A model generated the notes under the pieces. It did not search any database. It was not told where the DNA came from and worked only from the letters and a program-made list of their open reading frames with translations. Source: Enterococcus rotai (GTDB lineage Bacteria > Bacillota > Bacilli > Lactobacillales > Enterococcaceae). From it: a stretch of 64,000 nucleotides of DNA. The DNA is taken from positions 2,032,102-2,096,101 of the forward strand of contig NZ_CP013655.1 of assembly GCF_001465345.1 (NCBI RefSeq), given 5' to 3'. Numbering within the stretch: position 1 is the first letter of the stretch; the number at the start of each line of letters is the position of its first letter. The position numbers and the translations under genes are program-made. Of the stretch, positions 1 through 64,000 are shown one piece after another.

Positions 1-2
1 AT

Positions 3-914
3 ATTCCAGGTATGATGTATCATTGGCGCGCGATTGAATCTTCAACAGCTTTGAATCCTGAAAGTAAAGGATATGCTTATGTTGCTGGACAACGTGCAGT
101 ACAAGCAGCAATGGATCGTCGTAATATTAAAGCAACGGTTGAAATAGCGGAGTTTTATGGTTCATATAAAATCAATTATATCTATGAAACAACACCTAAA
201 GTATCTATCGTGATTACGAATGACACTGCTGATATCAATGATTATTTGAAAAAATTGTTAGAAAAAACCATTTATGAACATTACGATATTGTGTTACCGA
301 AGCAAATGAAAGAAAAAGTTCATTCAACTAGTAATAAACTTGTTTATAGTGATGGACAAAGAAGAGATGAATTAGTTCAAGCAAGTACAGGTGAATACAC
401 CATTCTTTTAGATGCGGGTCTAGTACCAACGAAAAGCAATTGGCTAGTTGAGATGATGAATATGATTCAACAACCAACAGCAGGAATTGTCACAGGTCGA
501 ATTGTTGACTCTCGTTATCGTATTGAAAATATCGGTATGTCTATCGACACAGAGAAAAAACGATTAGTTTATCCAGAACAAGGTACGCCAGGTAAGAGTT
601 TAGGGTATTATTACCGTATTGCGTTACCAAGAAACGTTCAGGCAGCTTCTGAAAGCTGTATGATCTTCAGAAAAGCTGATTACCTTGCTGTTTCTGGTAT
701 CAATGAAGAGTTAGGACAAGACTTTATGGGGGCGGACTTATCCTTGAAAGTTGGGAAACAACTAGATAAAAAAATTGTTTATTGTTCTTATGCAATCTTT
801 AAAGCAGAAGAAAAAAAACAGACGAATGATAAAAAAGGTAATTTTAAATCATTGACTGATAAATGGTCGGAACAAGATTTAATAGATGTTTATAAAAATC
901 CAAGACATCAATAA
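3..914 (+). CDS. epaN: GT2-family glycosyltransferase, C-terminal part (epaN-like), 5' end outside window
   Basis: The frame is open from the first bases of the window, so this is the C-terminal part of a longer protein. Its first visible residues (IPGMMYHWR, then ESKGYAYVAGQRAVQAAM) match the stretch between the two GT2 domains of the next gene (HIPKVLYHWR, then SSKGYAFEAGLRAVQDAL). The missing part is therefore probably a first GT2 domain. The remaining GT2-like domain (from about residue 65) keeps the fold signature VSIVITND but has no clear DxD, only LLDAGLVP where the neighbour has LNNDTEV. The second domain may therefore be catalytically degenerate. The gene lies 97 bases before the epaO-like gene in the same direction. 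The symbol rests on remembered E. faecalis epa gene order and is tentative. Expected role: building or decorating the rhamnose-rich Epa polymer at the cytoplasmic membrane face. Confidence 0.7.
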   Translation: MPGMMYHWRAIESSTALNPESKGYAYVAGQRAVQAAMDRRNIKATVEIAEFYGSYKINYIYETTPKVSIVITNDTADINDYLKKLLEKTIYEHYDIVLPKQMKEKVHSTSNKLVYSDGQRRDELVQASTGEYTILLDAGLVPTKSNWLVEMMNMIQQPTAGIVTGRIVDSRYRIENIGMSIDTEKKRLVYPEQGTPGKSLGYYYRIALPRNVQAASESCMIFRKADYLAVSGINEELGQDFMGADLSLKVGKQLDKKIVYCSYAIFKAEEKKQTNDKKGNFKSLTDKWSEQDLIDVYKNPRHQ

Positions 915-1011
915 GATCAGATCTTTCATTATAAGGAACACCATTATTCATGTAACTTTAGCTGCATAGAGATAATGGTCATTGGACCTCTAAATATAAG
1001 GAGCGCAAAAC

Positions 1012-3156
1012 ATGAGCGATGAGATAAAAATCATTATTGATAGCATCTATCGGGAGAAACAATCCAATAACTTAACGATAACTGGCTGGGCTTTGAATAC
1101 AAATTCAAAGTCCGCACCAGTTATTTCAATCAACAATCAAGAACAAGTCACATCTTATGATATCAAACGAGTTTTAAGGGAAGATGTTAATCAGATCTAT
1201 GAGGTAGATACTACAGTGTTAGCTGGATTTGAAATAAAGCTAGAAGGAATCCAAAAGAAAACGAAATTGGAAGTGCTTTTTACTTCAGAGTCTGGCCAAT
1301 CAAGTAAATCAGAATGGATCGATTTAGCGAAAAAACATCCTTTGATTCCTGGTACTGAAGATAAGCTAGCAAGATTGATGATTAAAGTACATAAAGGTGT
1401 CAGCTACTTAAAAAGAAATGGGCTCAAAAGCACGATTCAACGTGTAAAAATCGAAAAAATCAGAAATCAGTCTTCTTATCCAAGTTGGTTAGAAAGAACG
1501 GAACACTTTGATTTTGAGCAAATAAAAGCGGAAATCAATGCATTTCAATACCAACCTAAAATTTCGATTGCAATGCCTGTTTATAATGTTGAGGAAAAAT
1601 GGCTACGTCGCTGTATTGATTCTATTTTGATTCAAGATTATCAAAACTGGGAACTATGTATGGCTGATGACGCTTCTACAGATCCTAAGGTAAAAGAACT
1701 TTTGACTGAGTATAGTCAATTGGATGAACGGATCAAGGTTGTTTTTAGACCGTCTAATGGACATATCAGCGAAGCAACAAACTCTGCCTTAGCGTTAGCA
1801 ACAGGAGAATTTGTAGCGTTACTAGATAATGATGATGAGCTGCCAAGAATTGCATTTTACGAAGTGGTCAAGGCTTTGAACGAAAATGCTGAATTGGATT
1901 TGATTTATAGTGATGAAGATAAGATCGATATGGAGGGAAACCGTTCGGATCCTGCCTTTAAGCCAGATTGGTCGCCAGATTTACTATTAGGAACGAACTA
2001 TATTTCTCATCTTGGTGTTTATCGAACAACGATTCTTAATGAAATTGGCGGTTTTAGAAAAGGCTATGAGGGTTCGCAAGATTATGATCTAGTTCTTCGT
2101 TTTACTGAAAAGACAACAAGTGAACGGATCAAACATATTCCGAAAGTTTTATATCACTGGCGTATGTTACCAACATCGACTGCAGTTGATCAATCGTCTA
2201 AAGGGTACGCTTTTGAAGCTGGTTTAAGAGCCGTTCAAGATGCTTTAGTTCGTCGTGGCATCAAAGGTCATGCTACACATGGTCGTGCCAATGGTTTGTA
2301 TGATGTTTATTACGATATTGAATCAGAAGAATTGGTTTCGATTATCATTCCGACTAAAAATGGCTATAAAGATGTTAAACGTTGTGTGACTTCGATCATT
2401 GAAAAAACAACGTATAAGAATTATGAAGTCATTATTGCTGATAATGGCAGTACAGATGAAAAAATGAAAGAACTCTACGAGTCATTTAAACAACAACTTA
2501 ATGAGCGTTTTCAAGTAGTTGTGATCGATATTCCATTTAACTTTTCTAAAATCAATAATATTGCCGCTAAAGAAGCAAATGGAACATATCTGTTGTTCTT
2601 AAATAATGATACTGAAGTAATCAATGGTGATTGGCTAAAATTAATGGTTTCATTTGGTCAGCAAGAACGAATTGGTTGTGTGGGAGCAAAATTATTGTAT
2701 CCAAATAACACGATCCAACATGCAGGCGTGATTTTAGGCTTAGGCGGTATTGCTGGACATGGGCATTATGGTTATCCGCATGGTGACTTAGGTTATTTTG
2801 GTAAATTGGCTTTGAATGTTGATTATCTAGCAGTGACAGCTGCATGCCTATTGATGAAAAAACAAGATTTTGAGGCAGTTTCTGGTTTTGATGAAGATTT
2901 TACCGTGGCCTTTAATGATGTCGATCTTTGTCTAAAAGTCAAAGCGTTAGGACGCGATAACGTCTGGCTTCATGAAGCTGAGCTTTACCATTTTGAATCT
3001 CAAACACGAGGATATGATGATAAAGGCAAAAAGAAAAAACGGTTTGAAAAAGAAAAAGTGATGATGGAAAACAAATGGGCTACTTTAATTGAAGATGATC
3101 CGTTTTACAATCCTAATCTGACGAGAGAAATACCTAATTTTTCATATAGAGACTAG
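1012..3156 (+). CDS. epaO: Two-domain GT2 glycosyltransferase of the Epa locus
   Basis: The 714-residue protein has three parts. Residues 1-105 form a beta-rich N-terminal domain of the kind that precedes Epa-type glycosyltransferases. A first GT2 domain (about 185-420) carries ISIAMPVYN, DDASTD and the metal-binding LLDNDDE. A second GT2 domain (about 440-690) carries SIIIPTKNG, ADNGSTD and LFLNNDTEV. Both domains keep DxD-like motifs, so two different sugar transfers, or alternating additions, are possible. The start follows AAGGAG at a good distance. The upstream gap contains an 8-bp inverted repeat (ACCATTAT/ATAATGGT) of unknown use. It is homologous to the preceding truncated gene, which suggests an old duplication. 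The acceptor and donor sugars cannot be read from the sequence. The epaO name comes from gene order. Confidence 0.8.
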   Translation: MSDEIKIIIDSIYREKQSNNLTITGWALNTNSKSAPVISINNQEQVTSYDIKRVLREDVNQIYEVDTTVLAGFEIKLEGIQKKTKLEVLFTSESGQSSKSEWIDLAKKHPLIPGTEDKLARLMIKVHKGVSYLKRNGLKSTIQRVKIEKIRNQSSYPSWLERTEHFDFEQIKAEINAFQYQPKISIAMPVYNVEEKWLRRCIDSILIQDYQNWELCMADDASTDPKVKELLTEYSQLDERIKVVFRPSNGHISEATNSALALATGEFVALLDNDDELPRIAFYEVVKALNENAELDLIYSDEDKIDMEGNRSDPAFKPDWSPDLLLGTNYISHLGVYRTTILNEIGGFRKGYEGSQDYDLVLRFTEKTTSERIKHIPKVLYHWRMLPTSTAVDQSSKGYAFEAGLRAVQDALVRRGIKGHATHGRANGLYDVYYDIESEELVSIIIPTKNGYKDVKRCVTSIIEKTTYKNYEVIIADNGSTDEKMKELYESFKQQLNERFQVVVIDIPFNFSKINNIAAKEANGTYLLFLNNDTEVINGDWLKLMVSFGQQERIGCVGAKLLYPNNTIQHAGVILGLGGIAGHGHYGYPHGDLGYFGKLALNVDYLAVTAACLLMKKQDFEAVSGFDEDFTVAFNDVDLCLKVKALGRDNVWLHEAELYHFESQTRGYDDKGKKKKRFEKEKVMMENKWATLIEDDPFYNPNLTREIPNFSYRD

Positions 3157-3178
3157 CAAAAAAACTAGCTAGTCTTTT
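3151..3178 (+). terminator. Weak hairpin overlapping the epaO stop codon
   Basis: A perfect 7-bp stem (GACTAGC/GCTAGTC) with a 10-base A-rich loop is followed by only four T. It overlaps the stop codon and lies just before the ribosome binding site of the next gene. It is more likely a processing or attenuating structure than a full terminator, because the downstream genes appear to be co-transcribed. Confidence 0.35.
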
Positions 3179-3202
3179 GTGATGTTTTGAATGGAGTACG
3201 TT

Positions 3203-5155
3203 ATGGAAAGTCGTATACAAAGTCAAGAAAATAGCATGAAAAAAAGAATTTTGAAAAGTCTAGATTGGCTAATTAAGGCACGGTTTATAGTAGCGTTAAT
3301 TATTTTTATATTAATGTTGCTATTTAAAATTCATGGTAGTTCTATTAATTTGTGGGATCAGTATGTTTCAGATTATAAAGAAGGTGCTGATTCTGGTCTG
3401 GTAGTTGGAACGCCAAGACAAATTCGTTCTGATGAGTGGTTAGTTCAAACACCCTATAGCCTATCACAAACACAAACAGGCTTTAAAGCACATAATGAAG
3501 TGATTACACTTAATGGACAAGATATGGTGGTAGGTTACAATTCTCCAGCATTTGCGTTTGCTACAATAGCTAAACCATTTACTTGGGGCTATGTACTATT
3601 AGGAAAAGAGTATGGACTTTCATGGTACTGGGGCATCAAACTAATTGGTCTAATCTTATTCTCTTTTGAAATGGGTCTGATTTTATCTAGAAGAAATAAG
3701 TATATTGCACTGCTAACGAGTTTATGGATACCAATGTCAGCGGCTATACAATGGTGGTTTGTGTCGCCTGTCGGTGATTTGATTTTCTTTATGTTAGGAT
3801 TTTTAATAGCAATTTATAATTATTTTTATTACCATGAAAATAAACCCAAAAGATTAGGTTTATCTTTGTTAGCTGCTATCTGCGCTTCAGGGTTCATTTT
3901 AGTCTTGTATCCTGCATTACAGGTACCTTTTGGTTATTTGATTCTGTTGTTTTTATTAGGTTTCTTTTTAGAATTCAAAGGGAAGCTGAGGTTAGATAAA
4001 TTCGATGGTTTATTTATAGGCTTGGCTATTTTGATTACTGGTATTTTAGTAGGCGGATCAGTTATATTTTCATGGGATTCAATTTATGCTGTTATGCATA
4101 CGATCTACCCAGGAAATAGGATCAGTACTGGAGGATCTTTTGATAAAAAAGATATTTTTCTGTTTTTAACAAACTGGAAAATGAGTTTCACAGACGTTAG
4201 TTACTCTAACAATTCTGAATTAAGTAGTTTTTATCAGTTCTTTTTTGTGATATTACCACTGGCACCTGTTCTTTTCTATAAAAAAATCAAAGCTAATTTT
4301 TACGGATTCTTATTATTTACTTATAGTTGTATTCAATTATTGTGGATTCTTGTTAAGTTTCCGTTGTCAGTTGCTAAAGTAACTCTTTGGTCTTATGTTC
4401 CAGAAGAGCGTGCACTACTTTCATTTAGTTTTACTGCAGTTTTGTTAAGCATCTGGTTTATCGCTTATATTTGGGAACACAAAAGAATGAATAAATTTGC
4501 CATTGCTGGAATAATAGCACTAAATAGCAGTATTTATTTTTATGCTTTATATAGAGGAAATTTACGATTGTATTTGAGTAAAGTGGAAATTGTTGCTATT
4601 TTAGTGATTAGTATACTTGTAATGGCAAGCTTACTTTTCAAGTGGAAAGGTTTATTTTCAATTTTATTTGTAAGTATTATATTGTTTACAGGTTTAACAG
4701 TCAATCCAATTGTTAAAGGTGTTGCACCAATTTATGAGAAAAAAATAGGACAGGCAATTACTGAGATTAATGAACGAAATCCTGATCAATTATGGGTGGG
4801 AGAACGAATGATGTACAGTTACCTACCAATGTTTGGTGTCCATACATTCAATGGAGTATCATTTACTCCAGATCTGACTATGTGGAAAGTGTTAGATCCA
4901 GAAAGAAAACAAGAAAAAATTTATAATAGATATGCACATATCCATGCAGAAATCACAGATGATAAGCCAGAATTAGAATTATTAAATCCAGATGCTTTTG
5001 TTGTTCGATTGGATAGTGAAGATATTAAGAAAATTGGAATCAATTATTTAGTTACTTATAAAGAAATTGATGACTTAAAAACTGATACAGTGAGATTTGA
5101 CAAACTCTATGGGCCGGATAAAGATGGTGCTTATATCTATAAAGCGGTCTATTAG
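3203..5155 (+). CDS. epaP: Polytopic membrane protein of the Epa locus (GT-C-like architecture)
   Basis: The 650-residue protein has one N-terminal helix, an extracellular loop of about 90 residues (containing GTPRQIRSDEW and LVQTPYSLSQT), about ten further hydrophobic segments and a C-terminal soluble tail of about 150 residues. The shape of loop, many helices and soluble tail is that of lipid-linked-sugar GT-C glycosyltransferases, so I infer a role in adding sugars on the outer face using undecaprenyl-phosphate sugars. I recognise no catalytic motif with certainty. An in-frame ATG lies 12 bases upstream, but GGAG sits 6 bases before the ATG chosen here. The tail is polar and probably extracellular. 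Position and size fit epaP of the E. faecalis epa cluster; the name is from synteny. Confidence 0.65.
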   Translation: MESRIQSQENSMKKRILKSLDWLIKARFIVALIIFILMLLFKIHGSSINLWDQYVSDYKEGADSGLVVGTPRQIRSDEWLVQTPYSLSQTQTGFKAHNEVITLNGQDMVVGYNSPAFAFATIAKPFTWGYVLLGKEYGLSWYWGIKLIGLILFSFEMGLILSRRNKYIALLTSLWIPMSAAIQWWFVSPVGDLIFFMLGFLIAIYNYFYYHENKPKRLGLSLLAAICASGFILVLYPALQVPFGYLILLFLLGFFLEFKGKLRLDKFDGLFIGLAILITGILVGGSVIFSWDSIYAVMHTIYPGNRISTGGSFDKKDIFLFLTNWKMSFTDVSYSNNSELSSFYQFFFVILPLAPVLFYKKIKANFYGFLLFTYSCIQLLWILVKFPLSVAKVTLWSYVPEERALLSFSFTAVLLSIWFIAYIWEHKRMNKFAIAGIIALNSSIYFYALYRGNLRLYLSKVEIVAILVISILVMASLLFKWKGLFSILFVSIILFTGLTVNPIVKGVAPIYEKKIGQAITEINERNPDQLWVGERMMYSYLPMFGVHTFNGVSFTPDLTMWKVLDPERKQEKIYNRYAHIHAEITDDKPELELLNPDAFVVRLDSEDIKKIGINYLVTYKEIDDLKTDTVRFDKLYGPDKDGAYIYKAVY

Positions 5156-5185
5156 GCTACGTTAATTCACGAATGGAGGTGTAAG

Positions 5186-6382
5186 ATGGAAAAAGTGCTT
5201 AATAAAGTCAGTAATGTGATACTAATTGCAACAATAGCTAGTTCTTATCTATTATGGACAGTCGGCCTGAATACAGAAACTATGATGAATTTTTATCAAC
5301 ACTATGAATATACGTTGTTTATCGCTTTGATTCTGATTCTCTTATTACATTTAAAAAAGCTAGATAAAGTCGATTTCGCATTAGGAGGTCTTGGTGCTGC
5401 ATTGTTTATTTTTTACACTGCGACCTCTTCAATGCGTCATAGTAATCGTTTTATTAATGCCAGTATGTTAGTGATTGTATTGCTAATAATATGCTATAGA
5501 AAAACGACATTTGACAAAAGTGATTTTAGGATTTTAGGCGTTACAATCAGTGCATTTTTTTTCGTAACGTTATACAGAATATTTACAGAACTTCCTAAAA
5601 TTGTTGCACCAAATTCCATTTGGCAGCGTGGCAACGAGTTCGATTCGATTTGGATCAATAGTAACACGATTGGTGCCTCAGTTCTATTCATGGTGATGAT
5701 GCTATCTATTATTTTGAAACAAGCTTCAAACAAGGCAATAAACTGGTTGATCATTCCTGTTTATGTTGCAGGTGTAGCTGCCATTTGGGTCTGTCAAGCA
5801 AAGACAGCCTTTGCGGTGTTGTTACTATTTATCGTGATAGATAATTTGTTTCCAAAACGATTCATTAAAAATAATTGGTTTTGGTTGAGTCTATTTCTGT
5901 TGGTATTAGTCGTGTTTCCTTTTATTTTTTACTACTGTGCTAATGTATCAACAATTAAATTTTTTTCTGGTAGAGAAAACATATGGAAAGAATTTTTTGA
6001 ACTTTGGTTTGTAAATAAGCAGAATGTTTTAATCGGAATGAAACCATATGTATTTCACTGGAAAAACTTAGGCATGCATAATAGCTATTTAAGTATCTTA
6101 AATAATCTAGGGGTATTGGGCTATACGCTATTTTCCTTTTTTATTTTTGGTCAGTTCTATTCTATAAGAAAAAATGGTAACTATTCAAAAACCCAAGTTA
6201 GTCTGGCGATAGCCTTGTTCTGTGTTTTTGTTCTGTCAACAATGGAGGATATTCTAATATCGTACCATTGGATCCCATTAGCTTTTAGTTTTCTAGGGCT
6301 ATTGATTCAAAAAAGTAAGCCACCATTAAAACGCGGACAAGAAATTCAGAACAGAAGTAAGAGAAGCAAGCTTTCGTCATAA
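5186..6382 (+). CDS. epaQ: O-antigen ligase/polymerase-family membrane protein (epaQ-like)
   Basis: The 398-residue protein has about eleven membrane segments. Its main periplasmic-type loop carries the pattern of the WaaL/Wzy O-antigen ligase family: FSGRENIW near residue 262, then MHNSYLSILNNLG near 305, giving the conserved Arg and His of that family. Such proteins join lipid-linked glycans to an acceptor on the outer face of the membrane. In this locus that could be polymerising Epa units or attaching the variable decoration to the rhamnan; the sequence does not decide between these. The start has a clear GGAGGTG. The gene follows epaP by 30 bases and is probably co-transcribed. Gene order suggests epaQ. 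Confidence 0.7.
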   Translation: MEKVLNKVSNVILIATIASSYLLWTVGLNTETMMNFYQHYEYTLFIALILILLLHLKKLDKVDFALGGLGAALFIFYTATSSMRHSNRFINASMLVIVLLIICYRKTTFDKSDFRILGVTISAFFFVTLYRIFTELPKIVAPNSIWQRGNEFDSIWINSNTIGASVLFMVMMLSIILKQASNKAINWLIIPVYVAGVAAIWVCQAKTAFAVLLLFIVIDNLFPKRFIKNNWFWLSLFLLVLVVFPFIFYYCANVSTIKFFSGRENIWKEFFELWFVNKQNVLIGMKPYVFHWKNLGMHNSYLSILNNLGVLGYTLFSFFIFGQFYSIRKNGNYSKTQVSLAIALFCVFVLSTMEDILISYHWIPLAFSFLGLLIQKSKPPLKRGQEIQNRSKRSKLSS

Positions 6383-6496
6383 TAGCTGTACCAGATTATG
6401 GTTAAGGTGTTTTTTTTTAAGAGATATGATATTATTAGGGATGTAACATTTATGAATAGAAATCTCAGTAGTTTTAAATGAGAAAGGAATAACGTA

Positions 6497-7891
6497 ATGG
6501 TAACTAAGAATGAATGGAACAATGCAAAGAGAATAATAATTATTATTTTTGATATTTTAGTATTTCATTTTTCCATTTTTGCAGGATTTTGGATAAAATT
6601 TGGAATTGATATTCCACAATATAATTTCGTATCATATGAACGTTCTGTTGTGTATATCACAATTATTTTTGTGTTTCTAAACTTATTATTAGGAACGTAT
6701 GTGTTTTATAATCGAACGGTGAATGACATTATATTTGTAACAGTGATTGGGCAGGTTCTTACAATCTTATCTATCATGATTGTCGGATTTGTAGGTCGTT
6801 GGTTTACATTTCCACGATCAGTATTGATCTATTCGTTTATAGTTGGAATGATTTTATTAAGTTTATATAGAATGTTTATCTATTATGTCTATTTACGTAT
6901 CAGTGAAGAAAAACGGGTAGTAATTATTGGTACAGCTAAGAGTACAATTTCTGCAACTGCTAATTTTTTAACTCATAAAAATAAAAAGCATAAAGTCGTT
7001 GATGTTATTCAAGCTAATTATTTTGAAAATTTAAAACAAATCTTAGACAAGGTTGATATTGTATATATTGCAAGCCAGATTGATGAAAAAGAGAAGCTGG
7101 ATATCTATGAACTAGTTATTGGGCAGGAAAAGAAACTATTTTTAAACACAAGCTTTGAAAATCTTGTTATGTTAAAGCCCAATATGATGAATTTTGAAGA
7201 TGAAAGTATTATTGAAATTTCTGATTTTAAAATTAAACCAGAGTATGATTTTATAAAACGCCTATTTGATATTGTGGTAGCGTTACTCTTATTAGTAGTA
7301 ACATCACCGATTATTTTAATTACAGCAATTGTTGTAAAATTAACTTCTGCAGGTCCTGTAATTTATAAGCAAACAAGAATTACTTTAGGGCAAAAAGAAT
7401 TTTCTATTTTAAAATTTAGGACCATGTCTGCGACAGCAGAAGCTAAGACAGGTCCAGTTCTATCTTCCAGCAATGATAGCCGGGTTACTACCGTAGGCAA
7501 ATATTTAAGAGCACTCAGAATCGATGAGCTTCCTCAATTATTCAATGTGTTGAAAGGCGACATGTCCATCGTAGGGCCTCGCCCAGAACGCCCCTTTTTT
7601 GTAGATCAGTTTAATATGGAAAATAAACACTATTACTTAAGACATAATGTGCGAGCGGGTATTACTGGCTATGCACAAGTTTATGGGAAATATGCGTCTG
7701 ACTATAATAGTAAGTTGAACTTTGATTTGCTTTATATTAAAAACTATTCGGTGTTATTAGACATGAAGATATTACTACAAACAATTAAGATTCTTTTTGA
7801 TAAGATTTCTTCAAAGGGTGTTGATGAGGAAGAACAAAGAGAAATTGAGAAAAATCTATTTTCTAAAAATGACATAAAGGTTTGGAATTAA
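6497..7891 (+). CDS. epaR: Priming undecaprenyl-phosphate sugar-1-phosphate transferase
   Basis: The 464-residue protein has four or five N-terminal membrane helices, a Rossmann-like middle (around VVIIGTAKSTISATANF), another helix near 255-280 and a C-terminal polyprenyl glycosylphosphotransferase (WbaP/WcaJ/PglC-type) domain. The transferase domain shows QTRITLGQKEFSILKFRTM, RIDELPQLFNVLKGDMSIVG and GPRPERP, all hallmarks of the family. It transfers a sugar-1-phosphate from a UDP-sugar to undecaprenyl phosphate, starting a lipid-linked glycan on the cytoplasmic side. In E. faecalis the corresponding gene is known for phage-resistance mutations. The start follows AAAGGAA. The gene is the last of the conserved epa block, and a promoter and inverted repeat follow. 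Confidence 0.88.
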   Translation: MVTKNEWNNAKRIIIIIFDILVFHFSIFAGFWIKFGIDIPQYNFVSYERSVVYITIIFVFLNLLLGTYVFYNRTVNDIIFVTVIGQVLTILSIMIVGFVGRWFTFPRSVLIYSFIVGMILLSLYRMFIYYVYLRISEEKRVVIIGTAKSTISATANFLTHKNKKHKVVDVIQANYFENLKQILDKVDIVYIASQIDEKEKLDIYELVIGQEKKLFLNTSFENLVMLKPNMMNFEDESIIEISDFKIKPEYDFIKRLFDIVVALLLLVVTSPIILITAIVVKLTSAGPVIYKQTRITLGQKEFSILKFRTMSATAEAKTGPVLSSSNDSRVTTVGKYLRALRIDELPQLFNVLKGDMSIVGPRPERPFFVDQFNMENKHYYLRHNVRAGITGYAQVYGKYASDYNSKLNFDLLYIKNYSVLLDMKILLQTIKILFDKISSKGVDEEEQREIEKNLFSKNDIKVWN

Positions 7892-7892
7892 C

Positions 7893-7921
7893 TTGGGACG
7901 CGGAGCATAATAAATTATAAT
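7893..7921 (+). promoter_or_regulatory. Promoter of the variable decoration cluster
   Basis: TTGGGA at 7893-7898 and TATAAT at 7916-7921 are separated by 17 bases. Transcription would start near 7928, inside the inverted repeat at 7923-7956. This gives the downstream cluster its own promoter, independent of the epa block. Confidence 0.6.
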
Positions 7922-7922
7922 G

Positions 7923-7956
7923 TATGGATAGATTTGTTTTTTTGAATCTATCCATA
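7923..7956 (+). repeat. Perfect 12-bp inverted repeat at the start of the variable cluster
   Basis: The arms TATGGATAGATT (7923-7934) and AATCTATCCATA (7945-7956) are perfect complements around a 10-base T-rich loop. There is no long T run after the stem, so it is not a typical terminator for epaR. Its overlap with the predicted transcription start suggests an operator or a 5' mRNA stem-loop. A weak terminator for epaR remains possible. Confidence 0.6.
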
Positions 7957-7981
7957 TTTCTAAGTTAAGTGGAGGAAAAAA

Positions 7982-9106
7982 ATGAGTATAGTACATAATA
8001 ATTCAGAAAAAAAAAACAAAGTACGAGTTTTGATTTTTGGAATGAGTAACCTCTTGGGTGGCGTTGAAACATATATGTTTAATTATTATAATCACTTAGA
8101 TCTTTCAAAAATACAAGTCGATTTTGTAACAATGTATCCAACAATGTATTTTGAAAAAGAAGTTGAAGCAAAAGGTGCCAAAGTATATCATGTGACGGAA
8201 GTGAAAAAAAATCCGCAAAAATTTATTTCGGAAGTTAAAACTATTTTGTCAGATGAGCAATACGATATCGTTCATGTGAATATGCTTTCAGCGGCTAATA
8301 TATTGCCTGTGACAATCGCAAAAAAAATGGGCGTAAAAAAAATATTTGTTCATTCACATAATGCCAATACACCTAATGGTTTATTGAGAAAAGCAATGCA
8401 TCAATGGAATAAAAGAAAAATAGTAAGATTAGCAACTGACTATTTAGCATGTTCAAAAAAAGCCGGTACATGGCTATTTGGAGAAGAATTGGCAGATCAA
8501 ATAATAATTATTCCCAATGGAGTGGAGATCGAACAATACAAGTTTGATGCTCAGATTCGAACTGAGGTTAGAAAAGAATTGGGACTTGCTGAAGATCAAT
8601 TAGTGATTGGTCATGTAGGTGCTTTTAGGGAACAAAAAAATCATGATTTTCTCATTGATATTTTTGCTACACTCCATAAAAAAAATCCAGATGCTGTGCT
8701 AGTCTTAGTTGGTCAAGGGGAACTTCAAGCAAAAATTCAAAGCAAAGTGACTCAGCTACATTTAGAAAATAATATCAAATTTTTGGGTGTCAGACAAGAC
8801 TCTAATCGGATTTACCAAGCAATGGATATTTTTGTCTTACCTTCACTATTCGAAGGACTTCCTGTCGTTGGCGTTGAAGCACAAGCAGCAGGGTTACCAC
8901 TTATCATATCTGACCAGGTAACAAGAGAGTTGGCAATAACAGAGAATTGCCAGTTTCTGCCAATCGATGACCCCGAAAAATGGGCGGAGGCTATCTTAGC
9001 AACTAAAATTGCTAATCGAGATATATCTGAAGATTTTTCAAAAAATGGCTACGATATTAATATAGCAAGCAAGAGTTTAAATAATTTATATTGCATAACA
9101 AAATAA
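7982..9106 (+). CDS. GT4-family glycosyltransferase
   Basis: The 374-residue protein has a GT-B fold. The N-terminal half opens with the glycine-rich GMSNLLGGVETYMFNYYNHL of capsule and exopolysaccharide GT4 enzymes. The C-terminal half has IGHVGAFREQKNH near residue 200 and the donor-binding stretch LPSLFEGLPVVGVEAQAAG near 290, which holds the E-x7-E motif. The last 20 residues are degenerate compared with typical members. Role: transfer of a sugar from an NDP-sugar to a lipid-linked intermediate in the cytoplasm; the sugar is unknown. The start has GTGGAGG at good distance. It is the first gene after the cluster promoter and is followed by a GT2 gene after 21 bases. Confidence 0.85.
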   Translation: MSIVHNNSEKKNKVRVLIFGMSNLLGGVETYMFNYYNHLDLSKIQVDFVTMYPTMYFEKEVEAKGAKVYHVTEVKKNPQKFISEVKTILSDEQYDIVHVNMLSAANILPVTIAKKMGVKKIFVHSHNANTPNGLLRKAMHQWNKRKIVRLATDYLACSKKAGTWLFGEELADQIIIIPNGVEIEQYKFDAQIRTEVRKELGLAEDQLVIGHVGAFREQKNHDFLIDIFATLHKKNPDAVLVLVGQGELQAKIQSKVTQLHLENNIKFLGVRQDSNRIYQAMDIFVLPSLFEGLPVVGVEAQAAGLPLIISDQVTRELAITENCQFLPIDDPEKWAEAILATKIANRDISEDFSKNGYDINIASKSLNNLYCITK

Positions 9107-9127
9107 TGAACGTGGTGAGATGATAAC

Positions 9128-9952
9128 GTGAAAAACGAAAAAATTAGTGTTCTTATGTCCATTTATAAGAATGAAAGCCCCCAATATTTTAAAGAAGCAA
9201 TGGCGAGTATTTTTAAACAGACAGTGCAACCAGAAGAAATATTATTAGTAGAAGATGGGCCATTAACAGACGAGCTGAATATAATGATTTCTGAAATAAA
9301 AGCCAAAGTTGGTAAACAATTGACCTTACTTCCTTTGGAAAAAAATGTTGGTTTAGGCAAAGCTTTAGCTTTAGGTGTAAAGGCCTGCCGCAATAATCTA
9401 ATTGCACGGATGGATTGTGATGATATAATGGTATCAAATCGCCTAGAAGTGCAATATGAAGAAATGAAGCAAGATCCTTCATTAGCGATTATAGGGTCTA
9501 ACATCACTGAATTTTATGATACAATTGATAATGTTTTGGGGTATAAAAAAATGCCTGCAACAAACGAAGCAATCCGAGAGTTTTCTAAAAAAAGAAATCC
9601 ATTTAATCATATGACCGTTATGTTTAGAAAAGAATTTGTGATGAATGTAGGTAATTATCTGCCTTTGAAGGGGTTTGAAGATTATTATTTATGGGTGCGT
9701 CTATTAAAAAATGGCTATACTGCTAAAAATATCCAAAAAGATTTAGTCTATGCTAGAACTGGGCTAGAAATGTATGCTCGGAGAGGTGGATTGAGTTACT
9801 TGGTGCCAGGACTAAAGGCACGAAAAAAAATTTACCAAGAAGGGTTAGGCAGTTTTAAAGATTATTTGTTTGTTTCCACGGTTCACGTATGTGTTAGTTT
9901 ATTGCCTAATAAGTTGCGTGGAAAATTTTATGAGAAAAAATTGCGTAATTGA
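9128..9952 (+). CDS. GT2-family glycosyltransferase
   Basis: The 274-residue protein has a single GT2 domain. ISVLMSIYKNE at the N-terminus, LLVEDGPLT, the metal-binding MDCDD near residue 97 and GFEDYYLWVRLLKNG near 184 match small GT2 enzymes of capsule loci that add hexoses or rhamnose to undecaprenyl-linked intermediates. The start is a GTG preceded by GGTGAG; no in-frame ATG fits better. The protein ends with an amphipathic, basic tail that could sit on the membrane. The donor sugar cannot be deduced. Confidence 0.85.
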   Translation: MKNEKISVLMSIYKNESPQYFKEAMASIFKQTVQPEEILLVEDGPLTDELNIMISEIKAKVGKQLTLLPLEKNVGLGKALALGVKACRNNLIARMDCDDIMVSNRLEVQYEEMKQDPSLAIIGSNITEFYDTIDNVLGYKKMPATNEAIREFSKKRNPFNHMTVMFRKEFVMNVGNYLPLKGFEDYYLWVRLLKNGYTAKNIQKDLVYARTGLEMYARRGGLSYLVPGLKARKKIYQEGLGSFKDYLFVSTVHVCVSLLPNKLRGKFYEKKLRN

Positions 9953-10005
9953 TTGGTTAGAAGAAAATAGAATCATAGAGATTATTTGTGTAGAAGGAGA
10001 AAAAA

Positions 10006-10920
10006 ATGGAAGACAACTTATTTGTAATGGAAGGCCTTGATTTTTTTAAAAGAAACTGGAAAAAGTATATATTTGGATTTATTCTTAGTTTAATATTGAT
10101 TTTTGGATTATTTTACTATGGGATGCGTTCTAGTCAGAATGAAAAAAGCCTAAATCAGGATAAAAATTATACTTTTTCATTTATCTTAGAGAATAAGGAT
10201 GGCTACATTTTCTCGAAAAATGAAATGATTAAAGAAATTTTTGCAAGCGAGTATGTAAAATCACATAGTGAATCTAGTCCAGAAGATGTTATTGAGGCAG
10301 TCACTGTTACGTATACCGATAATAACGGGAAAATGGTTGTTGAAACCCCGAATAAAGCAATTGCAGAGTCATTCTACACATTCCTTGAAGAGGCAAGTTC
10401 ACGATTTTTTATTGATAAAAGAGCATATGTACTATCAGAAAAGGTTGAAATGAGTAAAGAAAAAGTTTTTGAAGGAATTAGTAAGAAGAAAATTATTCTT
10501 TATGGCTTGCTATTAGTAATTTTTACCTTTGTGTTCGGGACAATTCTTGCAAGTGTCTCTGAAAAAAGAAACAAAAAGATTTCTCAAAAGTTTACACTAA
10601 AAGACAGTGATGAAATTATTGATGTAACGATTCTTAGAAAAGAATCGAATGAAGAAATTCAAACGAAATTGACGAATCTGATTAATAATCCACCAGTGAA
10701 TAAGATTGTTGTAATGAAAGACCAAACATATTTAGATGCTGGTAAGTTAAATGATTCAGTATATGTAACTGATAGCTTAGATAAAATTGAAACATTAACA
10801 TTTGTACCTGAATTAGTCATCATTATTTGTGAGAAAAATTCAACTGAAAAAATATGGTTTGGTTATCAAAAAGAATTAGCAAAAAATTATTCTGATAAAG
10901 TAAACTGTATTTATATCTAA
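10006..10920 (+). CDS. Wzz-like chain-length/polysaccharide co-polymerase protein
   Basis: The 304-residue protein has two membrane helices (about 20-41 and 162-182) around an extracytoplasmic segment of about 120 residues. A cytoplasmic C-terminal part of about 120 residues has no Walker motif. This is the layout of Gram-positive Wzz/CapA-like modulators of Wzy polymerisation without the kinase domain. The C-terminal part contains LRKESNEEIQTKLTNLINN and a beta-rich end, and may be a degenerate CapB-like Rossmann domain. It stands directly upstream of the EpsG-type polymerase gene (13-base gap), as expected for a partner controlling chain length. The family call rests on topology and context. 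Confidence 0.6.
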   Translation: MEDNLFVMEGLDFFKRNWKKYIFGFILSLILIFGLFYYGMRSSQNEKSLNQDKNYTFSFILENKDGYIFSKNEMIKEIFASEYVKSHSESSPEDVIEAVTVTYTDNNGKMVVETPNKAIAESFYTFLEEASSRFFIDKRAYVLSEKVEMSKEKVFEGISKKKIILYGLLLVIFTFVFGTILASVSEKRNKKISQKFTLKDSDEIIDVTILRKESNEEIQTKLTNLINNPPVNKIVVMKDQTYLDAGKLNDSVYVTDSLDKIETLTFVPELVIIICEKNSTEKIWFGYQKELAKNYSDKVNCIYI

Positions 10921-10933
10921 ATGGAGTGAAGAA

Positions 10934-11998
10934 ATGATACCTTATATATTATTATTTGTCAGCCTGATTGTCCTTTCACTCCTCGAGTTTTTTAGTAAGA
11001 AGAGAGTTTTTTTCATTATTGCAATGATAGAAATCATTTTATTTGCGGGTTTAAGATATGAGACTGGCTATGATTACTTATCATATAAAGCATTTTTTGA
11101 AAGAGTTAAGAGTTTTGGGGATATCATATCAGGTGGGATTGATGCTGAACCTGGTTACTTATTGACTAATTATATTGTAAAAATGTTTGGAATGGATTTT
11201 TCGGCTTTTATTTTAATCTATTCAGTTGTGACCTTAGCGTTATTAGGTTGGTTTGTTTACAAAAATGTGAGTTATCCAACAATGATTATCGTGTATTATG
11301 TCTCTCGTTTCTATTTTGTTAGGGACATGGGCCAAATAAGAGCATCACTAGTCGCAATTGTTTTTCTTTATTGTTTACCGGCGATTAAAGAAAAAAATCT
11401 TCCCAAAGTAGTTCTATTTTCACTTCTGGGAGCCTGTTTCCATATTGTTGCTTTGTTTATTATACCAGCTTACTTTTTTGTATGGATCATAAAAAAACTA
11501 ACATTGCAAAAAGTGTTTATTTTGACAATGATTTCAGCTTTGATAGGTGTGTTGTTCTTTTTCCCAGATCTATTTTTATGGGCGATTCCTTCAAGGTATG
11601 CGGGGTATTTTGCAGGTAAGTATATCACTGGAAAGTGGATATTTAATCCGATATTCATCATGCAGATGGGAATTACGATTGCCTCAATACTCTTTATTAA
11701 AGGGAAAAATAAAGAGTACAATGAGAGTTTAAACATATTATTAAGTTTGTATTTTTTATCTACATTATTTTTGATTATTTTCGGTCCCTTAGCAACTGTG
11801 GGTGGAAGAATCGGTACGATTTTTGCAACAGCTGAAATTTTGTTAGTCCCTCAATTGTTTCGATATGTATTCAAAAATCAATATCTTAATTTAGTTTGTT
11901 ACTATATATTTTGTGCAGTTGTTTTTTACTTAATATTTATTTTGTCAAATACGTATCAAGATTTTATTCCGTATCAAACGGTGTTCTCTGTTTCATAA
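10934..11998 (+). CDS. EpsG/Wzy-type polysaccharide polymerase
   Basis: The 354-residue membrane protein has about ten to twelve helices. It carries the EpsG-family signatures AGLRYETGYDYLSYKAFF near residue 37 and MGQIRASLVAIVFLY near 130. Members polymerise lipid-linked repeat units on the outer face of the membrane. With the Wzz-like gene before it and the Wzx flippase after it, this completes a Wzx/Wzy assembly route within the variable cluster. The ribosome binding site is GGAGTGAAG. The next gene starts 17 bases after the stop. Confidence 0.8.
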   Translation: MIPYILLFVSLIVLSLLEFFSKKRVFFIIAMIEIILFAGLRYETGYDYLSYKAFFERVKSFGDIISGGIDAEPGYLLTNYIVKMFGMDFSAFILIYSVVTLALLGWFVYKNVSYPTMIIVYYVSRFYFVRDMGQIRASLVAIVFLYCLPAIKEKNLPKVVLFSLLGACFHIVALFIIPAYFFVWIIKKLTLQKVFILTMISALIGVLFFFPDLFLWAIPSRYAGYFAGKYITGKWIFNPIFIMQMGITIASILFIKGKNKEYNESLNILLSLYFLSTLFLIIFGPLATVGGRIGTIFATAEILLVPQLFRYVFKNQYLNLVCYYIFCAVVFYLIFILSNTYQDFIPYQTVFSVS

Positions 11999-12015
11999 AA
12001 AGAAAGGAAGCAATT

Positions 12016-14415
12016 ATGATTAAAAAAACAAATGGCAAGTATTTAAAAAGCGGCATTGTCTTATTTTCACTTGCACTATTAGCAAATGTTGGATTTATGA
12101 CTGAAAATCAACGAGTGTTTGCAGAAGAGACTGAAAATACTGGCGATAACAGAATAAGTGAGACTAGTTCATCTAGTCATGCTGAACAATCCGCTCAGAC
12201 GACTTCTGAGTCTGAGACGAATAACTCTACTTCAGAGACTATTATGGAAGTACCAGAAAATAAAATTACAGAAGAAAATAATAAAGAACTAGGGAACGCA
12301 TCGAAACAAGAAGAAGGGGAGTACTTATTTAACCCGAATGATCGATCTGATTTAGCTATTACAGCACGCGCTGCTGGTGAAACACGTTCACTAATATCAG
12401 CAACTGAAAATAATCGCCCTGCTAAAGATTTTGTGGATATTTCGTCTCATAATGGAGCACTTTCCGTGGATAATTTTAACGAAATGAAAAAATATGGCGT
12501 TAAAGGTGTTGTTGTAAAATTAACAGAGTATACAACATACTTGAATCCTTTGGCAAAAGGACAAATTGAAAATGCACAACGTGCGGGATTGATTGTCTCT
12601 GTCTATCATTATAGTTGGTTTACAACAAAAGCAGGAGCTGAGCAAGAGGCGATATATTTTGCCCAAAAGGCAAATGAGCTAGGACTACCTAAAAATACAT
12701 TGCTAATAAATGATGCTGAACAGACGGAAATGACAGCTGGGAATGTCACTGAAAATTCTCTTGCATTTCAAAAGAAACTAAATAACTTAGGTTATTCTCG
12801 CGTAGCACACTATTCAATGTTTGATTGGTTTAACCGTAAAATACTGGATGAAGATAAATTGGGATCTGGAAACAGTTGGGTTGCAAGCTACCCCTATAAC
12901 CCTTTAGCAACAAATCTATTACATACCGGAAATGCTGCTTGGCAATGGAGTTCTGAGCTGACATTTCCTGGAGTTCCTGGAAGGTTTGACATAAATGTAT
13001 CTTATAATAATTTATTCTTACAAGCGACAGGAGATAATGGTATTAACTTAGCTAATTATCATACATCTGCACCGCTACAAGTGTATACAACTGATAATCT
13101 TTGGTATTATAATGATATTAATGAATTTTCTGTGGCAACTCAAGCAGAAAAATTGCCTAAAGATACAATTTTAAATATAAACTCAATCGAGTATAGCAAC
13201 AGCGGTTATCCTAGACTTGTCACAGACAAAGGCTATGTTTCCGCAAATAAAATGTACACTTCACCAACTATTAGCAATTTATCCAGTTATATTACTGACT
13301 TAGGGAAAGTCGTAGCATTAGGAAATATCTGGTATTACAATGATAAAGATAACTTTACGCAACAGACACAAGCAGGTCAAATTACTAAAAATACTGTTTT
13401 TGATGTTATAGGGATTGTTTTCAGTAAAACAGGTTACCCAAGGTTAGTTACAGATAAAGGCTATGTCTCTGCTAACAAAGCTTATGTCAATCAACTTGTA
13501 GCAAACTATTCTGATTATCTGATGACCACAGGAAAAGTTGCAACAACAACAAGTACTTGGCATTATAACAATAAAGATAGTTTTACCCAACAGTCACAAG
13601 TAGAGCAAATAGCGAAAAATACTGTTTTAACGGTAAAAGATATTGCCTATAGTGCAAGTGGTTATCCAAGATTAGTGACAGACAAAGGGTATGTTTCCGC
13701 AAATAAAGGATTTGTAACACCAATCGTTAATAACCATGCTGATTATTATTTGAAGACAGGAAAATTTTTGACGTCTCAAAACATTTGGTATTACAATGAT
13801 AAGGATCTTTTTTCAGTTGAAACACAAGCTGAGCCTTTGCCAAAAGAGACAATGATTGAAGTCAAGGATATTGTATATAGTGCAACAGGCTACCCAAGAT
13901 TAGTAACAGACAAAGGATATGTTTCCGCAAATAAAGGGTATCTTTCAGAGGCAATCAGTAATTTAAACAGCTATATTACTGAGCCGATGAAGGTTGTTAC
14001 TAAGGAAAGTATTTGGTACTACAATAGCAAAGATGAGTTTTCAAGTAAAACACAGGCTGAGAAATTAGCTAAAGACACATTACTAGATGTGAAAGCTATC
14101 GTTTATAGTGCAACAGGCTATCCAAGATTAGTTACAAATAAAGGGTATGTTTCTGCTAATAAAGCTTACGTTACTCCAGCAATTGGTAATATCGATAGCT
14201 ACATTACTAAGCCAGGAAAAGTAAGAGCTAAAGCTAATATCTGGCATTATAATAATAAAGACAACTTTGCAGTTGAGACACAAGTACAACAAATTACTAA
14301 AGGAACGACCTTCACAGTTAAAGGAATCGCCTATAGTGCAACTGGCTATCCAAGACTGGTAACAGATAAGGGATATGTTTCAGCAAATAAAACATATGTA
14401 GAAGAAATAAAATAA
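12016..14415 (+). CDS. Secreted GH25 muramidase with six C-terminal DUF5776-like repeats
   Basis: The 799-residue protein has a signal peptide (cleavage likely after VFA at 36), a Ser/Thr/Glu-rich linker to about 135, a glycoside hydrolase family 25 domain (about 138-335) and six tandem repeats of about 75 residues to the C-terminus. GH25 residues visible are D141 in VDISSHNG, D233 and E235 in INDAEQ, and D325 in GRFDINVSY. Each repeat has IWYYN-KD-F near its start and ends with GYPRLVTDKGYVSANK, resembling DUF5776 cell-wall-attachment repeats. It should bind the cell envelope and cut the peptidoglycan glycan strand. There is no LPXTG or other sorting signal. An upstream frame extends into the previous gene, but AGAAAGGAAG supports this ATG. 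Its place between polymerase and flippase genes is unusual. Confidence 0.85.
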   Translation: MIKKTNGKYLKSGIVLFSLALLANVGFMTENQRVFAEETENTGDNRISETSSSSHAEQSAQTTSESETNNSTSETIMEVPENKITEENNKELGNASKQEEGEYLFNPNDRSDLAITARAAGETRSLISATENNRPAKDFVDISSHNGALSVDNFNEMKKYGVKGVVVKLTEYTTYLNPLAKGQIENAQRAGLIVSVYHYSWFTTKAGAEQEAIYFAQKANELGLPKNTLLINDAEQTEMTAGNVTENSLAFQKKLNNLGYSRVAHYSMFDWFNRKILDEDKLGSGNSWVASYPYNPLATNLLHTGNAAWQWSSELTFPGVPGRFDINVSYNNLFLQATGDNGINLANYHTSAPLQVYTTDNLWYYNDINEFSVATQAEKLPKDTILNINSIEYSNSGYPRLVTDKGYVSANKMYTSPTISNLSSYITDLGKVVALGNIWYYNDKDNFTQQTQAGQITKNTVFDVIGIVFSKTGYPRLVTDKGYVSANKAYVNQLVANYSDYLMTTGKVATTTSTWHYNNKDSFTQQSQVEQIAKNTVLTVKDIAYSASGYPRLVTDKGYVSANKGFVTPIVNNHADYYLKTGKFLTSQNIWYYNDKDLFSVETQAEPLPKETMIEVKDIVYSATGYPRLVTDKGYVSANKGYLSEAISNLNSYITEPMKVVTKESIWYYNSKDEFSSKTQAEKLAKDTLLDVKAIVYSATGYPRLVTNKGYVSANKAYVTPAIGNIDSYITKPGKVRAKANIWHYNNKDNFAVETQVQQITKGTTFTVKGIAYSATGYPRLVTDKGYVSANKTYVEEIK
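13063..14403 (+). repeat. Six tandem coding repeats of about 225 bp
   Basis: The repeat array lies inside the GH25 gene. Every unit contains TGGTATTA or TGGCATTA near its start and a conserved block encoding GYPRLVTDKGYVSANK. The block varies at third codon positions, so the array is old or under selection rather than freshly expanded. Confidence 0.85.
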
Positions 14416-14458
14416 ATAATTGAACCATCAAAAAATCAAGACAAGTTGGTGTATCTAA

Positions 14459-15895
14459 GTGAAGAAAGTATTGAGTAATATATTTTTTACGGCTATGTAT
14501 CAAGTAGTAATACTGATTGTTCCATTAGTGACGATGCCGTATGTATCAAGAATATTCGGAACAGAATTGCTTGGTATTAATTCATTTGTTATTTCAATTA
14601 TTGGTTTTTTGAACATGATTATTTTAATGGGCATGAGTCAATTAGGAACAAGAGAGATTGCCAAAGCCGACAAAAAAGATCGTGGATCAGTTTTCTTTCA
14701 GTTGTGGTTTATTCAATTAGCAAGTGGCTTGATTGTCACAAGCCTTTATCTACTAATTGTTTCGTTTTTTGTTGGTAATAAAGGTGTGTACTATATTCAA
14801 ATTCCTTATTTGATTGCATATGTTCTAGATATCTCCTGGTATTTTCTTGGAATTGGTGAAGTAAAAAAAGTGATTGTAAGAAACACAATTGTGAAATTTG
14901 GTTCCCTGATTTTGGTTTTCCTTATAGTAAAGAGCAGTTCAGATTTGCTACTATACATGGGGATAAACAGTATTAGCACATTTTTAGCAAATATCTTTTT
15001 TTGGATTAGTTTACTCAAGGAATTTAAAGCGTATGGAAAAATTAAAAAGTCATTTTCTGTTCCCTATTTGAAGCAGGCGTTGTTTTTACTTATTCCGTTA
15101 TTTGCGATTCAAGTGTATAATACGTTTGATAAGACGTTAGTTGGATTACTATCAACAAAAACAGAGCTTTCTTTCTATGATCAATCTCAGAAAATTGTTC
15201 GAATTGTGTTGTCAATTGTTACCTCAATCAGTTTAGTTATGATGCCTTTAATGGCTAAAGTAGATACAGGTGACAGCGAGGATAGTTCAAAACTACAGCT
15301 GTTATTGAAAAAATCAGTTGAATATACAACGTTGATTTCCTTATTATTAACTGTTTTATTAATGTGTAATTCACGTGATTTCGTTCGATGGTTTTTTGGA
15401 AATGAATTTGTTCCGATGACCTATAATATGATTTTTGTTAGTTTGATCATTGCACCAAATGCTTTTGGTGGAGTTTTAGCCAATCAGTTTACTTTAGCAA
15501 AAGGATTGCTGAAGCATTATTCTATTCCATTTATCGCAGGCGCAATAATTGATGTCATATTAAACCTTATATTGGTACCAAGATGGGGGGCAGATGGTGG
15601 GACTATTGCATTGATCGTTACGGAATTTTGTGTTTGTATCTTTAGGGTCTATGTCATTCGTAAATGGTTGGACCTCAAAGATATTTGCTCTGAATTTTTT
15701 AAATATACGATTATATTTGTTTTAATTTTAGTTTTGGGATTTTTAATTCCTAACTTTGTAGCATCTTTATTCTTGAATATGGTTATACGTTCAAGTATAG
15801 TGTTTGTTGTATTTCTTATTTTGATTTTTCTTTTTCAAACCAACATCTCAAAAGACTTCACCGCTCTTTTAAATAAAGTGAAAAAGAAAACGTAA
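14459..15895 (+). CDS. Wzx-type lipid-linked oligosaccharide flippase
   Basis: The 478-residue protein has about 12 to 14 membrane helices and the usual N-terminus of polysaccharide flippases of the MATE/MOP superfamily (VLIVPLVTMPYVSRIFG-type; here IVPLVTMPYVSRIFGTELLG). It moves undecaprenyl-pyrophosphate-linked repeat units from the inner to the outer face of the membrane. The start is GTG; no strong Shine-Dalgarno sequence precedes it, so translation may be weak or coupled. The N-terminus aligns with the family at this position, and a later start would cut the first helix. It follows the muramidase gene by 43 bases. Confidence 0.85.
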   Translation: MKKVLSNIFFTAMYQVVILIVPLVTMPYVSRIFGTELLGINSFVISIIGFLNMIILMGMSQLGTREIAKADKKDRGSVFFQLWFIQLASGLIVTSLYLLIVSFFVGNKGVYYIQIPYLIAYVLDISWYFLGIGEVKKVIVRNTIVKFGSLILVFLIVKSSSDLLLYMGINSISTFLANIFFWISLLKEFKAYGKIKKSFSVPYLKQALFLLIPLFAIQVYNTFDKTLVGLLSTKTELSFYDQSQKIVRIVLSIVTSISLVMMPLMAKVDTGDSEDSSKLQLLLKKSVEYTTLISLLLTVLLMCNSRDFVRWFFGNEFVPMTYNMIFVSLIIAPNAFGGVLANQFTLAKGLLKHYSIPFIAGAIIDVILNLILVPRWGADGGTIALIVTEFCVCIFRVYVIRKWLDLKDICSEFFKYTIIFVLILVLGFLIPNFVASLFLNMVIRSSIVFVVFLILIFLFQTNISKDFTALLNKVKKKT

Positions 15896-15920
15896 CTAGA
15901 CATATTTTGGAGGGCTTCTT

Positions 15921-16781
15921 TTGAAATCAGATAATATTGTAAAACAACTACAAAAAAAAGAATTAGAAATATTGAAATTTGTGGATAATTTTTGCCAAAC
16001 TAAAGATATTCCATATTTTTTATCAGCTGGAACGTTACTAGGAGCGATTCGTCACAAAGGTTTTATTCCATGGGATGATGACATTGATTTAGGTATGACA
16101 AGAGAAAATTATGAACGGTTTATTCAATTGGTTCCTGAGGCTTTAAAGGATACTGATTATATGCTTCAAACTTATAAAACGGATGTTGGTTATCCGTTAC
16201 CGTTTTTAAAAATCATTAATTTAAAGACAACTTTAGTTGAATCTAATGCTAAAGACGGTAATGCTAAAAATGGTGTTTTTATTGATATTTTCCCATTTGA
16301 TGTTGTACCGGATAATAAAGCTTTAAGATGGCTGCAGATAAAAAAATGTAAGCTTTTGACATTTGTTATTCACACTAAAATGAATTACTATACGCGTGCT
16401 CAAACACCAGTAGGTGGAATGATATATAAAGTGTTAAATTTTTTCTGGGGTAGATATTCTGTAAGAGAACTTCTTGATAAAAGGCAGAATGAAATTGAAA
16501 AATATAATCAGTCAAATAATCACAATATGTCTATAGTAACTGCTACGACGGAATTTAGAACAGAAACATTAAGCAAGACGGAAATCAATGATGTAATCAG
16601 AATTCCCTTTGAGGACGGTATGTTTTTAGCAAATTCAAATTATGAACGAATGCTGGAACAATCTTATGGAGATTATATGGAATTTCCTCCTGTGGAAGAA
16701 CGTGGAACAAAACATGACATTGTTTATTTAAAATTGGATGATTTCGAGTTTGGAGATCCAACATATAAAAAGAAAAAATAG
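15921..16781 (+). CDS. LicD-family phosphotransferase
   Basis: The 286-residue cytoplasmic protein carries the LicD signature: FLSAGTLLGAIRHKGFIPWD followed by DDIDLGM (D52-D56 region), and GVFIDIFPFDVVPDN near 112. LicD proteins transfer a phospho-alcohol (phosphocholine, or ribitol or glycerol phosphate in relatives) from a CDP-linked donor to a sugar. The start is TTG, with GGAGG 7 bases upstream. The next gene encodes a LicC-like cytidylyltransferase fused to a PLP domain, the expected supplier of the CDP donor. The transferred group is not known; phosphoethanolamine or a derivative is my inference from the neighbours. Confidence 0.85.
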   Translation: MKSDNIVKQLQKKELEILKFVDNFCQTKDIPYFLSAGTLLGAIRHKGFIPWDDDIDLGMTRENYERFIQLVPEALKDTDYMLQTYKTDVGYPLPFLKIINLKTTLVESNAKDGNAKNGVFIDIFPFDVVPDNKALRWLQIKKCKLLTFVIHTKMNYYTRAQTPVGGMIYKVLNFFWGRYSVRELLDKRQNEIEKYNQSNNHNMSIVTATTEFRTETLSKTEINDVIRIPFEDGMFLANSNYERMLEQSYGDYMEFPPVEERGTKHDIVYLKLDDFEFGDPTYKKKK

Positions 16782-16814
16782 TAGAGTCTGACAAAGGTCA
16801 CAGGAGGGATAAAC

Positions 16815-18632
16815 ATGCAAGGTCTTATTTTAGCAGCTGGTTTAGGAAGCAGAATGAAAGAGTTCACTAAAAGTACCACTAAAAGTATGGTTGAAGTTAA
16901 TGGGAAGTCATTAATAGAACGGATGTTACGCCAATTAGATAATCTTAATTTAGAAAGAATTGTGATCGTCGATGGCTATAAATATGATGTTATGGAGGAC
17001 TATGTTAAAGAAATCCAAATCAAGACACCAGTACTATTTGTAACGAACCATGATTACGATAAAACAAATAATATTTATTCTGTCTTTATGGCTAAAGAAT
17101 TAATGTGTCAAGAAGATACTATTTTACTAGAATCAGATTTGATTTTTGCAGATCAATTACTTGATGAGGTCATGGCTTCTGATTATAAAAATCTAGCCGT
17201 TGTCTCGAAGTTTGAATCTTGGATGGACGGTACAGTTGTAAAAATTGATGGAGATAAAAATATTATTGATTTTATTGATAAGAAGCGATTTAATTTTAAT
17301 GAAACGAGTAGTTATTATAAAACTGTTAATATTTATAAATTTAGCAAAGAATTTTCAAAATCTATCTACTTTCCATTTCTAGAAGCTCAAATGAGTGCTT
17401 TTGGTAAGAATGAATATTATGAAACTACATTGAAAACAATTACACAATTTGATGCTAGTTTAGTTAAGGCATTGGATATTGAAGATATTCCTTGGTATGA
17501 AATTGATGATCTGCAAGATTTAGATGTTGCCAGTTCCCTCTTTAATACAACACCGTCAAAAAAATTAGATGCATTTCAAAAAAGATATGGCGGCTATTGG
17601 AGATATCCAAAAGTAATTGATTTTTGCTATCTCGTTAATCCATTTTATCCCCCTAAGCGAATGGTTGATGAAATGAAATCGAATATGGAACGCTTGATTA
17701 TTGATTATCCTTCTGGTCTTCAAGTGAATTCTTCCTTAGTAGCAAAATACTATAATGTACCTGAAAAGCATGTAGTTGTGGGAAATGGTGCAGCAGAATT
17801 AATTAAATCATTGATGGAAAAGAATGCTGGGAAATATGGGATTATTGCGCCAACTTTTGAAGAATACCCAAACCGTGTTAGTAAAGAACAAATTGTAAAA
17901 TACTATCCTACAAATAAAGATTTCCAATACACAGCTAAAGATATCATGGCGTTCTATTCAGAAAATGATATTGATTATTTGGTTTTAATAAACCCAGATA
18001 ACCCCACTGGAAATTATATTCCAAAACCAGATGTTATAGGTTTATTAGAATGGGCAAAAGTACGCGGAATTACTATAATTTTAGATGAATCCTTTAATGA
18101 TTTTGTTGATTTTGAAGAAGTTCCTTCTCTAATCAATCGTGAGACATTAATAGCACATCCTAATTTAATTATTATTAAAAGTATTTCCAAATCATTTGGG
18201 GTTCCAGGAGTACGTTTAGGCTTTTTAATGACCAGTGATGAATCATTGATCAGCTATATTAAATCAGATGTTTCAATTTGGAATATCAACTCATTTGGAG
18301 AATTCTTCCTCCAAATTTTTGAAAAATATAAAAAAGACTACTTGTCAGCTTTAGATTTATTTTATAAAATTCGTAAAGATTTTAGTTCTGCAATGGCCCA
18401 AGTATCTGATTTTGAGGTAATCGAGTCACAATCAAATTATTTCACTTGTCGTCTTACTGGTGATATAAGTGCACGGGAATTAGCCACAATACTATTGGAT
18501 CAGGACAAAATCTTTATTAAGGACTTGTCTGGAAAAGATGGTTTTGAGGGTGAGTACGTAAGAATTGCAGTGAAAAAAAGTGATGAAAATGAAAAAATTG
18601 TTGAAGCCTTGAAACGAATATTGAATCGCTAG
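16815..18632 (+). CDS. LicC-like cytidylyltransferase fused to CobD/HisC-like PLP enzyme
   Basis: The 605-residue protein is a two-domain fusion. Residues 1-240 are a sugar-nucleotidyltransferase-fold domain of LicC type, with LILAAGLGSRM, KSMVEVNGKSLI, NNIYSVFMA, LLESDLIF and WYEIDDLQDLDVA. Residues about 265-605 are a fold-type-I PLP domain with NPDNPTG (N393), DESFNDF, the likely PLP lysine K459 in SISKSFGVPGVRLGF and a C-terminal Arg in GEYVRIAVKK. The IFIKDLSGKDGF stretch before that Arg resembles threonine-phosphate decarboxylase (CobD) as much as histidinol-phosphate aminotransferase. The fusion implies that the phosphorylated amine made by one domain is activated with CTP by the other, feeding LicD. 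Decarboxylation versus transamination is undecided. GGAGG precedes the ATG by 9 bases. Confidence 0.85.
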   Translation: MQGLILAAGLGSRMKEFTKSTTKSMVEVNGKSLIERMLRQLDNLNLERIVIVDGYKYDVMEDYVKEIQIKTPVLFVTNHDYDKTNNIYSVFMAKELMCQEDTILLESDLIFADQLLDEVMASDYKNLAVVSKFESWMDGTVVKIDGDKNIIDFIDKKRFNFNETSSYYKTVNIYKFSKEFSKSIYFPFLEAQMSAFGKNEYYETTLKTITQFDASLVKALDIEDIPWYEIDDLQDLDVASSLFNTTPSKKLDAFQKRYGGYWRYPKVIDFCYLVNPFYPPKRMVDEMKSNMERLIIDYPSGLQVNSSLVAKYYNVPEKHVVVGNGAAELIKSLMEKNAGKYGIIAPTFEEYPNRVSKEQIVKYYPTNKDFQYTAKDIMAFYSENDIDYLVLINPDNPTGNYIPKPDVIGLLEWAKVRGITIILDESFNDFVDFEEVPSLINRETLIAHPNLIIIKSISKSFGVPGVRLGFLMTSDESLISYIKSDVSIWNINSFGEFFLQIFEKYKKDYLSALDLFYKIRKDFSSAMAQVSDFEVIESQSNYFTCRLTGDISARELATILLDQDKIFIKDLSGKDGFEGEYVRIAVKKSDENEKIVEALKRILNR

Positions 18633-18662
18633 AAAGTGGATTTACAAAGGAGAACGAACATT

Positions 18663-19715
18663 ATGGTTTTATTGTTACCTATGGAAACTAGTTATTTAAA
18701 TACTAGTGGACATATTTACGACTCAGAATTCCTCAATTTAGTACAGTTATCTGATGGCAGTGTTAAATTTGATGAACGAACTTTATTTTTAAATCAAGAA
18801 GAGAAAGACTTTTTGAATGCGCAAAAAATAGTTGAGCTCTCTAATAGTATTGTTGTTTTTAAAAACAAAGGAAAATGGGGATTGATCGCCAATCTTCCAA
18901 AAGAGGAGTATATTAAAGGCAACGTTAAAAGTCATGAATTAGTTCTTCCTTCTACAGTCCAAGGAATGCTTAGTAATTTTCACGGATATAACGGTGAAGC
19001 AGCTCCTGTTTTACTAGGACACGAAAGTTCAATTGATTTAGAAGACTTTGTCAGGGAAAATGACCCAGATAAGCAACATATCATCAAGGACTATTACTTG
19101 TATATTTATCAAGGAGAAAAAGCTGAGAGATTGCTTTCTTTATATAAAAACTTAGAGAGACTCTTTATTGGTGATGGCCATCACAGGCTTTATACGACCT
19201 CTTTATCAAATTTCAAACAAACTGTTTTTGCTTGTATCATGAGCTTTGACTATTTAGATATTTTACCGATACATCGTTTATTGGAAAATGTGACAGACGA
19301 GATGTATATCCACGCTTTAAAATTTTTAGGTAAAAAGTTTGAATTAGAGAAGGTCACAGATGATTCAGATTTACCCAAAGGTTATGTTAAAATGTCACGA
19401 GGAAATGATCACTACCTGATTCGTTTAATTGATTTAGCTTCGGATGCTTTTTGGAATAATGATATTTATCGATTGAATACTCAAATCATTTCCCAAGCCT
19501 TTCGGAGTTTTGATCAAGGTGAAATCCAATATATATCAGAAGAAATGTTGAAAAATAACAAGTCATTTTCTGATGAAGATGTCATCTTAGAAACGCATGC
19601 ACTTTCTAAAAAAGAATTCATTGAGGCTGCAAAAAATGATACAGTCTTGCCACCAAAATCAACTTGGGTTTATCCAAAGTTTCCATCTTTTTTACTTATG
19701 AATAAATATCAATAA
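18663..19715 (+). CDS. DUF1015-family protein, possible free amino-acid kinase
   Basis: The 350-residue protein fits DUF1015, with GDGHHRLYT at D171-T179 and the typical C-terminal VLPPKSTWVYPKFPSFLLM. The DGHHR motif resembles the DGH-R motif of ParB/Srx-fold free-serine kinases (SerK, SbnI); that comparison is from memory and unproven. If correct, it would phosphorylate serine or threonine and supply the PLP domain of the upstream fusion protein. A GTG 27 bases upstream is in frame, but AAAGGAG at 18646-18652 supports the ATG used here. It is shorter than the roughly 400 residues I expect for the family. The gene lies between the cytidylyltransferase fusion and the opine-dehydrogenase homologue, with short gaps, so it is co-transcribed. 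Confidence 0.7.
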   Translation: MVLLLPMETSYLNTSGHIYDSEFLNLVQLSDGSVKFDERTLFLNQEEKDFLNAQKIVELSNSIVVFKNKGKWGLIANLPKEEYIKGNVKSHELVLPSTVQGMLSNFHGYNGEAAPVLLGHESSIDLEDFVRENDPDKQHIIKDYYLYIYQGEKAERLLSLYKNLERLFIGDGHHRLYTTSLSNFKQTVFACIMSFDYLDILPIHRLLENVTDEMYIHALKFLGKKFELEKVTDDSDLPKGYVKMSRGNDHYLIRLIDLASDAFWNNDIYRLNTQIISQAFRSFDQGEIQYISEEMLKNNKSFSDEDVILETHALSKKEFIEAAKNDTVLPPKSTWVYPKFPSFLLMNKYQ

Positions 19716-19731
19716 TTTTGGAGGTGAAAAC

Positions 19732-20850
19732 ATGAAAATTTGTATTGTTGGTTTTGGAAATATTGGAAGTGCAATAGCTGGAAGGCTTTCCTTAAGTGGA
19801 CATGATGTTCGAGTCTTTACATCGACAGAATTAGGACAGGATTGTCCATTTACGCTAAAGGAAATGGATTCAACTGATGAGAGACAAACTACTATTGCTC
19901 TTGTTACAAATGATCTAGAAACTGCAGTGGCGGATATTGATATGCTTATTGTAACGTACCCATCTTTTATGTTGGAAGCTTTTGCAAAAAAAGTTGAGCC
20001 TTTTTTGATCAAACCGATATTTTTTGGTATTGTCCCAGGAAGTGGTGGGGCCGAATATATAACGAAAAAAATATTTACGCAAAAACATGTGATTTTCGGA
20101 TTAGATAGAGTCCCTTACATTGCTCGCTTGATCGAAAAAAATCATTCAGTTGAGTTTTCAAAAAAAGCTTCAGTAAATGTTGCCGCGATTCCTAAAAAAG
20201 AAACTGCAGTGGTTGCAAGAATGCTTGAAGAACTTTTACGATTACCCATTTATCAGTTGCAAAATTTTTTAGAAGTCTCATTAACCCCTTCAAATGCCAT
20301 TTTGCATACTTCCAGAATCTACAGTATGTTTAAGGACTACGCTACAGGTGTTACTTATCCTAAAATCCCTTATTTTTACAGAGATTGGACATTGGATTCG
20401 TCTGAAAGTTTGATTGCTTTAGATCAGGAATTGAAAAATATTATTTTAAAAATGCCAGAACTTGATTTATCGGAAATTAAAACGATTCGTGAACATTATG
20501 AATCACCAACTGCTAAAGCGATGACAGATAAAATAAAGAGTATTTCATCTTTTAAAAATATTATTTCGCCTATGAAACAACTTTCTGATCAAACGTTTGT
20601 TCCAGATTTCACTTCAAGATATTTTACTGAGGATCTTCCGTTTGGGTTACTTATTATTAAAGGTTTCGGTTTGATTACCGAAGTAGAAACCCCAGAAGCT
20701 GATAGAATTATTTTATGGAGTCAAAAGTGGTTAAATAAAGAATATCTAACGAATGAAGGAAAACCTGGTCAGGACTTTTTGGTGTCAGGAGTCCCTCAGG
20801 CATATGGAATTAAAACATTGGAAGATGTCTACCATTTTTATCAATCTTGA
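19732..20850 (+). CDS. Octopine/nopaline dehydrogenase-family protein
   Basis: The 372-residue protein starts with a Rossmann dinucleotide motif (GFGNIGSA, residues 7-14). It has a C-terminal domain like opine dehydrogenases, with LTPSNAILHTSRI near 185 and PYFYRDWTLDSSESLIALDQ near 215. Opine dehydrogenases reductively join the amino group of an amino acid or amine to a 2-oxo acid such as pyruvate, using NAD(P)H. In a polysaccharide cluster next to LicD and a CDP-donor fusion enzyme this points to an N-carboxyalkyl substituent on the polymer. The substrate is not visible in the sequence. GGAGGTG gives a strong start. There is no sign of truncation. Confidence 0.75.
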   Translation: MKICIVGFGNIGSAIAGRLSLSGHDVRVFTSTELGQDCPFTLKEMDSTDERQTTIALVTNDLETAVADIDMLIVTYPSFMLEAFAKKVEPFLIKPIFFGIVPGSGGAEYITKKIFTQKHVIFGLDRVPYIARLIEKNHSVEFSKKASVNVAAIPKKETAVVARMLEELLRLPIYQLQNFLEVSLTPSNAILHTSRIYSMFKDYATGVTYPKIPYFYRDWTLDSSESLIALDQELKNIILKMPELDLSEIKTIREHYESPTAKAMTDKIKSISSFKNIISPMKQLSDQTFVPDFTSRYFTEDLPFGLLIIKGFGLITEVETPEADRIILWSQKWLNKEYLTNEGKPGQDFLVSGVPQAYGIKTLEDVYHFYQS

Positions 20851-20897
20851 TGGTGAAAAAAATAATGGAGTAAATGAGTGGGAATGGAAGTGTTATT

Positions 20898-21848
20898 ATG
20901 AGTAAGATACTTATTACCGGAGGTGCTGGATTCATTGGATCTACGCTTGCGAATTATTACAGTAAAAACCATAGTGTTGTTGTTGTTGATGACTTGTCTA
21001 TGGGAAAACAAGAAAACTTAATTGAATCAAAAAATATTACTTTTATTCAGGGTAGTGTTACAGATAGAAACTTAATGTCACAATTATTGGAAAAACAACA
21101 GTTTGATTACATTTTCCACTTAGCAGCTATAGCGAGTGTAGCTGATTCGGTTCAAAGACCAGTTGAAACACATCTTGTAAATTTTGATAGTGTATTCTAT
21201 CTCTTGGAATTAGTAAAAAAACAGTCAGGTCTGAAACGTTTATTATTTTCCTCATCTGCAGCTGTTTATGGAGATGAACCAACTTTACCAAAACAAGAAG
21301 AGTCTGTTATTAGACCCTTAACTCCATATGCTATTGATAAATTTTCAGCTGAAAAATATGTAGTTGATTACTGTCATCTTTATGGTGTACCAACAAGTGC
21401 CGTTAGATTTTTTAATGTATATGGTCCAAATCAAAATCCTAATTCTCCATACTCTGGAGTTATTTCAATTGTGATGGATTGTTATAAACAACTTTCAAAA
21501 AATAAAAATACTTTTTTTACAATGTTTGGCGATGGGAACCAGTCAAGAGACTTTATATATATTGATGATGTTATTAAAGCATTAGATTTGATTGTGAACT
21601 CAAAAGAAACTTTAGGACAGGTATATAATGTTGGAACTGGAAACAGTGTCACTTTGAATGAATTGATTCATACAATTGGGAAATTATTAGATAAAGACTT
21701 ACCTGTCAACTATGAAAGTGAACGTGAGGGAGATATCCGTGAATCTCTAGCGGATATATCCAAAATTAAAGGAATTGGTTTTGAACCTAAATTTGATATT
21801 AAGGAAGGACTTCGAAATTATATTAAGCATGAACTAAATTTAGATTGA
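20898..21848 (+). CDS. NAD-dependent NDP-sugar epimerase (GalE-like extended SDR)
   Basis: The 316-residue protein is an extended short-chain dehydrogenase with TGGAGFIGS at the N-terminus, SSSAAVYGD near 120 and the catalytic YAIDK (Y-x3-K) near 145, followed by FFNVYGPNQNPNSPYSG. It most resembles UDP-glucose/UDP-GlcNAc 4-epimerases and would supply a galacto-configured NDP-sugar to the glycosyltransferases. An ATG 24 bases upstream has a GGAG only 3 bases before it, while GGAAG sits 7 bases before this ATG, which fits the family N-terminus. It is the last gene before the terminator at 21884. Confidence 0.82.
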   Translation: MSKILITGGAGFIGSTLANYYSKNHSVVVVDDLSMGKQENLIESKNITFIQGSVTDRNLMSQLLEKQQFDYIFHLAAIASVADSVQRPVETHLVNFDSVFYLLELVKKQSGLKRLLFSSSAAVYGDEPTLPKQEESVIRPLTPYAIDKFSAEKYVVDYCHLYGVPTSAVRFFNVYGPNQNPNSPYSGVISIVMDCYKQLSKNKNTFFTMFGDGNQSRDFIYIDDVIKALDLIVNSKETLGQVYNVGTGNSVTLNELIHTIGKLLDKDLPVNYESEREGDIRESLADISKIKGIGFEPKFDIKEGLRNYIKHELNLD

Positions 21849-21883
21849 AAATTTTTTAGTTAATGGGAAACTAAGTGATGTTG

Positions 21884-21911
21884 AAAATAGTTCATTTTTG
21901 AACTATTTTTT
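21884..21911 (+). terminator. Terminator of the variable decoration cluster
   Basis: An 11-bp perfect stem (AAAATAGTTCA/TGAACTATTTT) with a TTTT loop runs into a T tract at 21906-21911. It ends the gene set begun at 7893. Confidence 0.8.
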
Positions 21912-22039
21912 CATAATATCGATTTAGTTTTAAAATAAATTTAATCGTATCATTTCTTTGGCTATGATTTACATACATTTATTAAGTACCCTAACTGCTT
22001 TCGTAATAAGTATCAAGTAGAAATAGAAGGAGTATATTT

Positions 22040-23605
22040 ATGGATTTTAAAAATATGCAAATGAAAGAGAAATATAAGATTAATAGGTTTATCAATTTTA
22101 TCCCTGTATCGTTAGTTATCCTTAATTTTATCACAGTAATTTTTAGCTTTCGAACTAACCCGTTTTCTCGTCTGTTAAATGGTCATGATTCTTCAATGTT
22201 TATATATTTTGGAAGAGGAATTAGTGATGGGCTCATTCCTTATAACGATATGTTTGATCATAAAGGAATATTGTTATTTATATTTCAATATGTTGGAATT
22301 TTACTAGGTTTCGGTGACCATTCATTAGGTATTTGGATTTTGGAATGTGTATTTTATGCACTATCATTGATATTTTTTTATAAATTGCTAATGTATTTTA
22401 CTAAAGATAGATTAGTATCAAGTATTACAATTGTTTTGTTTACAGGAATCATTTTGTCATCATTTGATTTTGGAAATTATTCTGAAGAATTTGCATTACC
22501 TTTTATTACAATTGCACTATATCTTTTCGTTAGAATTTGGTTAGAAAATCCGACTAATTCGTGGTATCTTTTTTTTACGGGAATTTGTGGCGGAATCACA
22601 TTCTTTATTCGACCTAATATGATTGCATTATGGATAGTTTTCTGTTTATTGTTAGGAATAAAAAGCCTTCTCAAGAAAGATTATTTAGTTTTACATAAGC
22701 AAATTTTATACGTTTTTATAGGAGGTATGGTTATTTGCCTATTAGTTTTAGGCTATAGTATAATAAATGGTAATTTAAAACAAATGATTTACCAAACGTT
22801 TATATTAAATGTTCAATATTCATCATCTTCCTTTTCTGAAAAGTTACTTACAGCAAAATCATTTTTTCAATTTATGACAGATTATGGAGTTGTAGCATTC
22901 ATTCTTCCTTTTCTTATACTTTTGGTTGTTAATCCTAGTAAAATACCCAAAAAAATTCGTGTGTTTCATGTGATTTTACTTATCTATTTAGTGTTTAATT
23001 TTTTTACAGTTGTTATGTCGGGTAGATTTTATACTCATTATTTTATAACTATGTTTCCAGGTTTAATTTTAGCTACAGGTATTGGTTTAAAATGGCTTCT
23101 AAGCCAGTTAGGTTTAACTCACAATAAAAAAATTGTTTGTATATTATTATTCTCTTTACTTACTATTAGTTATTCAGGAAAAGCATTTACTGATTTTGTT
23201 AAACAAACGAACAATAGAATGCCTAACGAAAAAATAAATTCTTTGGTAGTCCAAGAAGCAGCCTATATTAAAAAGAATTCAACTAAGTCAGATAAAATCT
23301 ATGTTCATAATATTAGTGCTAGCGTATACAATATTAGTGGAAGATATTCCAACTCGAAATTTTTTAAATTGCCTTCTTTGGATTATTTAAAATTTCATAA
23401 ATTGAAAGAAGAATTTACGACTAAATTATATGAAAATCCACCTAAATTTATTGTTGTTGGCAGAGAAACCTACTTAAATAAACCAAACCTAACGGATTTA
23501 AAACTAGATAAAACCGTTGTGAATGCTATAGATGAAAACTATCAAGTGATTCCCGAATATGAGCAGACGGATTATATGATTTTCCAACTAAAAAGTACCC
23601 TTTGA
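22040..23605 (+). CDS. GT-C (GT39/ArnT-like) membrane glycosyltransferase
   Basis: The 521-residue protein has about ten to twelve membrane helices and a soluble C-terminal part of about 110 residues. Its first extracellular loop reads LNGHDSSMFIYFGRGISDG then LIPYNDMFDHKG. This acidic pattern with a G-x-PY-D-x-x-DHK stretch is typical of GT-C enzymes that use polyprenyl-phosphate sugars, so D in GHDS is a likely catalytic base. It stands alone between the terminator of the decoration cluster and its own terminator at 23751, with AAGGAG before the ATG. I infer that it adds a side sugar to a surface polymer (Epa, teichoic acid or lipid). No lipid-linked sugar synthase is beside it. Confidence 0.72.
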   Translation: MDFKNMQMKEKYKINRFINFIPVSLVILNFITVIFSFRTNPFSRLLNGHDSSMFIYFGRGISDGLIPYNDMFDHKGILLFIFQYVGILLGFGDHSLGIWILECVFYALSLIFFYKLLMYFTKDRLVSSITIVLFTGIILSSFDFGNYSEEFALPFITIALYLFVRIWLENPTNSWYLFFTGICGGITFFIRPNMIALWIVFCLLLGIKSLLKKDYLVLHKQILYVFIGGMVICLLVLGYSIINGNLKQMIYQTFILNVQYSSSSFSEKLLTAKSFFQFMTDYGVVAFILPFLILLVVNPSKIPKKIRVFHVILLIYLVFNFFTVVMSGRFYTHYFITMFPGLILATGIGLKWLLSQLGLTHNKKIVCILLFSLLTISYSGKAFTDFVKQTNNRMPNEKINSLVVQEAAYIKKNSTKSDKIYVHNISASVYNISGRYSNSKFFKLPSLDYLKFHKLKEEFTTKLYENPPKFIVVGRETYLNKPNLTDLKLDKTVVNAIDENYQVIPEYEQTDYMIFQLKSTL

Positions 23606-23750
23606 AATTATTTTTTAAACGTATAGTTGTATTGTATATTAATTTTTGAGGATATATAAAGTCTGAATAATTATGTTAGAAGAAAGTGCTCCGTTAAATA
23701 AATATGAAGGCGATTTGTTTTGCTCTCACTTTTTATTATTATTACAGGCG

Positions 23751-23790
23751 GTTAGGATATGACTCGTAAAGTTGTATTCTAACTTTTTTT
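23751..23790 (+). terminator. Rho-independent terminator after the GT-C gene
   Basis: A 13-bp stem with three G-T pairs (GTTAGGATATGAC/GTTGTATTCTAAC) and a 7-base loop is followed by seven T. Confidence 0.88.
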
Positions 23791-23814
23791 GATTTATGAA
23801 ATCTTTTTAATTGT

Positions 23815-23844
23815 TTGCTACAATGCACTGTCTTTTGATACAAT
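23815..23844 (+). promoter_or_regulatory. Promoter of the glpQ-miaA-hflX group
   Basis: TTGCTA at 23815-23820 and TACAAT at 23839-23844 are separated by 18 bases. The site lies between the preceding terminator and the GDPD ribosome binding site. Confidence 0.5.
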
Positions 23845-23866
23845 GATTTCGATCGGAGGGACACCT

Positions 23867-24595
23867 ATGACCAAAATAATCGCTCATCGTGGCAGTAAAG
23901 GAACACATCCAGAAAATACTTTAGCGGCTTTTGAAGAAGCCATTCGAGTTGGTGCTGACGGAATTGAACTAGATGTTCAATTATCAAAAGATAATCATTT
24001 GATCGTGATTCATGATGAGACTGTTGATCGTACGACTAATGGACACGGATCAGTTGGGAGCTTAACACTAAAAGAACTTAAGCAACTAGATGCTGGTAAC
24101 TGGTTCGAAAAAAATCCAATGAGCCAAAAAATTCCGACGTTAGTTGAGGTTTTAGAATTACTAGAAAAGAACCAATTTCAAGGATTGCTGAATATTGAAA
24201 TTAAAACGGATAAAATTCATTATAACGGTATCGAGGAATTGATAGTTGAATTAATGTCTTCTCGTAGTTGGCCTTTTGAATATATGTATTCAAGTTTTTA
24301 TTTTGAAAGTTTAGAGAAGGTTTGGAAAGTTGATCAAAGCAATCCGATTGCGTCTGTTTTTTATATTTCAGAAAAAGAGGCGCAACATGCAGTTCAGTCA
24401 ACTTTTATTAAAGGTATTCATCCAAATATTGAGTGGGTGATGGCGCATTTAAATGAAGTGGCGGATTTTCCTAAGCCAATTCGTCCTTGGACAGTAAATG
24501 AAGCAGAACAAATGAAAATCTGCTTTGCTCATCAATTAGCTGGAATCCATACTGATTTTCCAGAAAAGGCACTGAAATTACGCGAAATGGTATAA
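23867..24595 (+). CDS. Glycerophosphodiester phosphodiesterase (GDPD family)
   Basis: The 242-residue cytoplasmic protein has no signal peptide. It has IIAHRGSKGTHPENTLAAF at the N-terminus (catalytic His and Arg), GIELDVQLSKDN (metal-binding Glu/Asp), IHDETVDRTTNG (second catalytic His) and IEIKTD. It hydrolyses glycerophosphodiesters to glycerol-3-phosphate and an alcohol, which would recycle phospholipid or teichoic acid fragments. A longer frame begins at a TTG at 23789 but runs through the terminator and promoter. GGAGGG before this ATG and family alignment fix the start. miaA follows 16 bases after the stop. Confidence 0.9.
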   Translation: MTKIIAHRGSKGTHPENTLAAFEEAIRVGADGIELDVQLSKDNHLIVIHDETVDRTTNGHGSVGSLTLKELKQLDAGNWFEKNPMSQKIPTLVEVLELLEKNQFQGLLNIEIKTDKIHYNGIEELIVELMSSRSWPFEYMYSSFYFESLEKVWKVDQSNPIASVFYISEKEAQHAVQSTFIKGIHPNIEWVMAHLNEVADFPKPIRPWTVNEAEQMKICFAHQLAGIHTDFPEKALKLREMV

Positions 24596-24611
24596 ATAAA
24601 GGGTGACGAAT

Positions 24612-25532
24612 GTGAAAAAAATTTTAGTAATTGTCGGACCAACAGCTGTTGGTAAGACAGCATTAAGTATTGAGTTGGCAAAAAAATTAAATGGTGAAAT
24701 AATTAGCGGTGATTCGATGCAGGTCTATAAAAAACTTGATATTGGAACAGCCAAAGTAACGGAAGAAGAAAGAGCAAGTATCCCTCATCATTTAATCGAT
24801 TGTCGTGAGTTATCAGAGATATATTCAGTAGCTGATTTTCAAAAAGAAGGGCGTCAAATCATTGATGAAATCGTTTCTAGAGGGAACCTCCCTATTGTTG
24901 TTGGGGGAACAGGACTGTATGTCCAAGCATTGCTGTATGATTTTGAGCTAGGATCACAGGATGAGTCAATTGAAATCCGCCAAAAATATGAGCAATATGC
25001 TGAAACACACGGAAATCAAAAATTATGGGAAATCCTTTACCAAAAAGATCCCCAAGCTGCTGAAAGCATTCATTTTAACAATCGCAAGAAGGTTGTTCGA
25101 GCTTTAGAAGTTTTTGACAAAACAGGTTATAGTATTCTTACTCCAAAAGAAAAACCAAAAAAATTATACGATTATTTTCTAGTCGGCTTAGAAACGGATC
25201 GTGCTATTCTTTATGATCGAATCAACCATCGTGTTGACGCTATGATGGCGCAAGGACTTTTAAAAGAAGCGGAATTACTATACAAAAACCAACCTCAGCA
25301 ATCGATTCAAGGAATTGGGTATAAAGAGTTTTTCCCTTATTTTGCAGGAGAAGAAACGTTAGAACAAGCTACGGAACAAGTTAAGCAAAATTCAAGAAGA
25401 TATGCGAAAAGACAACTGACTTGGTTTAGAAATCGCATGAAGACTAGCTGGTGGGATTTGGTGCAAGCACCTGAAACTATTTTAGAATTAGAAAAAGAAA
25501 TAGTCGCCTGGCTGGAATCTTCGGAAGGATAA
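24612..25532 (+). CDS. miaA: tRNA dimethylallyltransferase MiaA
   Basis: The 306-residue protein has the P-loop GPTAVGKT at residues 9-16, SGDSMQVYKKLDIGTAKV (the conserved DSxQ and GT-K region) and VGGTGLYVQAL. MiaA adds a dimethylallyl group to A37 of tRNAs that read codons starting with U. The start is GTG, with AAAGGGTGA about 8 bases upstream; an earlier in-frame GTG would overlap that site. The coding region ends 3 bases before hflX, the usual miaA-hflX order in Firmicutes. Confidence 0.95.
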   Translation: MKKILVIVGPTAVGKTALSIELAKKLNGEIISGDSMQVYKKLDIGTAKVTEEERASIPHHLIDCRELSEIYSVADFQKEGRQIIDEIVSRGNLPIVVGGTGLYVQALLYDFELGSQDESIEIRQKYEQYAETHGNQKLWEILYQKDPQAAESIHFNNRKKVVRALEVFDKTGYSILTPKEKPKKLYDYFLVGLETDRAILYDRINHRVDAMMAQGLLKEAELLYKNQPQQSIQGIGYKEFFPYFAGEETLEQATEQVKQNSRRYAKRQLTWFRNRMKTSWWDLVQAPETILELEKEIVAWLESSEG

Positions 25533-25535
25533 AAA

Positions 25536-26777
25536 ATGGATAAAATAGCAGAAAAGGTCATTTTGGTTGGCGTTGAAACAGAAGGAAATTATACGCGATT
25601 CGAAGCGTCCATGAAAGAATTGAAAAATTTGACGAAGACCGCACAAGGTGAAGTCGTATTTTCATTAACCCAGAAACGACCTCGTGTAGACTCACAGACG
25701 GTGATCGGTAAAGGAAAAGTAGAAGAGCTCGTTCAATTGATTGATGCATATGAAGCAGATATTGTTATTTTTAATCATGAGTTGACACCAAGACAAAATC
25801 AGCTGATCGTTGAAGCTGTAGGCATAAAAGTAATTGATCGAGTCCAACTGATTTTAGATATTTTTGCGATGCGGGCCCGTTCAAAAGAAGGTAAATTACA
25901 AGTTGAGTTGGCTCAATTAAATTATTTGCTGCCACGATTGATTGGTCAGGGGAAACAATTGTCTCGACTTGGTGGAGGAATCGGTACAAGAGGTCCTGGG
26001 GAAACGAAACTCGAATCAGATCGTCGACATATTCGCAATAAAATCATTGCAATCAAACGTGAACTAAAAGAAGTGACAGCTCATCGGGAGCGAAGTCGAC
26101 AAAAACGTCAAGCATCTGATATTTTTCAAATTGGCTTGATTGGTTATACAAATGCAGGGAAATCAACCATTTTAAACCTGCTGACAACAGCTGGTGCCTA
26201 CTCAGAAGATCAATTATTCGCAACGTTGGATCCTCTAACGAAAAAATGGCAGCTTCCCCAAGGAATGATCGTAACCTTAACAGATACCGTTGGTTTTATT
26301 CAAGATCTGCCAACACAATTGATCGAAGCGTTTCAATCAACCTTGGAAGAAAGCCGTAATATGGATTTATTGTTACATGTAGTAGATGCAAGTGCAGAAG
26401 ATCGTTTGCAGCATGAGCAAACAGTTGTTGAGTTGTTGAATGACTTAGATTTAGAAAAAGTTCCTGTTTTAACGGTTTACAATAAGAGTGACCAAATCGA
26501 TGATGCTGATTTTGTTCCAACGTTGTTCCCTAATGTCTTAGTTTCAGCTAAAAGTACTTTAGGAAAAGAACAACTGACAAGGGCTGTTAGAGAGATGATG
26601 ATGGAATTGTTAGTACCATATGAGTTTGAAATCCCTTCAAGTCAAGGACAGCAACTAAGTGAAATGACTCGTCATACATTGCTTTTATCAGAAACGTTTG
26701 AAGAAGCTGAAAATGCGTATCATGTTAAAGGGTTTGCTAAAAAAAATTCTAAATGGGTAAGAGCGTTGGAAGAATAA
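25536..26777 (+). CDS. hflX: GTPase HflX
   Basis: The 413-residue protein has an N-terminal HflX domain (RPRVDSQTVIGKGKVEEL), the glycine-rich RLGGGIGTRGPGETKLE linker and a G domain with G1 GYTNAGKST near residue 208, G3 DTVG and G4 NKSD. HflX splits stalled or hibernating 70S ribosomes. GGAAGG precedes the ATG and translation is probably coupled to miaA. A terminator follows at 26812. Confidence 0.95.
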   Translation: MDKIAEKVILVGVETEGNYTRFEASMKELKNLTKTAQGEVVFSLTQKRPRVDSQTVIGKGKVEELVQLIDAYEADIVIFNHELTPRQNQLIVEAVGIKVIDRVQLILDIFAMRARSKEGKLQVELAQLNYLLPRLIGQGKQLSRLGGGIGTRGPGETKLESDRRHIRNKIIAIKRELKEVTAHRERSRQKRQASDIFQIGLIGYTNAGKSTILNLLTTAGAYSEDQLFATLDPLTKKWQLPQGMIVTLTDTVGFIQDLPTQLIEAFQSTLEESRNMDLLLHVVDASAEDRLQHEQTVVELLNDLDLEKVPVLTVYNKSDQIDDADFVPTLFPNVLVSAKSTLGKEQLTRAVREMMMELLVPYEFEIPSSQGQQLSEMTRHTLLLSETFEEAENAYHVKGFAKKNSKWVRALEE

Positions 26778-26811
26778 ATACTTGGAAGTGTTCAAGACTA
26801 ATAAACGTTAT

Positions 26812-26858
26812 AACTTAGTAAGAGAATTAATATAATGATTCTCCTGCTAAGTTTTTTT
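26812..26858 (+). terminator. Terminator after hflX
   Basis: A two-part stem (AACTTAG/CTAAGTT and GAGAAT/ATTCTC around a small internal loop) is followed by a run of seven T. Confidence 0.85.
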
Positions 26859-26899
26859 GTATGGTTTTTTTAATTATGGAATGATACACTAAATAGAAA

Positions 26900-28234
26900 A
26901 TGATAGGTTTAGGGCGGTATTTTGATTTGCAAAAGTTTATAAAAAATAATTATGTGTTTTATGTTGGCTTGTTTGTTTTGGCAGTTTTATATCTTTCAAA
27001 TTTTGATGTAGATTTGAGTTCAGATGACGGTTGGTTTATGACAGTACCTAGAGAGTATAGTTTTTTAGGATTTCTTCAATGGCGTTACTACCATTGGTCT
27101 GCACGACTGTTTCCAGAAGCGATGTTGTATCTGATATTTTTAGTTCCTCTAATTGTCCATCATTTAATCAGTGCTTGTGCTTGGCTACTATATAGCTATT
27201 CTCTCGTCCGAATAGTTGTAGGAACTATTAATCGAAAGGATTTTTTAGTAGCTTTTTTATCACTTGGATTTATGAATATTTGGGTCATGAAGGATTCAAT
27301 TTTTTGGATTACAGGAGCTATTAATTATCTGTGGCCGTTAGCGCTAGGTTTATTTGCTATGATTCCTTATGCAGATAGTTTTTTCAGAAATAAAAAAACA
27401 GCTATCTGCTTATATTTAGTTCCAGCTTTTATTTTCTCTTTTTCAAATGAACAGTTGATAGCATGTGTTATTGGTGTTGCTTTGATTTATCATGGTACTA
27501 TGTTGGTCATGAAGAGAAAGGAAAATTATTTTCTATATATTCCAACGACATTTTTTGTTACGGGGTTTAGCTTTATGTTTCTAGCGCCTGGAAATAAGAT
27601 GAGGATGCAGCAGGAAATCGAGATGTGGATGCCTAATTTCAATGAACTATCTCTGTCTTCTAGAATTTTACGAGGTAGTTTATGGTTGTTTGAAGGCTGG
27701 CAGACGAAATTGTTATTGCTGTTTATCGTTATACTGGTGATTTCCCTGTTTATCGATTCTTCAAAACTGCTAGCTAAAATCACTACAGGATATACTGTGG
27801 TTTTAGGGCTTTTACTGTATAACTTTCCTAATAAATTGACTAATTTTAAACTTATAAATGAAAGCGGCTGGGTCGACCAATTGAAGGCAGGCAATATTCT
27901 GAATGGGACGGTTATAAGTGCAATTTTACCTTATCTATTGTGGGCTGGATTTTTTTGCTTGGTTATTGCATTTTCTTTATCAATTGCGAAGCAAAAGGTT
28001 TTTATTGGTTTAAGTTATAGTGCCTCATTATTATCTTCAATGTTAATGTGGTTTTCACCAACGATGTATGCATCTGGCGCTAGAGTGTTTATGTGTTCCT
28101 CAGTTTTTCTACTGATTATTCTATTTATACTTTATCAGCAATTTAGAGCGGTCAACGAGGAAAATAAAAATAAACAACTACTGTTTTATGCTTGTTTTAT
28201 ACCGGTGATAAACTTATTTTCAGTGCTTTTTTAA
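26900..28234 (+). CDS. Polytopic membrane protein, DUF6056/GtrC-like
   Basis: The 444-residue protein has about ten to twelve membrane helices. An acidic DDGWF lies in the first extracellular loop, then YYHWSARLFPE and FLAPGNKMRM. This resembles DUF6056 proteins, which have the topology of GT-C glycosyltransferases, so a role in glycosylating a surface polymer or lipid is inferred. The start is uncertain. ATG 26900 has no clear Shine-Dalgarno sequence, while an in-frame TTG at 26927 has AGGGCGG about 9 bases before it. The gene is a single unit between two terminators, inserted between hflX and glnR. Confidence 0.6.
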   Translation: MIGLGRYFDLQKFIKNNYVFYVGLFVLAVLYLSNFDVDLSSDDGWFMTVPREYSFLGFLQWRYYHWSARLFPEAMLYLIFLVPLIVHHLISACAWLLYSYSLVRIVVGTINRKDFLVAFLSLGFMNIWVMKDSIFWITGAINYLWPLALGLFAMIPYADSFFRNKKTAICLYLVPAFIFSFSNEQLIACVIGVALIYHGTMLVMKRKENYFLYIPTTFFVTGFSFMFLAPGNKMRMQQEIEMWMPNFNELSLSSRILRGSLWLFEGWQTKLLLLFIVILVISLFIDSSKLLAKITTGYTVVLGLLLYNFPNKLTNFKLINESGWVDQLKAGNILNGTVISAILPYLLWAGFFCLVIAFSLSIAKQKVFIGLSYSASLLSSMLMWFSPTMYASGARVFMCSSVFLLIILFILYQQFRAVNEENKNKQLLFYACFIPVINLFSVLF

Positions 28235-28310
28235 GGTGAATGAACCGTTAGTCTATCACTTGGTGAAAAATGGTATTTAAGAAAGAAACATTTATCTGTG
28301 GTTTCAGAAG

Positions 28311-28357
28311 GTAAGGCAAAAGTATTTTTTTACTTTTACCTTACTTTCTTTTATTTT
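28311..28357 (+). terminator. Terminator after the DUF6056-like gene
   Basis: A 14-bp stem with one mismatch (arms 28311-28324 and 28331-28344) is followed by a T-rich tract interrupted by C and A. The rest of the 28235-28618 gap holds the GlnR box and promoter, and a 5' leader of about 140 bases in which I see only a short GCTAC/GTAGGC-type hairpin near 28485. Confidence 0.8.
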
Positions 28358-28417
28358 AATACAAATTAGATAAAAAAGACTTATCATAAAGGATTTACTG
28401 TGTTTTTTTAGTTTTTA

Positions 28418-28434
28418 TGTCAGAAAACCTAACA
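28418..28434 (+). promoter_or_regulatory. GlnR box upstream of glnRA
   Basis: TGTCA-N7-TAACA fits the GlnR/TnrA consensus TGTNA-N7-TNACA exactly. It ends 7 bases before the -35 hexamer, as in autoregulated glnRA operons where GlnR represses when glutamine is plentiful. Confidence 0.85.
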
Positions 28435-28441
28435 TAAATCA

Positions 28442-28470
28442 TTGACAATAGAAAAAAGTCTTGCTATCCT
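28442..28470 (+). promoter_or_regulatory. glnRA promoter
   Basis: TTGACA at 28442-28447 and TATCCT at 28465-28470 have a 17-base spacer, just downstream of the GlnR box. Confidence 0.85.
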
Positions 28471-28618
28471 ATACCTAATCTATTAGCTACGTAGGCTAGC
28501 TTCGTGAAAAAAAGAGAAAATCAGTCTGTGGGAAAAAGCACATTAAACCTATTTTCTTATTTTTCGATCGAAACTGAACGAGCCTGTTACACATTTAAAC
28601 AAAGAGAGGGGGGTGGAT

Positions 28619-29002
28619 ATGAGAGAGAAGGAACTGAGAAGATCAATGTCGGTTTTTCCAATTGGTACAGTCATGAAATTGACTGATTTATCAGCACGTC
28701 AAATCCGATATTATGAAGAGCAGGATTTGATTCATCCAGAAAGAAGCGAAGGAAACCGCCGCATGTATTCACTAAATGATATTGATGTCTTATTGGAAAT
28801 CAAAGATTATTTATCAGATGGTCTAAACATGGCAGGGATCAAACGCGTCTATGAAATGAAGTTGGAAGAACAAATGCATGCGCAAGAATCAACCAAACCA
28901 CTAACGGATGAAGATGTTCGGAAAATTTTATATGACGAACTTATTTCTCAAGGTGGACTTACTCAACAAAATCCATTCCAATCCAGAGGACCAAAATTGT
29001 AA
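28619..29002 (+). CDS. glnR: MerR-family nitrogen regulator GlnR
   Basis: The 127-residue protein has an N-terminal MerR helix-turn-helix (MKLTDLSARQIRYYEEQDLI) and the C-terminal tail region typical of GlnR, where feedback-inhibited glutamine synthetase acts. It represses glnRA and other nitrogen genes. A GTG two codons upstream is in frame, but GAGGGGGGTGG before this ATG and the family N-terminus (MREKELRRSMSVFPIG) decide the start. It is the first gene of the glnR-glnA operon, 43 bases before glnA. Confidence 0.95.
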   Translation: MREKELRRSMSVFPIGTVMKLTDLSARQIRYYEEQDLIHPERSEGNRRMYSLNDIDVLLEIKDYLSDGLNMAGIKRVYEMKLEEQMHAQESTKPLTDEDVRKILYDELISQGGLTQQNPFQSRGPKL

Positions 29003-29045
29003 TAGTTGAGATTCACACAAAAAATGAAGGACGTGAAGGAATAAT

Positions 29046-30386
29046 ATGACAACGAAACAAAACACAGTAGAAGATATCAAACGAATTGCCAAAGAAGAGA
29101 ATGTTCGATTTTTACGATTAATGTTTACAGATATTATGGGAACAATCAAAAATGTGGAAGTTCCAGTGAGCCAATTAGACAAAGTATTAAGTAACAAAAT
29201 GATGTTTGATGGGTCTTCTATTGAAGGTTTTGTGAGAATTGAAGAAAGTGACATGTATCTGTATCCAGACGTATCAACATGGATGATTTTTCCATGGGAA
29301 AGTGACCACGGGAAGGTTGCACGTCTGATTTGTGATATTTATAATCCGAGTGGTGCTCCGTTTGCAGGAGATCCTCGTGGCAATTTAAAACGAGCACTTG
29401 CAGATATGGAAGAACTTGGTTTTACTTCATTTAATCTTGGACCTGAACCAGAATTTTTCTTGTTCAAATTAGATGATGATGGGAAAATCACAACAGATTT
29501 AAATGATCGAGGCGGTTATTTCGATTTTGCCCCAACCGATCTTGGCGAAAATTGCCGTAGAGATATCGTTCTCGAGCTAGAAAGCTTAGGCTTTGAAGTA
29601 GAAGCGTCTCATCACGAAGTAGCACCGGGGCAACACGAGATCGATTTTAAATATACAGATGTTATTGAAGCGTGTGACAATATTCAAACGTTTAAACTAG
29701 TGGTTAAAACAATCGCTAGAAAACATGGACTACACGCAACATTCATGCCAAAACCTTTATATGGAATCAATGGTTCAGGCATGCATTGCAACATGTCATT
29801 ATTCAAAGGAAACGAAAATGTTTTCTTTGATGAAAATGGCCCAATGCAACTAAGTCAAACAGCGTATCATTTCCTTGGTGGATTGTTGAAACATGCACGC
29901 GCGTATACAGCTGTTTGTAATCCAACCGTCAATTCTTATAAACGTTTGGTACCTGGATACGAAGCGCCAGTATATGTTGCTTGGAGCGGGCGTAATCGTT
30001 CACCGCTAGTACGTGTTCCAGAATCACGTGGGCTTTCAACTCGTTTAGAATTACGTTCAGTTGATCCTTCGGCAAATCCATATCTAACGATGGCAGCTTT
30101 GTTACAAGCGGGGTTAGATGGTATCAGAAATGAGATCGAACCGCCACAGGCTGTGGATCGTAACATTTATGTGATGAATGAGGAAGAGCGTAAAGAAGCA
30201 CAAATTCATGATTTACCTTCAACACTGCATAATGCTATTAAAGAATTACGTAAAGATGACGTAATGGTCAATGCATTAGGAGAACATATTTTTGTAAACT
30301 TTGTTGAAGCCAAACGCATGGAGTGGGCTGCTTTCCGTCAAACCGTTTCTGAATGGGAAAGAGAACAATATTTAGAGCTGTATTAA
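29046..30386 (+). CDS. glnA: Glutamine synthetase, type I
   Basis: The 446-residue protein is a full-length Gram-positive GSI-alpha enzyme. Visible signatures are [35 protein letters not shown] and [13 protein letters not shown]. The length lacks the insertion of adenylylated GSI-beta enzymes, so control is by glutamine feedback and GlnR. It makes glutamine from glutamate, ammonia and ATP. The glutamine also feeds GlmS, encoded further along. The ribosome binding site is GAAGGAA. A strong terminator follows. Confidence 0.97.
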
Positions 30387-30392
30387 TCATTG

Positions 30393-30429
30393 AGTGGCTA
30401 AACCAGAAATTGGTTTAGCCGCTTTTTTA
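30393..30429 (+). terminator. Terminator of glnRA
   Basis: A 13-bp stem (AGTGGCTAAACCA/TGGTTTAGCCGCT, one G-T pair) with a 5-base loop is followed by six T. Confidence 0.92.
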
Positions 30430-30464
30430 TAGAGATCGTTCAGTTTAAAGTCAAAAAAGTATGC

Positions 30465-30491
30465 TATAATTATAAATGAGAATCATTATCA
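30465..30491 (+). promoter_or_regulatory. Extended -10 promoter with Fur-type operator
   Basis: TGCTATAAT (TATAAT at 30465-30470) is an extended -10 element with a weak -35. TGAGAATCATTATCA at 30477-30491 matches the 7-1-7 Fur box TGATAATNATTATCA at all but one position and overlaps the expected transcription start. Iron-dependent repression of the downstream monooxygenase gene is inferred. Confidence 0.75.
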
Positions 30492-30517
30492 ATTAAACTT
30501 GAAAAGGAGAGAAAACC

Positions 30518-30826
30518 ATGATTATTCAAACTGTTGCATTTGTAATAAAAAAAGAGGGTAGGGAAAGATTTGAAGGCAAAACAAGTAAAGATGTTGCTTC
30601 GATGCTAGAATTTCCCGGTTGTTTATCAAGTGAATGTTGGTTTTCGGAGGATAAAGATACCTGCGAGTTTATGTTAGTTTCCAAATGGGAAAGTAAAAAG
30701 GATTTTCAAAATTGGCTAAAACGTCCTGAACATTTGCAGGAACATCGTGATGCACATAAAAATAAAGAAACCAAGCCGTCTATTGTTTTAGAAAAAACGA
30801 GAAAAAGCTATGAAGTTTTTTCTTAA
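30518..30826 (+). CDS. IsdG-like antibiotic-biosynthesis-monooxygenase-fold protein
   Basis: The 102-residue protein resembles heme-degrading IsdG/IsdI in length and in the C-terminal half, with SKWESKKDFQNWLK then RPEHLQEHR. W66 and H76 align with the catalytic Trp and axial His of IsdG. The catalytic Asn near residue 7 of IsdG is absent; the N-terminus here reads MIIQTVAFVIKK. A Fur-type box overlaps its promoter, which supports a link to iron or heme. It may release iron from heme by another mechanism, or bind heme without degrading it. AAAGGAG precedes the ATG. Single gene between two terminators. Confidence 0.75.
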   Translation: MIIQTVAFVIKKEGRERFEGKTSKDVASMLEFPGCLSSECWFSEDKDTCEFMLVSKWESKKDFQNWLKRPEHLQEHRDAHKNKETKPSIVLEKTRKSYEVFS

Positions 30827-30836
30827 AAATACCAGG

Positions 30837-30868
30837 AACCTAAAACAAAAAAAGTTTTGGGTTTTTTT
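30837..30868 (+). terminator. Terminator after the IsdG-like gene
   Basis: A 10-bp stem (AACCTAAAAC/GTTTTGGGTT, one G-T pair) with an A7 loop continues into a T run. Confidence 0.8.
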
Positions 30869-30952
30869 ATATTCCTGAATTGTTCAAATAAATGTGATTT
30901 TAATCAAAAAGCAGGTATAGTAGAATTCAAATGAACGATAAGGAGAAAAGAT

Positions 30953-31969
30953 ATGCAGGATTCAAAATTCTCTTCGATGACTCTTAAAAAAATAGAAAAT
31001 GTTCAGCAACAAGGATGGGATGCTGCTGCTCTTGCTGTCTACATTAAAAAAAGAAAAGTAAATGCATTAGAAGCTGATCAAGCAATTTTTTTAATTGGTT
31101 CTGAGCTATATACAGAAATGTTCGACCAAAGTCAGCTTTCGGCTCATGTTAAAGTAATGTTAGTCATTAACCATTTGGGTGGTTATCAAGATGAATTAGG
31201 TGATTTGCAATTTACAGCTTCAGAATATAATTTTTGCGATCAAATGTCTCCGGGGGCACCCTTTTTAAATAGTTATGCTAAGGCTGTTCAGTGTGCTTAT
31301 CCGAACGGTCTATTCATTGCTTCGGCAGATAAAAAATTATCAAAAAGAGCACTCAAAAAGAAATACGCAAAAGAAACAAAAATCCATCAGTTCAGAAATC
31401 AATTAGATAAAGCTAATATTCAGTATGTGGAGAAGTATAAAGTCAGACATGGTTTGAAAAATGATGAAACAGCCATCAAAATGATTCTTGGAAATAATTG
31501 GATCTATGCGGATCCTCAATATCATAATCGGGCTCATTTAGGTAGTGATATCATGATAGATGATCTTACAAAAGGAAGAAGAACCTTAGCTAAAAAAGGT
31601 TTAATCAAGAAAATCAGAAATCATGGTTTTTACCGCAAAATTTTATCTGCAGATTATCATAGTGAGTTTATCGTGGATGAACAAGGCCGACTCTTAAGTC
31701 AATGGACAAAACAAATAAAATCAAAAGCTCAACTTGAAAGTGCGATCGTCAATGGCGAATCGTTTAACTACGGAGAACGACCAAGGCTAGATCAATATCA
31801 GACGCACGATAAACTAGATGGAAAACCGCCAAGATATTTTGACACAACTAAACGAAATGAACTGAAACAAAAATGGCTCTCACCGATAGATGATTGGTTT
31901 TACCAGCTAGTTAGAAGATTGTCAGAAAAAGGATTGAAGTATCAAAAAAGAACAAGGAATAAACGTTAA
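30953..31969 (+). CDS. Uncharacterised cytoplasmic protein, possibly DUF3114
   Basis: The 338-residue protein has no signal peptide or membrane helix. It is basic, with a Lys-rich middle (SKRALKKKYAKETK) and a strongly basic C-terminus (KYQKRTRNKR). NWIYADPQYHNRAHLGSD and GFYRKILSADYHSEFIVDEQG are its most distinctive segments. The overall look recalls DUF3114 proteins of Lactobacillales, but I cannot confirm the family, and no function is known to me. AAGGAG precedes the ATG. It is a lone gene between the IsdG-like gene and nifJ. Confidence 0.6.
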   Translation: MQDSKFSSMTLKKIENVQQQGWDAAALAVYIKKRKVNALEADQAIFLIGSELYTEMFDQSQLSAHVKVMLVINHLGGYQDELGDLQFTASEYNFCDQMSPGAPFLNSYAKAVQCAYPNGLFIASADKKLSKRALKKKYAKETKIHQFRNQLDKANIQYVEKYKVRHGLKNDETAIKMILGNNWIYADPQYHNRAHLGSDIMIDDLTKGRRTLAKKGLIKKIRNHGFYRKILSADYHSEFIVDEQGRLLSQWTKQIKSKAQLESAIVNGESFNYGERPRLDQYQTHDKLDGKPPRYFDTTKRNELKQKWLSPIDDWFYQLVRRLSEKGLKYQKRTRNKR

Positions 31970-31992
31970 GGTTTGAATCCGACCTTTTATTT
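31967..31992 (+). terminator. Possible weak terminator
   Basis: A short AAGGT/ACCTT stem around a 9-base loop overlaps the stop codon and is followed by TTATTTTT. Confidence 0.35.
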
Positions 31993-32041
31993 TTCACAAA
32001 AAATCTTTTTAAACTAAAGAGAGAAAGCTAAATAATAAATA

Positions 32042-32066
32042 AGTTTGTGAAATATTTTCACAAACT
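32042..32066 (+). promoter_or_regulatory. Palindromic operator upstream of nifJ (Rex/FNR-like)
   Basis: Perfect 11-bp arms AGTTTGTGAAA and TTTCACAAACT flank a 3-base centre. The half-sites TTGTGAA and TTCACAA are those of the NADH-sensing repressor Rex, but the spacing is 5 bases rather than the usual 4. A CRP/FNR-type regulator is the alternative. The site ends just before the -35 element. Confidence 0.6.
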
Positions 32067-32067
32067 G

Positions 32068-32096
32068 TTTCAAATTTGAACGGCTTCCGTTATAAT
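32068..32096 (+). promoter_or_regulatory. nifJ promoter
   Basis: TTTCAA at 32068-32073 and TATAAT at 32091-32096 have a 17-base spacer. A second palindrome, TTCAAATTTGAA (32069-32080), overlaps the -35 element. Because the -10 covers 32095, the longest frame start at 32095 cannot be used. Confidence 0.65.
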
Positions 32097-32154
32097 GGAG
32101 AAGAATATGCGTGCAACTATTCTACTTTTAGATAGAAGGATGATGACGATTATA

Positions 32155-35100
32155 ATGAGAAAAATGAAGACAATGGATGGAAATACAGCAGCCGCATACA
32201 TCTCCTATGCGTTTACTGAATTAGCCGCTATTTATCCAATTACACCCAGCTCAACAATGGCTGAACTTGTTGATCAGTGGTCAGCAGAAGGCAAACAAAA
32301 TATTTTTGGGCAACCTGTTAAAATCGTGGAAATGCAATCAGAAGCAGGTGCTGCTGGCGTTGTCCATGGGTCACTAAAAACGGGTGCGTTAACGACTACA
32401 TATACTGCTTCACAAGGTTTACTATTGATGATCCCAAATATGTATAAGATTGCGGGTGAACTGCTGCCGTCAGTCTTTCATGTCGCTAGCCGAGCTGTGA
32501 CGACCAATGCGTTGAACATTTTTGGTGATCACGGAGATGTGATGGCTGCTCGTCAGACTGGTTTTGCTATGTTAAGTGAAAGCAGTGTACAAGAAGTGAT
32601 GGATTTATCTGCAGTTGCTCATTTAGCTTCGCTGGAGTCTAGCGTTCCCTTTATCAACTTCTTTGATGGTTTTCGGACAAGTCATGAAATTCAAAAAATT
32701 GAAGTATTAGAGTACGACGAACTAGCACCATTAGTAGATCAAGAAAAATTAGAGCACTTCCGTAGTAGAAGCATGAATCCAAATCATCCTTCAGTTAGTG
32801 GAACCAATCAAAATCCGGATATCCATTTCCAACAACGAGAAACGATCAATAGCTATTACGAACAAATTCCAGCTATTGTGAAAAAATACATGAGTGAAAT
32901 CAATGAATTAAGAGGAACGAATTACGATCTAGTAACCTATTATGGAGCTGAAGATGCAGAAGAAGTGATCGTTTCAATGGGATCTGCCGCTCAAGCGATC
33001 GAACAGACAATTGATTACTTAACAAAACAAGGCAGAAAAGTCGGCTTCTTAAATATTCACTTATATCGCCCGTTTCCTATTGAAAACTTTTTAGAGAAAA
33101 TGCCTAAAACAGTTAAAGCAATCGGTGTAATGGATCGAACCAAAGAACCAGGAGCTGGTGGAGAGCCTTTACTTTTAGATGTTCAAAGTGCAATGTATGA
33201 ATCAGAGCTGCGCCCAATGATTATCGGGGGACGTTATGGACTAGGCTCAAAAGATGTTTTACCAAATCAAATCGTTGCGATCTACGATGAATTATTAAAA
33301 GATAAAAAAGTAGCAAAATCTCGTTTTACGATCGGAATTGTAGATGATGTTACTTATACATCACTTGATTGCGGTGAAGCGTTAGATTTAACCAATCCTA
33401 AAACGTATCAAGCGAAATTCTGGGGATTTGGCTCCGATGGTACAGTTGGTGCAAATAAATCAGCAATCAAAATCATTGGTGATCATACTGATAAATATGC
33501 CCAAGGATTCTTTTATTACGATTCAAAAAAATCAGGTGGGTTAACTGTTTCTCACTTGCGTTTTGGTGAAACACCGATTCGCTCAACCTATTTGATTGAA
33601 CATGCCGATTTTGTTGCTTGTCATACAGCAGCGTATTTAAATACTTATGATTTAGTAAAAGGCTTGAAAAAAGGCGGTACTTTTTTACTCAATACCGTTT
33701 GGAATGATGAACAATTAGAACGATTCTTACCGACTAAATTGAAACGTTATTTAGCTGAGAATGAGATTGAATTTTACACGATCAATGCTGTTAAACTAGC
33801 AAGTGAAGTTGGGTTAGGCGGACGAATCAATACAGCAATGGAAACAGCATTCTTCAAATTAGCAGATATCATGCCGTTTGATGAAGTTTTGCCGATTTTA
33901 AAAGAAGAAGCATTTAAAAGCTATGCTAGAAAATCGATGTCTGTTGTTGAAAAAAATGTTCAAGCCATTGACCGTACTGTGGAGCTGTTGCATAAAGTTG
34001 AGGTTCCAACTGTTTGGAAAACGATTGAAGTAAAACCGAAAATTCGCCAAGCAAACGTAACAGATTATGTCCATGAAATCGTAGAACCAATCAATCGTCA
34101 AGAAGGCAATGAACTTGCTGTTAGTGCGTTTATTAAAAATGATATGACCGATGGACGGATGCCACTTGGAACAACGGCTGTGGAAAAACGCGGGATCGCT
34201 GTTGAAGTACCGGAATGGAATAGTGATCGTTGTACGATGTGTAATGAATGTGCATTTGTTTGCCCGCATGCGGCTATTCGACCATTTTTAGCAGATGATG
34301 AAGAAATGGAAGAAGCACCAGCTGGCTATATTGTTAGAGAAATGCGTGGAGCAGACGGCTTGAAATACCGCATTCAAGTTTCTGTGGAAGACTGTACTGG
34401 CTGTGGACTTTGTGTGGATGCTTGTCCAGCTAAAGGCAAAGCCCTAGTCATGAAACCATACGAAGAACAAAAAGAACAAGCAATGAACTGGGCTTTCTCT
34501 ATGACGTTGAAACAAAAAGAAAATCCAGCAAAACCAAACACAGTTTTAGGAACGCAATTCAATAAACCTTTATTAGAATTTTCAGGTGCTTGTTCTGGTT
34601 GTGGTGAAACGCCTTATGTGAAACTACTGACTCAAATGTTTGGTGATCGCATGATGATTGCAAACGCAACCGGCTGTTCTTCCATCTGGGGCGGGGCGGC
34701 ACCAGTCGCACCTTATACAACCAATGATGCAGGTCAAGGACCAGCTTGGTCTAACTCATTGCTAGAGGATAATGCAGAATTTGGTTATGGAATGCTTTTA
34801 GCCAGTCAAACACGTCGTGAACATTTAGCAATGAAGATGAGTGAAGCCATGAAAGATGTTTCACCTGAATTGAAATTGTTGATGGAAGACTGGATTGATC
34901 ATATGCACACAGGTGAAGGAACACAACAGCGTGCAGCAAAACTAAAAGCTGCTTTGCTTGATGAAAAAACTGGACAACCTTTATTAGAAGCAATCTATGC
35001 AGATAATGATTTATTTGTAAAAAACAGTCAATGGATGATTGGTGGAGACGGCTGGGCTTATGATATTGGCTATGGCGGGATCGATCATGTCCTTGCTAGC

Positions 35101-35832
35101 GGGGCAGATGTGAACATGCTAGTTTTAGATAATGAAGTCTATTCGAATACAGGTGGGCAAACATCCAAAGCTACACCAGCATCTGCAATTGCGAAATTTT
35201 CGGCTAGTGGAAAGTACGTTTCCAAAAAGGATTTAGGAATGATGGCAATGACTTATGGGAATGTCTATGTCGCTCAAATTGCCTCAGGTGCTAATCAAAT
35301 GCAGACCATCAAAGCTTTTGAAGAGGCAGAACGATTCCCAGGTCCATCAATTATCATCGCCTATACACCATGTATCACTCATGGCCTAGCCGGTGGTATG
35401 AGTAAGACTTTGGAAGAAGCAAAAGAAGCAGTTCATTCTGGTTATTGGTCATTATACCGCTATAATCCTGAGTTGAGAGAAGCAGGAAAAAATCCAATGA
35501 CCTTAGATTACAAAAAGCCGAATTTTGAAGAGATGCAAAGTTTTATGCGTAAACAAGTTCGCTTTTCTTCATTAGAATCTACACAGCCAGCGTTCGCAGG
35601 TAAACTTTTTGAGAAAACGGTCGATGATGCTAAAAATCGTTTTTACAATTATGCTCGTCTGGCTGGTCAAGAAGATAAAATTCGAGCAAAATTAGAAAAA
35701 ACAATGGAAGAAGTAGTGAGTGAAAAAGCAACTCGTGTCAAAAAAGAACGGGTCGTCGATCCAGAAGCAGATGCAAGAAGAGCGGCTAGACGAGCAGAAC
35801 GTGCAGCAAGACGAGGAAAAGTAGAAGAATAA
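32155..35832 (+). CDS. nifJ: Pyruvate:ferredoxin (flavodoxin) oxidoreductase
   Basis: The protein of about 1225 residues is a single-chain PFOR. It opens with the pyruvate-binding domain (AAYISYAFTELAAIYPITPS) and has a two-[4Fe-4S] ferredoxin domain near 690-760 (CTMCNECAFVCP, CTGCGLCVDACPAKGK). A C-terminal TPP domain has GDGWAYDIGYGG and LDNEVYSNTGGQTSK, plus the proximal-cluster cysteines of CSGCGETP. It oxidises pyruvate to acetyl-CoA and CO2, reducing ferredoxin or flavodoxin under anaerobic conditions. The C-terminus is a basic, Arg/Ala-rich tail. The start is one of several close ATGs (32140, 32143, 32155, 32164); MRKMKTMDGNTAAAY was chosen by family resemblance. Regulation by the upstream palindrome is likely. 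Confidence 0.95.
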   Translation: MRKMKTMDGNTAAAYISYAFTELAAIYPITPSSTMAELVDQWSAEGKQNIFGQPVKIVEMQSEAGAAGVVHGSLKTGALTTTYTASQGLLLMIPNMYKIAGELLPSVFHVASRAVTTNALNIFGDHGDVMAARQTGFAMLSESSVQEVMDLSAVAHLASLESSVPFINFFDGFRTSHEIQKIEVLEYDELAPLVDQEKLEHFRSRSMNPNHPSVSGTNQNPDIHFQQRETINSYYEQIPAIVKKYMSEINELRGTNYDLVTYYGAEDAEEVIVSMGSAAQAIEQTIDYLTKQGRKVGFLNIHLYRPFPIENFLEKMPKTVKAIGVMDRTKEPGAGGEPLLLDVQSAMYESELRPMIIGGRYGLGSKDVLPNQIVAIYDELLKDKKVAKSRFTIGIVDDVTYTSLDCGEALDLTNPKTYQAKFWGFGSDGTVGANKSAIKIIGDHTDKYAQGFFYYDSKKSGGLTVSHLRFGETPIRSTYLIEHADFVACHTAAYLNTYDLVKGLKKGGTFLLNTVWNDEQLERFLPTKLKRYLAENEIEFYTINAVKLASEVGLGGRINTAMETAFFKLADIMPFDEVLPILKEEAFKSYARKSMSVVEKNVQAIDRTVELLHKVEVPTVWKTIEVKPKIRQANVTDYVHEIVEPINRQEGNELAVSAFIKNDMTDGRMPLGTTAVEKRGIAVEVPEWNSDRCTMCNECAFVCPHAAIRPFLADDEEMEEAPAGYIVREMRGADGLKYRIQVSVEDCTGCGLCVDACPAKGKALVMKPYEEQKEQAMNWAFSMTLKQKENPAKPNTVLGTQFNKPLLEFSGACSGCGETPYVKLLTQMFGDRMMIANATGCSSIWGGAAPVAPYTTNDAGQGPAWSNSLLEDNAEFGYGMLLASQTRREHLAMKMSEAMKDVSPELKLLMEDWIDHMHTGEGTQQRAAKLKAALLDEKTGQPLLEAIYADNDLFVKNSQWMIGGDGWAYDIGYGGIDHVLASGADVNMLVLDNEVYSNTGGQTSKATPASAIAKFSASGKYVSKKDLGMMAMTYGNVYVAQIASGANQMQTIKAFEEAERFPGPSIIIAYTPCITHGLAGGMSKTLEEAKEAVHSGYWSLYRYNPELREAGKNPMTLDYKKPNFEEMQSFMRKQVRFSSLESTQPAFAGKLFEKTVDDAKNRFYNYARLAGQEDKIRAKLEKTMEEVVSEKATRVKKERVVDPEADARRAARRAERAARRGKVEE

Positions 35833-35849
35833 TAAAGTGATTTTAATTT

Positions 35850-35899
35850 AGAATGAAAGAAGTGAGATCTTGACGTCTTCTTCTTTCATTCTTTTTTTT
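35850..35899 (+). terminator. Terminator after nifJ
   Basis: A 13-bp perfect stem (AGAATGAAAGAAG/CTTCTTTCATTCT) is followed by eight T. Confidence 0.9.
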
Positions 35900-35988
35900 A
35901 AATTTTTCTATCATTCGCACTCTTCCTGTAACCAAGTAAAAGATTATGGTATACTTATTTAAGAAATCTTCAGAGAGAAGTGAGGTTT

Positions 35989-36879
35989 ATGATGTCTTTT
36001 CAACTTAGTCAATTATTTGATTTGAATTATTGGCGGCAATTGATCTCATCAGATTTCTTGTCGCGTGATTATATCATCAATATTATAGATATTCTGGTAG
36101 TCTGGTATCTCGTCTACAAATTGATCATGCTCGTCAGAGGAACAAAAGCCGTCCAGTTATTAAAAGGGGTCGCTGTTTTTATTGTGATTCGAATACTGAG
36201 CGAAATTATTGGACTGCATACATTGTCCTGGCTGATGAACCAAGTGATTATGTATGGTGTGATTGCCGCAGTCGTGATTTTCCAACCAGAAGTTCGGCGA
36301 GGCTTAGAGCATCTGGGGAGAAGTTCCTTTTTCCGTACGAGTAGATCTGAACAACAGGAAGATGAAAAAATGATTCTTGCCTTTGATAAAGCAATTCAGT
36401 ATATGTCTAAACGGAAAATTGGTGCGCTGATCACAGTAGAAAGAAATACTGGTTTGGATGAATATATTGAAACAGGTATCTCTTTAGATGCCGACATTAC
36501 TGGAGAACTGCTAATTAATATTTTTATTCCCAATACGCCATTACATGACGGTGCAGTAATTGTTAAACAAGGGAAAATCGCTGTAGCCAGTGCGTATCTG
36601 CCTTTATCAGAAAGCAATCTGATTCCAAAAGAATTCGGTACTCGACATAGAGCAGCTGTGGGTATCAGTGAAGTTAGTGATGCCGTGACGATTATTGTTT
36701 CAGAAGAAACCGGTGATGTCAGCCTGACATTGAATAATGATCTGATTCCTCGATTAACACAAGAAGAATATCTGAAAATTCTTAGAGCTGAATTAGTTCC
36801 AAAAGAAGAACGTAAAGATAAAAAGAATCTTTTGCAGCACTTTATTGAAGGTGTGTCGAAAGGGGCGAAAAAGAAATGA
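35989..36879 (+). CDS. cdaA: Diadenylate cyclase CdaA (c-di-AMP synthase)
   Basis: The protein of about 296 residues has three N-terminal membrane helices (about 20-100) and a cytoplasmic DAC domain with the catalytic DGA in LHDGAVIVKQGK and RHR in GTRHRAAVGIS. It makes c-di-AMP from two ATP. Start: two adjacent ATGs (35989, 35992) follow GAGAAGTGAGG; an upstream GTG lies within that site. An extended -10 (TGGTATACT near 35947) suggests a promoter. The stop overlaps the next gene by 4 bases. In this cdaA-cdaR-glmM order the other two proteins tune cyclase activity. Confidence 0.95.
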   Translation: MMSFQLSQLFDLNYWRQLISSDFLSRDYIINIIDILVVWYLVYKLIMLVRGTKAVQLLKGVAVFIVIRILSEIIGLHTLSWLMNQVIMYGVIAAVVIFQPEVRRGLEHLGRSSFFRTSRSEQQEDEKMILAFDKAIQYMSKRKIGALITVERNTGLDEYIETGISLDADITGELLINIFIPNTPLHDGAVIVKQGKIAVASAYLPLSESNLIPKEFGTRHRAAVGISEVSDAVTIIVSEETGDVSLTLNNDLIPRLTQEEYLKILRAELVPKEERKDKKNLLQHFIEGVSKGAKKK

Positions 36880-38027
36880 AAAAGCCCTACCAAAGCAATT
36901 GGTTCTCAGGAGTATTAGCACTACTTTTTGCATTATTATTATTTTTTAATGCTAATGCATCAGGAAATATAGGCAATATGACTAGCGTAAGCCAAGTTTA
37001 TGATGAAATGTTGTATAATATTCCTGTTCAATTAGAGTATGATAAAGATAAATATTTTGTATCGGGTTATGAAGAAACAGTCAATGTGCATTTAAGCAGT
37101 TTGAATCGAATTCAATTAGATTTAGAATCGAATGAAGATACAAGGAATTTTCAAGTAGTTGCTGATTTGACTGAAACACCACTTGGAACCTCAGAAATTC
37201 AGCTACGAGTCAAAGGATTGAGTACAGCTGTGACGGCCGAACTTGAAACGAAAACAATAACCGTGACAAAGGAGAAAAAAGTAACGAAATCTTTTGATGT
37301 AGAAGCACAACTGCCTGAATCTATTGAGGCAGAAGGCTACAAAGTAGATGAAATTGCTGTAAGTCCTAAAAAAGTGGAAATCACAACTGGAGAAGATACT
37401 GCAAAAGCAATTTCACGTGTGATTGCTCCACTATCAAATATAAAACAATCTGCTGATACTATTAAACAAACGGTCAACGTTCAAGCGATTGATAGTAAAG
37501 GACAAGTATTAAGTATTGAAAACCCAGCACCACAAGTAAAAGTCGTCGTTGGTTTAACAATGCCTTCAAAAGAAGTTGGGTTGACAATCAGTCCAACTGG
37601 CTCACCACCTTCTGGGGTCGAGCATTATACATTTAATCTTTCGGAGCAAAAAGTTGAAATTAGAGGAACTAAATCAGTTCTTGATGCAATGGATACAATT
37701 GAACTACCTGTTGATGTGAGCAACATAAAATCATCAACCAAACAAAAAATAAAAATCCCAACAAATGCAGATTATATTGTTTCACCTGAGGAAATAGAAG
37801 TGACGATCAATCCAGTCTTTACAGGAACGAATACAAGTTTTTCTGAAACTAGAGGACAAAGTACAACAACATCGTATTCCAGTCAAGCAATACCAACACC
37901 GTTGCCCTCTTCTAGTGAAGAACCAACAAGTTCCTCTAGTACATCAAGCTCGTCAAGTACATCTAGCGCTGAAAGTAGTGCCGAGGATGAAATAGGAAAT
38001 GGGAGTAGTTCAGTTCCTGCAAATTAA
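36876..38027 (+). CDS. cdaR: CdaR/YbbR-domain regulator of CdaA
   Basis: The 383-residue protein has one N-terminal membrane helix (about 8-25) and an extracytoplasmic part made of YbbR repeats (about 40-320), with recurring patterns such as VNVHLSSLNRIQLD and VEIRGTKSVLDAMDTIELPV. A Ser/Thr-rich low-complexity tail (about 325-383) ends in a short acidic stretch. CdaR binds and regulates CdaA from outside the cell membrane. Translation is coupled to cdaA through an ATGA overlap. The Ser tail is encoded by TCAAGC/TCTAGT-type repeats and could vary in length between strains. Confidence 0.92.
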   Translation: MKKPYQSNWFSGVLALLFALLLFFNANASGNIGNMTSVSQVYDEMLYNIPVQLEYDKDKYFVSGYEETVNVHLSSLNRIQLDLESNEDTRNFQVVADLTETPLGTSEIQLRVKGLSTAVTAELETKTITVTKEKKVTKSFDVEAQLPESIEAEGYKVDEIAVSPKKVEITTGEDTAKAISRVIAPLSNIKQSADTIKQTVNVQAIDSKGQVLSIENPAPQVKVVVGLTMPSKEVGLTISPTGSPPSGVEHYTFNLSEQKVEIRGTKSVLDAMDTIELPVDVSNIKSSTKQKIKIPTNADYIVSPEEIEVTINPVFTGTNTSFSETRGQSTTTSYSSQAIPTPLPSSSEEPTSSSSTSSSSSTSSAESSAEDEIGNGSSSVPAN

Positions 38028-38115
38028 GTTTATTGACTAAGAAAATCAATTATTCAAACCATTTCAATACATAAGAATAGTTGAAGCTATCTTAGTAAGT
38101 AGAAGGAGAGTTATA

Positions 38116-39471
38116 ATGGGTAAATATTTTGGAACAGATGGTGTTAGAGGCATTGCCAATAAAGAATTAACACCAGAATTAGCATTTAAATTAGGCCGCT
38201 TTGGCGGATATGTTTTAAGTCAGCATGAAGATTCAACTCGCCGACCAAGAGTATTGGTCGGGCGTGATACACGGATTTCAGGGCAATTATTAGAACAGGC
38301 TTTAATTTCAGGATTGTTATCTGTTGGGATCGAAGTGTTCCAATTAGGGGTAATCTCAACGCCAGGTGTAGCTTATTTAACGAGACTGCAAAAAGCATCA
38401 GCAGGTGTTATGATCTCAGCTTCTCATAATCCAGCAGAAGATAATGGCATCAAGTTTTTCGGTTCAGATGGGTTTAAATTGGTGGATGATCAAGAGCTTG
38501 AAATCGAAGCATTATTAGATGCCGAGGAAGATAACTTACCGCGACCTTCAGCAGAAGGTTTGGGAACACTGGATGAATTTCCAGAAGGGCTGCTAAAATA
38601 TTCGCAGTTTCTAGTTCAGACAATTCCAGATGACTTGGCTGGCTTAACAGTTTGTATCGATGCAGCAAATGGTGCAACGGCAACGTCTGTTAATCGTTTA
38701 TTCGCAGATTTGGAAACTGATTTTTACACGATGGGGACAAGTCCAAATGGTTTAAATATCAATGACGGAGTAGGCTCTACACATCCTGAAACATTAGCGG
38801 AAATGGTTGTTGAAAAAGGGGCAGACGTTGGTTTGGCTTTTGATGGCGATGGTGATCGAATCATTGCAGTTGATGAATTAGGTAATATTGTTGATGGCGA
38901 CAAGATCATGTTTATTTGTGCGAAGTATCTTGCTGAAAAGAACCGCTTGAAAAAAGATACGATCGTTACAACTGTCATGAGTAATTTAGGCTTCCATAAA
39001 GCTGTTGAAGCTGCTGGAATGAAAGATGTGATTACTCAAGTTGGTGATCGTTATGTTGTTGAAGAGATGCGTAAAAATGACTATAATTTTGGTGGAGAGC
39101 AATCAGGTCATATGATTTTTCTTGACTACAATACAACCGGGGATGGTATGCTTTCAGGGATTCAATTGTTAAATGTAATGAAACAAACTGGTAAAAAACT
39201 ATCAGAGCTTGCTTCTGAGGTAACTGTTTACCCACAAAAACTAGTGAATATCAGAGTAACAGATAAACATGGTGCGATGGATGTACCAGCAATCAAAGAA
39301 ATCGTTGAATTGATGGAAACAGAAATGAATGGCGATGGTCGTATTTTAGTTCGTCCTTCTGGGACTGAGCCGTTATTACGCGTGATGGCTGAAGCACCAA
39401 CGCAAGAAAAAGTTGATTATTATGTGGATAAAATCGCTGCTGTTGTAAGAACAGAAATTGGCGTAGACTAA
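38116..39471 (+). CDS. glmM: Phosphoglucosamine mutase GlmM
   Basis: The 451-residue protein has [12 protein letters not shown], the phosphoserine loop [12 protein letters not shown] (Ser near residue 101), the metal loop DGDGDR and the sugar-phosphate loop [12 protein letters not shown]. It converts glucosamine-6-phosphate to glucosamine-1-phosphate for UDP-GlcNAc and binds CdaA. AAGGAGAG precedes the ATG, 88 bases after cdaR. The substrate comes from GlmS, encoded 5 kb downstream. Confidence 0.97.
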
Positions 39472-39484
39472 TCAATATTTATGG

Positions 39485-39542
39485 AGATAGGCTAAGATAT
39501 GGCTCATAGAGTGATACCTTGGCCTATCTTATTTGTTTTTTT
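39485..39542 (+). terminator. Terminator of cdaA-cdaR-glmM
   Basis: The long stem begins AGATAGGCTAAG and closes with CTTGGCCTATCT (one G-T pair), with a loose inner loop, and is followed by ATTTG and a T7 run. Confidence 0.8.
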
Positions 39543-39592
39543 GGAAAAACGAATAATAATGGATTTATTTTAGTGAACGTTCGATAACCTTA

Positions 39593-39621
39593 TTGACAGA
39601 ATAAATAGAAAAAGGTACTAT
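39593..39621 (+). promoter_or_regulatory. Promoter of the SAM-hydrolase/ECF group
   Basis: TTGACA at 39593-39598 and TACTAT at 39616-39621 have a 17-base spacer. Confidence 0.75.
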
Positions 39622-39626
39622 GTTTG

Positions 39627-39666
39627 AGAATTGATAAGAAAGATTCCTCTGCTTTCAATCAATTCT
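39627..39666 (+). promoter_or_regulatory. 5' leader stem-loop of unknown function
   Basis: AGAATTGAT pairs with ATCAATTCT, and GAAAG with CTTTC inside it, giving a 14-bp stem that starts almost at the predicted first base of the transcript. It matches no riboswitch I recognise and has no terminator T tract. It could be a regulatory or stabilising mRNA structure. Confidence 0.45.
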
Positions 39667-39714
39667 TTAAATAAAAAATTGAGGTATGAGACTACTCTAG
39701 AGAGGGGCAATTTA

Positions 39715-40572
39715 ATGGGGAATTATTTAGTATTACAAACAGATTTTGGACTTGGTGATGGAGCTGTCAGTGCAATGTATGGTGTTGCTCACATGGTAAG
39801 TGATGATATTACCATTGGTGATTTGACCCATGAGATCCCTCCTTATGATATTTGGGCGGCATCGTATCGTTTGTATCAAACGGTAAAATATTGGCCGCAG
39901 GAAACTGTTTTTGTATCTGTTGTTGATCCTGGTGTGGGCAGTACAAGACGAAGTATCGTAGCAAAAACTATTTCTGGACATTATATCATTACACCAGATA
40001 ATGGATCGTTAACTCATATCGCTCATTATCAAGGCATCAAAGAGATTCGGGCAATTGATGAAGTAACCAGTCGTTTGCCACATTCAGAAGAAAGCCACAC
40101 CTTTCACGGTAGAGATATTTATGCGTATAATGGGGCACGTTTAGCGAGTGGAGAAATTTCTTTTGAAGATCTAGGAAATACTGTTGCCAACGAATCTATC
40201 CAAGCATTGCCTTTGATTGAAGCCAAGCATAGCGAACATATCTTAGAAGGCAGTATTGATGTTTTAGATATTCGCTTCGGTTCTTTGTGGACAAATATTC
40301 CCTTAGCTTTTATGAAAGAAGAAAAAATCACTCATGATGATCAACTACAAGTTACGATTTATCATCAAGGTAAAAAAGTCTACCAAAACATTATGAAGTT
40401 TGCGAAATCTTTTGCAGATGTGAATATTGGGGAACCTTTAGTTTATGTTAACTCATTGGTCAATATTGGTGTGGCAGTCAATCAAGATTCATTTTCAAAA
40501 TTGTATCATATCGGAACGGGGACCGATTGGACTATCCAGTTAAGAAAAGCACCAAAAATTATTTTTGAATAG
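39715..40572 (+). CDS. SAM hydrolase (S-adenosyl-L-methionine hydroxide adenosyltransferase)
   Basis: The 285-residue protein belongs to the DUF62/chlorinase-fluorinase superfamily, with LQTDFGLGDGAVSAMYGV, GDLTHEIPPYDIW, VDPGVGSTRRSIVA and FHGRDIYA. Members with this signature use water and split SAM into adenosine and methionine; I see no halogenase loop. The start follows GAGAGGGG; an earlier frame start at 39631 overlaps the leader stem-loop. The next gene, an ECF substrate-binding component, starts 12 bases on, so the pair is probably a scavenging unit for a nucleoside or SAM-related compound. Confidence 0.88.
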   Translation: MGNYLVLQTDFGLGDGAVSAMYGVAHMVSDDITIGDLTHEIPPYDIWAASYRLYQTVKYWPQETVFVSVVDPGVGSTRRSIVAKTISGHYIITPDNGSLTHIAHYQGIKEIRAIDEVTSRLPHSEESHTFHGRDIYAYNGARLASGEISFEDLGNTVANESIQALPLIEAKHSEHILEGSIDVLDIRFGSLWTNIPLAFMKEEKITHDDQLQVTIYHQGKKVYQNIMKFAKSFADVNIGEPLVYVNSLVNIGVAVNQDSFSKLYHIGTGTDWTIQLRKAPKIIFE

Positions 40573-40584
40573 GAGTGGGGATAA

Positions 40585-41136
40585 ATGAAAAAAGATTTTT
40601 CAGTAAAAACAATCGTCGCAATTGGGATTGGATCAGCAGTATTTGTTATTTTAGGTCGTTTTGTCGTGATTCCAACTGGATTTCCTAATACAAACTTAGA
40701 AACGGCTTATCCATTCTTAGCATTGATTTCTGTTATTTTTGGACCTGTAGCAGGTGGCTTGATTGGGTTGATTGGTCATACATTAAAAGATTTTACAACA
40801 TATGGCAGTGCATGGTGGAGTTGGATCATCTGTTCTGGTATTATAGGAGTAATCTATGGTTTAGCTGGAAGAAAAATCGATCTTCAACATGGTGAATTCA
40901 ATAAAAAAGACATTATTTATTTTAATATTTATCAAGTAATTGGAAATGCAGTTGTTTGGGGACTGATTGCACCGACTTTAGATGTATTGATTTACAGTGA
41001 ACCAGCTAGCAAGGTCTACACGCAAGGTGTGATTGCTGTGGTCTTGAACATCATTGCTGTTGGAATCATTGGAACCTTACTGATGGCAGCTTATGCAGCA
41101 ACTCGCACAAAAAAAGGTAGTTTAACAAAAGATTGA
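40585..41136 (+). CDS. UPF0397-family ECF transporter S component
   Basis: The 183-residue protein has five or six membrane helices. [17 protein letters not shown], then [20 protein letters not shown], is the UPF0397 signature. S components bind the substrate and dock on an EcfA-EcfT module, which follows in the next two genes. The ligand is unknown; linkage to the SAM hydrolase suggests a nucleoside, SAM-derived or methionine-related compound. The ribosome binding site is GGAGTGGGG. A hairpin lies between this gene and the ATPase. Confidence 0.85.
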
Positions 41137-41187
41137 TTATATAGTAAAATGAAATTAGCATAAATATAATTTCTGAAATAAAATTAA

Positions 41188-41242
41188 GGGCGAGAAAAAG
41201 CAAGCTTGATTTTTTAAGTTTAGTCCTTTTCTTGTCCTTTTT
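41188..41242 (+). terminator. Hairpin between S component and ECF ATPase genes
   Basis: GGGCGAGAAAA pairs with TTTTCTTGTCC through several G-T pairs, and is followed by five T. It could be a leaky terminator that sets lower expression of the EcfA-EcfT genes than of the S component. Confidence 0.55.
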
Positions 41243-41266
41243 ACATAGAATAAAGGAGCGGCATCG

Positions 41267-42976
41267 ATGAAAAAACCACTGATAATATTTGACGATTTTA
41301 CTTTTCAATATCATAGTCAGGCTGAACCAACATTACATAACATTGATCTAACGATTTATGAAGGGGAAAAAGTCCTCGTTGTTGGTCCAAGTGGCAGTGG
41401 CAAGTCAACTTTTGCTCAATGCATCAACGGCTTGATTCCCTATAGCTATGAAGGGAAAATAAGCGGATCTGTCAAAATCGGCGACAAAGACCTAGCCAAG
41501 ACTAGCTTATTTGATTTGTCATTTGATGTTGGAACAGTATTGCAAGATACAGATGGTCAATTTATCGGGTTAACAGTTGGAGAAGATGTTGCATTCGCTT
41601 TAGAAAATGATGGAGTTTCACAAATCAAGATGCATGAAGAAGTCAATCATTGGACTAAAATAGTCGGCTTAAATGACTTTTTGCATCATCGACCGCAAGA
41701 TTTATCTGGTGGTCAAAAGCAACGAGTATCAATGGCAGGTGTTTTGATTGATGAAGCACCAATTTTATTGTTTGATGAGCCGTTAGCAAATCTTGATCCT
41801 AAAGCAGGAAAAGAAACGATTGCTTTAATAGAAGAGATCCATCAAAAGACAAAAACGACTATTTTGATTATTGAACATCGCTTAGAAGATGTTTTGTATC
41901 GTTCGGTTGACCGTGTGATTGTTTTTAATGAGGGAAGAGTGGTGGCAGATTTACCAGCTGATGACTTATTAAAAACAGAGATTCTAACTGAACAAGGAAT
42001 TCGAGAGCCACTCTATATAACTGCAATGAAATATGCTGGTGTAGACTTAGAAACGGTTGAACAGCTGTCTAACATTGAAAAAGTTCAAGCACCAAATTTA
42101 AAAGAGCAAATGGAAAAATGGATGACCAAACAAACCAGATTTTCAGAGCAAAAAAACTTACCAGCATTATTAGAATTAGAAAAGGTGACGTACCAATATA
42201 ATCGAAATAATCAGTCTGTTTTAAACGAAGTTTCAGTTGCGTTTAATCGTGGAGAAATGCTTAGTATTGTTGGGAAAAATGGCGCTGGTAAATCTACCTT
42301 GAGTAAAGCTATTTGTGGATTTGTTACACCTCAATCAGGAAAAATGAGTTGGTTAGGTATCGATTTTACACTGTTTTCTATCAAAGAACGTGCGGATAAA
42401 ATTGGCTTTGTTATGCAAAATCCAAATCAGATGATTTCTAAGAAAATGATTTTTGAAGAGGTTGCTCTAGGGTTGACACTAAAAGGAGTCTCAGAAGCTG
42501 AAATTAATGAACGAGTTGAAAAAGTCTTGAAAATCTGTGGGCTACATTCATTTCGTCATTGGCCGATTTCGGCGCTGAGCTTTGGACAAAAAAAACGCGT
42601 TACGATTGCGGCGATTTTAGTTTTAGAACCTGAAATGATCATATTGGATGAGCCAACTGCAGGACAGGATTTTAAACATTATACTGAAATGATGACCTTT
42701 TTAGAAGAGCTGAATCAAATGGGGGTCACGATTGCAATGATTACTCACGACATGCATCTGATGTTGGAGTATACAGATCGAGCGTTGGTATTGTATGAGG
42801 GGAAAATTATCGCTGATACAACGCCAGTAAAGGTTTTAACGGATTCTGAGTTAGTAGAACGAGCTTCTTTAAAAGAAACAAGTTTGTTTACTTTTGCTCA
42901 ACATTTAGGGTTGGAGGATCCGTTTTTATTTACTGAAAACTTTATGACATATGATCAGGAGGTGCGTTTGAAATGA
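41267..42976 (+). CDS. ECF transporter ATPase with two fused ABC domains
   Basis: The 569-residue protein has two complete ABC domains. The first has GPSGSGKST near residue 43, LSGGQKQR and ILLFDEPLANLDP. The second has GKNGAGKST near 340, LSFGQKKR and MIILDEPTAGQD. The linker between them is about 60 residues. It powers an energy-coupling-factor vitamin or nucleoside transporter together with EcfT. AAAGGAG precedes the ATG, and the stop overlaps the EcfT start by 4 bases. Confidence 0.92.
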   Translation: MKKPLIIFDDFTFQYHSQAEPTLHNIDLTIYEGEKVLVVGPSGSGKSTFAQCINGLIPYSYEGKISGSVKIGDKDLAKTSLFDLSFDVGTVLQDTDGQFIGLTVGEDVAFALENDGVSQIKMHEEVNHWTKIVGLNDFLHHRPQDLSGGQKQRVSMAGVLIDEAPILLFDEPLANLDPKAGKETIALIEEIHQKTKTTILIIEHRLEDVLYRSVDRVIVFNEGRVVADLPADDLLKTEILTEQGIREPLYITAMKYAGVDLETVEQLSNIEKVQAPNLKEQMEKWMTKQTRFSEQKNLPALLELEKVTYQYNRNNQSVLNEVSVAFNRGEMLSIVGKNGAGKSTLSKAICGFVTPQSGKMSWLGIDFTLFSIKERADKIGFVMQNPNQMISKKMIFEEVALGLTLKGVSEAEINERVEKVLKICGLHSFRHWPISALSFGQKKRVTIAAILVLEPEMIILDEPTAGQDFKHYTEMMTFLEELNQMGVTIAMITHDMHLMLEYTDRALVLYEGKIIADTTPVKVLTDSELVERASLKETSLFTFAQHLGLEDPFLFTENFMTYDQEVRLK

Positions 42977-43806
42977 ATGGACATCAGATGTTAGGCTACA
43001 TTCCTGATAAGACAGTTATCCATAAGTTAAATGGGACAGCTAAACTGATTTTTCTGATTCTATTATCGATTGCTTGTATGACAACCTATGATACTCGGTT
43101 TTTGATAGGGATGACCTTATTTTCACTGATTTTATTTAAGCTATCCAATATCAAATGGCATCAGATTTCCTTTGTTGTAAAATTTATTTTTGTTTTTTCA
43201 TTACTAAATATTATTGCAGTTTACCTGTTTGCACCAGAATACGGAGTAGAATTATATCAGTCTAGAACGGTTATTTGGGAAGGGATTGGGCGATTTACCC
43301 TGACGCAAGAGCAATTATTTTATGAGTTCAATTTAGTTCTAAAATATTTTTGTACGATTCCGTTAGTCTTGATTTTTCTGTTAACAACGAACCCAAGTGA
43401 GTTTGCTTCTAGCTTAAATCGAATCGGGGTTAGTTATAAAATAAGTTATGCTGTAGCGTTAGCAATTCGTTACATTCCAGATATTCAAGAAGACTTTGTC
43501 AATATCTCTCTGGCCCAACAAGCTCGTGGTTTTGAAATGTCTAAAAAAGGCAAACTCACACAACGAATCAAAGGAACGGCTCAGATTGTTTTTCCTCTGA
43601 TCCTTTCAAGTCTAGATCGTATTGAGACGATCAGCACAGCAATGGAGTTGCGGCGCTTTGGTGAAGAGAAAAAAAGAACCTGGTATGCACAACAACCATT
43701 TCATGTTTCTGATTTTATCGTTATAGGGTTAGCTATTGTACTGACGATGGTCAGTTTTGCCTTATTCAAAGTAAATAGTGGGAGATTTTATAATCCGTTT
43801 AACTAA
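42973..43806 (+). CDS. ECF transporter transmembrane component EcfT
   Basis: The 277-residue protein has six to seven membrane segments. It has the two Ala-Arg-Gly-type coupling motifs, QQARGFEM near residue 185 and MELRRFGEEKK near 223, which contact the ATPases. Translation is coupled to the ATPase gene. It completes the S-A-A-T set, although the general housekeeping ecfA1-A2-T genes are expected elsewhere in the genome. A strong terminator follows. Confidence 0.9.
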   Translation: MNGHQMLGYIPDKTVIHKLNGTAKLIFLILLSIACMTTYDTRFLIGMTLFSLILFKLSNIKWHQISFVVKFIFVFSLLNIIAVYLFAPEYGVELYQSRTVIWEGIGRFTLTQEQLFYEFNLVLKYFCTIPLVLIFLLTTNPSEFASSLNRIGVSYKISYAVALAIRYIPDIQEDFVNISLAQQARGFEMSKKGKLTQRIKGTAQIVFPLILSSLDRIETISTAMELRRFGEEKKRTWYAQQPFHVSDFIVIGLAIVLTMVSFALFKVNSGRFYNPFN

Positions 43807-43814
43807 TATTTTTT

Positions 43815-43846
43815 AAGCTTACTAGTGTCATTAGTAAGCTTTTTTA
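43815..43846 (+). terminator. Terminator after EcfT
   Basis: A 10-bp stem (AAGCTTACTA/TAGTAAGCTT) with a 7-base loop is followed by a T run. Confidence 0.92.
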
Positions 43847-43890
43847 TTTCTTATTTCTGACTAGACCAATTTCCTTTTTAGATAAAAGTG

Positions 43891-43920
43891 TTGACAGATA
43901 TATTTGTTATATTGTATTAT
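43891..43920 (+). promoter_or_regulatory. glmS promoter
   Basis: TTGACA at 43891-43896 and TATTAT at 43915-43920 have an 18-base spacer. Transcription would start about 50 bases before the ribozyme cleavage site. Confidence 0.75.
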
Positions 43921-43968
43921 TAGTGCAGTTTCTATTTGATGTTTTGAAAAGGAGGATAGTTATACCAA

Positions 43969-44120
43969 TAATGGAATAGCGCCAGGCCTGATTCATCAGG
44001 TGACGAGGAGAGAGCTTATCGAAAGATTCGGCGGATGGCTCTAGGGACTGCACTCTACAAGTTGGACATAAAACATAATTGCAACGTTATAACAAAATGC
44101 CAACTACGCAGGATAGAAAC
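43969..44120 (+). ncRNA. glmS ribozyme (GlcN6P-activated self-cleaving riboswitch)
   Basis: The core is recognisable from AGCGCC at 43978-43983, GACGAGG after the P1 hairpin, CTTATCGAAAGATTCGGCGG and the closing GGCTCT. P3 (CTGC/GCAG) and P4 (AGTTGG/CCAACT) follow. Cleavage is expected between A43978 and G43979. Binding of glucosamine-6-phosphate causes cleavage and loss of glmS mRNA. From 44121 to the glmS start is AT-rich leader with no further structure that I can name. AGTAGG before the ATG is the ribosome binding site. Confidence 0.93.
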
Positions 44121-44272
44121 CAACAAGAAAAAAATCAAGAAAAGAGAATAGATGGATAAAAAAATAGAGAGTGGTTTTAACAGGAAACGGCTTAATACTT
44201 ATGTTTTATTCGTCAATTCCTTTTTTCTTGGTCAATGATTTAAGAAAATCAAGAAAGTAGGAAATAGATAAT

Positions 44273-46084
44273 ATGTGTGGAATTGTAGGAATTATTGGAA
44301 AAGACAATGCGACTGATATTTTAGTTCAAGGATTAGAAAAGTTAGAATACCGTGGTTACGATTCAGCAGGTATTTTTGTAACTGGAAAAAATCAAGACGA
44401 TCATTTAGTAAAATCATTAGGTCGAATCGCTGATCTACAAAATAAAATCAGTCCAGAAGTTCAAGGAACTGTGGGGATCGGACACACGCGTTGGGCTACA
44501 CATGGCAAACCGAGTGAAAGAAATGCGCATCCGCATACATCAAGCAATCACCAGTTTATTTTAGTACACAATGGTGTGATCGAAAATTTTGAAGAAATAA
44601 AACAGGAATTTCTTAAAAATACGCCACTAGAAGGTGAAACAGATACTGAAATTGCCGTACATTTGATTGAATATTTTGCAGAATCTGGAATGACAACAAA
44701 AGAAGCCTTTAAAAAAGCACTGAATGTGATTAAAGGTTCGTATGCATTTGCATTGATAGACAAGAACGACCCAGACACGATCTATGTAGCAAAAAATAAA
44801 AGTCCATTATTAATTGGATTAGGCGATGATTTTAATGTAATTTGCAGTGATGCGATGGCAATGCTAGCTGAAACAAACCATTTTGTGGAAATTGCTGATG
44901 GGGAAACGGTCATTGTTAAAGCGGATAAAATCGAGATTGAAGATCAAAAAGGCAATTTGGTCTACCGCGAATCTTATGAAGCTCAATTAGATTTAAGTGA
45001 TATTGAAAAAGGGGCATACCCTTATTATATGTTAAAAGAAATTGATGACCAGCCAGCTGTTATGCGTCGAATCGTACAGGAATATACAGATACACTTGGA
45101 AGAACTGTGATCGATGAAGATATCATTAAACAAATAACTGCTAGCGATCGTATTTATGTCATCGCATGCGGAACTAGCTATAATGCTGGCTGGGTAGGAA
45201 AAGCAATTCTCGAGAAAATGACGAATATTCCAGTTGAAGTGCATCTTTCAAGCGAGTTTGGCTATAATATGCCATTATTGTCAGATAATCCATTTTTTAT
45301 TTTCTTGAGTCAAAGTGGAGAAACAGCTGATAGTCGCCAAGTATTGGTGCAAACTAGTGAGTTAGGGTTACCGTCACTTACACTAACAAATGTAGCTGGC
45401 TCTACTTTATCTAGAGAAGCCGATTACACGTTATTACTTCATGCAGGACCAGAAATTGCGGTTGCGTCAACAAAAGCTTATACGGCACAAATTGCAGTTT
45501 TAGCGGTGCTTGCTAAAGCAGTTGGTGACAGCAAAGCAAACCCGTCCTCACTCGACTTTGATATTGCGCATGAATTAAGTGTAATTGCCACAGTTATAGA
45601 ATCGATCATTGCTGAAAAAATGACGATTAGTCAATTGGTAGAAGACTATTTAGCGACAACAAGAAATGCGTTTTATATCGGGCGTGGTGTAGATTACTAT
45701 GTATCGATGGAGGCCTCATTGAAGCTAAAAGAAATTTCATATATCCAAGCGGAAGGTTTTGCTGCTGGAGAATTAAAGCATGGAACGATTGCATTGATTG
45801 AAGAGATGACACCCGTTTTTGGCGTGATCACAGATAAAAAAACAGCAGCACATACGCGTGGAAATTTAAAAGAAGTTGAAAGTCGTGGTGCTCGCAACTT
45901 TGTTATTGCTCTGTCATCATTGGCAAAAGAGACGGATCAGTTCGTTATACCAGATGTGCATCCATTGTTGACCGCTTTAGTGAGCATCATTCCAACGCAA
46001 TTGATTGCTTATTTTGCAACATTGCAAAGAGGCTATGACGTAGATAAGCCTCGTAATTTAGCCAAAAGTGTAACGGTCGAATAA
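44273..46084 (+). CDS. glmS: Glutamine-fructose-6-phosphate aminotransferase GlmS
   Basis: The 603-residue protein has an N-terminal glutaminase domain with the nucleophile Cys2 (MCGIVGIIG), GHTRWATHG and NPH-type loops. Two SIS sugar-isomerase domains carry [17 protein letters not shown], the [10 protein letters not shown]-type [15 protein letters not shown], and the C-terminus ending [12 protein letters not shown]. It makes glucosamine-6-phosphate from fructose-6-phosphate and glutamine, the first step to UDP-GlcNAc. It is controlled by the ribozyme in its leader and ends at a bidirectional terminator. Confidence 0.98.
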
Positions 46085-46092
46085 ACTAAAAC

Positions 46093-46137
46093 AACAGCTG
46101 AACTTATTCTTTGGGAATAAATTCAGCTGTTGCTTTA
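46093..46137. terminator. Bidirectional terminator between glmS and the histidine kinase
   Basis: AACAGCTGAA/TTCAGCTGTT plus an inner TTATTC/GGAATAA stem form a long hairpin with T-rich flanks on both strands, between convergent genes. Confidence 0.85.
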
Positions 46138-47631
46138 TTTTATCGGTATTGTAACATCAAATGTTGTTCCAGTTTCTTTATCACTACGAACACTGAGTAA
46201 AAAGTGATGACGTTCAGCGATTTCCTTAGCAATTGCCAAACCCAATCCGGTACCGTCTAGTTGCTCCTTAGAACGTGCTTGGTGGAAGCGTTGAAAGATT
46301 TCTTTTTGTTCCTTTGGAGAAATATAGGAACCTGGATTATGAACACTGATGTTGATCGTATCATTTACTTTGTTCGCTTGAATCTCAATAATTGCTTTAG
46401 GTGGTGCAAACTTAATGGCATTTTCAATCAAAATAACAAACAGCTGTCGAATTCGACCATAGTCACCATTGACAACAACGGGTTCTTCTATAGCGGTTTT
46501 AAAACACAGCTGCTGTTCTTTTGATGAAGTTTTCAAGCGGAGACTCCTCAAACTGTCTGATAAAACATCATTGATTGCAACAGGTTCCATTGTAATCGTA
46601 AATTCTGGATTTTCTAACCGAGATAATTCTAGCAAATCATTGATCAAGCGCTCTAATACAATTGATTCTGCTAATAATTGTTGGTGATATTGCTCGATCT
46701 TTTCTGGTTGCTGGATCAGACCATCATTTAAGGATTCAAGCGAGCCGCGAATGACCGTTACTGGCGTTCGCAATTCGTGAGAAATCGTGGATAAAAAATT
46801 TTTTTGTGCTTGTTCGCGATTTTCCCGCTGAAATTTCGCTTCAGCTAACCGATTTTTTAAAATAGTCAATTTTTCGCTCAACTGACCTATTTCATCTTTA
46901 GTCTGGATATCCAATGATTCTTCATAATTTTCTACAACAAGCTCTTCTGTAAAATGACTCATTTTATTGATCGGGGCGATGAATTTTTTTGATAATAAAA
47001 TAGAGAGTAGCAGGCCAATGATCCAAGCAATCAAAATACTGATAAAGAGCAATAAATACCCCTGATTCTCTTCTTTATGAACGCTGGAGACTGCTGAATG
47101 AAGTAAAACCACAGCTAAAACAGTGCCCTTGCTATTCGTGACAGGAGCACCAACTGTCACGGTTGGTTTGCCAATAAAATGACTAAAAGCATCACTAGTC
47201 GTTGTTTTTCCAGCATAGACTCTTTTGATGACATCTTGCGCATTGTCAGGTAATTCACTATATTCTTTATCGTGCATACCATGACCGACAGTAATCGTAT
47301 CAGAATTTTCATCAACTATCCAAATATCATCCAGCGCTAGCTGATCCATGAAATTAAGGAAAGAAGAATATCCCATACCCATCTTCATGGAAGAACCAGA
47401 CCCCATCATGCCATGCATAGATGAGTTACTTTCATTTGTGGTTTCTTGTTCGTCAAAATAGTCGCTTAAAGTCTCAGCGATGACTGTTGCTCGGCGCGTC
47501 ATTTCTTCTGTATGGATCGTAATCGTTTGTTTAGAAAATAAAGTACTAAATGCTACACCAATTACTAATGAAAAAAGCAACAGCGTTAAGGAAAAATAAA
47601 GAACGAGTTTTCTAGTCAGCTTGTTTTTCAT
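46135..47631 (-). CDS. Sensor histidine kinase with Met-rich extracellular loop
   Basis: The 498-residue protein has membrane helices at about 10-32 and 192-214, with a sensor loop of about 160 residues between them. A HAMP domain follows, then HisKA with phosphorylated H285 in STISHELRTP, and HATPase with the N box VILIENAIKF and G boxes (GTGLGLAIAKE). The loop contains seven Met between residues 72 and 86, plus HGMH near 117-120, a composition typical of Cu(I)/Ag(I)-binding segments. Metal or redox stress sensing is therefore inferred. The start overlaps the response regulator by 4 bases. The neighbouring divergent small exported protein is also His/Met-rich. Confidence 0.9.
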   Translation of the reverse strand: MKNKLTRKLVLYFSLTLLLFSLVIGVAFSTLFSKQTITIHTEEMTRRATVIAETLSDYFDEQETTNESNSSMHGMMGSGSSMKMGMGYSSFLNFMDQLALDDIWIVDENSDTITVGHGMHDKEYSELPDNAQDVIKRVYAGKTTTSDAFSHFIGKPTVTVGAPVTNSKGTVLAVVLLHSAVSSVHKEENQGYLLLFISILIAWIIGLLLSILLSKKFIAPINKMSHFTEELVVENYEESLDIQTKDEIGQLSEKLTILKNRLAEAKFQRENREQAQKNFLSTISHELRTPVTVIRGSLESLNDGLIQQPEKIEQYHQQLLAESIVLERLINDLLELSRLENPEFTITMEPVAINDVLSDSLRSLRLKTSSKEQQLCFKTAIEEPVVVNGDYGRIRQLFVILIENAIKFAPPKAIIEIQANKVNDTINISVHNPGSYISPKEQKEIFQRFHQARSKEQLDGTGLGLAIAKEIAERHHFLLSVRSDKETGTTFDVTIPIK

Positions 47632-48320
47632 TTTTTACCCTCAAACTTATACCCTTGGCCCCAAACCGTTGCAATTTCCCAATTAGGATGCGAGACTTCG
47701 TCTAGTTTGGCTCGTAATCGTTTAATATGAGTATCAACCGTTCTTGCATCACCAAAGTAATCGATGCCCCATAAGCTATCCAATAAGTTATCTCGCGAAA
47801 AAACCTTTTCTGGATTGGCTAATAGTAGCCATAAAAGTTCTAATTCTCTTTTCGTTAAAAAGATTTCTTGAGTGGCGATCGTTACTTTTTTTTCTTCCAA
47901 ATAAACAGTCAAATTATCATAAGTCAAACGATCCATAGTATGTTGATTTTCTTCTGTTCGCTCAAGTCGTCTTAAAATTGCTCGAATTCGCGCCATCACT
48001 TCACTTGGGGAAAATGGTTTCACTATATAATCATCGGCGCCAATATCTAGCCCCATGATGCGATGATAGTCTTCTCCTTTGGCTGTGATCATGATAATTG
48101 GGACATTTGATGTTGCCCGGATCGTTTTGCAAACACCAAATCCATCGATTTTTGGTAGCATGACATCTAGTAAAATCAGTTCAATCGTATGGCTAGAAAA
48201 CGCATCTAAGGCTGCTTGACCATTATCAGCTATGATTGGATTAAATCCTTCTTTTAGAACATATTCTTTGAGTACTTCTGTAATTTGCAAATGATCATCA
48301 ACGATCAAAATATTTTTCAT
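47628..48320 (-). CDS. OmpR/PhoB-family response regulator
   Basis: The 230-residue protein has a receiver domain with the acidic pocket VDD (8-9), phospho-acceptor D52 in LLDVMLP, and a Lys in KPFSP. A winged-helix DNA-binding domain follows (LTKRELELLWLLLANPEKVF, VDTHIKRLRAKL). AGGAGG lies before the ATG on the minus strand. It is paired with the downstream kinase. On the minus strand a TATAAT (plus coordinates 48347-48352) is a likely -10. Direct repeats in the divergent region are candidate binding sites. Confidence 0.93.
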   Translation of the reverse strand: MKNILIVDDHLQITEVLKEYVLKEGFNPIIADNGQAALDAFSSHTIELILLDVMLPKIDGFGVCKTIRATSNVPIIMITAKGEDYHRIMGLDIGADDYIVKPFSPSEVMARIRAILRRLERTEENQHTMDRLTYDNLTVYLEEKKVTIATQEIFLTKRELELLWLLLANPEKVFSRDNLLDSLWGIDYFGDARTVDTHIKRLRAKLDEVSHPNWEIATVWGQGYKFEGKK

Positions 48321-48385
48321 GAGAGGACCTCCTAGATTCTTCTTTTATTATAGACAAAAATTACGCATTTAGGGAATTTATTTTC

Positions 48386-48455
48386 GACACATATTTGACA
48401 CAATTATTTAATAGACTGAAGTCAAGTTATTCAGTTCGAGCTGGATGAATGTGTC
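48386..48455. promoter_or_regulatory. Direct repeats in the divergent region, candidate response-regulator sites
   Basis: GACACA occurs at 48386-48391 and 48397-48402, an 11-base period typical of OmpR-family dimers. An inverted copy, TGTGTC, lies at 48450-48455. The region lies between the response regulator and the small exported protein genes. Confidence 0.45.
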
Positions 48456-48483
48456 ATATGTATAAAAAAGGAGGAATCAGAAC

Positions 48484-48780
48484 GTGAAAAAGAAGATGAT
48501 TAGTGGATTATTTGTAGGCTTATTGATAGGTACAATGGGATTTGTCACAGTTAGTGAAGCCATAGGGCAAGGTGAAGAGGAGCGCATGGATTCTTATGAA
48601 ATGAAGTCTAGGCACGAAAGACATCGAGAGATCATGAACAATCAACTGACGGATGAGAAGAAACAGGATCAAGTAATGTCAGAAGATGAGTATTACGGTA
48701 GAAGACAAAATGGTGACCAAAATCATATGAGGAAAACAAGAGGAAGACATCAGAGTAGAATGAATGGTTCTTGTTGGTAA
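48484..48780 (+). CDS. Small exported His/Met-rich protein
   Basis: The 98-residue protein has a signal peptide (MKKKMISGLFVGLLIGTMGF; cleavage probably near SEA or AIG around 26-28). The mature part is charged and rich in Met (about 8), His (5) and Arg, ending in MNGSCW with a single Cys. It resembles no family I know. Composition and divergence from the two-component genes suggest a metal-binding or CpxP-like envelope protein controlled by that system. The start is GTG, with AAAGGAGG at good spacing. A single gene. Confidence 0.7.
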   Translation: MKKKMISGLFVGLLIGTMGFVTVSEAIGQGEEERMDSYEMKSRHERHREIMNNQLTDEKKQDQVMSEDEYYGRRQNGDQNHMRKTRGRHQSRMNGSCW

Positions 48781-48802
48781 AAATAGATAAATAAAAAAAA
48801 TA

Positions 48803-48828
48803 TTCCCCCATCAGAGAGATGGAGGGAA
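48803..48828 (-). terminator. Hairpin with minus-strand T tract
   Basis: TTCCC-CCATC pairs with GATGG-A-GGGAA (one bulge). Read on the minus strand it is followed by TATTTTTTTTAT. It could stop transcription coming from the NlpC/P60 gene; on the plus strand it lacks a T tract. Nothing else is recognisable between 48829 and 48988. Confidence 0.5.
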
Positions 48829-48988
48829 CACAAATCAAATTACACACAACCATAAAATAGCATACTTCCTCATAATTCTCAAGAATTTCGATGTTTAGGA
48901 AAAAAAGTGAGAATTTTTATGAAGAAGGGATATTCTATAAATAATCTGGTTATTTTCCTAATGAAACAAGGAATATAAATTTACGATA

Positions 48989-49024
48989 AAAACATTGCTC
49001 ACATAAAAGGAGCAATGTTTTTTT
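48989..49024. terminator. Terminator of the NlpC/P60 gene
   Basis: A 12-bp perfect stem (AAAACATTGCTC/GAGCAATGTTTT) with T runs on both strands lies just after the stop codon of the minus-strand gene. Confidence 0.85.
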
Positions 49025-49031
49025 GCGCTGT

Positions 49032-49922
49032 CTATAAAACTCGTACAGCAAAGTCCGGAGCATAGGAAGCAACTGTTGCGACTTGGACAACATCGCCAGG
49101 AACGGGTGCATGGATATAAGAACCATCGCCTGTTGAAATTCCTACGTGATAGGTCCCACCGTGACTCCCCCAAAAGACTAAGTCGCCAGCTTGAGCTTCT
49201 GCAACTGAAATCGTCGTTCCAGCAGATTCTTGATCAACCGTTGTACGACCTAGAGCATGCCCAGCAGCAGCAAAAGCAACTTGAACTAAACCAGAACAGT
49301 CGAAGGAATCAGGACCCGCAGCGCCATATACATAAGGTTTACCTAAATGTGTTTTGGCCGAGTTAATGACCATTGAACGAGCATCTGTTTTTTTGACTTG
49401 TTCTTCTTTTTGTTTTTTAGCTTGAGTGATTTTTTCTGTTAATTGGGATTCTTGTTTAACTGTTTCAGCCTGTTTTTTTGTAATGTCTTCTGTAGTTGTT
49501 TTTAAGAGAGCTTGTTGTTGTTTTAATTCAGTTAATTGTTCTTTTTTCTCAACTATCGGGCTATTTTGGATAGGAACAGGCGAAAAAGTTGTTGTGAGTG
49601 TTACGTTCTGATCTTTAGTTGATTTTGTTGTTTCAGAGATGGCTGTAACAGATTCAATTTCTTCTAGCTGTTCAAGACTGATTTGGATTTTTTTCATTTT
49701 TTGCTCTAAGTCAGAAAGCTGAATCGTTTGTTCGCTTTTTTTATCTGAAAAATATTGTTTATCCACTTTTAACTGGGATAGTTTTTGTGAAGCTTCTGTA
49801 ATGATTTTATCTGGAGTAGTTGGCTGTGTAGAGGTTGCAAAAGCTTGATTACCTATTACTAAACTAGCAGCAACGGTCAAGCCGCTTAAAAATAATTTGG
49901 TTATGATTATCTGTGTTTTCAA
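49032..49922 (-). CDS. Secreted coiled-coil NlpC/P60 peptidoglycan hydrolase
   Basis: The 296-residue protein has a signal peptide (cleavage near NQAFA, residue 29-30), a long Gln/Lys/Glu-rich coiled coil (about 45-185, interrupted by a Thr/Pro-rich stretch) and a C-terminal NlpC/P60 domain (about 190-296). The catalytic Cys lies in DSFDCSG, and His in YHVGIS and YIHAP. It should cut D-Glu-diamino-acid bonds in stem peptides, like SagA-type proteins. The longest frame starts five codons earlier, but GAGGAG precedes this TTG by 7 bases and fits the signal peptide. A single gene with a terminator after it. Confidence 0.9.
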   Translation of the reverse strand: MKTQIIITKLFLSGLTVAASLVIGNQAFATSTQPTTPDKIITEASQKLSQLKVDKQYFSDKKSEQTIQLSDLEQKMKKIQISLEQLEEIESVTAISETTKSTKDQNVTLTTTFSPVPIQNSPIVEKKEQLTELKQQQALLKTTTEDITKKQAETVKQESQLTEKITQAKKQKEEQVKKTDARSMVINSAKTHLGKPYVYGAAGPDSFDCSGLVQVAFAAAGHALGRTTVDQESAGTTISVAEAQAGDLVFWGSHGGTYHVGISTGDGSYIHAPVPGDVVQVATVASYAPDFAVRVL

Positions 49923-50184
49923 AAAAACGCTCCTCAAGTATTTAAGTTAGTTGATCTATTTATAACAAATGTGTATTCATTTTATTATTTTAAGACCAGT
50001 TAATAGTTAAACACAGCTTCTTTATAATGTCTGTAAAAGGTAGGTTAAATATTTGTTTCTTGGGTTACAAAAAAGGATCATTTATTTCAAAGTGATGAAT
50101 CATTGTAATATAGCTGAGGTTAGATTTATAGACTATCTTTTTTTCTGATTTTGATTTAAACTAGTGAAGAACGGGGGAGCGGTA

Positions 50185-50766
50185 ATGAAAAAAGAATCAG
50201 TATTTGAGGTAACACATCAGTCAATTTTAGAAACTGCGAAGGATCTTTTTTTAACGAACGGATACAAAAATACTTCTACTCGTGATATTGCTAAAGCTGC
50301 AAATATTACACAGCCAGCATTGTATTATCATTTTTCTAATAAAGAAATTCTATTTATTGAGATTAATAAACAAATTGGTATTCAGTTGAAAAGTGCGATT
50401 GAACAGATTCATAAAGAACAAGATACCATTGAAAATCAATTGATTAAATGCACTAATGCTCTGTTAACTGTTTATCATAGAGATATTTTTTCTTTTATCC
50501 ATCAAAGTGCAGCAGAAATGGAACAAGAAAATAAACAGCAGCTATTTTATATACTAAATGATTACTATCTAATCCCATTACAGACTATTTTTGAATCGAG
50601 TCAAGAGCCATTAAACAGCAGTGTGTCTTCAAAAAAAGCAGCTCAATTTTATCTGATGAGTTTGTCATTGTTATTTTCAACGATTCATCAGCTTTCTACA
50701 GAAAAAGAGCGGTCAGCGCAAATTTCTGAGTTAATGGATATGGTATTACATGGTGTTTTATCTTGA
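50185..50766 (+). CDS. TetR/AcrR-family transcriptional regulator
   Basis: The 193-residue protein has an N-terminal TetR helix-turn-helix (ILETAKDLFLTNGYKNTSTR, DIAKAANITQPALYYHF) and an all-helical ligand domain without recognisable ligand residues. GGGGGAG before the ATG decides the start; an upstream GTG is in frame. Three palindromes of matching type lie directly downstream at the promoter of an ABC exporter, so it probably represses those genes. The 250-base gap upstream holds no structure that I can name. Confidence 0.9.
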   Translation: MKKESVFEVTHQSILETAKDLFLTNGYKNTSTRDIAKAANITQPALYYHFSNKEILFIEINKQIGIQLKSAIEQIHKEQDTIENQLIKCTNALLTVYHRDIFSFIHQSAAEMEQENKQQLFYILNDYYLIPLQTIFESSQEPLNSSVSSKKAAQFYLMSLSLLFSTIHQLSTEKERSAQISELMDMVLHGVLS

Positions 50767-50778
50767 GGAATTAAATCA

Positions 50779-50800
50779 TTTTTTATCATGTGATAAAAAA
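50779..50800. promoter_or_regulatory. TetR operator 1
   Basis: Perfect arms TTTTTTATCA and TGATAAAAAA flank a 2-base centre. The site ends just before the -35 hexamer at 50803. Confidence 0.75.
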
Positions 50801-50802
50801 TG

Positions 50803-50831
50803 TTGTTTAATTCTTTTTTTCATGGTAAACT
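50803..50831 (+). promoter_or_regulatory. Promoter of the ABC exporter genes
   Basis: TTGTTT at 50803-50808 and TAAACT at 50826-50831 (with TGG before it, extended -10 type) have a 17-base spacer, framed by operators 1 and 2. Confidence 0.65.
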
Positions 50832-50850
50832 TTTTATCAAGTGATAAAAA
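50831..50850. promoter_or_regulatory. TetR operator 2
   Basis: Arms TTTTTATCA and TGATAAAAA flank AG. It overlaps the end of the -10 and the transcription start. Confidence 0.75.
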
Positions 50851-50871
50851 ACTGTTTATTTTTTTAACTGT

Positions 50872-50893
50872 TTTTTTATCGATTGATAAAAAA
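50872..50893. promoter_or_regulatory. TetR operator 3
   Basis: Arms TTTTTTATCG and TGATAAAAAA (one mismatch) lie in the leader just before the permease ribosome binding site. Centres of the three sites are 51 and 42 bases apart, close to whole helical turns. Confidence 0.7.
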
Positions 50894-50905
50894 GAGGTGG
50901 AATCA

Positions 50906-51997
50906 ATGTTTTTAGGTTTAGAAGAAATGAAATATTTTAAGCTTAGGTATACGTTAGTAGTGGGTGTCATTGTGTTAGTTGCTTATGTGGCATTTATGTT
51001 GTCCGGTTTAGCCAATGGACTTGCCCAAGGGGTTCGTCAAGGTGTAGATCAGTGGGATGCAACAAGTATTATTTTATCTGGCGACGCGAACAAAAGCTTG
51101 AACGCATCAAGTTTAGTAATGGATGATGTAACACACGTAGAGGCTGAAAAGGTAGAACCGCTTGGACAATACGCTGGAGCGTTAAACAAGGTTGGTGAAA
51201 ACAAAGAAGCCGACAAAATCAATATTTCTCTTTTTGGTGTAGCTGAGAATAGTTCAATCAAACCCAAATTGATTGAAGGACGTTACTTTGAAAATGCTGG
51301 AGAAATTATTATTCCACAAAATTTAGTGGATAAAGGAATCAAACTGGGCGATGCTGTGAAAATCGGAAAACTTGATAAAGAGTTGAAGGTTGTTGGGATT
51401 ACGAAACAAAATAGTTTCAGTATTGTTCCATTAATTTATACATCACTTGATCAATGGCAAGAGCTTAAATTTGGTAAAATCATCGAAGGTGCCAAAGCAC
51501 CAATCAATGGTATCGTTGTGCGTACAACGCCAACAAATAAGGTCAAACTGGAAACAACCGATGATCATTTGGTAAAATACGGCATTGAAGAATTTATTCA
51601 AAAACTACCTGGCTACAGTGAACAGAATCTGACGCTCAATGCGATGATCTATTTCTTATTTGTCATCACGGCTGCGATTATTGGTATCTTTATCTATGTA
51701 ATGACCTTACAAAAAACGAGTTTGTTTGGTGTTATGAAAGCACAAGGAATTTCAAATGGTTATATCATTAAATCAATTATTGCTCAAACCTTTATTTTAG
51801 GAGTGATTGGCGTTTTGATCGGTGTTATCTTGACGTTGTTGACAAATCTTGTCTTACCATCTGCTATGCCGTTTGAATTGGATAGTACAAACCTACTCGT
51901 ATACAGTATTGTTTTGATTATCGTTGCGGTTTTAGGCGGCGTTTTCTCAATTCGGACAGTGACACATGTCGATCCAATGAAAGCGATAGGAGGCTAA
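50906..51997 (+). CDS. FtsX/MacB-type ABC transporter permease
   Basis: The 363-residue protein has one N-terminal helix (about 13-35), an extracellular MacB-like core domain (about 45-245) and three C-terminal helices of an FtsX domain, with LFGVMKAQGISNGYIIKSII as the coupling segment. It works with the ATPase encoded next, as a mechanotransmission or exporter-type ABC system for peptides, lipids or drugs. A much longer frame upstream reads through the three operators; AGAGGTGG before this ATG gives the real start. Regulated by the adjacent TetR protein, by inference. Confidence 0.9.
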   Translation: MFLGLEEMKYFKLRYTLVVGVIVLVAYVAFMLSGLANGLAQGVRQGVDQWDATSIILSGDANKSLNASSLVMDDVTHVEAEKVEPLGQYAGALNKVGENKEADKINISLFGVAENSSIKPKLIEGRYFENAGEIIIPQNLVDKGIKLGDAVKIGKLDKELKVVGITKQNSFSIVPLIYTSLDQWQELKFGKIIEGAKAPINGIVVRTTPTNKVKLETTDDHLVKYGIEEFIQKLPGYSEQNLTLNAMIYFLFVITAAIIGIFIYVMTLQKTSLFGVMKAQGISNGYIIKSIIAQTFILGVIGVLIGVILTLLTNLVLPSAMPFELDSTNLLVYSIVLIIVAVLGGVFSIRTVTHVDPMKAIGG

Positions 51998-52001
51998 GAA
52001 A

Positions 52002-52673
52002 ATGACTGATATTTTAGTAATGGATGATATTCGGAAAACATTTGGAAAAGGCCACGCAAAAGTGGAAGCGTTGAAAGGAATCAATTTAAGTGTTAAGGCT
52101 GGAGAATTTGTCAGTATTATTGGACCATCTGGCTCTGGAAAAAGCACATTCTTAACCATTGCAGGCGGACTACAGACACCTACAACAGGTAAGATCATGA
52201 TTAACGGAAAAGACTTTACTCATCTGAGTGAAAAGAAGCGCTCAAGATTACGTTTTGAAGAAATTGGCTTTATTTTACAGGCATCTAATTTGATTCCATT
52301 TTTAACTGTAGGAAATCAATTTACACTAGTCGATAAAATCGAAAAGAAAAAAACAGAAACGCAGCGCATCAATGATTTATTAGCTTCTTTGGATATCGCT
52401 GATTTGATCAATAAATTTCCAAGAGATCTTTCTGGAGGGGAACGTCAACGAGTAGCAATTGCTCGAGCTTTGTTTAACGAACCAAGCTTGATTTTAGCAG
52501 ATGAACCAACTGCCAGCTTGGACACAGAACATGCGTATGAGGTAGTAAAAATTTTAGCAAAAGAAGCACATGAAAAGCAAAAAGCAACGATCATGGTCAC
52601 ACACGATCCGAGAATGATTGAGTGGAGCGATAGTGTTTACCGTATTGAAGATGGTAACTTGATAAAAGAGTAA
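52002..52673 (+). CDS. MacB/LolD-type ABC transporter ATPase
   Basis: The 223-residue protein has Walker A GPSGSGKST (near residue 42), a Q loop, signature LSGGERQR and Walker B LILADEPTASLD. It pairs with the permease 4 bases upstream, and GGAGG spans the junction. Typical length. It ends at a strong hairpin. Confidence 0.95.
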   Translation: MTDILVMDDIRKTFGKGHAKVEALKGINLSVKAGEFVSIIGPSGSGKSTFLTIAGGLQTPTTGKIMINGKDFTHLSEKKRSRLRFEEIGFILQASNLIPFLTVGNQFTLVDKIEKKKTETQRINDLLASLDIADLINKFPRDLSGGERQRVAIARALFNEPSLILADEPTASLDTEHAYEVVKILAKEAHEKQKATIMVTHDPRMIEWSDSVYRIEDGNLIKE

Positions 52674-52679
52674 AAAAAT

Positions 52680-52720
52680 GAAGAAGGGAAATAAACAAAA
52701 AAAGTTTATTTCCCTTCTTC
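52680..52720 (+). terminator. Terminator of the ABC exporter genes
   Basis: A 17-bp perfect stem (GAAGAAGGGAAATAAAC and its complement) with an A7 loop is followed by a short TTAATTTT tail. Confidence 0.8.
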
Positions 52721-52842
52721 TTAATTTTAAGTGTTATAAAATATGATTTTAGGTTATGATAATAGAGGAGAAAAGTAAATAGGTGGAAATACATACAGTT
52801 GGCTAAAAAATGAAAATATACAAAAGAAAGTGAGGCAGTACA

Positions 52843-53133
52843 ATGGATAATCGAGTAGAGGTAATGACGTTTTCGCAATTGAAGCAGCTTGTAGCAGAGT
52901 TGGATGCAAATAGCGCAATTAAGGATGATACCAAAGTATTTATTGATACTGGGTGGGATAGTGTTCAAGAAGTTGAACCAAATGCTTTTCATGTCGAAGA
53001 AATTATGGAATTTAAAGTACAAGATGAGCTGACAAAAGACTTTTATGTTGGGTATACTTTGAGCGAAAAAGCAGAACGAATGCAAGCTCATGGTCAACCT
53101 GAGACAGCTGTCATCATCAGAAATTTATATTAA
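52843..53133 (+). CDS. Small acidic hypothetical protein
   Basis: The 96-residue acidic soluble protein has no signal or membrane segment. FIDTGWDSVQEVEPNAFHVE is its most distinctive part. It resembles small enterococcal or lactobacillal hypotheticals of unknown role. GAAAGTGAGG lies upstream of the ATG, and GATAAT near 52763 may be a -10. I do not recognise a family. Confidence 0.6.
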   Translation: MDNRVEVMTFSQLKQLVAELDANSAIKDDTKVFIDTGWDSVQEVEPNAFHVEEIMEFKVQDELTKDFYVGYTLSEKAERMQAHGQPETAVIIRNLY

Positions 53134-53143
53134 CAGTCGGTTG

Positions 53144-53216
53144 TTTTAATAGGGTTTGTTAAGAAAATTTTTTCCTTTTTAAACAATACACACTATTTCT
53201 TTTTTTAATAGGGTTT
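53144..53216 (+). repeat. Two copies of a 14-base direct repeat
   Basis: TTTTAATAGGGTTT occurs at 53144-53157 and 53203-53216, 59 bases apart, in the leader of the TPR gene. Its purpose is unknown; it could be a regulator site or duplicated leader. Confidence 0.5.
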
Positions 53217-53270
53217 ATGCAGATAAATACTATGTTATAAGAAATAATTATTAGGAAGGTGGTGTTTCTT

Positions 53271-54239
53271 TTGACAAATAAAATTCCATTTCCAAAGAAC
53301 TATGAACGATTTATTGAGTTAGGACAAGAAGCTGTCAAAGAAAATAATTTACTCGAAGCAGTAAACTATTATGAGCAGGCCTATGCCATTCGGCAAGACT
53401 TTCCACTAAATTTGGTATTGGTAAATATGTATTTAGAAACAGGTGAAAATGAGCAAGCATTATCTTTAGCATCAGAAATGAAAGAAAAATATTTTGCTTA
53501 CTTAGATTATCTAGAACTCTATATTCAAATTTTAATTCAGAATCATCTGTTCATTCAAGCGCATAGCATTATCAATGAGCGAATTTTGATGGAACAAAGT
53601 GGTGAAATGAGAAAACTGATTTCTTTGAAGAAAAAAATTCGCCATGTTGAACTGATGTATCGGCAGTTTGAAGTTAGTAAAATCAAAGAATTAAAAGAAG
53701 AGTTAGAGCATCTTAATACACAGAACTACTATGAACAATTGGGGGTAGTCAAAAAAGCTGGTCAACTACCTCAAGATGAATTTATTGCGATTGGTAAAAA
53801 AATTTTATTGGATGAGCGAATACATAATTTAGTTCGGTCTTGGATTCTTGAAGAACTTGTGAGTCTCCATGTTAAAGAAGAAATTGAATTTCTGTGGAGA
53901 GATAATAAGAAATATACTGTTATTCCAGCATCGATTGGTGGACCGTTGGATTGTGCGGCATATCAAAGGATTTTATTATTTTTAGAAAAAGAGCTGATCA
54001 ATGATGATCCTATTTTGCTCGTAGATGTCTTAGAAGAAATCAGATTGCATTTTGCCTTATTATATCCTTTGGCAGATGACATTATCGAAAATCCCAAATT
54101 ATGGGCAATTAGTTATATTATCTCATATAATCATTCGATTGCTCAAAAATTTCAAATAGATGAAAAGCGCACAGAAATCGAAAAAATTCAGAAAATCCAA
54201 AGTAAAATCCGTTTTGAATTGGAGACGATGGTTTTATAA
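53271..54239 (+). CDS. TPR-like helical repeat protein
   Basis: The 322-residue cytoplasmic protein is made of helical repeats. The N-terminal part (about 15-140) reads as tetratricopeptide-type units (ENNLLEAVNYYEQAYAIR, then YLETGENEQALSLASEM), and the rest is helical with no known motif. It may belong to DUF3196-like proteins of Lactobacillales. The start is a TTG 8 bases after GGAAGGTGG; an in-frame GTG at 53259 lies inside that site. No function is assigned. A terminator follows. Confidence 0.7.
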   Translation: MTNKIPFPKNYERFIELGQEAVKENNLLEAVNYYEQAYAIRQDFPLNLVLVNMYLETGENEQALSLASEMKEKYFAYLDYLELYIQILIQNHLFIQAHSIINERILMEQSGEMRKLISLKKKIRHVELMYRQFEVSKIKELKEELEHLNTQNYYEQLGVVKKAGQLPQDEFIAIGKKILLDERIHNLVRSWILEELVSLHVKEEIEFLWRDNKKYTVIPASIGGPLDCAAYQRILLFLEKELINDDPILLVDVLEEIRLHFALLYPLADDIIENPKLWAISYIISYNHSIAQKFQIDEKRTEIEKIQKIQSKIRFELETMVL

Positions 54240-54244
54240 AATTG

Positions 54245-54296
54245 AAAAAGGAGGCGAAGCAAAACGAATCACTCGTTTTGTTTGCTCCTTTTTTTT
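54245..54296 (+). terminator. Terminator after the TPR gene
   Basis: The outer AAAAAGGAG/CTCCTTTTT and inner GCAAAACGA/TCGTTTTG stems are followed by a T run. Confidence 0.85.
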
Positions 54297-54315
54297 GCAG
54301 AAATTAGATATATAG

Positions 54316-54531
54316 TCACGGTTTAGAGTTGTGGGTTAGGAATAATAGCAGAATGAATGAGAGTAAGTAATAAAGAAAAATTCCTCCTTGAATAAAAGTG
54401 ATAACTAAAAATAAAAGTGGATAATCTATCGTTGTGAACTGGTAAAAATAACGAATGAGAAAAAATTCTGTGAGCGCTAAAAAAATGGAAAGAACCAAAA
54501 GTCTCATATGACGCTGACTCAATACGATCAA
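54316..54531 (-). CDS. Small membrane protein, hypothetical
   Basis: The 71-residue protein would have two membrane helices (LLVLSIFLALTEFFLIRYFY and LLFLVITFIQGGIFLYYLL). The start is uncertain: the TTG at 54531 has AGG close before it, and an ATG lies eight codons in. A minus-strand TATTAT near 54550 could be a -10. From 54532 to 54674 I see nothing else. Existence as a real gene is moderately likely. Confidence 0.4.
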   Translation of the reverse strand: MIVLSQRHMRLLVLSIFLALTEFFLIRYFYQFTTIDYPLLFLVITFIQGGIFLYYLLSFILLLFLTHNSKP

Positions 54532-54674
54532 CTGCCTAACTATAATATTTTCGAAAGCTTATAATAACATAAAAAACGATGATTTTTTATCAAGTTTTAA
54601 TGTAAATCGATAGATAAATGAGAAAATGTATTGACTGTTAGGAAATCCATTCTTATTGTAAAAAAACTGAAATA

Positions 54675-54706
54675 AAATAAAAAAACATTACAAAAATTGT
54701 AATGTT
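54675..54706 (-). terminator. Terminator of tRNA-Arg
   Basis: AACATTACAA/TTGTAATGTT with a 3-base loop is followed on the minus strand by a long T-rich run. It lies about 100 bases after the tRNA. Confidence 0.75.
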
Positions 54707-54807
54707 GGAGTGGAAAATATCTCAATGACCAGTTAAGTTATGGCTACATCTGGTTTTAAATTATGCTATAATTCTTTATATAGCACTTTATTAATAAGTA
54801 AAAATGA

Positions 54808-54879
54808 TGCGCCCTGAGGGAATCGAACCCCCGTCTCAAGAACCGGAATCTTACGTGATATCCACTACACTAAGGGCGC
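54808..54879 (-). tRNA. tRNA-Arg(CCG)
   Basis: A 72-base cloverleaf on the minus strand. Acceptor GCGCCCT pairs with AGGGCGC, anticodon stem TAAGA with TCTTG, T stem GGGGG with CCCTC around TTCGATT. The loop TTCCGGT gives anticodon CCG, reading CGG. CCA is not encoded. Confidence 0.93.
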
Positions 54880-54892
54880 AAGCACGTTTACT

Positions 54893-54921
54893 AGTTTAGC
54901 TGATAATTTGATAAATTACAA
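54893..54921 (-). promoter_or_regulatory. Promoter of tRNA-Arg
   Basis: On the minus strand TTGTAA and TAAACT are separated by 17 bases, with the tRNA starting about 13 bases after the -10. It is divergent from rpoN. Confidence 0.7.
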
Positions 54922-54938
54922 GGGGAAGGACCAAAAAA

Positions 54939-56264
54939 ATGAAATTTGAACAACATTTGTCACAACAACAAAAACAAGTCCAAAAACTTGCAATGACCCA
55001 ACAATTACAGCAATCGATTCAGATTTTACAATACAATTCAGAAGAACTTTTTGCATACATAGAAGCTAAATCACTGGAAAATCCTTTGATTGATATTCAA
55101 ACAGAAACGAATTATAATGATTTTCCAAGTGCAGGCAGTCGCACATACACAAATGAAGAAAACAATTATTTGAATCAAATTCCTGATAACCATACGTCAC
55201 TTTTTGAATATTTGATCGATCAGATTCATTTGAATTATCGGGATACTTATCTGCGAACGCTGGTATTATTTTTAGTTGAATATATTGATTTAAACGGTTA
55301 CTTGATGATTGACTTAGAGGAAGCAACGCAAAAAACGGGGGCAACATCGATTGAAATGCTTGATGCGTTGACCTTGATTCAGCAACTAGATCCAGCAGGC
55401 GTTGGGGCAAGGGATTTACGTGAGTGTTTGCTCTTACAAGTTGAACGAGATGATATGGCACCAGAGTTAGCTTATATTGTGATTGAAGAAGAGTTTGATC
55501 ATCTAGCCAATCGAAAATGGAGCCTGATTGCTAAAAAATTCGATGTAGCATTATCAGATATCCAAACGATTTTCGATTACATTCAAACCTTAACACCTGC
55601 ACCTGGCAGTATTTTTGAATCAACTTCGGGATTATATATTCGCCCAGATTTAACCCTACGGATCAACGGTGAGCAATTAAGGGTTATTTCTAATAAAACG
55701 GGTACGCCAACGATTCAGTTTCAACAAGCTTACTTTGAACGAATGGAAGCAACAGATGACAAAGAAGTACAGGACTATATTAAGGAAAAGAAAAATGAAT
55801 TTGAATGGTTGGAAAAAACAATTATTCAACGTGGAGATACGATTTTAAGAGTCGGTACAGAAATCGTTCAGCGCCAACCAGAATTTTTCTTTAAAGAAGA
55901 TCGTCCGTTAAAACCAATGACGTTAAAAGAAATTGCGGAAGCGTTGGATATTCACGAATCCACAGTTAGCCGAACGGTTAATGGGAAATACTTGGAAACA
56001 GAATTTGGTGTTTTTGAATTACGTTCATTTTTCTCTCACGGTTTATCAAATGATAATACTGGAGAAGAAACGTCCACTAGCAGTATCAAAAAACAACTAC
56101 AAGCTTTAGTAGATAACGAAAATAAAGCCAAACCGCTCTCTGATCAGAAACTAGTTGAATTGTTAAAAGAACAGGAAATCAAGATTTCTCGCCGAACGGT
56201 TACCAAATATAGAGAAGCATTGGGAATCCCTGCTTCGTCTAAACGAAAACGATATGATGATTAA
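54939..56264 (+). CDS. rpoN: RNA polymerase sigma-54 factor
   Basis: The 441-residue protein has a Gln-rich region I (QQQKQVQKLAMTQQLQQSIQ), a core-binding domain, an HTH (LKEIAEALDIHESTVSRTVN, then GKYLETEFGVFELRSFFS) and the C-terminal RpoN box in SRRTVTKYREALGIPAS. It directs RNA polymerase to -24/-12 promoters activated by LevR/MptR-type regulators, typically PTS operons in enterococci. AAGGGGAAGG precedes the ATG. A GATAAA-type -10 near 54909 may drive it. A shared terminator follows. Confidence 0.95.
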   Translation: MKFEQHLSQQQKQVQKLAMTQQLQQSIQILQYNSEELFAYIEAKSLENPLIDIQTETNYNDFPSAGSRTYTNEENNYLNQIPDNHTSLFEYLIDQIHLNYRDTYLRTLVLFLVEYIDLNGYLMIDLEEATQKTGATSIEMLDALTLIQQLDPAGVGARDLRECLLLQVERDDMAPELAYIVIEEEFDHLANRKWSLIAKKFDVALSDIQTIFDYIQTLTPAPGSIFESTSGLYIRPDLTLRINGEQLRVISNKTGTPTIQFQQAYFERMEATDDKEVQDYIKEKKNEFEWLEKTIIQRGDTILRVGTEIVQRQPEFFFKEDRPLKPMTLKEIAEALDIHESTVSRTVNGKYLETEFGVFELRSFFSHGLSNDNTGEETSTSSIKKQLQALVDNENKAKPLSDQKLVELLKEQEIKISRRTVTKYREALGIPASSKRKRYDD

Positions 56265-56311
56265 AAAAACGTCTAACTTTTGAGTTTTACTCAAAGGATT
56301 AGACGTTTTTT
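56264..56311. terminator. Bidirectional terminator between rpoN and the GNAT gene
   Basis: AAAAACGTCTAA/TTAGACGTTTTT plus an inner TTTGAGT/ACTCAAA stem, with T or A runs on both sides. Confidence 0.88.
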
Positions 56312-56317
56312 AATCGA

Positions 56318-56812
56318 TCAAGGTTGCCAAACCAAGTGTTCAGAAGGTAAACCATCTTCTATTCCTTGCCAGACAGAGACAAAGTGATTTTTTTCTAAAA
56401 GGTGTTTCGATGCACCATTTTTAGGGTCGATTATAGCGTAAAGAGTAGCTTGCGATAGTTGCTCTGATTGTCTTACTAAGTTTAATAAATGAGCTATTAT
56501 TTTTGTCGCATAACCTTTTCCCCAGTGTTCAGGTAAAATCATGTAGCCAATCTCGATTTTACTTTCTTCATCCCAAGATAATTTTCCAAAGCCAATATAA
56601 ATATCTTGATCAAAGATTTTATAGTAGCCTGTTTGATCATTATGGCTGGCATTGTAGGCTAAGATTTTTTTGAAATTCTCAATCGCTTCATTTTCTGGTT
56701 CTGCTTTTTCAGTAATATAACGCATGACACGAATGTCTTGAGTCAAAATAGAATAAAGCTGTTGATCATTTTCTTGGTAGAAATCGAATGTCAATGGTTT
56801 AGTGTGGAGCAT
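56318..56812 (-). CDS. GNAT-family N-acetyltransferase (RimJ/RimL-like)
   Basis: The 164-residue protein has the GNAT acetyl-CoA site (ILPEHWGKGYATKIIAHLL) near residue 92 and a C-terminal SKHLLEKNHFVSV typical of RimJ/RimL-like enzymes. It transfers acetyl from acetyl-CoA to an amino group; the target is unknown. AGGAGG precedes the ATG on the minus strand. A single gene. Confidence 0.85.
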   Translation of the reverse strand: MLHTKPLTFDFYQENDQQLYSILTQDIRVMRYITEKAEPENEAIENFKKILAYNASHNDQTGYYKIFDQDIYIGFGKLSWDEESKIEIGYMILPEHWGKGYATKIIAHLLNLVRQSEQLSQATLYAIIDPKNGASKHLLEKNHFVSVWQGIEDGLPSEHLVWQP

Positions 56813-56883
56813 TAGTATATACCTCCTAAGGAATAGCTTTTTAGTATAATTTGTTTTTTAGCCTAAATGGATTATTTATCTTA

Positions 56884-57216
56884 TCAAAGAATATGATCAA
56901 ATAGGGTATTTATTGTTACGATCAGCAGATACGCCACAGCAATTTTTTTATGTCCAACAAAAAAAGTAAGACAAGCAACACCACCAAATAGAATGATTTC
57001 AACTAAAATTCGTTCAACTTCACTTAAACGGTTTGGGGATAGAGGAGCCATGTACTTACCCCAAAACAGAACTGTACAAAGGGGGAGAACAATACTAAAT
57101 ATAATTTTTAAAGCAAGTATTCTGAATGTAAGTGTCCCGGCTAATAATAGACCAATTGTGATTAATTCAAGTATGAAACGAATGCTGTCATTGAGTTGTT
57201 TGATTATTGGAATCAC
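56884..57216 (-). CDS. DUF2568-like small membrane protein
   Basis: The 110-residue protein has four hydrophobic segments and the WGKYMAPLSPNRL motif typical of DUF2568 (YrdB-like). Function unknown. The start is a GTG inside an AGAGGTG stretch. A Shine-Dalgarno sequence separate from the start is not clear, so the true start may differ. Confidence 0.6.
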   Translation of the reverse strand: MIPIIKQLNDSIRFILELITIGLLLAGTLTFRILALKIIFSIVLPLCTVLFWGKYMAPLSPNRLSEVERILVEIILFGGVACLTFFVGHKKIAVAYLLIVTINTLFDHIL

Positions 57217-57423
57217 CTCTTTTCCACAGGACGGTTAATAGATTGTTTCTATCATAACACTGGAGTTAAGGTAAGAGTCAATATAAAACAACAAAAGTAA
57301 AGATACAAAATAGTAATTAAGGTCTCAGACTTATTTCAACCTATGGTGTTTATAACTTTATTAGTAGTATTATAGCACCCTCGAAAGGCAATACAAACAG
57401 GGGCATAGAGCTTCAAGGGACGA
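57217..57423. other. Intergenic stretch without recognised feature
   Basis: AT-rich sequence between the DUF2568-like gene and the tRNA-Thr terminator. Minus-strand promoter elements for the DUF2568-like gene may lie here, but none is clear. Confidence 0.4.
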
Positions 57424-57461
57424 TAAAAAAGCTGCCCCATCATAATAGAAGGGACAGCTTT
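57424..57461 (-). terminator. Terminator of tRNA-Thr
   Basis: On the minus strand AAAGCTGTCCC pairs with GGGGCAGCTTT, followed by TTTTATC, immediately after the tRNA. Confidence 0.85.
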
Positions 57462-57469
57462 ATGCAATA

Positions 57470-57542
57470 AGCCACCTGACGGATTCGAACCGTCGACCCC
57501 CACCTTACCATGGTGGTGCTCTACCAGCTGAGCTAAGGCGGC
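57470..57542 (-). tRNA. tRNA-Thr(GGT)
   Basis: A 73-base cloverleaf on the minus strand. Acceptor GCCGCCT pairs with AGGTGGC (one G-T), anticodon stem CCACC with GGTGG, loop ATGGTAA with anticodon GGT, T arm GACGG-TTCGAAT-CCGTC. CCA is not encoded. Confidence 0.95.
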
Positions 57543-57563
57543 AACATAAGTAATACAGATAAC

Positions 57564-57592
57564 AGATTACCTTAGAAAGAGTGGTTTGTCAA
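57564..57592 (-). promoter_or_regulatory. Promoter of tRNA-Thr
   Basis: On the minus strand TTGACA and TAATCT are separated by 17 bases, about 20 bases before the tRNA. Confidence 0.75.
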
Positions 57593-57679
57593 TCAATTTC
57601 CGCATTCGACTGTGGAGAAAAAAATGTGATAATTGTTATATAATGAAAGATGAATACGATTTTATAGTCAAACTTTTCA

Positions 57680-57709
57680 TTGACACTAGTCAACAACTCT
57701 TGCTAAACT
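57680..57709 (+). promoter_or_regulatory. Promoter of the zinc-ribbon gene
   Basis: TTGACA at 57680-57685 and TAAACT at 57704-57709 have an 18-base spacer. Confidence 0.7.
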
Positions 57710-57732
57710 AAAACAAAGGGGAGAAGATAAAT

Positions 57733-57993
57733 ATGTTTATTGTATGGGGTAGTAAAGGATTTGAACAAGATTTAGGAGATACGGTGATTCAATGTGACTG
57801 TAGCCATTGTAACAACGAGGTGGTTATGCAGGGAAAACAAATCGGACGAAAATTCACGTTATTTTGGATTCCACTTTTTACAACATCATCTAGTCATTAT
57901 CTACTATGTCCAATTTGCGGATATGGTAAAGAGTTATCTAAAGATGTTTTGGCGCAATACCTAGTTAGTACTGCTGAAACAATCACCGAATAA
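57733..57993 (+). CDS. Zinc-ribbon family small protein
   Basis: The 86-residue protein has a four-cysteine zinc site: CSHC near residues 24-27 and CPIC near 60-63, with an extra Cys at 22. The middle (FTLFWIPLFTTSSSHYLLC) is hydrophobic but short. It matches small zinc-ribbon proteins of Lactobacillales with unknown role. AGGGGAG lies before the ATG. A single gene with its own promoter. Confidence 0.75.
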   Translation: MFIVWGSKGFEQDLGDTVIQCDCSHCNNEVVMQGKQIGRKFTLFWIPLFTTSSSHYLLCPICGYGKELSKDVLAQYLVSTAETITE

Positions 57994-58010
57994 AAAATTA
58001 AAAAAAAGAT

Positions 58011-58039
58011 TTGACATGGAATTTATTTTCCAGTAGAAT
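58011..58039 (+). promoter_or_regulatory. Promoter of the methionine transporter operon
   Basis: TTGACA at 58011-58016 and TAGAAT at 58034-58039 have a 17-base spacer; transcription should start near 58046, at the beginning of the first T-box. Confidence 0.8.
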
Positions 58040-58045
58040 ACAACG

Positions 58046-58322
58046 TAACAACAAATGAATAACAGTCCGTTGAAGAGAAGAGTAAATTTGGACGTGCTTC
58101 ACAAGAGAGTCTCGGTTGGTGAAAAGAGATAAGCGCATAAGAATTGAAGATGGCCTCATGAGGACAAGCTGTTGATAAGTAAGCAGCTTCGGGAAAGCAC
58201 CCGTTATCAAAGCGACAAGTTATAAGACTTGGTCTAAGAAAAGTAATGAGGATTACTTTAAAACAAAGGTGGTACCGCGATTATTCGCCCTTTACTAGCA
58301 TAAGCTGGTAGAGGGCTTTTTG
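58046..58322 (+). promoter_or_regulatory. T-box riboswitch 1 (Met specifier)
   Basis: Stem I elements (AGAGAGTCTCGG, TTGGTGA, AAAGAGAT) are followed by GAAG-ATG-GCC, where ATG is the likely specifier codon. The T-box sequence AAAGGTGGTACCGCG is at 58265-58279. The terminator GCCCTTTACTAGC/GCTGGTAGAGGGC is at 58287-58316, followed by T. Uncharged tRNA-Met would stabilise the antiterminator. Confidence 0.9.
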
Positions 58323-58675
58323 TATGTTGAATAATACAAGACTGACGAAGGAAGTATGGATCCTTCAAATAACTAAATGAAATGAATAAAGCAATGAGAT
58401 GGAAAGTACAGATGAAACGATATCTAACAGAGAGCTTGGGTAGCTGAAAACAAGCGGTAAACGACATCTAGAAAATGGCCATTGAGCAGCGCTTCGAGTG
58501 AATCATTCATAAGACAGCGACGGATGTACCCGTTATAGTACTAGAGTATAAGCGATCACAGATTGCCGTACTTGATGAGGATATCTATGTGAGTGGATAT
58601 CAAATAGAGGTGGTAGCACGCAAAAGCGTCCTCAAATGTATAGTTTTATACATTTGAGGATGCTTTTTTCTTTTT
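58323..58675 (+). promoter_or_regulatory. T-box riboswitch 2 (Met specifier), in tandem
   Basis: A second, different T-box follows directly, with AACAGAGAGCTTGGGTAGCTG, then GAAA-ATG-GCC as specifier region. The T-box AGAGGTGGTAGCACG is at 58608-58622. A 17-bp terminator is at 58628-58665 (GCGTCCTCAAATGTATA and its near-complement), then a T run. I see no separate promoter for it, so transcription must pass both switches to reach metQ. Confidence 0.9.
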
Positions 58676-58704
58676 AGAACTAACCATAATGGAGGGATGA
58701 TAAG

Positions 58705-59553
58705 ATGAAGAAAAAGTTAATCAGTCTAGTGTTGATCGTAATGGGGATTGTTGGAATTACAGCGTGTGGTAAGAATGATAAGGTAGCATCAGACCCAGAC
58801 AAAGCAGTGCCAATCGTTCGAGTCGGAACCTCACCTGGTCCGTATAGTGAATTATTCTTAGAAGCAGTTAAACCGATTCTAGAAAAAGAAGGCTATCAAA
58901 TAGAACAAACTGAATTTACAGAATTGATTCAAGCTGACGTAGCAATAACAGAAGGTGCCATTGATTTAAATGTAGATCAGCACACTGCTTATCTAAACAA
59001 CTTTAACGAGAATAAAGGAACGAACTTAGTTGGAATCACACCAATTCCTACTGTCCCGGCTGGGTTGTTCCCAGGAAAGAAAAGCGCATTAAATGACGTA
59101 AAAACAGGAGACAAAATCGGGATTCCAGATGATGCGTCGAATACAGCACGAGCGTTCAATCTACTGCAAAAAGCTGGTTGGATTGAATTAGAAGCAGGTG
59201 TTGATCCAGTTAAAGCGACTAAAGAAGATATTGTGAGCAATCCAAAAAATCTGGAACTGATTCAAATGTCATCCGCTCAAATACCTCGAAGTTTAGCAGA
59301 TTTAGATTTTGCCGTAATACCAGGAAGTATTGTTTATAGTGCCAAGCTAGATCCTAAAGATAGTTTACTCTCAGAAGATGTGTTAAAAGAATACGAATTA
59401 GTTGCAACAATTGATGAAAAAAATTCAAAAAGCGACTGGGCCCAAGCGGTGGTAAAAGCGTATCATTCCGATGAGTTTAAAAAATATTTGAACGAACATA
59501 ATCAAGGGAATTATTGGTTTATTCCAAAAGAACTACAGGAGGAACAAAAATGA
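58705..59553 (+). CDS. metQ: Methionine ABC transporter substrate-binding lipoprotein
   Basis: The 282-residue protein has a lipoprotein signal with lipobox ITAC (Cys21) and a NlpA/MetQ fold: [53 protein letters not shown]. It binds methionine (or related forms) outside the membrane for MetNP. GGAGGGATG precedes the start. Control by Met T-boxes supports methionine as substrate. The stop overlaps the metN start by 4 bases. Confidence 0.93.
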
Positions 59554-60620
59554 TCGAATTAAAAAATATAGATGTCACCTTTTATCAAAAAAAACAGCAA
59601 ATCGATGCAGTAAGAAATGTCACCTTAACCATTGAAAAAGAAGATGTATTTGGCATTGTCGGTTATTCAGGAGCTGGCAAAAGTACATTGGTGCGGGTAA
59701 TCAACTTACTGCAGCGACCAACATCGGGTGAAGTCATTATTAACAATCAAAATATTTTAGGCTTTTCACCGAAAGAACTAAGAGCTCAACGTAAAAAAAT
59801 CGGGATGATTTTCCAGCACTTTAATCTGATGAAGGAGCGAACGATTTTTGCTAATGTTGATTTTTCACTAAAGTATTCTGGTTTATCCAAAGAACAGCGA
59901 AAAGAAAAAATCGAACGTTTGCTTGAGCTAGTAGGTCTTTCAGAGAAAAAAGATGCCTACCCTAGCCAGTTATCTGGTGGACAGAAGCAGCGGGTAGCGA
60001 TTGCTAGAGCTTTAGCAAATGATCCAGAAATTTTATTGTGCGATGAAGCAACGAGTGCATTAGATCCAAAAACAACGATTCAGATTTTAGAGTTATTAAA
60101 GAAATTAAATAAAGAACTCGGCTTAACAATTGTTTTGATCACGCATGAAATGCAGGTCGTAAAAGAAATTTGTAACAAAGTAGCTGTGATGGAAGATGGA
60201 CAAGTGATTGAACAAAATGATATTGTTTCGATTTTTAGCCAACCAAAAGAAGCCTTGACGAAGGACTTTATCCGAACAGCGACACATATTGACCAAGCCT
60301 TGGAGACGATTATTCAACATCCTAGTTTGACTGATTTGGGTGGGAATGAAGTGTTGGTAGAAATTTCTTATGTAGGGGAACAAACAAGTGAACCATTGAT
60401 TGCACAGCTGTATAGCAAATACCATGTTGTGACGAATATTTTGTACGGCAATGTAGAGATCTTGCAGCAAGTGCCAATTGGCAATTTGATCGTGATTCTT
60501 TCGGGAGAAGAAACACAACGAGAAAAGGCAATAGACTTTTTACAACAACAAGGGGTAAAAATCAAAATCTTGAAAACAAGTGAATCAAAAGAAAATGTTA
60601 TCCCATTACATGTTATCTAA
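59550..60620 (+). CDS. metN: Methionine ABC transporter ATPase
   Basis: The 356-residue protein has Walker [10 protein letters not shown] (near 38), signature LSGGQKQR and Walker [14 protein letters not shown], then a C-terminal NIL domain (about 260-345) that senses intracellular methionine in MetN. The longer frame starts 36 bases upstream inside metQ; CAGGAGGAAC before this ATG decides the start. It is coupled to metQ. Confidence 0.95.
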
Positions 60621-60647
60621 AGCGAGAAAGTAGAAGGAGTGACTTAC

Positions 60648-61328
60648 ATGCAGGAATTTTTACAACAGTATTTTCCAAATGTCCTATTACTAAAACAGGA
60701 ATTTATTGATAGCACGATCGAAACACTATATATGGTCTTTTGGACAGCCATTATCGCAGGAATTTTAGGCACATTACTTGGGGTTGTGCTAGTGGCAACA
60801 GGACCTGAGGGGATTTTAAAAAACAGTGTGCTTTATAATATTTTAGAAAAAATCATCAACGTTTGTAGATCCATCCCTTTTATCATCATGCTGGCATTGA
60901 TTCAGCCGATCACTCGTTTTTTAACAGGAACAACGATTGGGACAACGGCGGCTTTAGTGCCACTGGTGATAGGAGTGATTCCATTTTTTGCACGTCAGAT
61001 CGAAAATGCGTTATTAGAAGTTGATCCAGGTGTTGTTGAAGCAGCAGAATCAATGGGAACGAGTCCTTTGGGCATTATTTTTAGAGTGTATTTAATTGAA
61101 GGATTACCAAGTATCATTCGAGTGTCGTCCGTTACGATCATCAATTTGATTGGTTTGACCGCAATGGCTGGTGCAATTGGTGCAGGTGGGTTAGGAAATT
61201 TAGCAATTACTAGAGGTTATAATCGATTCCAAACAGACGTTACAGTTGTCGCAACATTGATTATTTTAGTCTTAGTTTTTGCCAGTCAGTTTATTAGTAA
61301 CACATTGATCAAGAAAACATCACATTAA
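60648..61328 (+). CDS. metP: Methionine ABC transporter permease
   Basis: The 226-residue protein has five membrane helices and the coupling motif EAAESMGTSPLGIIFRVYL near 137, typical of MetI/MetP. AAGGAG 8 bases before the ATG fixes the start; a GTG three codons upstream overlaps that site. It is the transmembrane part of the MetQNP importer. Confidence 0.94.
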   Translation: MQEFLQQYFPNVLLLKQEFIDSTIETLYMVFWTAIIAGILGTLLGVVLVATGPEGILKNSVLYNILEKIINVCRSIPFIIMLALIQPITRFLTGTTIGTTAALVPLVIGVIPFFARQIENALLEVDPGVVEAAESMGTSPLGIIFRVYLIEGLPSIIRVSSVTIINLIGLTAMAGAIGAGGLGNLAITRGYNRFQTDVTVVATLIILVLVFASQFISNTLIKKTSH

Positions 61329-61355
61329 AAAATAGTTGAAATGAGGAAAATAAAA

Positions 61356-62189
61356 ATGAAAAAAACAATCAAAATTATCGGATTAGCATTAACAATTGGT
61401 TTTGTATTAGCAGGGTGTTCTGCAGGAAGTGCTAAAAGTGAAAAAAATGAAGTCGTAAAATTAGGGGTCGTTGGTGCGAATAATGAAGTATTAGAATCTG
61501 TAAAAGAACGTTTAAAAGATGAAGGCATCGACTTACAGCTTGTAGAGTTTTCTGACTATACCCAACCAAATGCGGCATTAGCTGAAAAAGAAATCGACTT
61601 AAATTCGTTCCAACATCAAATTTTCTTGGATAACTATAATACAGAACACAAAACAGAGCTTGTGTCTATCGGAAATACGGTTAGTGCACCATTAGGGATT
61701 TACTCATCTAAAATTAAAGATGTCAAAGAATTAAAAACAGATGCTGAAATCGCCATTCCAAATGATGCTACAAATGGTGGACGGGCATTATTGTTATTAC
61801 AAAGTGCTGGATTGATCAAAGTAGATCCTGCTAAGAAACAAACTCCGACAGTCAGTGATGTCACTGAAAATAAATTAAACTTAAAAATCACAGAATTAGA
61901 TGCTTCTCAAACAGCTAGGGCGTTGCAAGATATCGATGCTTCTGTGATCAATAGCGGGATGGCTGTGGATGCAGGGTTTGTCCCAACGAAAGATGCGATT
62001 TTCTTAGAACCTGTGGATGAAACATCAAAACCGTATGTCAATATCATTGTTGCTCGTGAAGCGGATAAAGACAATAAAACGTACAATAAAGTAGTGGACA
62101 CGTATCAACAAGAAGAAACGAAAAAAGTGATCGAAGAAACATCAAAAGGATCAAGTATCCCAGCTTGGGAAACATTCGGTAAAAAATAA
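61356..62189 (+). CDS. Second MetQ-like substrate-binding lipoprotein
   Basis: The 277-residue protein has lipobox LAGC (Cys near 21) and the NlpA/MetQ fold: KLGVVGANNEVLESVKERL, DLNSFQHQIFLDNYN, IAIPNDATNGGRALLLLQ. It differs clearly from the first MetQ in the same operon, so it may bind another form such as D-methionine, methionine sulfoxide or a Met-containing peptide. GAGGAAA precedes this ATG; the frame opens 5 codons earlier. It is followed 15 bases later by an M20 amidohydrolase. Confidence 0.9.
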   Translation: MKKTIKIIGLALTIGFVLAGCSAGSAKSEKNEVVKLGVVGANNEVLESVKERLKDEGIDLQLVEFSDYTQPNAALAEKEIDLNSFQHQIFLDNYNTEHKTELVSIGNTVSAPLGIYSSKIKDVKELKTDAEIAIPNDATNGGRALLLLQSAGLIKVDPAKKQTPTVSDVTENKLNLKITELDASQTARALQDIDASVINSGMAVDAGFVPTKDAIFLEPVDETSKPYVNIIVAREADKDNKTYNKVVDTYQQEETKKVIEETSKGSSIPAWETFGKK

Positions 62190-62204
62190 GAGGAGGACGA
62201 ATAA

Positions 62205-63392
62205 ATGACGATAGTGACAAAACAATCGATTCAAGAAGAAATTCAACAAAATGCAGATGAAGTGATCGTACTTAGACGTCACTTTCATCAATATCCAGAA
62301 GCGAGTTTGAAAGAATTTGAAACAATTAAAAGAATCAAAGAAGAGTTAAACAAGCTGGCTATTCCTTTTGAAGCGGTCGGTGAAACAGGCGTATTAGCTA
62401 CGATAGAGGGTGAAAAATCTGGTAAGACAATTATTTTAAGAGCAGATATTGATGCGTTAGAATTAGAAGATGCTACGGGTAAAGACTATCAATCTAAAAA
62501 TCCCGGATTAAATCATGCCTGCGGTCACGACGGACATGCTGCAGCATTATTGGGAGCAGCTAAAGTGTTGAACAGCCATAAAGAAGATTTTGCTGGTACG
62601 ATCAAATTAGCCTTTCAACCTGCGGAAGAAATCGGAGCTGGGGCTTGTCAGTTTGTCGATGGCGGTTTTGTCGAGAACATCGATCAGGTTTTTGGGATCC
62701 ACTTAGATTCAAGTGTTCCTGTAGGGAAATTAGTTGCGACTAAAGGGGCCACGAATGCATCTTGTGACATTTTTACAATTGAGGTTGAAGGATTAAGTAG
62801 TCATGTAGCGCAACCGAATGTTGGTCGGGATGCGGTATTGTCTGCTGCAAGTATTGTTGTAGAACTGCAGAAAATAGCAGCACGAGAAGTCAGTCCTCTA
62901 GATCCTGTTGTTGTGGGAATAGGTGTGCTCGATGCTGGAACGAGATATAATATCGTAGCAAATCATGCTAGAATCGAAGGAACAGTGCGAGCTTTCAGTC
63001 ATGAAACAAGAGCATTTGTTTTACAGCGCGTAGAAAAAATCGCCAATCAAATCGCTGAAGCTCATCGTACTAAAATTGCCTCTTTCCATATCCATGATGC
63101 AGCAGGTCCTTTGATCAATGATGATATAGCAACTGAATTAGCTCAAAAAGTAGCAGCTGAAATTGTGGGCAGTGAGAATGTTGTAACCGATCATACAAAG
63201 AGTTTAGGCGCCGATGACTTTGCCGACTTTTTACTGAAAGCACCAGGTGTTTATGGACGTGTGGGAACGCGAAATCTAGATAACCCAGAGACACATTATG
63301 GTCATCATCATGAAAAATTTGATATTGATGAAGCTGGATTAGCGTTAGCAACAGAATTTCATGTACGTTATGCATTGACGTATTTAAGCTAA
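62205..63392 (+). CDS. M20-family amidohydrolase
   Basis: The 395-residue protein belongs to the M20D group (N-acyl-amino-acid or IAA-amino-acid amidohydrolase type), with RADIDALELED, HACGHDGHAAALLGAAKVL and QPAEEIGAGA holding the metal ligands, and a C-terminal HHHEKFD. It removes an acyl group from an N-acyl amino acid or related compound in the cytoplasm. As the last gene of the T-box-controlled Met operon it may release methionine or cysteine from an imported derivative; that is inference. GAGGAGG precedes the ATG. Confidence 0.88.
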   Translation: MTIVTKQSIQEEIQQNADEVIVLRRHFHQYPEASLKEFETIKRIKEELNKLAIPFEAVGETGVLATIEGEKSGKTIILRADIDALELEDATGKDYQSKNPGLNHACGHDGHAAALLGAAKVLNSHKEDFAGTIKLAFQPAEEIGAGACQFVDGGFVENIDQVFGIHLDSSVPVGKLVATKGATNASCDIFTIEVEGLSSHVAQPNVGRDAVLSAASIVVELQKIAAREVSPLDPVVVGIGVLDAGTRYNIVANHARIEGTVRAFSHETRAFVLQRVEKIANQIAEAHRTKIASFHIHDAAGPLINDDIATELAQKVAAEIVGSENVVTDHTKSLGADDFADFLLKAPGVYGRVGTRNLDNPETHYGHHHEKFDIDEAGLALATEFHVRYALTYLS

Positions 63393-63441
63393 AAAACCAA
63401 AAGAAGGATTGAGGTTTAATCAACTTTAATTTTTTTTTTAC

Positions 63442-63470
63442 TTGGTAAGAGTAAATCGGTTGATTATAAT
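63442..63470 (+). promoter_or_regulatory. Promoter of the Nudix gene
   Basis: TTGGTA at 63442-63447 and TATAAT at 63465-63470 have a 17-base spacer. The preceding 63393-63441 stretch has only a weak TTGA/TCAA stem before a T9 run, a possible terminator of the Met operon. Confidence 0.65.
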
Positions 63471-63504
63471 AAAGTAAAAGATGTAAAAGTAAGGAGCTGA
63501 TCAA

Positions 63505-63978
63505 TTGGATTGTACATTTCAAACAAAAGAAGGTAGGTTCAATTATCGTGTAGGGGCGATTATTACAAGTGAGCTAGGGTTATTAGTAGTGTCTAATGCA
63601 AAAGAACCGTTCTTTTATTCAGTTGGCGGACGAGTAAAAATGGGGGAAACAGCAGACGCTGCGATTGAAAGAGAAGTTTATGAAGAAACTGGTAGTCAGA
63701 TTAAAACGAAAGCACTTGGTTTTATTCATGAGAATTTTTTCACGTCAGATCTAACTGGAGAAGAGTATCATGAAATTTCATTTTACTATTATGTAGAACT
63801 GCAAAACACAGAAATTTTTTGCGAGTCTTGTAATGAATTTGACGAGGAAGAACAGTTGCAGTGGGTACTGTTTGATCGACTGACTCAATTAGATATAAGA
63901 CCGACATTTTTAAAAGAGCTGACCAAAAATAAAAATGAAACCATTCAACATCTCGTACAACGAGAATCGATCGATTAG
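63505..63978 (+). CDS. Nudix hydrolase
   Basis: The 157-residue protein has a full Nudix box: GGRVKMGETADAAIEREVYE then ETG, near residues 45-67. It hydrolyses a nucleoside diphosphate linked to another group; the substrate cannot be predicted. The start is a TTG, 8 bases after AAGGAG. It has its own promoter. After the stop only 22 bases remain in the window. Confidence 0.88.
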   Translation: MDCTFQTKEGRFNYRVGAIITSELGLLVVSNAKEPFFYSVGGRVKMGETADAAIEREVYEETGSQIKTKALGFIHENFFTSDLTGEEYHEISFYYYVELQNTEIFCESCNEFDEEEQLQWVLFDRLTQLDIRPTFLKELTKNKNETIQHLVQRESID

Positions 63979-64000
63979 TAATATTCTTGCTTTTCAAAGC

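Follow-up and report, generated by a model that had tools for sequence, protein, structure and literature searches.

The set of five consecutive genes described here lies in an EPA-type rhamnan locus of Enterococcus rotai, and the two genes at its centre are found together again in other bacteria. Judged from the encoded proteins and their neighbourhoods, the set appears capable of converting serine to an activated phospho-amino-alcohol, linking an acid to the nitrogen and attaching the product to the cell coat. A modular pathway for decoration of the EPA polysaccharide with N-carboxyalkylated phosphoethanolamine appears, on balance, to be the probable role of the set.

Gene order and genomic setting

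The window (the whole stretch of DNA that was analysed, 64,000 nucleotides) had been reported from the sequence alone to carry consecutive LicD, fusion, DUF1015, opine dehydrogenase and epimerase genes. The five open reading frames are real, lie on the same strand at the coordinates given then, and are separated by gaps of 3–33 bases:

14459..15895, + strand: Wzx-type flippase, upstream of the set (PF01943; order kept in 4/4 enterococcal loci)
15921..16781, + strand: LicD-family phosphotransferase (PF04991, E 5e-48; WDDDID motif in the translation)
16815..18632, + strand: fusion of a LicC-like cytidylyltransferase and a CobD/HisC-fold PLP domain, the latter at about 17550–18632 (Pfam, NCBIfam, PDB 1jyk/6pd1/6oux)
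18663..19715, + strand: DUF1015 protein, short type (PF06245, 47.6 bits; DGHHR, HE and P-K-T motifs; co-occurrence with the fusion)
19732..20850, + strand: opine dehydrogenase homologue (PF02317, E 5.7e-27; 3c7a, E 1.7e-35)
20874..21848, + strand: SDR nucleotide-sugar epimerase (PF01370; best NCBIfam model GalE, under its cut-off)

The DUF1015 frame was listed with a GTG start at 18636; each of its three orthologues in enterococci has 350 aa, which makes the ATG at 18663 the likelier start. The fusion was found in 4 of the 22 genomes of the genus, that of the window counted, and the order flippase–LicD–fusion–DUF1015–opine dehydrogenase–epimerase is common to the three other carriers; the five-gene set is therefore not a chance assembly. 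A search for the neighbourhood at other loci returned the full set in these four enterococci and pairs or triples only elsewhere.

The locus is of the EPA type: rhamnose genes (RmlA-like and RmlD), a polyprenyl-phosphate transferase-like glycosyltransferase (Glycos_transf_4) and ABC export genes (ABC-2/Wzt) lie upstream of the set, and the window also encodes a GH25 protein that carries DUF5776 repeats. In E. faecalis V583, too, the EPA locus has rhamnan genes upstream, and its decoration region includes genes for GH25 and LicD-family proteins; its decorations differ, being ribitol-phosphate teichoic acids, and phosphocholine, ethanolamine and carboxyethyl are absent from the main text of that paper (PMC7188991). 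The LicD protein (PF04991, 164.6 bits against a cut-off of 22.6) belongs to its family and is proposed to transfer the phospho-amino-alcohol to the EPA decoration.

The epimerase reads as a nucleotide-sugar epimerase, probably outside the amino-alcohol route. Only the four enterococci have it in this arrangement, it does not generally accompany the fusion, and its earlier place in the pathway was given up.

The cytidylyltransferase–PLP fusion

The fusion is 605 aa long, with NTP_transferase at residues 3–181 and Aminotran_1_2 at residues 278–599. At least 567 relatives were found, of which 80 loci were kept for neighbour counts; viral contigs gave no match to patterns from the window's protein. 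The first half matches 1jyk and 6pd1 in the PDB, the latter over residues 2–240 only. The nearest solved structure to the PLP half is 6oux (‘threonine phosphate decarboxylase-like enzyme’), which we take to be the phosphoserine decarboxylase SMUL_1544, followed by 3ftb, CobD (1lc5) and 3fkd, and the 6oux match is well ahead of HisC chains. The domain, read earlier as a decarboxylase of CobD/HisC type, thus remains decarboxylase-like by its PDB matches, which support the pathway, and is proposed to be a phosphoserine decarboxylase. The fusion has the hallmarks of the HisC/CobD group: K459, R467 and R583, among the positions conserved in ≥97% of 86 fusion rows, are presumably its PLP lysine and conserved arginines.

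Among NCBIfam models the fusion scores best with CobD (TIGR01140, 166.5 bits against an equivalog cut-off of 290.55) and second with HisC (135.2 bits, also under the cut-off). It is accordingly not filed as CobD, and the shortfall on both models counts against the pathway reading. It shares with 6oux and CobD the PLP fold and the best sequence matches; unlike them, it is fused to a cytidylyltransferase and found in glycan loci.

The PLP domain might instead be a transaminase making another phosphorylated amine, e.g. serinol phosphate, to be CDP-activated and transferred, with an unrelated role for DUF1015. A serinol phosphate aminotransferase acts in Campylobacter capsule synthesis, HisC-family aminotransferases match the domain too, and in 6pd1 (nucleotidyl transferase/aminotransferase class V) an aminotransferase is indeed fused to a cytidylyltransferase. 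Nevertheless, the best PDB match is the decarboxylase-like 6oux, and DUF1015 has ties with serA/serC-like genes as well as with the fusion (see below), so that we regard a transaminase as unlikely. The resemblance to 6pd1, which we take to be PntC-AEPT of Treponema denticola, ends with the fusion to a PLP enzyme: the PLP half of 6pd1 is of class V, that of the window's protein Aminotran_1_2, and no true PEP mutase was found in the window's genome (26.9 bits against a cut-off of 319.55). The protein is thus not of the PntC-AEPT type, and aminoethylphosphonate, an unlikely variant of the transaminase reading here, was set aside as the product for the window. A true PEP mutase is present in 2 of the 47 fusion genomes (five genomes, one record from a plasmid collection and the source genomes of 41 of the 80 kept loci), namely those of loci L032 and L035.

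DUF1015 and the supply of phosphoserine

DUF1015 has no assigned function in Pfam; the window's protein belongs to the family (PF06245, cut-off 25.8 bits). Two types can be told apart. Among 395 Lactobacillales genomes, the short type is confined to 4, and these are also the 4 that carry the fusion. For the ordinary type, 18 of 30 loci show a serA-like gene next to it, as does genome G397, and the window's own genome has a serC–serA–DUF1015 arrangement. DUF1015 shares collinear HE, DGHHR and P-K-T motifs with SerK (5x0b; TK0378, PMC5120207), one of few profile matches, at a similarity on the edge of detection. A mixed DUF1015 profile weakly matched 1vk1 (E 0.0014) and 5x0b, 5x0j and 5x0e (E ~0.1), archaeal free serine kinases, with the designed protein 8qai (E 0.094) ranking between them. 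For the short-type profile alone the SerK match (E 0.7–1.3) is not significant and falls below two calmodulins, which counts against the pathway reading, as does the scarcity of DUF1015 beside the fusion. It adjoins the fusion in at least 3 of the 80 loci by profile, a lower bound, plus locus L055, whose divergent DUF1015 was missed by single-query and profile searches and found by Pfam.

The serA/serC links, the co-occurrence with the fusion and the profile match to free serine kinases support the pathway and agree with the sequence-only reading, which had placed DUF1015 in phosphoserine metabolism. The short type is proposed to be a free L-serine kinase; no paper joining DUF1015 with serine kinase was found in the open-licence literature.

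The amino acid could be threonine, with phosphothreonine giving 1-amino-2-propanol phosphate, and CobD is the best NCBIfam model of the fusion. The serA/serC links and the SerK match favour serine, however, and the characterised SerK is reported to have no activity on threonine (PMC5120207); we hold threonine to be very improbable.

The distribution of serine-pathway genes was compared across the fusion genomes. A strong SerC (E <1e-100) is present in 31 of 38 genomes without a DUF1015 in the fusion locus and in none of the five non-enterococcal genomes with one (P 0.0008). With the enterococci, all four of which have both the short locus DUF1015 and a strong SerC, the comparison becomes 4/9 against 31/38 (P 0.035). 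The idea that the locus DUF1015 compensates for a missing serine pathway is thus partly borne out but fails in the enterococci, a point against the pathway reading. A second idea, that the ordinary DUF1015 replaces SerB, was also rejected: the window's genome has no SerB above the cut-off (39.6 bits against 144.15), yet SerB is present in 10 of the 47 fusion genomes.

Imine-reducing enzymes beside the fusion

The window's opine dehydrogenase is a member of PF02317 (95 bits against a cut-off of 30) and matches octopine dehydrogenase (3c7a) over nearly its full length, as it does N-(1-D-carboxylethyl)-L-norvaline dehydrogenase (1bg6). In this family a His and an Asp are catalytic and an Arg binds the oxo acid. 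H192, R296 and D301 correspond to His212, Arg324 and Asp329 of octopine dehydrogenase, and their equivalents are invariant in all 24 full-length opine dehydrogenases (fragments L033 and L060 and the later L173 left aside); this conservation supports the pathway. The clade differs from both known enzymes in its LicD glycan-locus context and in invariant R126, R195 and K267, opposite which octopine dehydrogenase has T, I and A in a by-eye reading of the alignment. Reductive N-carboxyalkylation of the amine is proposed as the role of this enzyme.

An imine-reducing enzyme adjoins the fusion (same strand, within 300 bp) in 38 of the 80 loci: an opine dehydrogenase in 21, a member of the OCD/mu-crystallin family in 17, and never both. 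The split was identical by single-query and profile searches (loci L081 and L097, dropped out of the clustering, are present in these counts; Pfam annotation covered a selection of the neighbours), and the mutual exclusion has P 0.003 against independence, relatedness ignored. The two families changed places at least 11 times on a 40-row fusion tree from which L014–L016 (near copies of the window) and loci having neither reductase were left out; shuffling gave a mean of 13.4 (range 9–17). This adjacency and these swaps support the pathway, as does the nearest relative of the window's opine dehydrogenase in a 398-genome phylum sample, which adjoins two LicD genes and a cytidylyltransferase. The reductive N-alkylation step proposed from the sequence gains from the finding that two unrelated imine-reducing families alternate beside the fusion.

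Several observations count against the pathway. Neither reductase adjoins the fusion in 42 of the 80 loci, an upper bound since many loci end at contig edges; because of these loci, the fusion serves other ends too. The two other fusion loci in the phylum sample have neither reductase, and one locus lacking the fusion has both side by side.

Opine dehydrogenases act on many amino acids, and with 42 fusion loci lacking a reductase neighbour, the window's enzyme might act on some other amine, a glycan amino acid or amino sugar, next to a CDP-ethanolamine-derived decoration. This is improbable in our view, since 38 of the 39 reductase genes found in the 80 loci directly neighbour the fusion, unrelated families replace each other there, and the three basic residues of the clade are not those of octopine dehydrogenase.

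Proposed pathway

In the favoured pathway, DUF1015 would convert free L-serine to O-phosphoserine, the PLP domain of the fusion would decarboxylate it to ethanolamine phosphate, and the cytidylyltransferase domain would form CDP-ethanolamine. The opine dehydrogenase would condense the primary amine of either the phosphate or the CDP compound with a 2-oxo acid, by default guess pyruvate, and reduce the imine; LicD would then move the phosphodiester onto the EPA decoration unit. The genes, their families, the catalytic residues, the co-occurrence and the swaps are observed; the reactions are inferred, as are the identity of the 2-oxo acid, the timing of N-alkylation and the choice of serine over threonine. 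The interpretation drawn from the sequence alone is retained, on neighbourhood and residue evidence, for the decarboxylase, the tie of DUF1015 to phosphoserine and the N-alkylation, and abandoned for the epimerase.

The Lic-1 phosphocholine pathway (LicA/LicB/LicC/LicD) also puts a CTP-activated phospho-alcohol on a surface glycan by means of LicD (PMC10434233), and the first domain of the fusion is LicC-like (1jyk). In contrast, the five-gene set has no LicA or LicB, and its alcohol would come from serine via the fused PLP domain and be tailored by an imine reductase. A known structure, 2-[(R)-1-carboxyethylamino]ethyl phosphate, is carried by the O-antigen of Proteus mirabilis O14. In the open-licence literature searched, no description of such a surface-decoration module, no relevant paper pairing an opine dehydrogenase with a cytidylyltransferase and no O-antigen precedent for N-(1-carboxyethyl)ethanolamine phosphate was found; AlaEtnP, ethanolamine, carboxyethyl, opine and octopine are absent from the main text of a Proteus O-antigen survey (PMC5560731).

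A wider reading is possible, although we advance it more tentatively: a widespread module in which serine, either phosphorylated by DUF1015 or supplied by the serine pathway, is decarboxylated and activated with CTP by the fusion, and the CDP-ethanolamine is N-tailored by interchangeable enzymes and put on glycans or lipids. DUF1015 would then be a bacterial branch of the free serine kinases, tailoring would fall to an opine dehydrogenase or ketimine reductase (at other loci perhaps methyl- or formyltransferases) and final transfer to LicD or a CDP-alcohol phosphotransferase, and opine-type zwitterionic phosphodiesters might be common on gut bacterial surfaces.

If the pathway is correct, a family of unknown function would be tied to serine phosphorylation, and bacteria would have an additional de novo route to CDP-ethanolamine. 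EPA decorations differ among isolates and underlie the biological activity of EPA (PMC7188991), which makes a new decoration chemistry directly testable: some enterococci would be predicted to bear a zwitterionic N-carboxyalkyl phosphodiester on their EPA, and many Bacteroidota and Bacillota to bear it on their surface glycans.

Gene set and genomic setting

The sequence-only reading had described five consecutive genes in the window, and open reading frames with Pfam/NCBIfam matches bear out all five in the positions described.

15921-21848, all five on the same strand: LicD, cytidylyltransferase-PLP fusion (605 residues; PLP domain Aminotran_1_2, CobD/HisC-type), DUF1015 protein, opine dehydrogenase (PF02317), SDR epimerase
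11896-14415: GH25 protein with six DUF5776 matches, EpaU-like, within the decoration locus

The genome is a single contig of 3.75 Mb, of which the window takes up positions 2032102-2096101. On the 5' side of the gene set lie a Glycos_transf_4 protein, an RmlA-like NTP transferase, RmlD and an ABC-2/Wzt exporter; these surroundings fit the decoration end of the enterococcal EPA locus, compared with the E. faecalis V583 layout (PMC7188991). The fusion is present in 4 of 22 genomes of the genus, the window's included, and the order of six genes (a flippase and the five) is identical in the other three.

The route would lead from serine to phosphoserine, phosphoethanolamine and CDP-ethanolamine, and then to an N-carboxyalkyl derivative that LicD would transfer. 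Of the pathway first proposed, this amino-alcohol route, N-carboxyalkyl derivative included, is partly supported, being favoured by gene neighbourhoods and conserved residues; the epimerase is probably a bystander. No description of the pathway turned up in the open-licence papers searched, and an earlier one may exist in subscription journals.

The cytidylyltransferase-PLP fusion

LicC (1jyk) and, over its first 240 residues, 6pd1 match the first half of the fusion. For the PLP half, the best solved structure is 6oux, a 'threonine phosphate decarboxylase-like enzyme' (E 8.6e-47), followed by 3ftb, 1lc5 and 3fkd; 6oux is presumably SMUL_1544, a phosphoserine decarboxylase of norcobamide synthesis. 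The fusion scores below both the CobD and HisC equivalog cut-offs and is therefore not filed as CobD, an assignment rejected on the former cut-off. The PLP half plausibly works like CobD. One genome scan gave at least 567 relatives, and the 80 loci kept come, by record titles, from Bacillota, Bacteroidota, Actinomycetota and Spirochaetota groups and one archaeal MAG. K459, R467 and R583 are kept in at least 97% of 86 aligned members.

Reductases beside the fusion

Counting as neighbours genes on the same strand and less than 300 bp away, the fusion adjoins an opine dehydrogenase in 21 of the 80 loci and an OCD/mu-crystallin protein in 17; no locus has both beside it, and 42 have neither. Independence would predict 4.5 loci with both (P 0.003, relatedness ignored). 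On a 40-row fusion tree the alternation takes at least 11 changes, compared with a mean of 13.4 (range 9-17) for labels shuffled 200 times; the two exchange nearly freely. Solved relatives of one OCD representative are pyrroline-2-carboxylate reductase, thiomorpholine-carboxylate dehydrogenase, mu-crystallin and a putative ornithine cyclodeaminase. Because two unrelated imine-reducing families swap beside one enzyme, both would most simply act on the amine product of the fusion. Taurine, a phosphoethanolamine analogue, is the substrate of an OCD-family tauropine dehydrogenase.

The window's opine dehydrogenase aligns with octopine dehydrogenase over almost its full length, with H192, R296 and D301 opposite H212, R324 and D329 of that enzyme. 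All three are invariant in the 24 full-length members of its clade, as are R126, R195 and K267, where octopine dehydrogenase instead has T, I and A; R126, R195 and K267 could be candidates for holding a phosphate.

Searched in reverse, 398 genomes of the phylum gave an opine dehydrogenase match in 18 and the fusion in three, the window's included; no reductase adjoins the fusion in the other two. The strongest opine dehydrogenase match outside the window (355 bits) lies in locus L173:

L173:3883-10353: two LicD, class V PLP protein, OCD gene, opine dehydrogenase, cytidylyltransferase fused to a Gfo/Idh/MocA domain

Here the cytidylyltransferase fusion is glycerol-3-phosphate-cytidylyltransferase-like, and the best model for the class V PLP protein is PhnW-AepZ, below its cut-off. 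The locus, the single case with both reductase genes together, connects the opine dehydrogenase clade with the chemistry of LicD and cytidylyltransferases in the absence of the window's fusion. The next three matches (L174-L176; 197, 186 and 174 bits) have neither LicD nor the fusion nearby. The genome of L173 encodes a true PEP mutase, and the locus may be a phosphonate variant of the proposed route.

DUF1015 as a proposed serine kinase

Up to E 10, a search of 177,635 PDB sequences with the DUF1015 profile matched six: 1vk1 at 0.0014, a designed protein at 0.094, three free serine kinase sequences at about 0.1 and a sixth at 1.5. The first, 1vk1, is presumably PF0380. The motifs HE, DGHHR and P-K-T occur in the same order in DUF1015 and the matched kinases. 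PMC5120207 names PF0380 as closely homologous to TK0378, a serine kinase. The profile of the short type, to which the window's protein belongs, gives E 0.7-1.3 against free serine kinases when used alone, which is not significant. DUF1015 is likely a serine kinase.

The ordinary type takes third place in a serine gene group of the window's own genome:

L100:3131-6654 (G000:C1:1032000-1044000), head to tail: serC, serA, ordinary DUF1015

No SerB scores above the cut-off in this genome, and ordinary DUF1015 may interconvert serine and phosphoserine. A serA-like gene, so called since single-query matches do not prove SerA, adjoins it in 18 of 30 loci (flanks of about 1.5 kb), four from this genus.

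Among 395 Lactobacillales genomes the fusion occurs in four and short DUF1015 in those same four, leaving out four very weak matches of 21.8-25.7 bits over about 55 positions, all in one genus; any DUF1015 match occurs in 120. The short type also lies directly beside the fusion in Fusobacterium (L007) and in L018, L025 and L090, and in L017, from another family of the order, an OCD gene separates the two. Some DUF1015 is found in 42 of 47 fusion genomes tested. Strong SerC (E below 1e-100) is present in 31 of 38 fusion genomes without DUF1015 at the locus, in none of five non-enterococcal genomes with it and in all four enterococci. A third kind of DUF1015, with DGNHS replacing DGHHR, overlaps the 3' end of the fusion gene at L055:7683-8939.

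Other neighbourhoods of the fusion

Where no reductase adjoins, the neighbours of the fusion include a CDP-alcohol phosphotransferase cluster (L030, L031, L036, L048, L086 and the plasmid loci L008, L010, L012 and L013; Pfam basis L031 only) and methyltransferases (L009, L043 and L089; Pfam on L043 only). These contexts, like the YidC-domain and formyltransferase neighbours below, are compatible with a CDP-amino-alcohol product whose nitrogen may be tailored. YidC-domain neighbours carry further domains (one of each tested), and in Fusobacterium the neighbour is a formyltransferase:

L066:7347-9977 and L064:7788-9701, near the fusion: YidC (60KD_IMP) joined to a sulfatase or glycerophosphotransferase domain
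L007:11225-12004, Fusobacterium vincentii, directly 5' of the fusion: formyltransferase-domain protein

The L007 record, which has a single annotated feature, is entered as a plasmid of 2.1 Mb. Beside the L017 gene group, a 523-residue protein has no Pfam or NCBIfam match. At L017:4566-19936 the fusion, OCD gene and short DUF1015 adjoin accessory Sec genes (Asp1, Asp2, SecY2-like and a weak GtfB).
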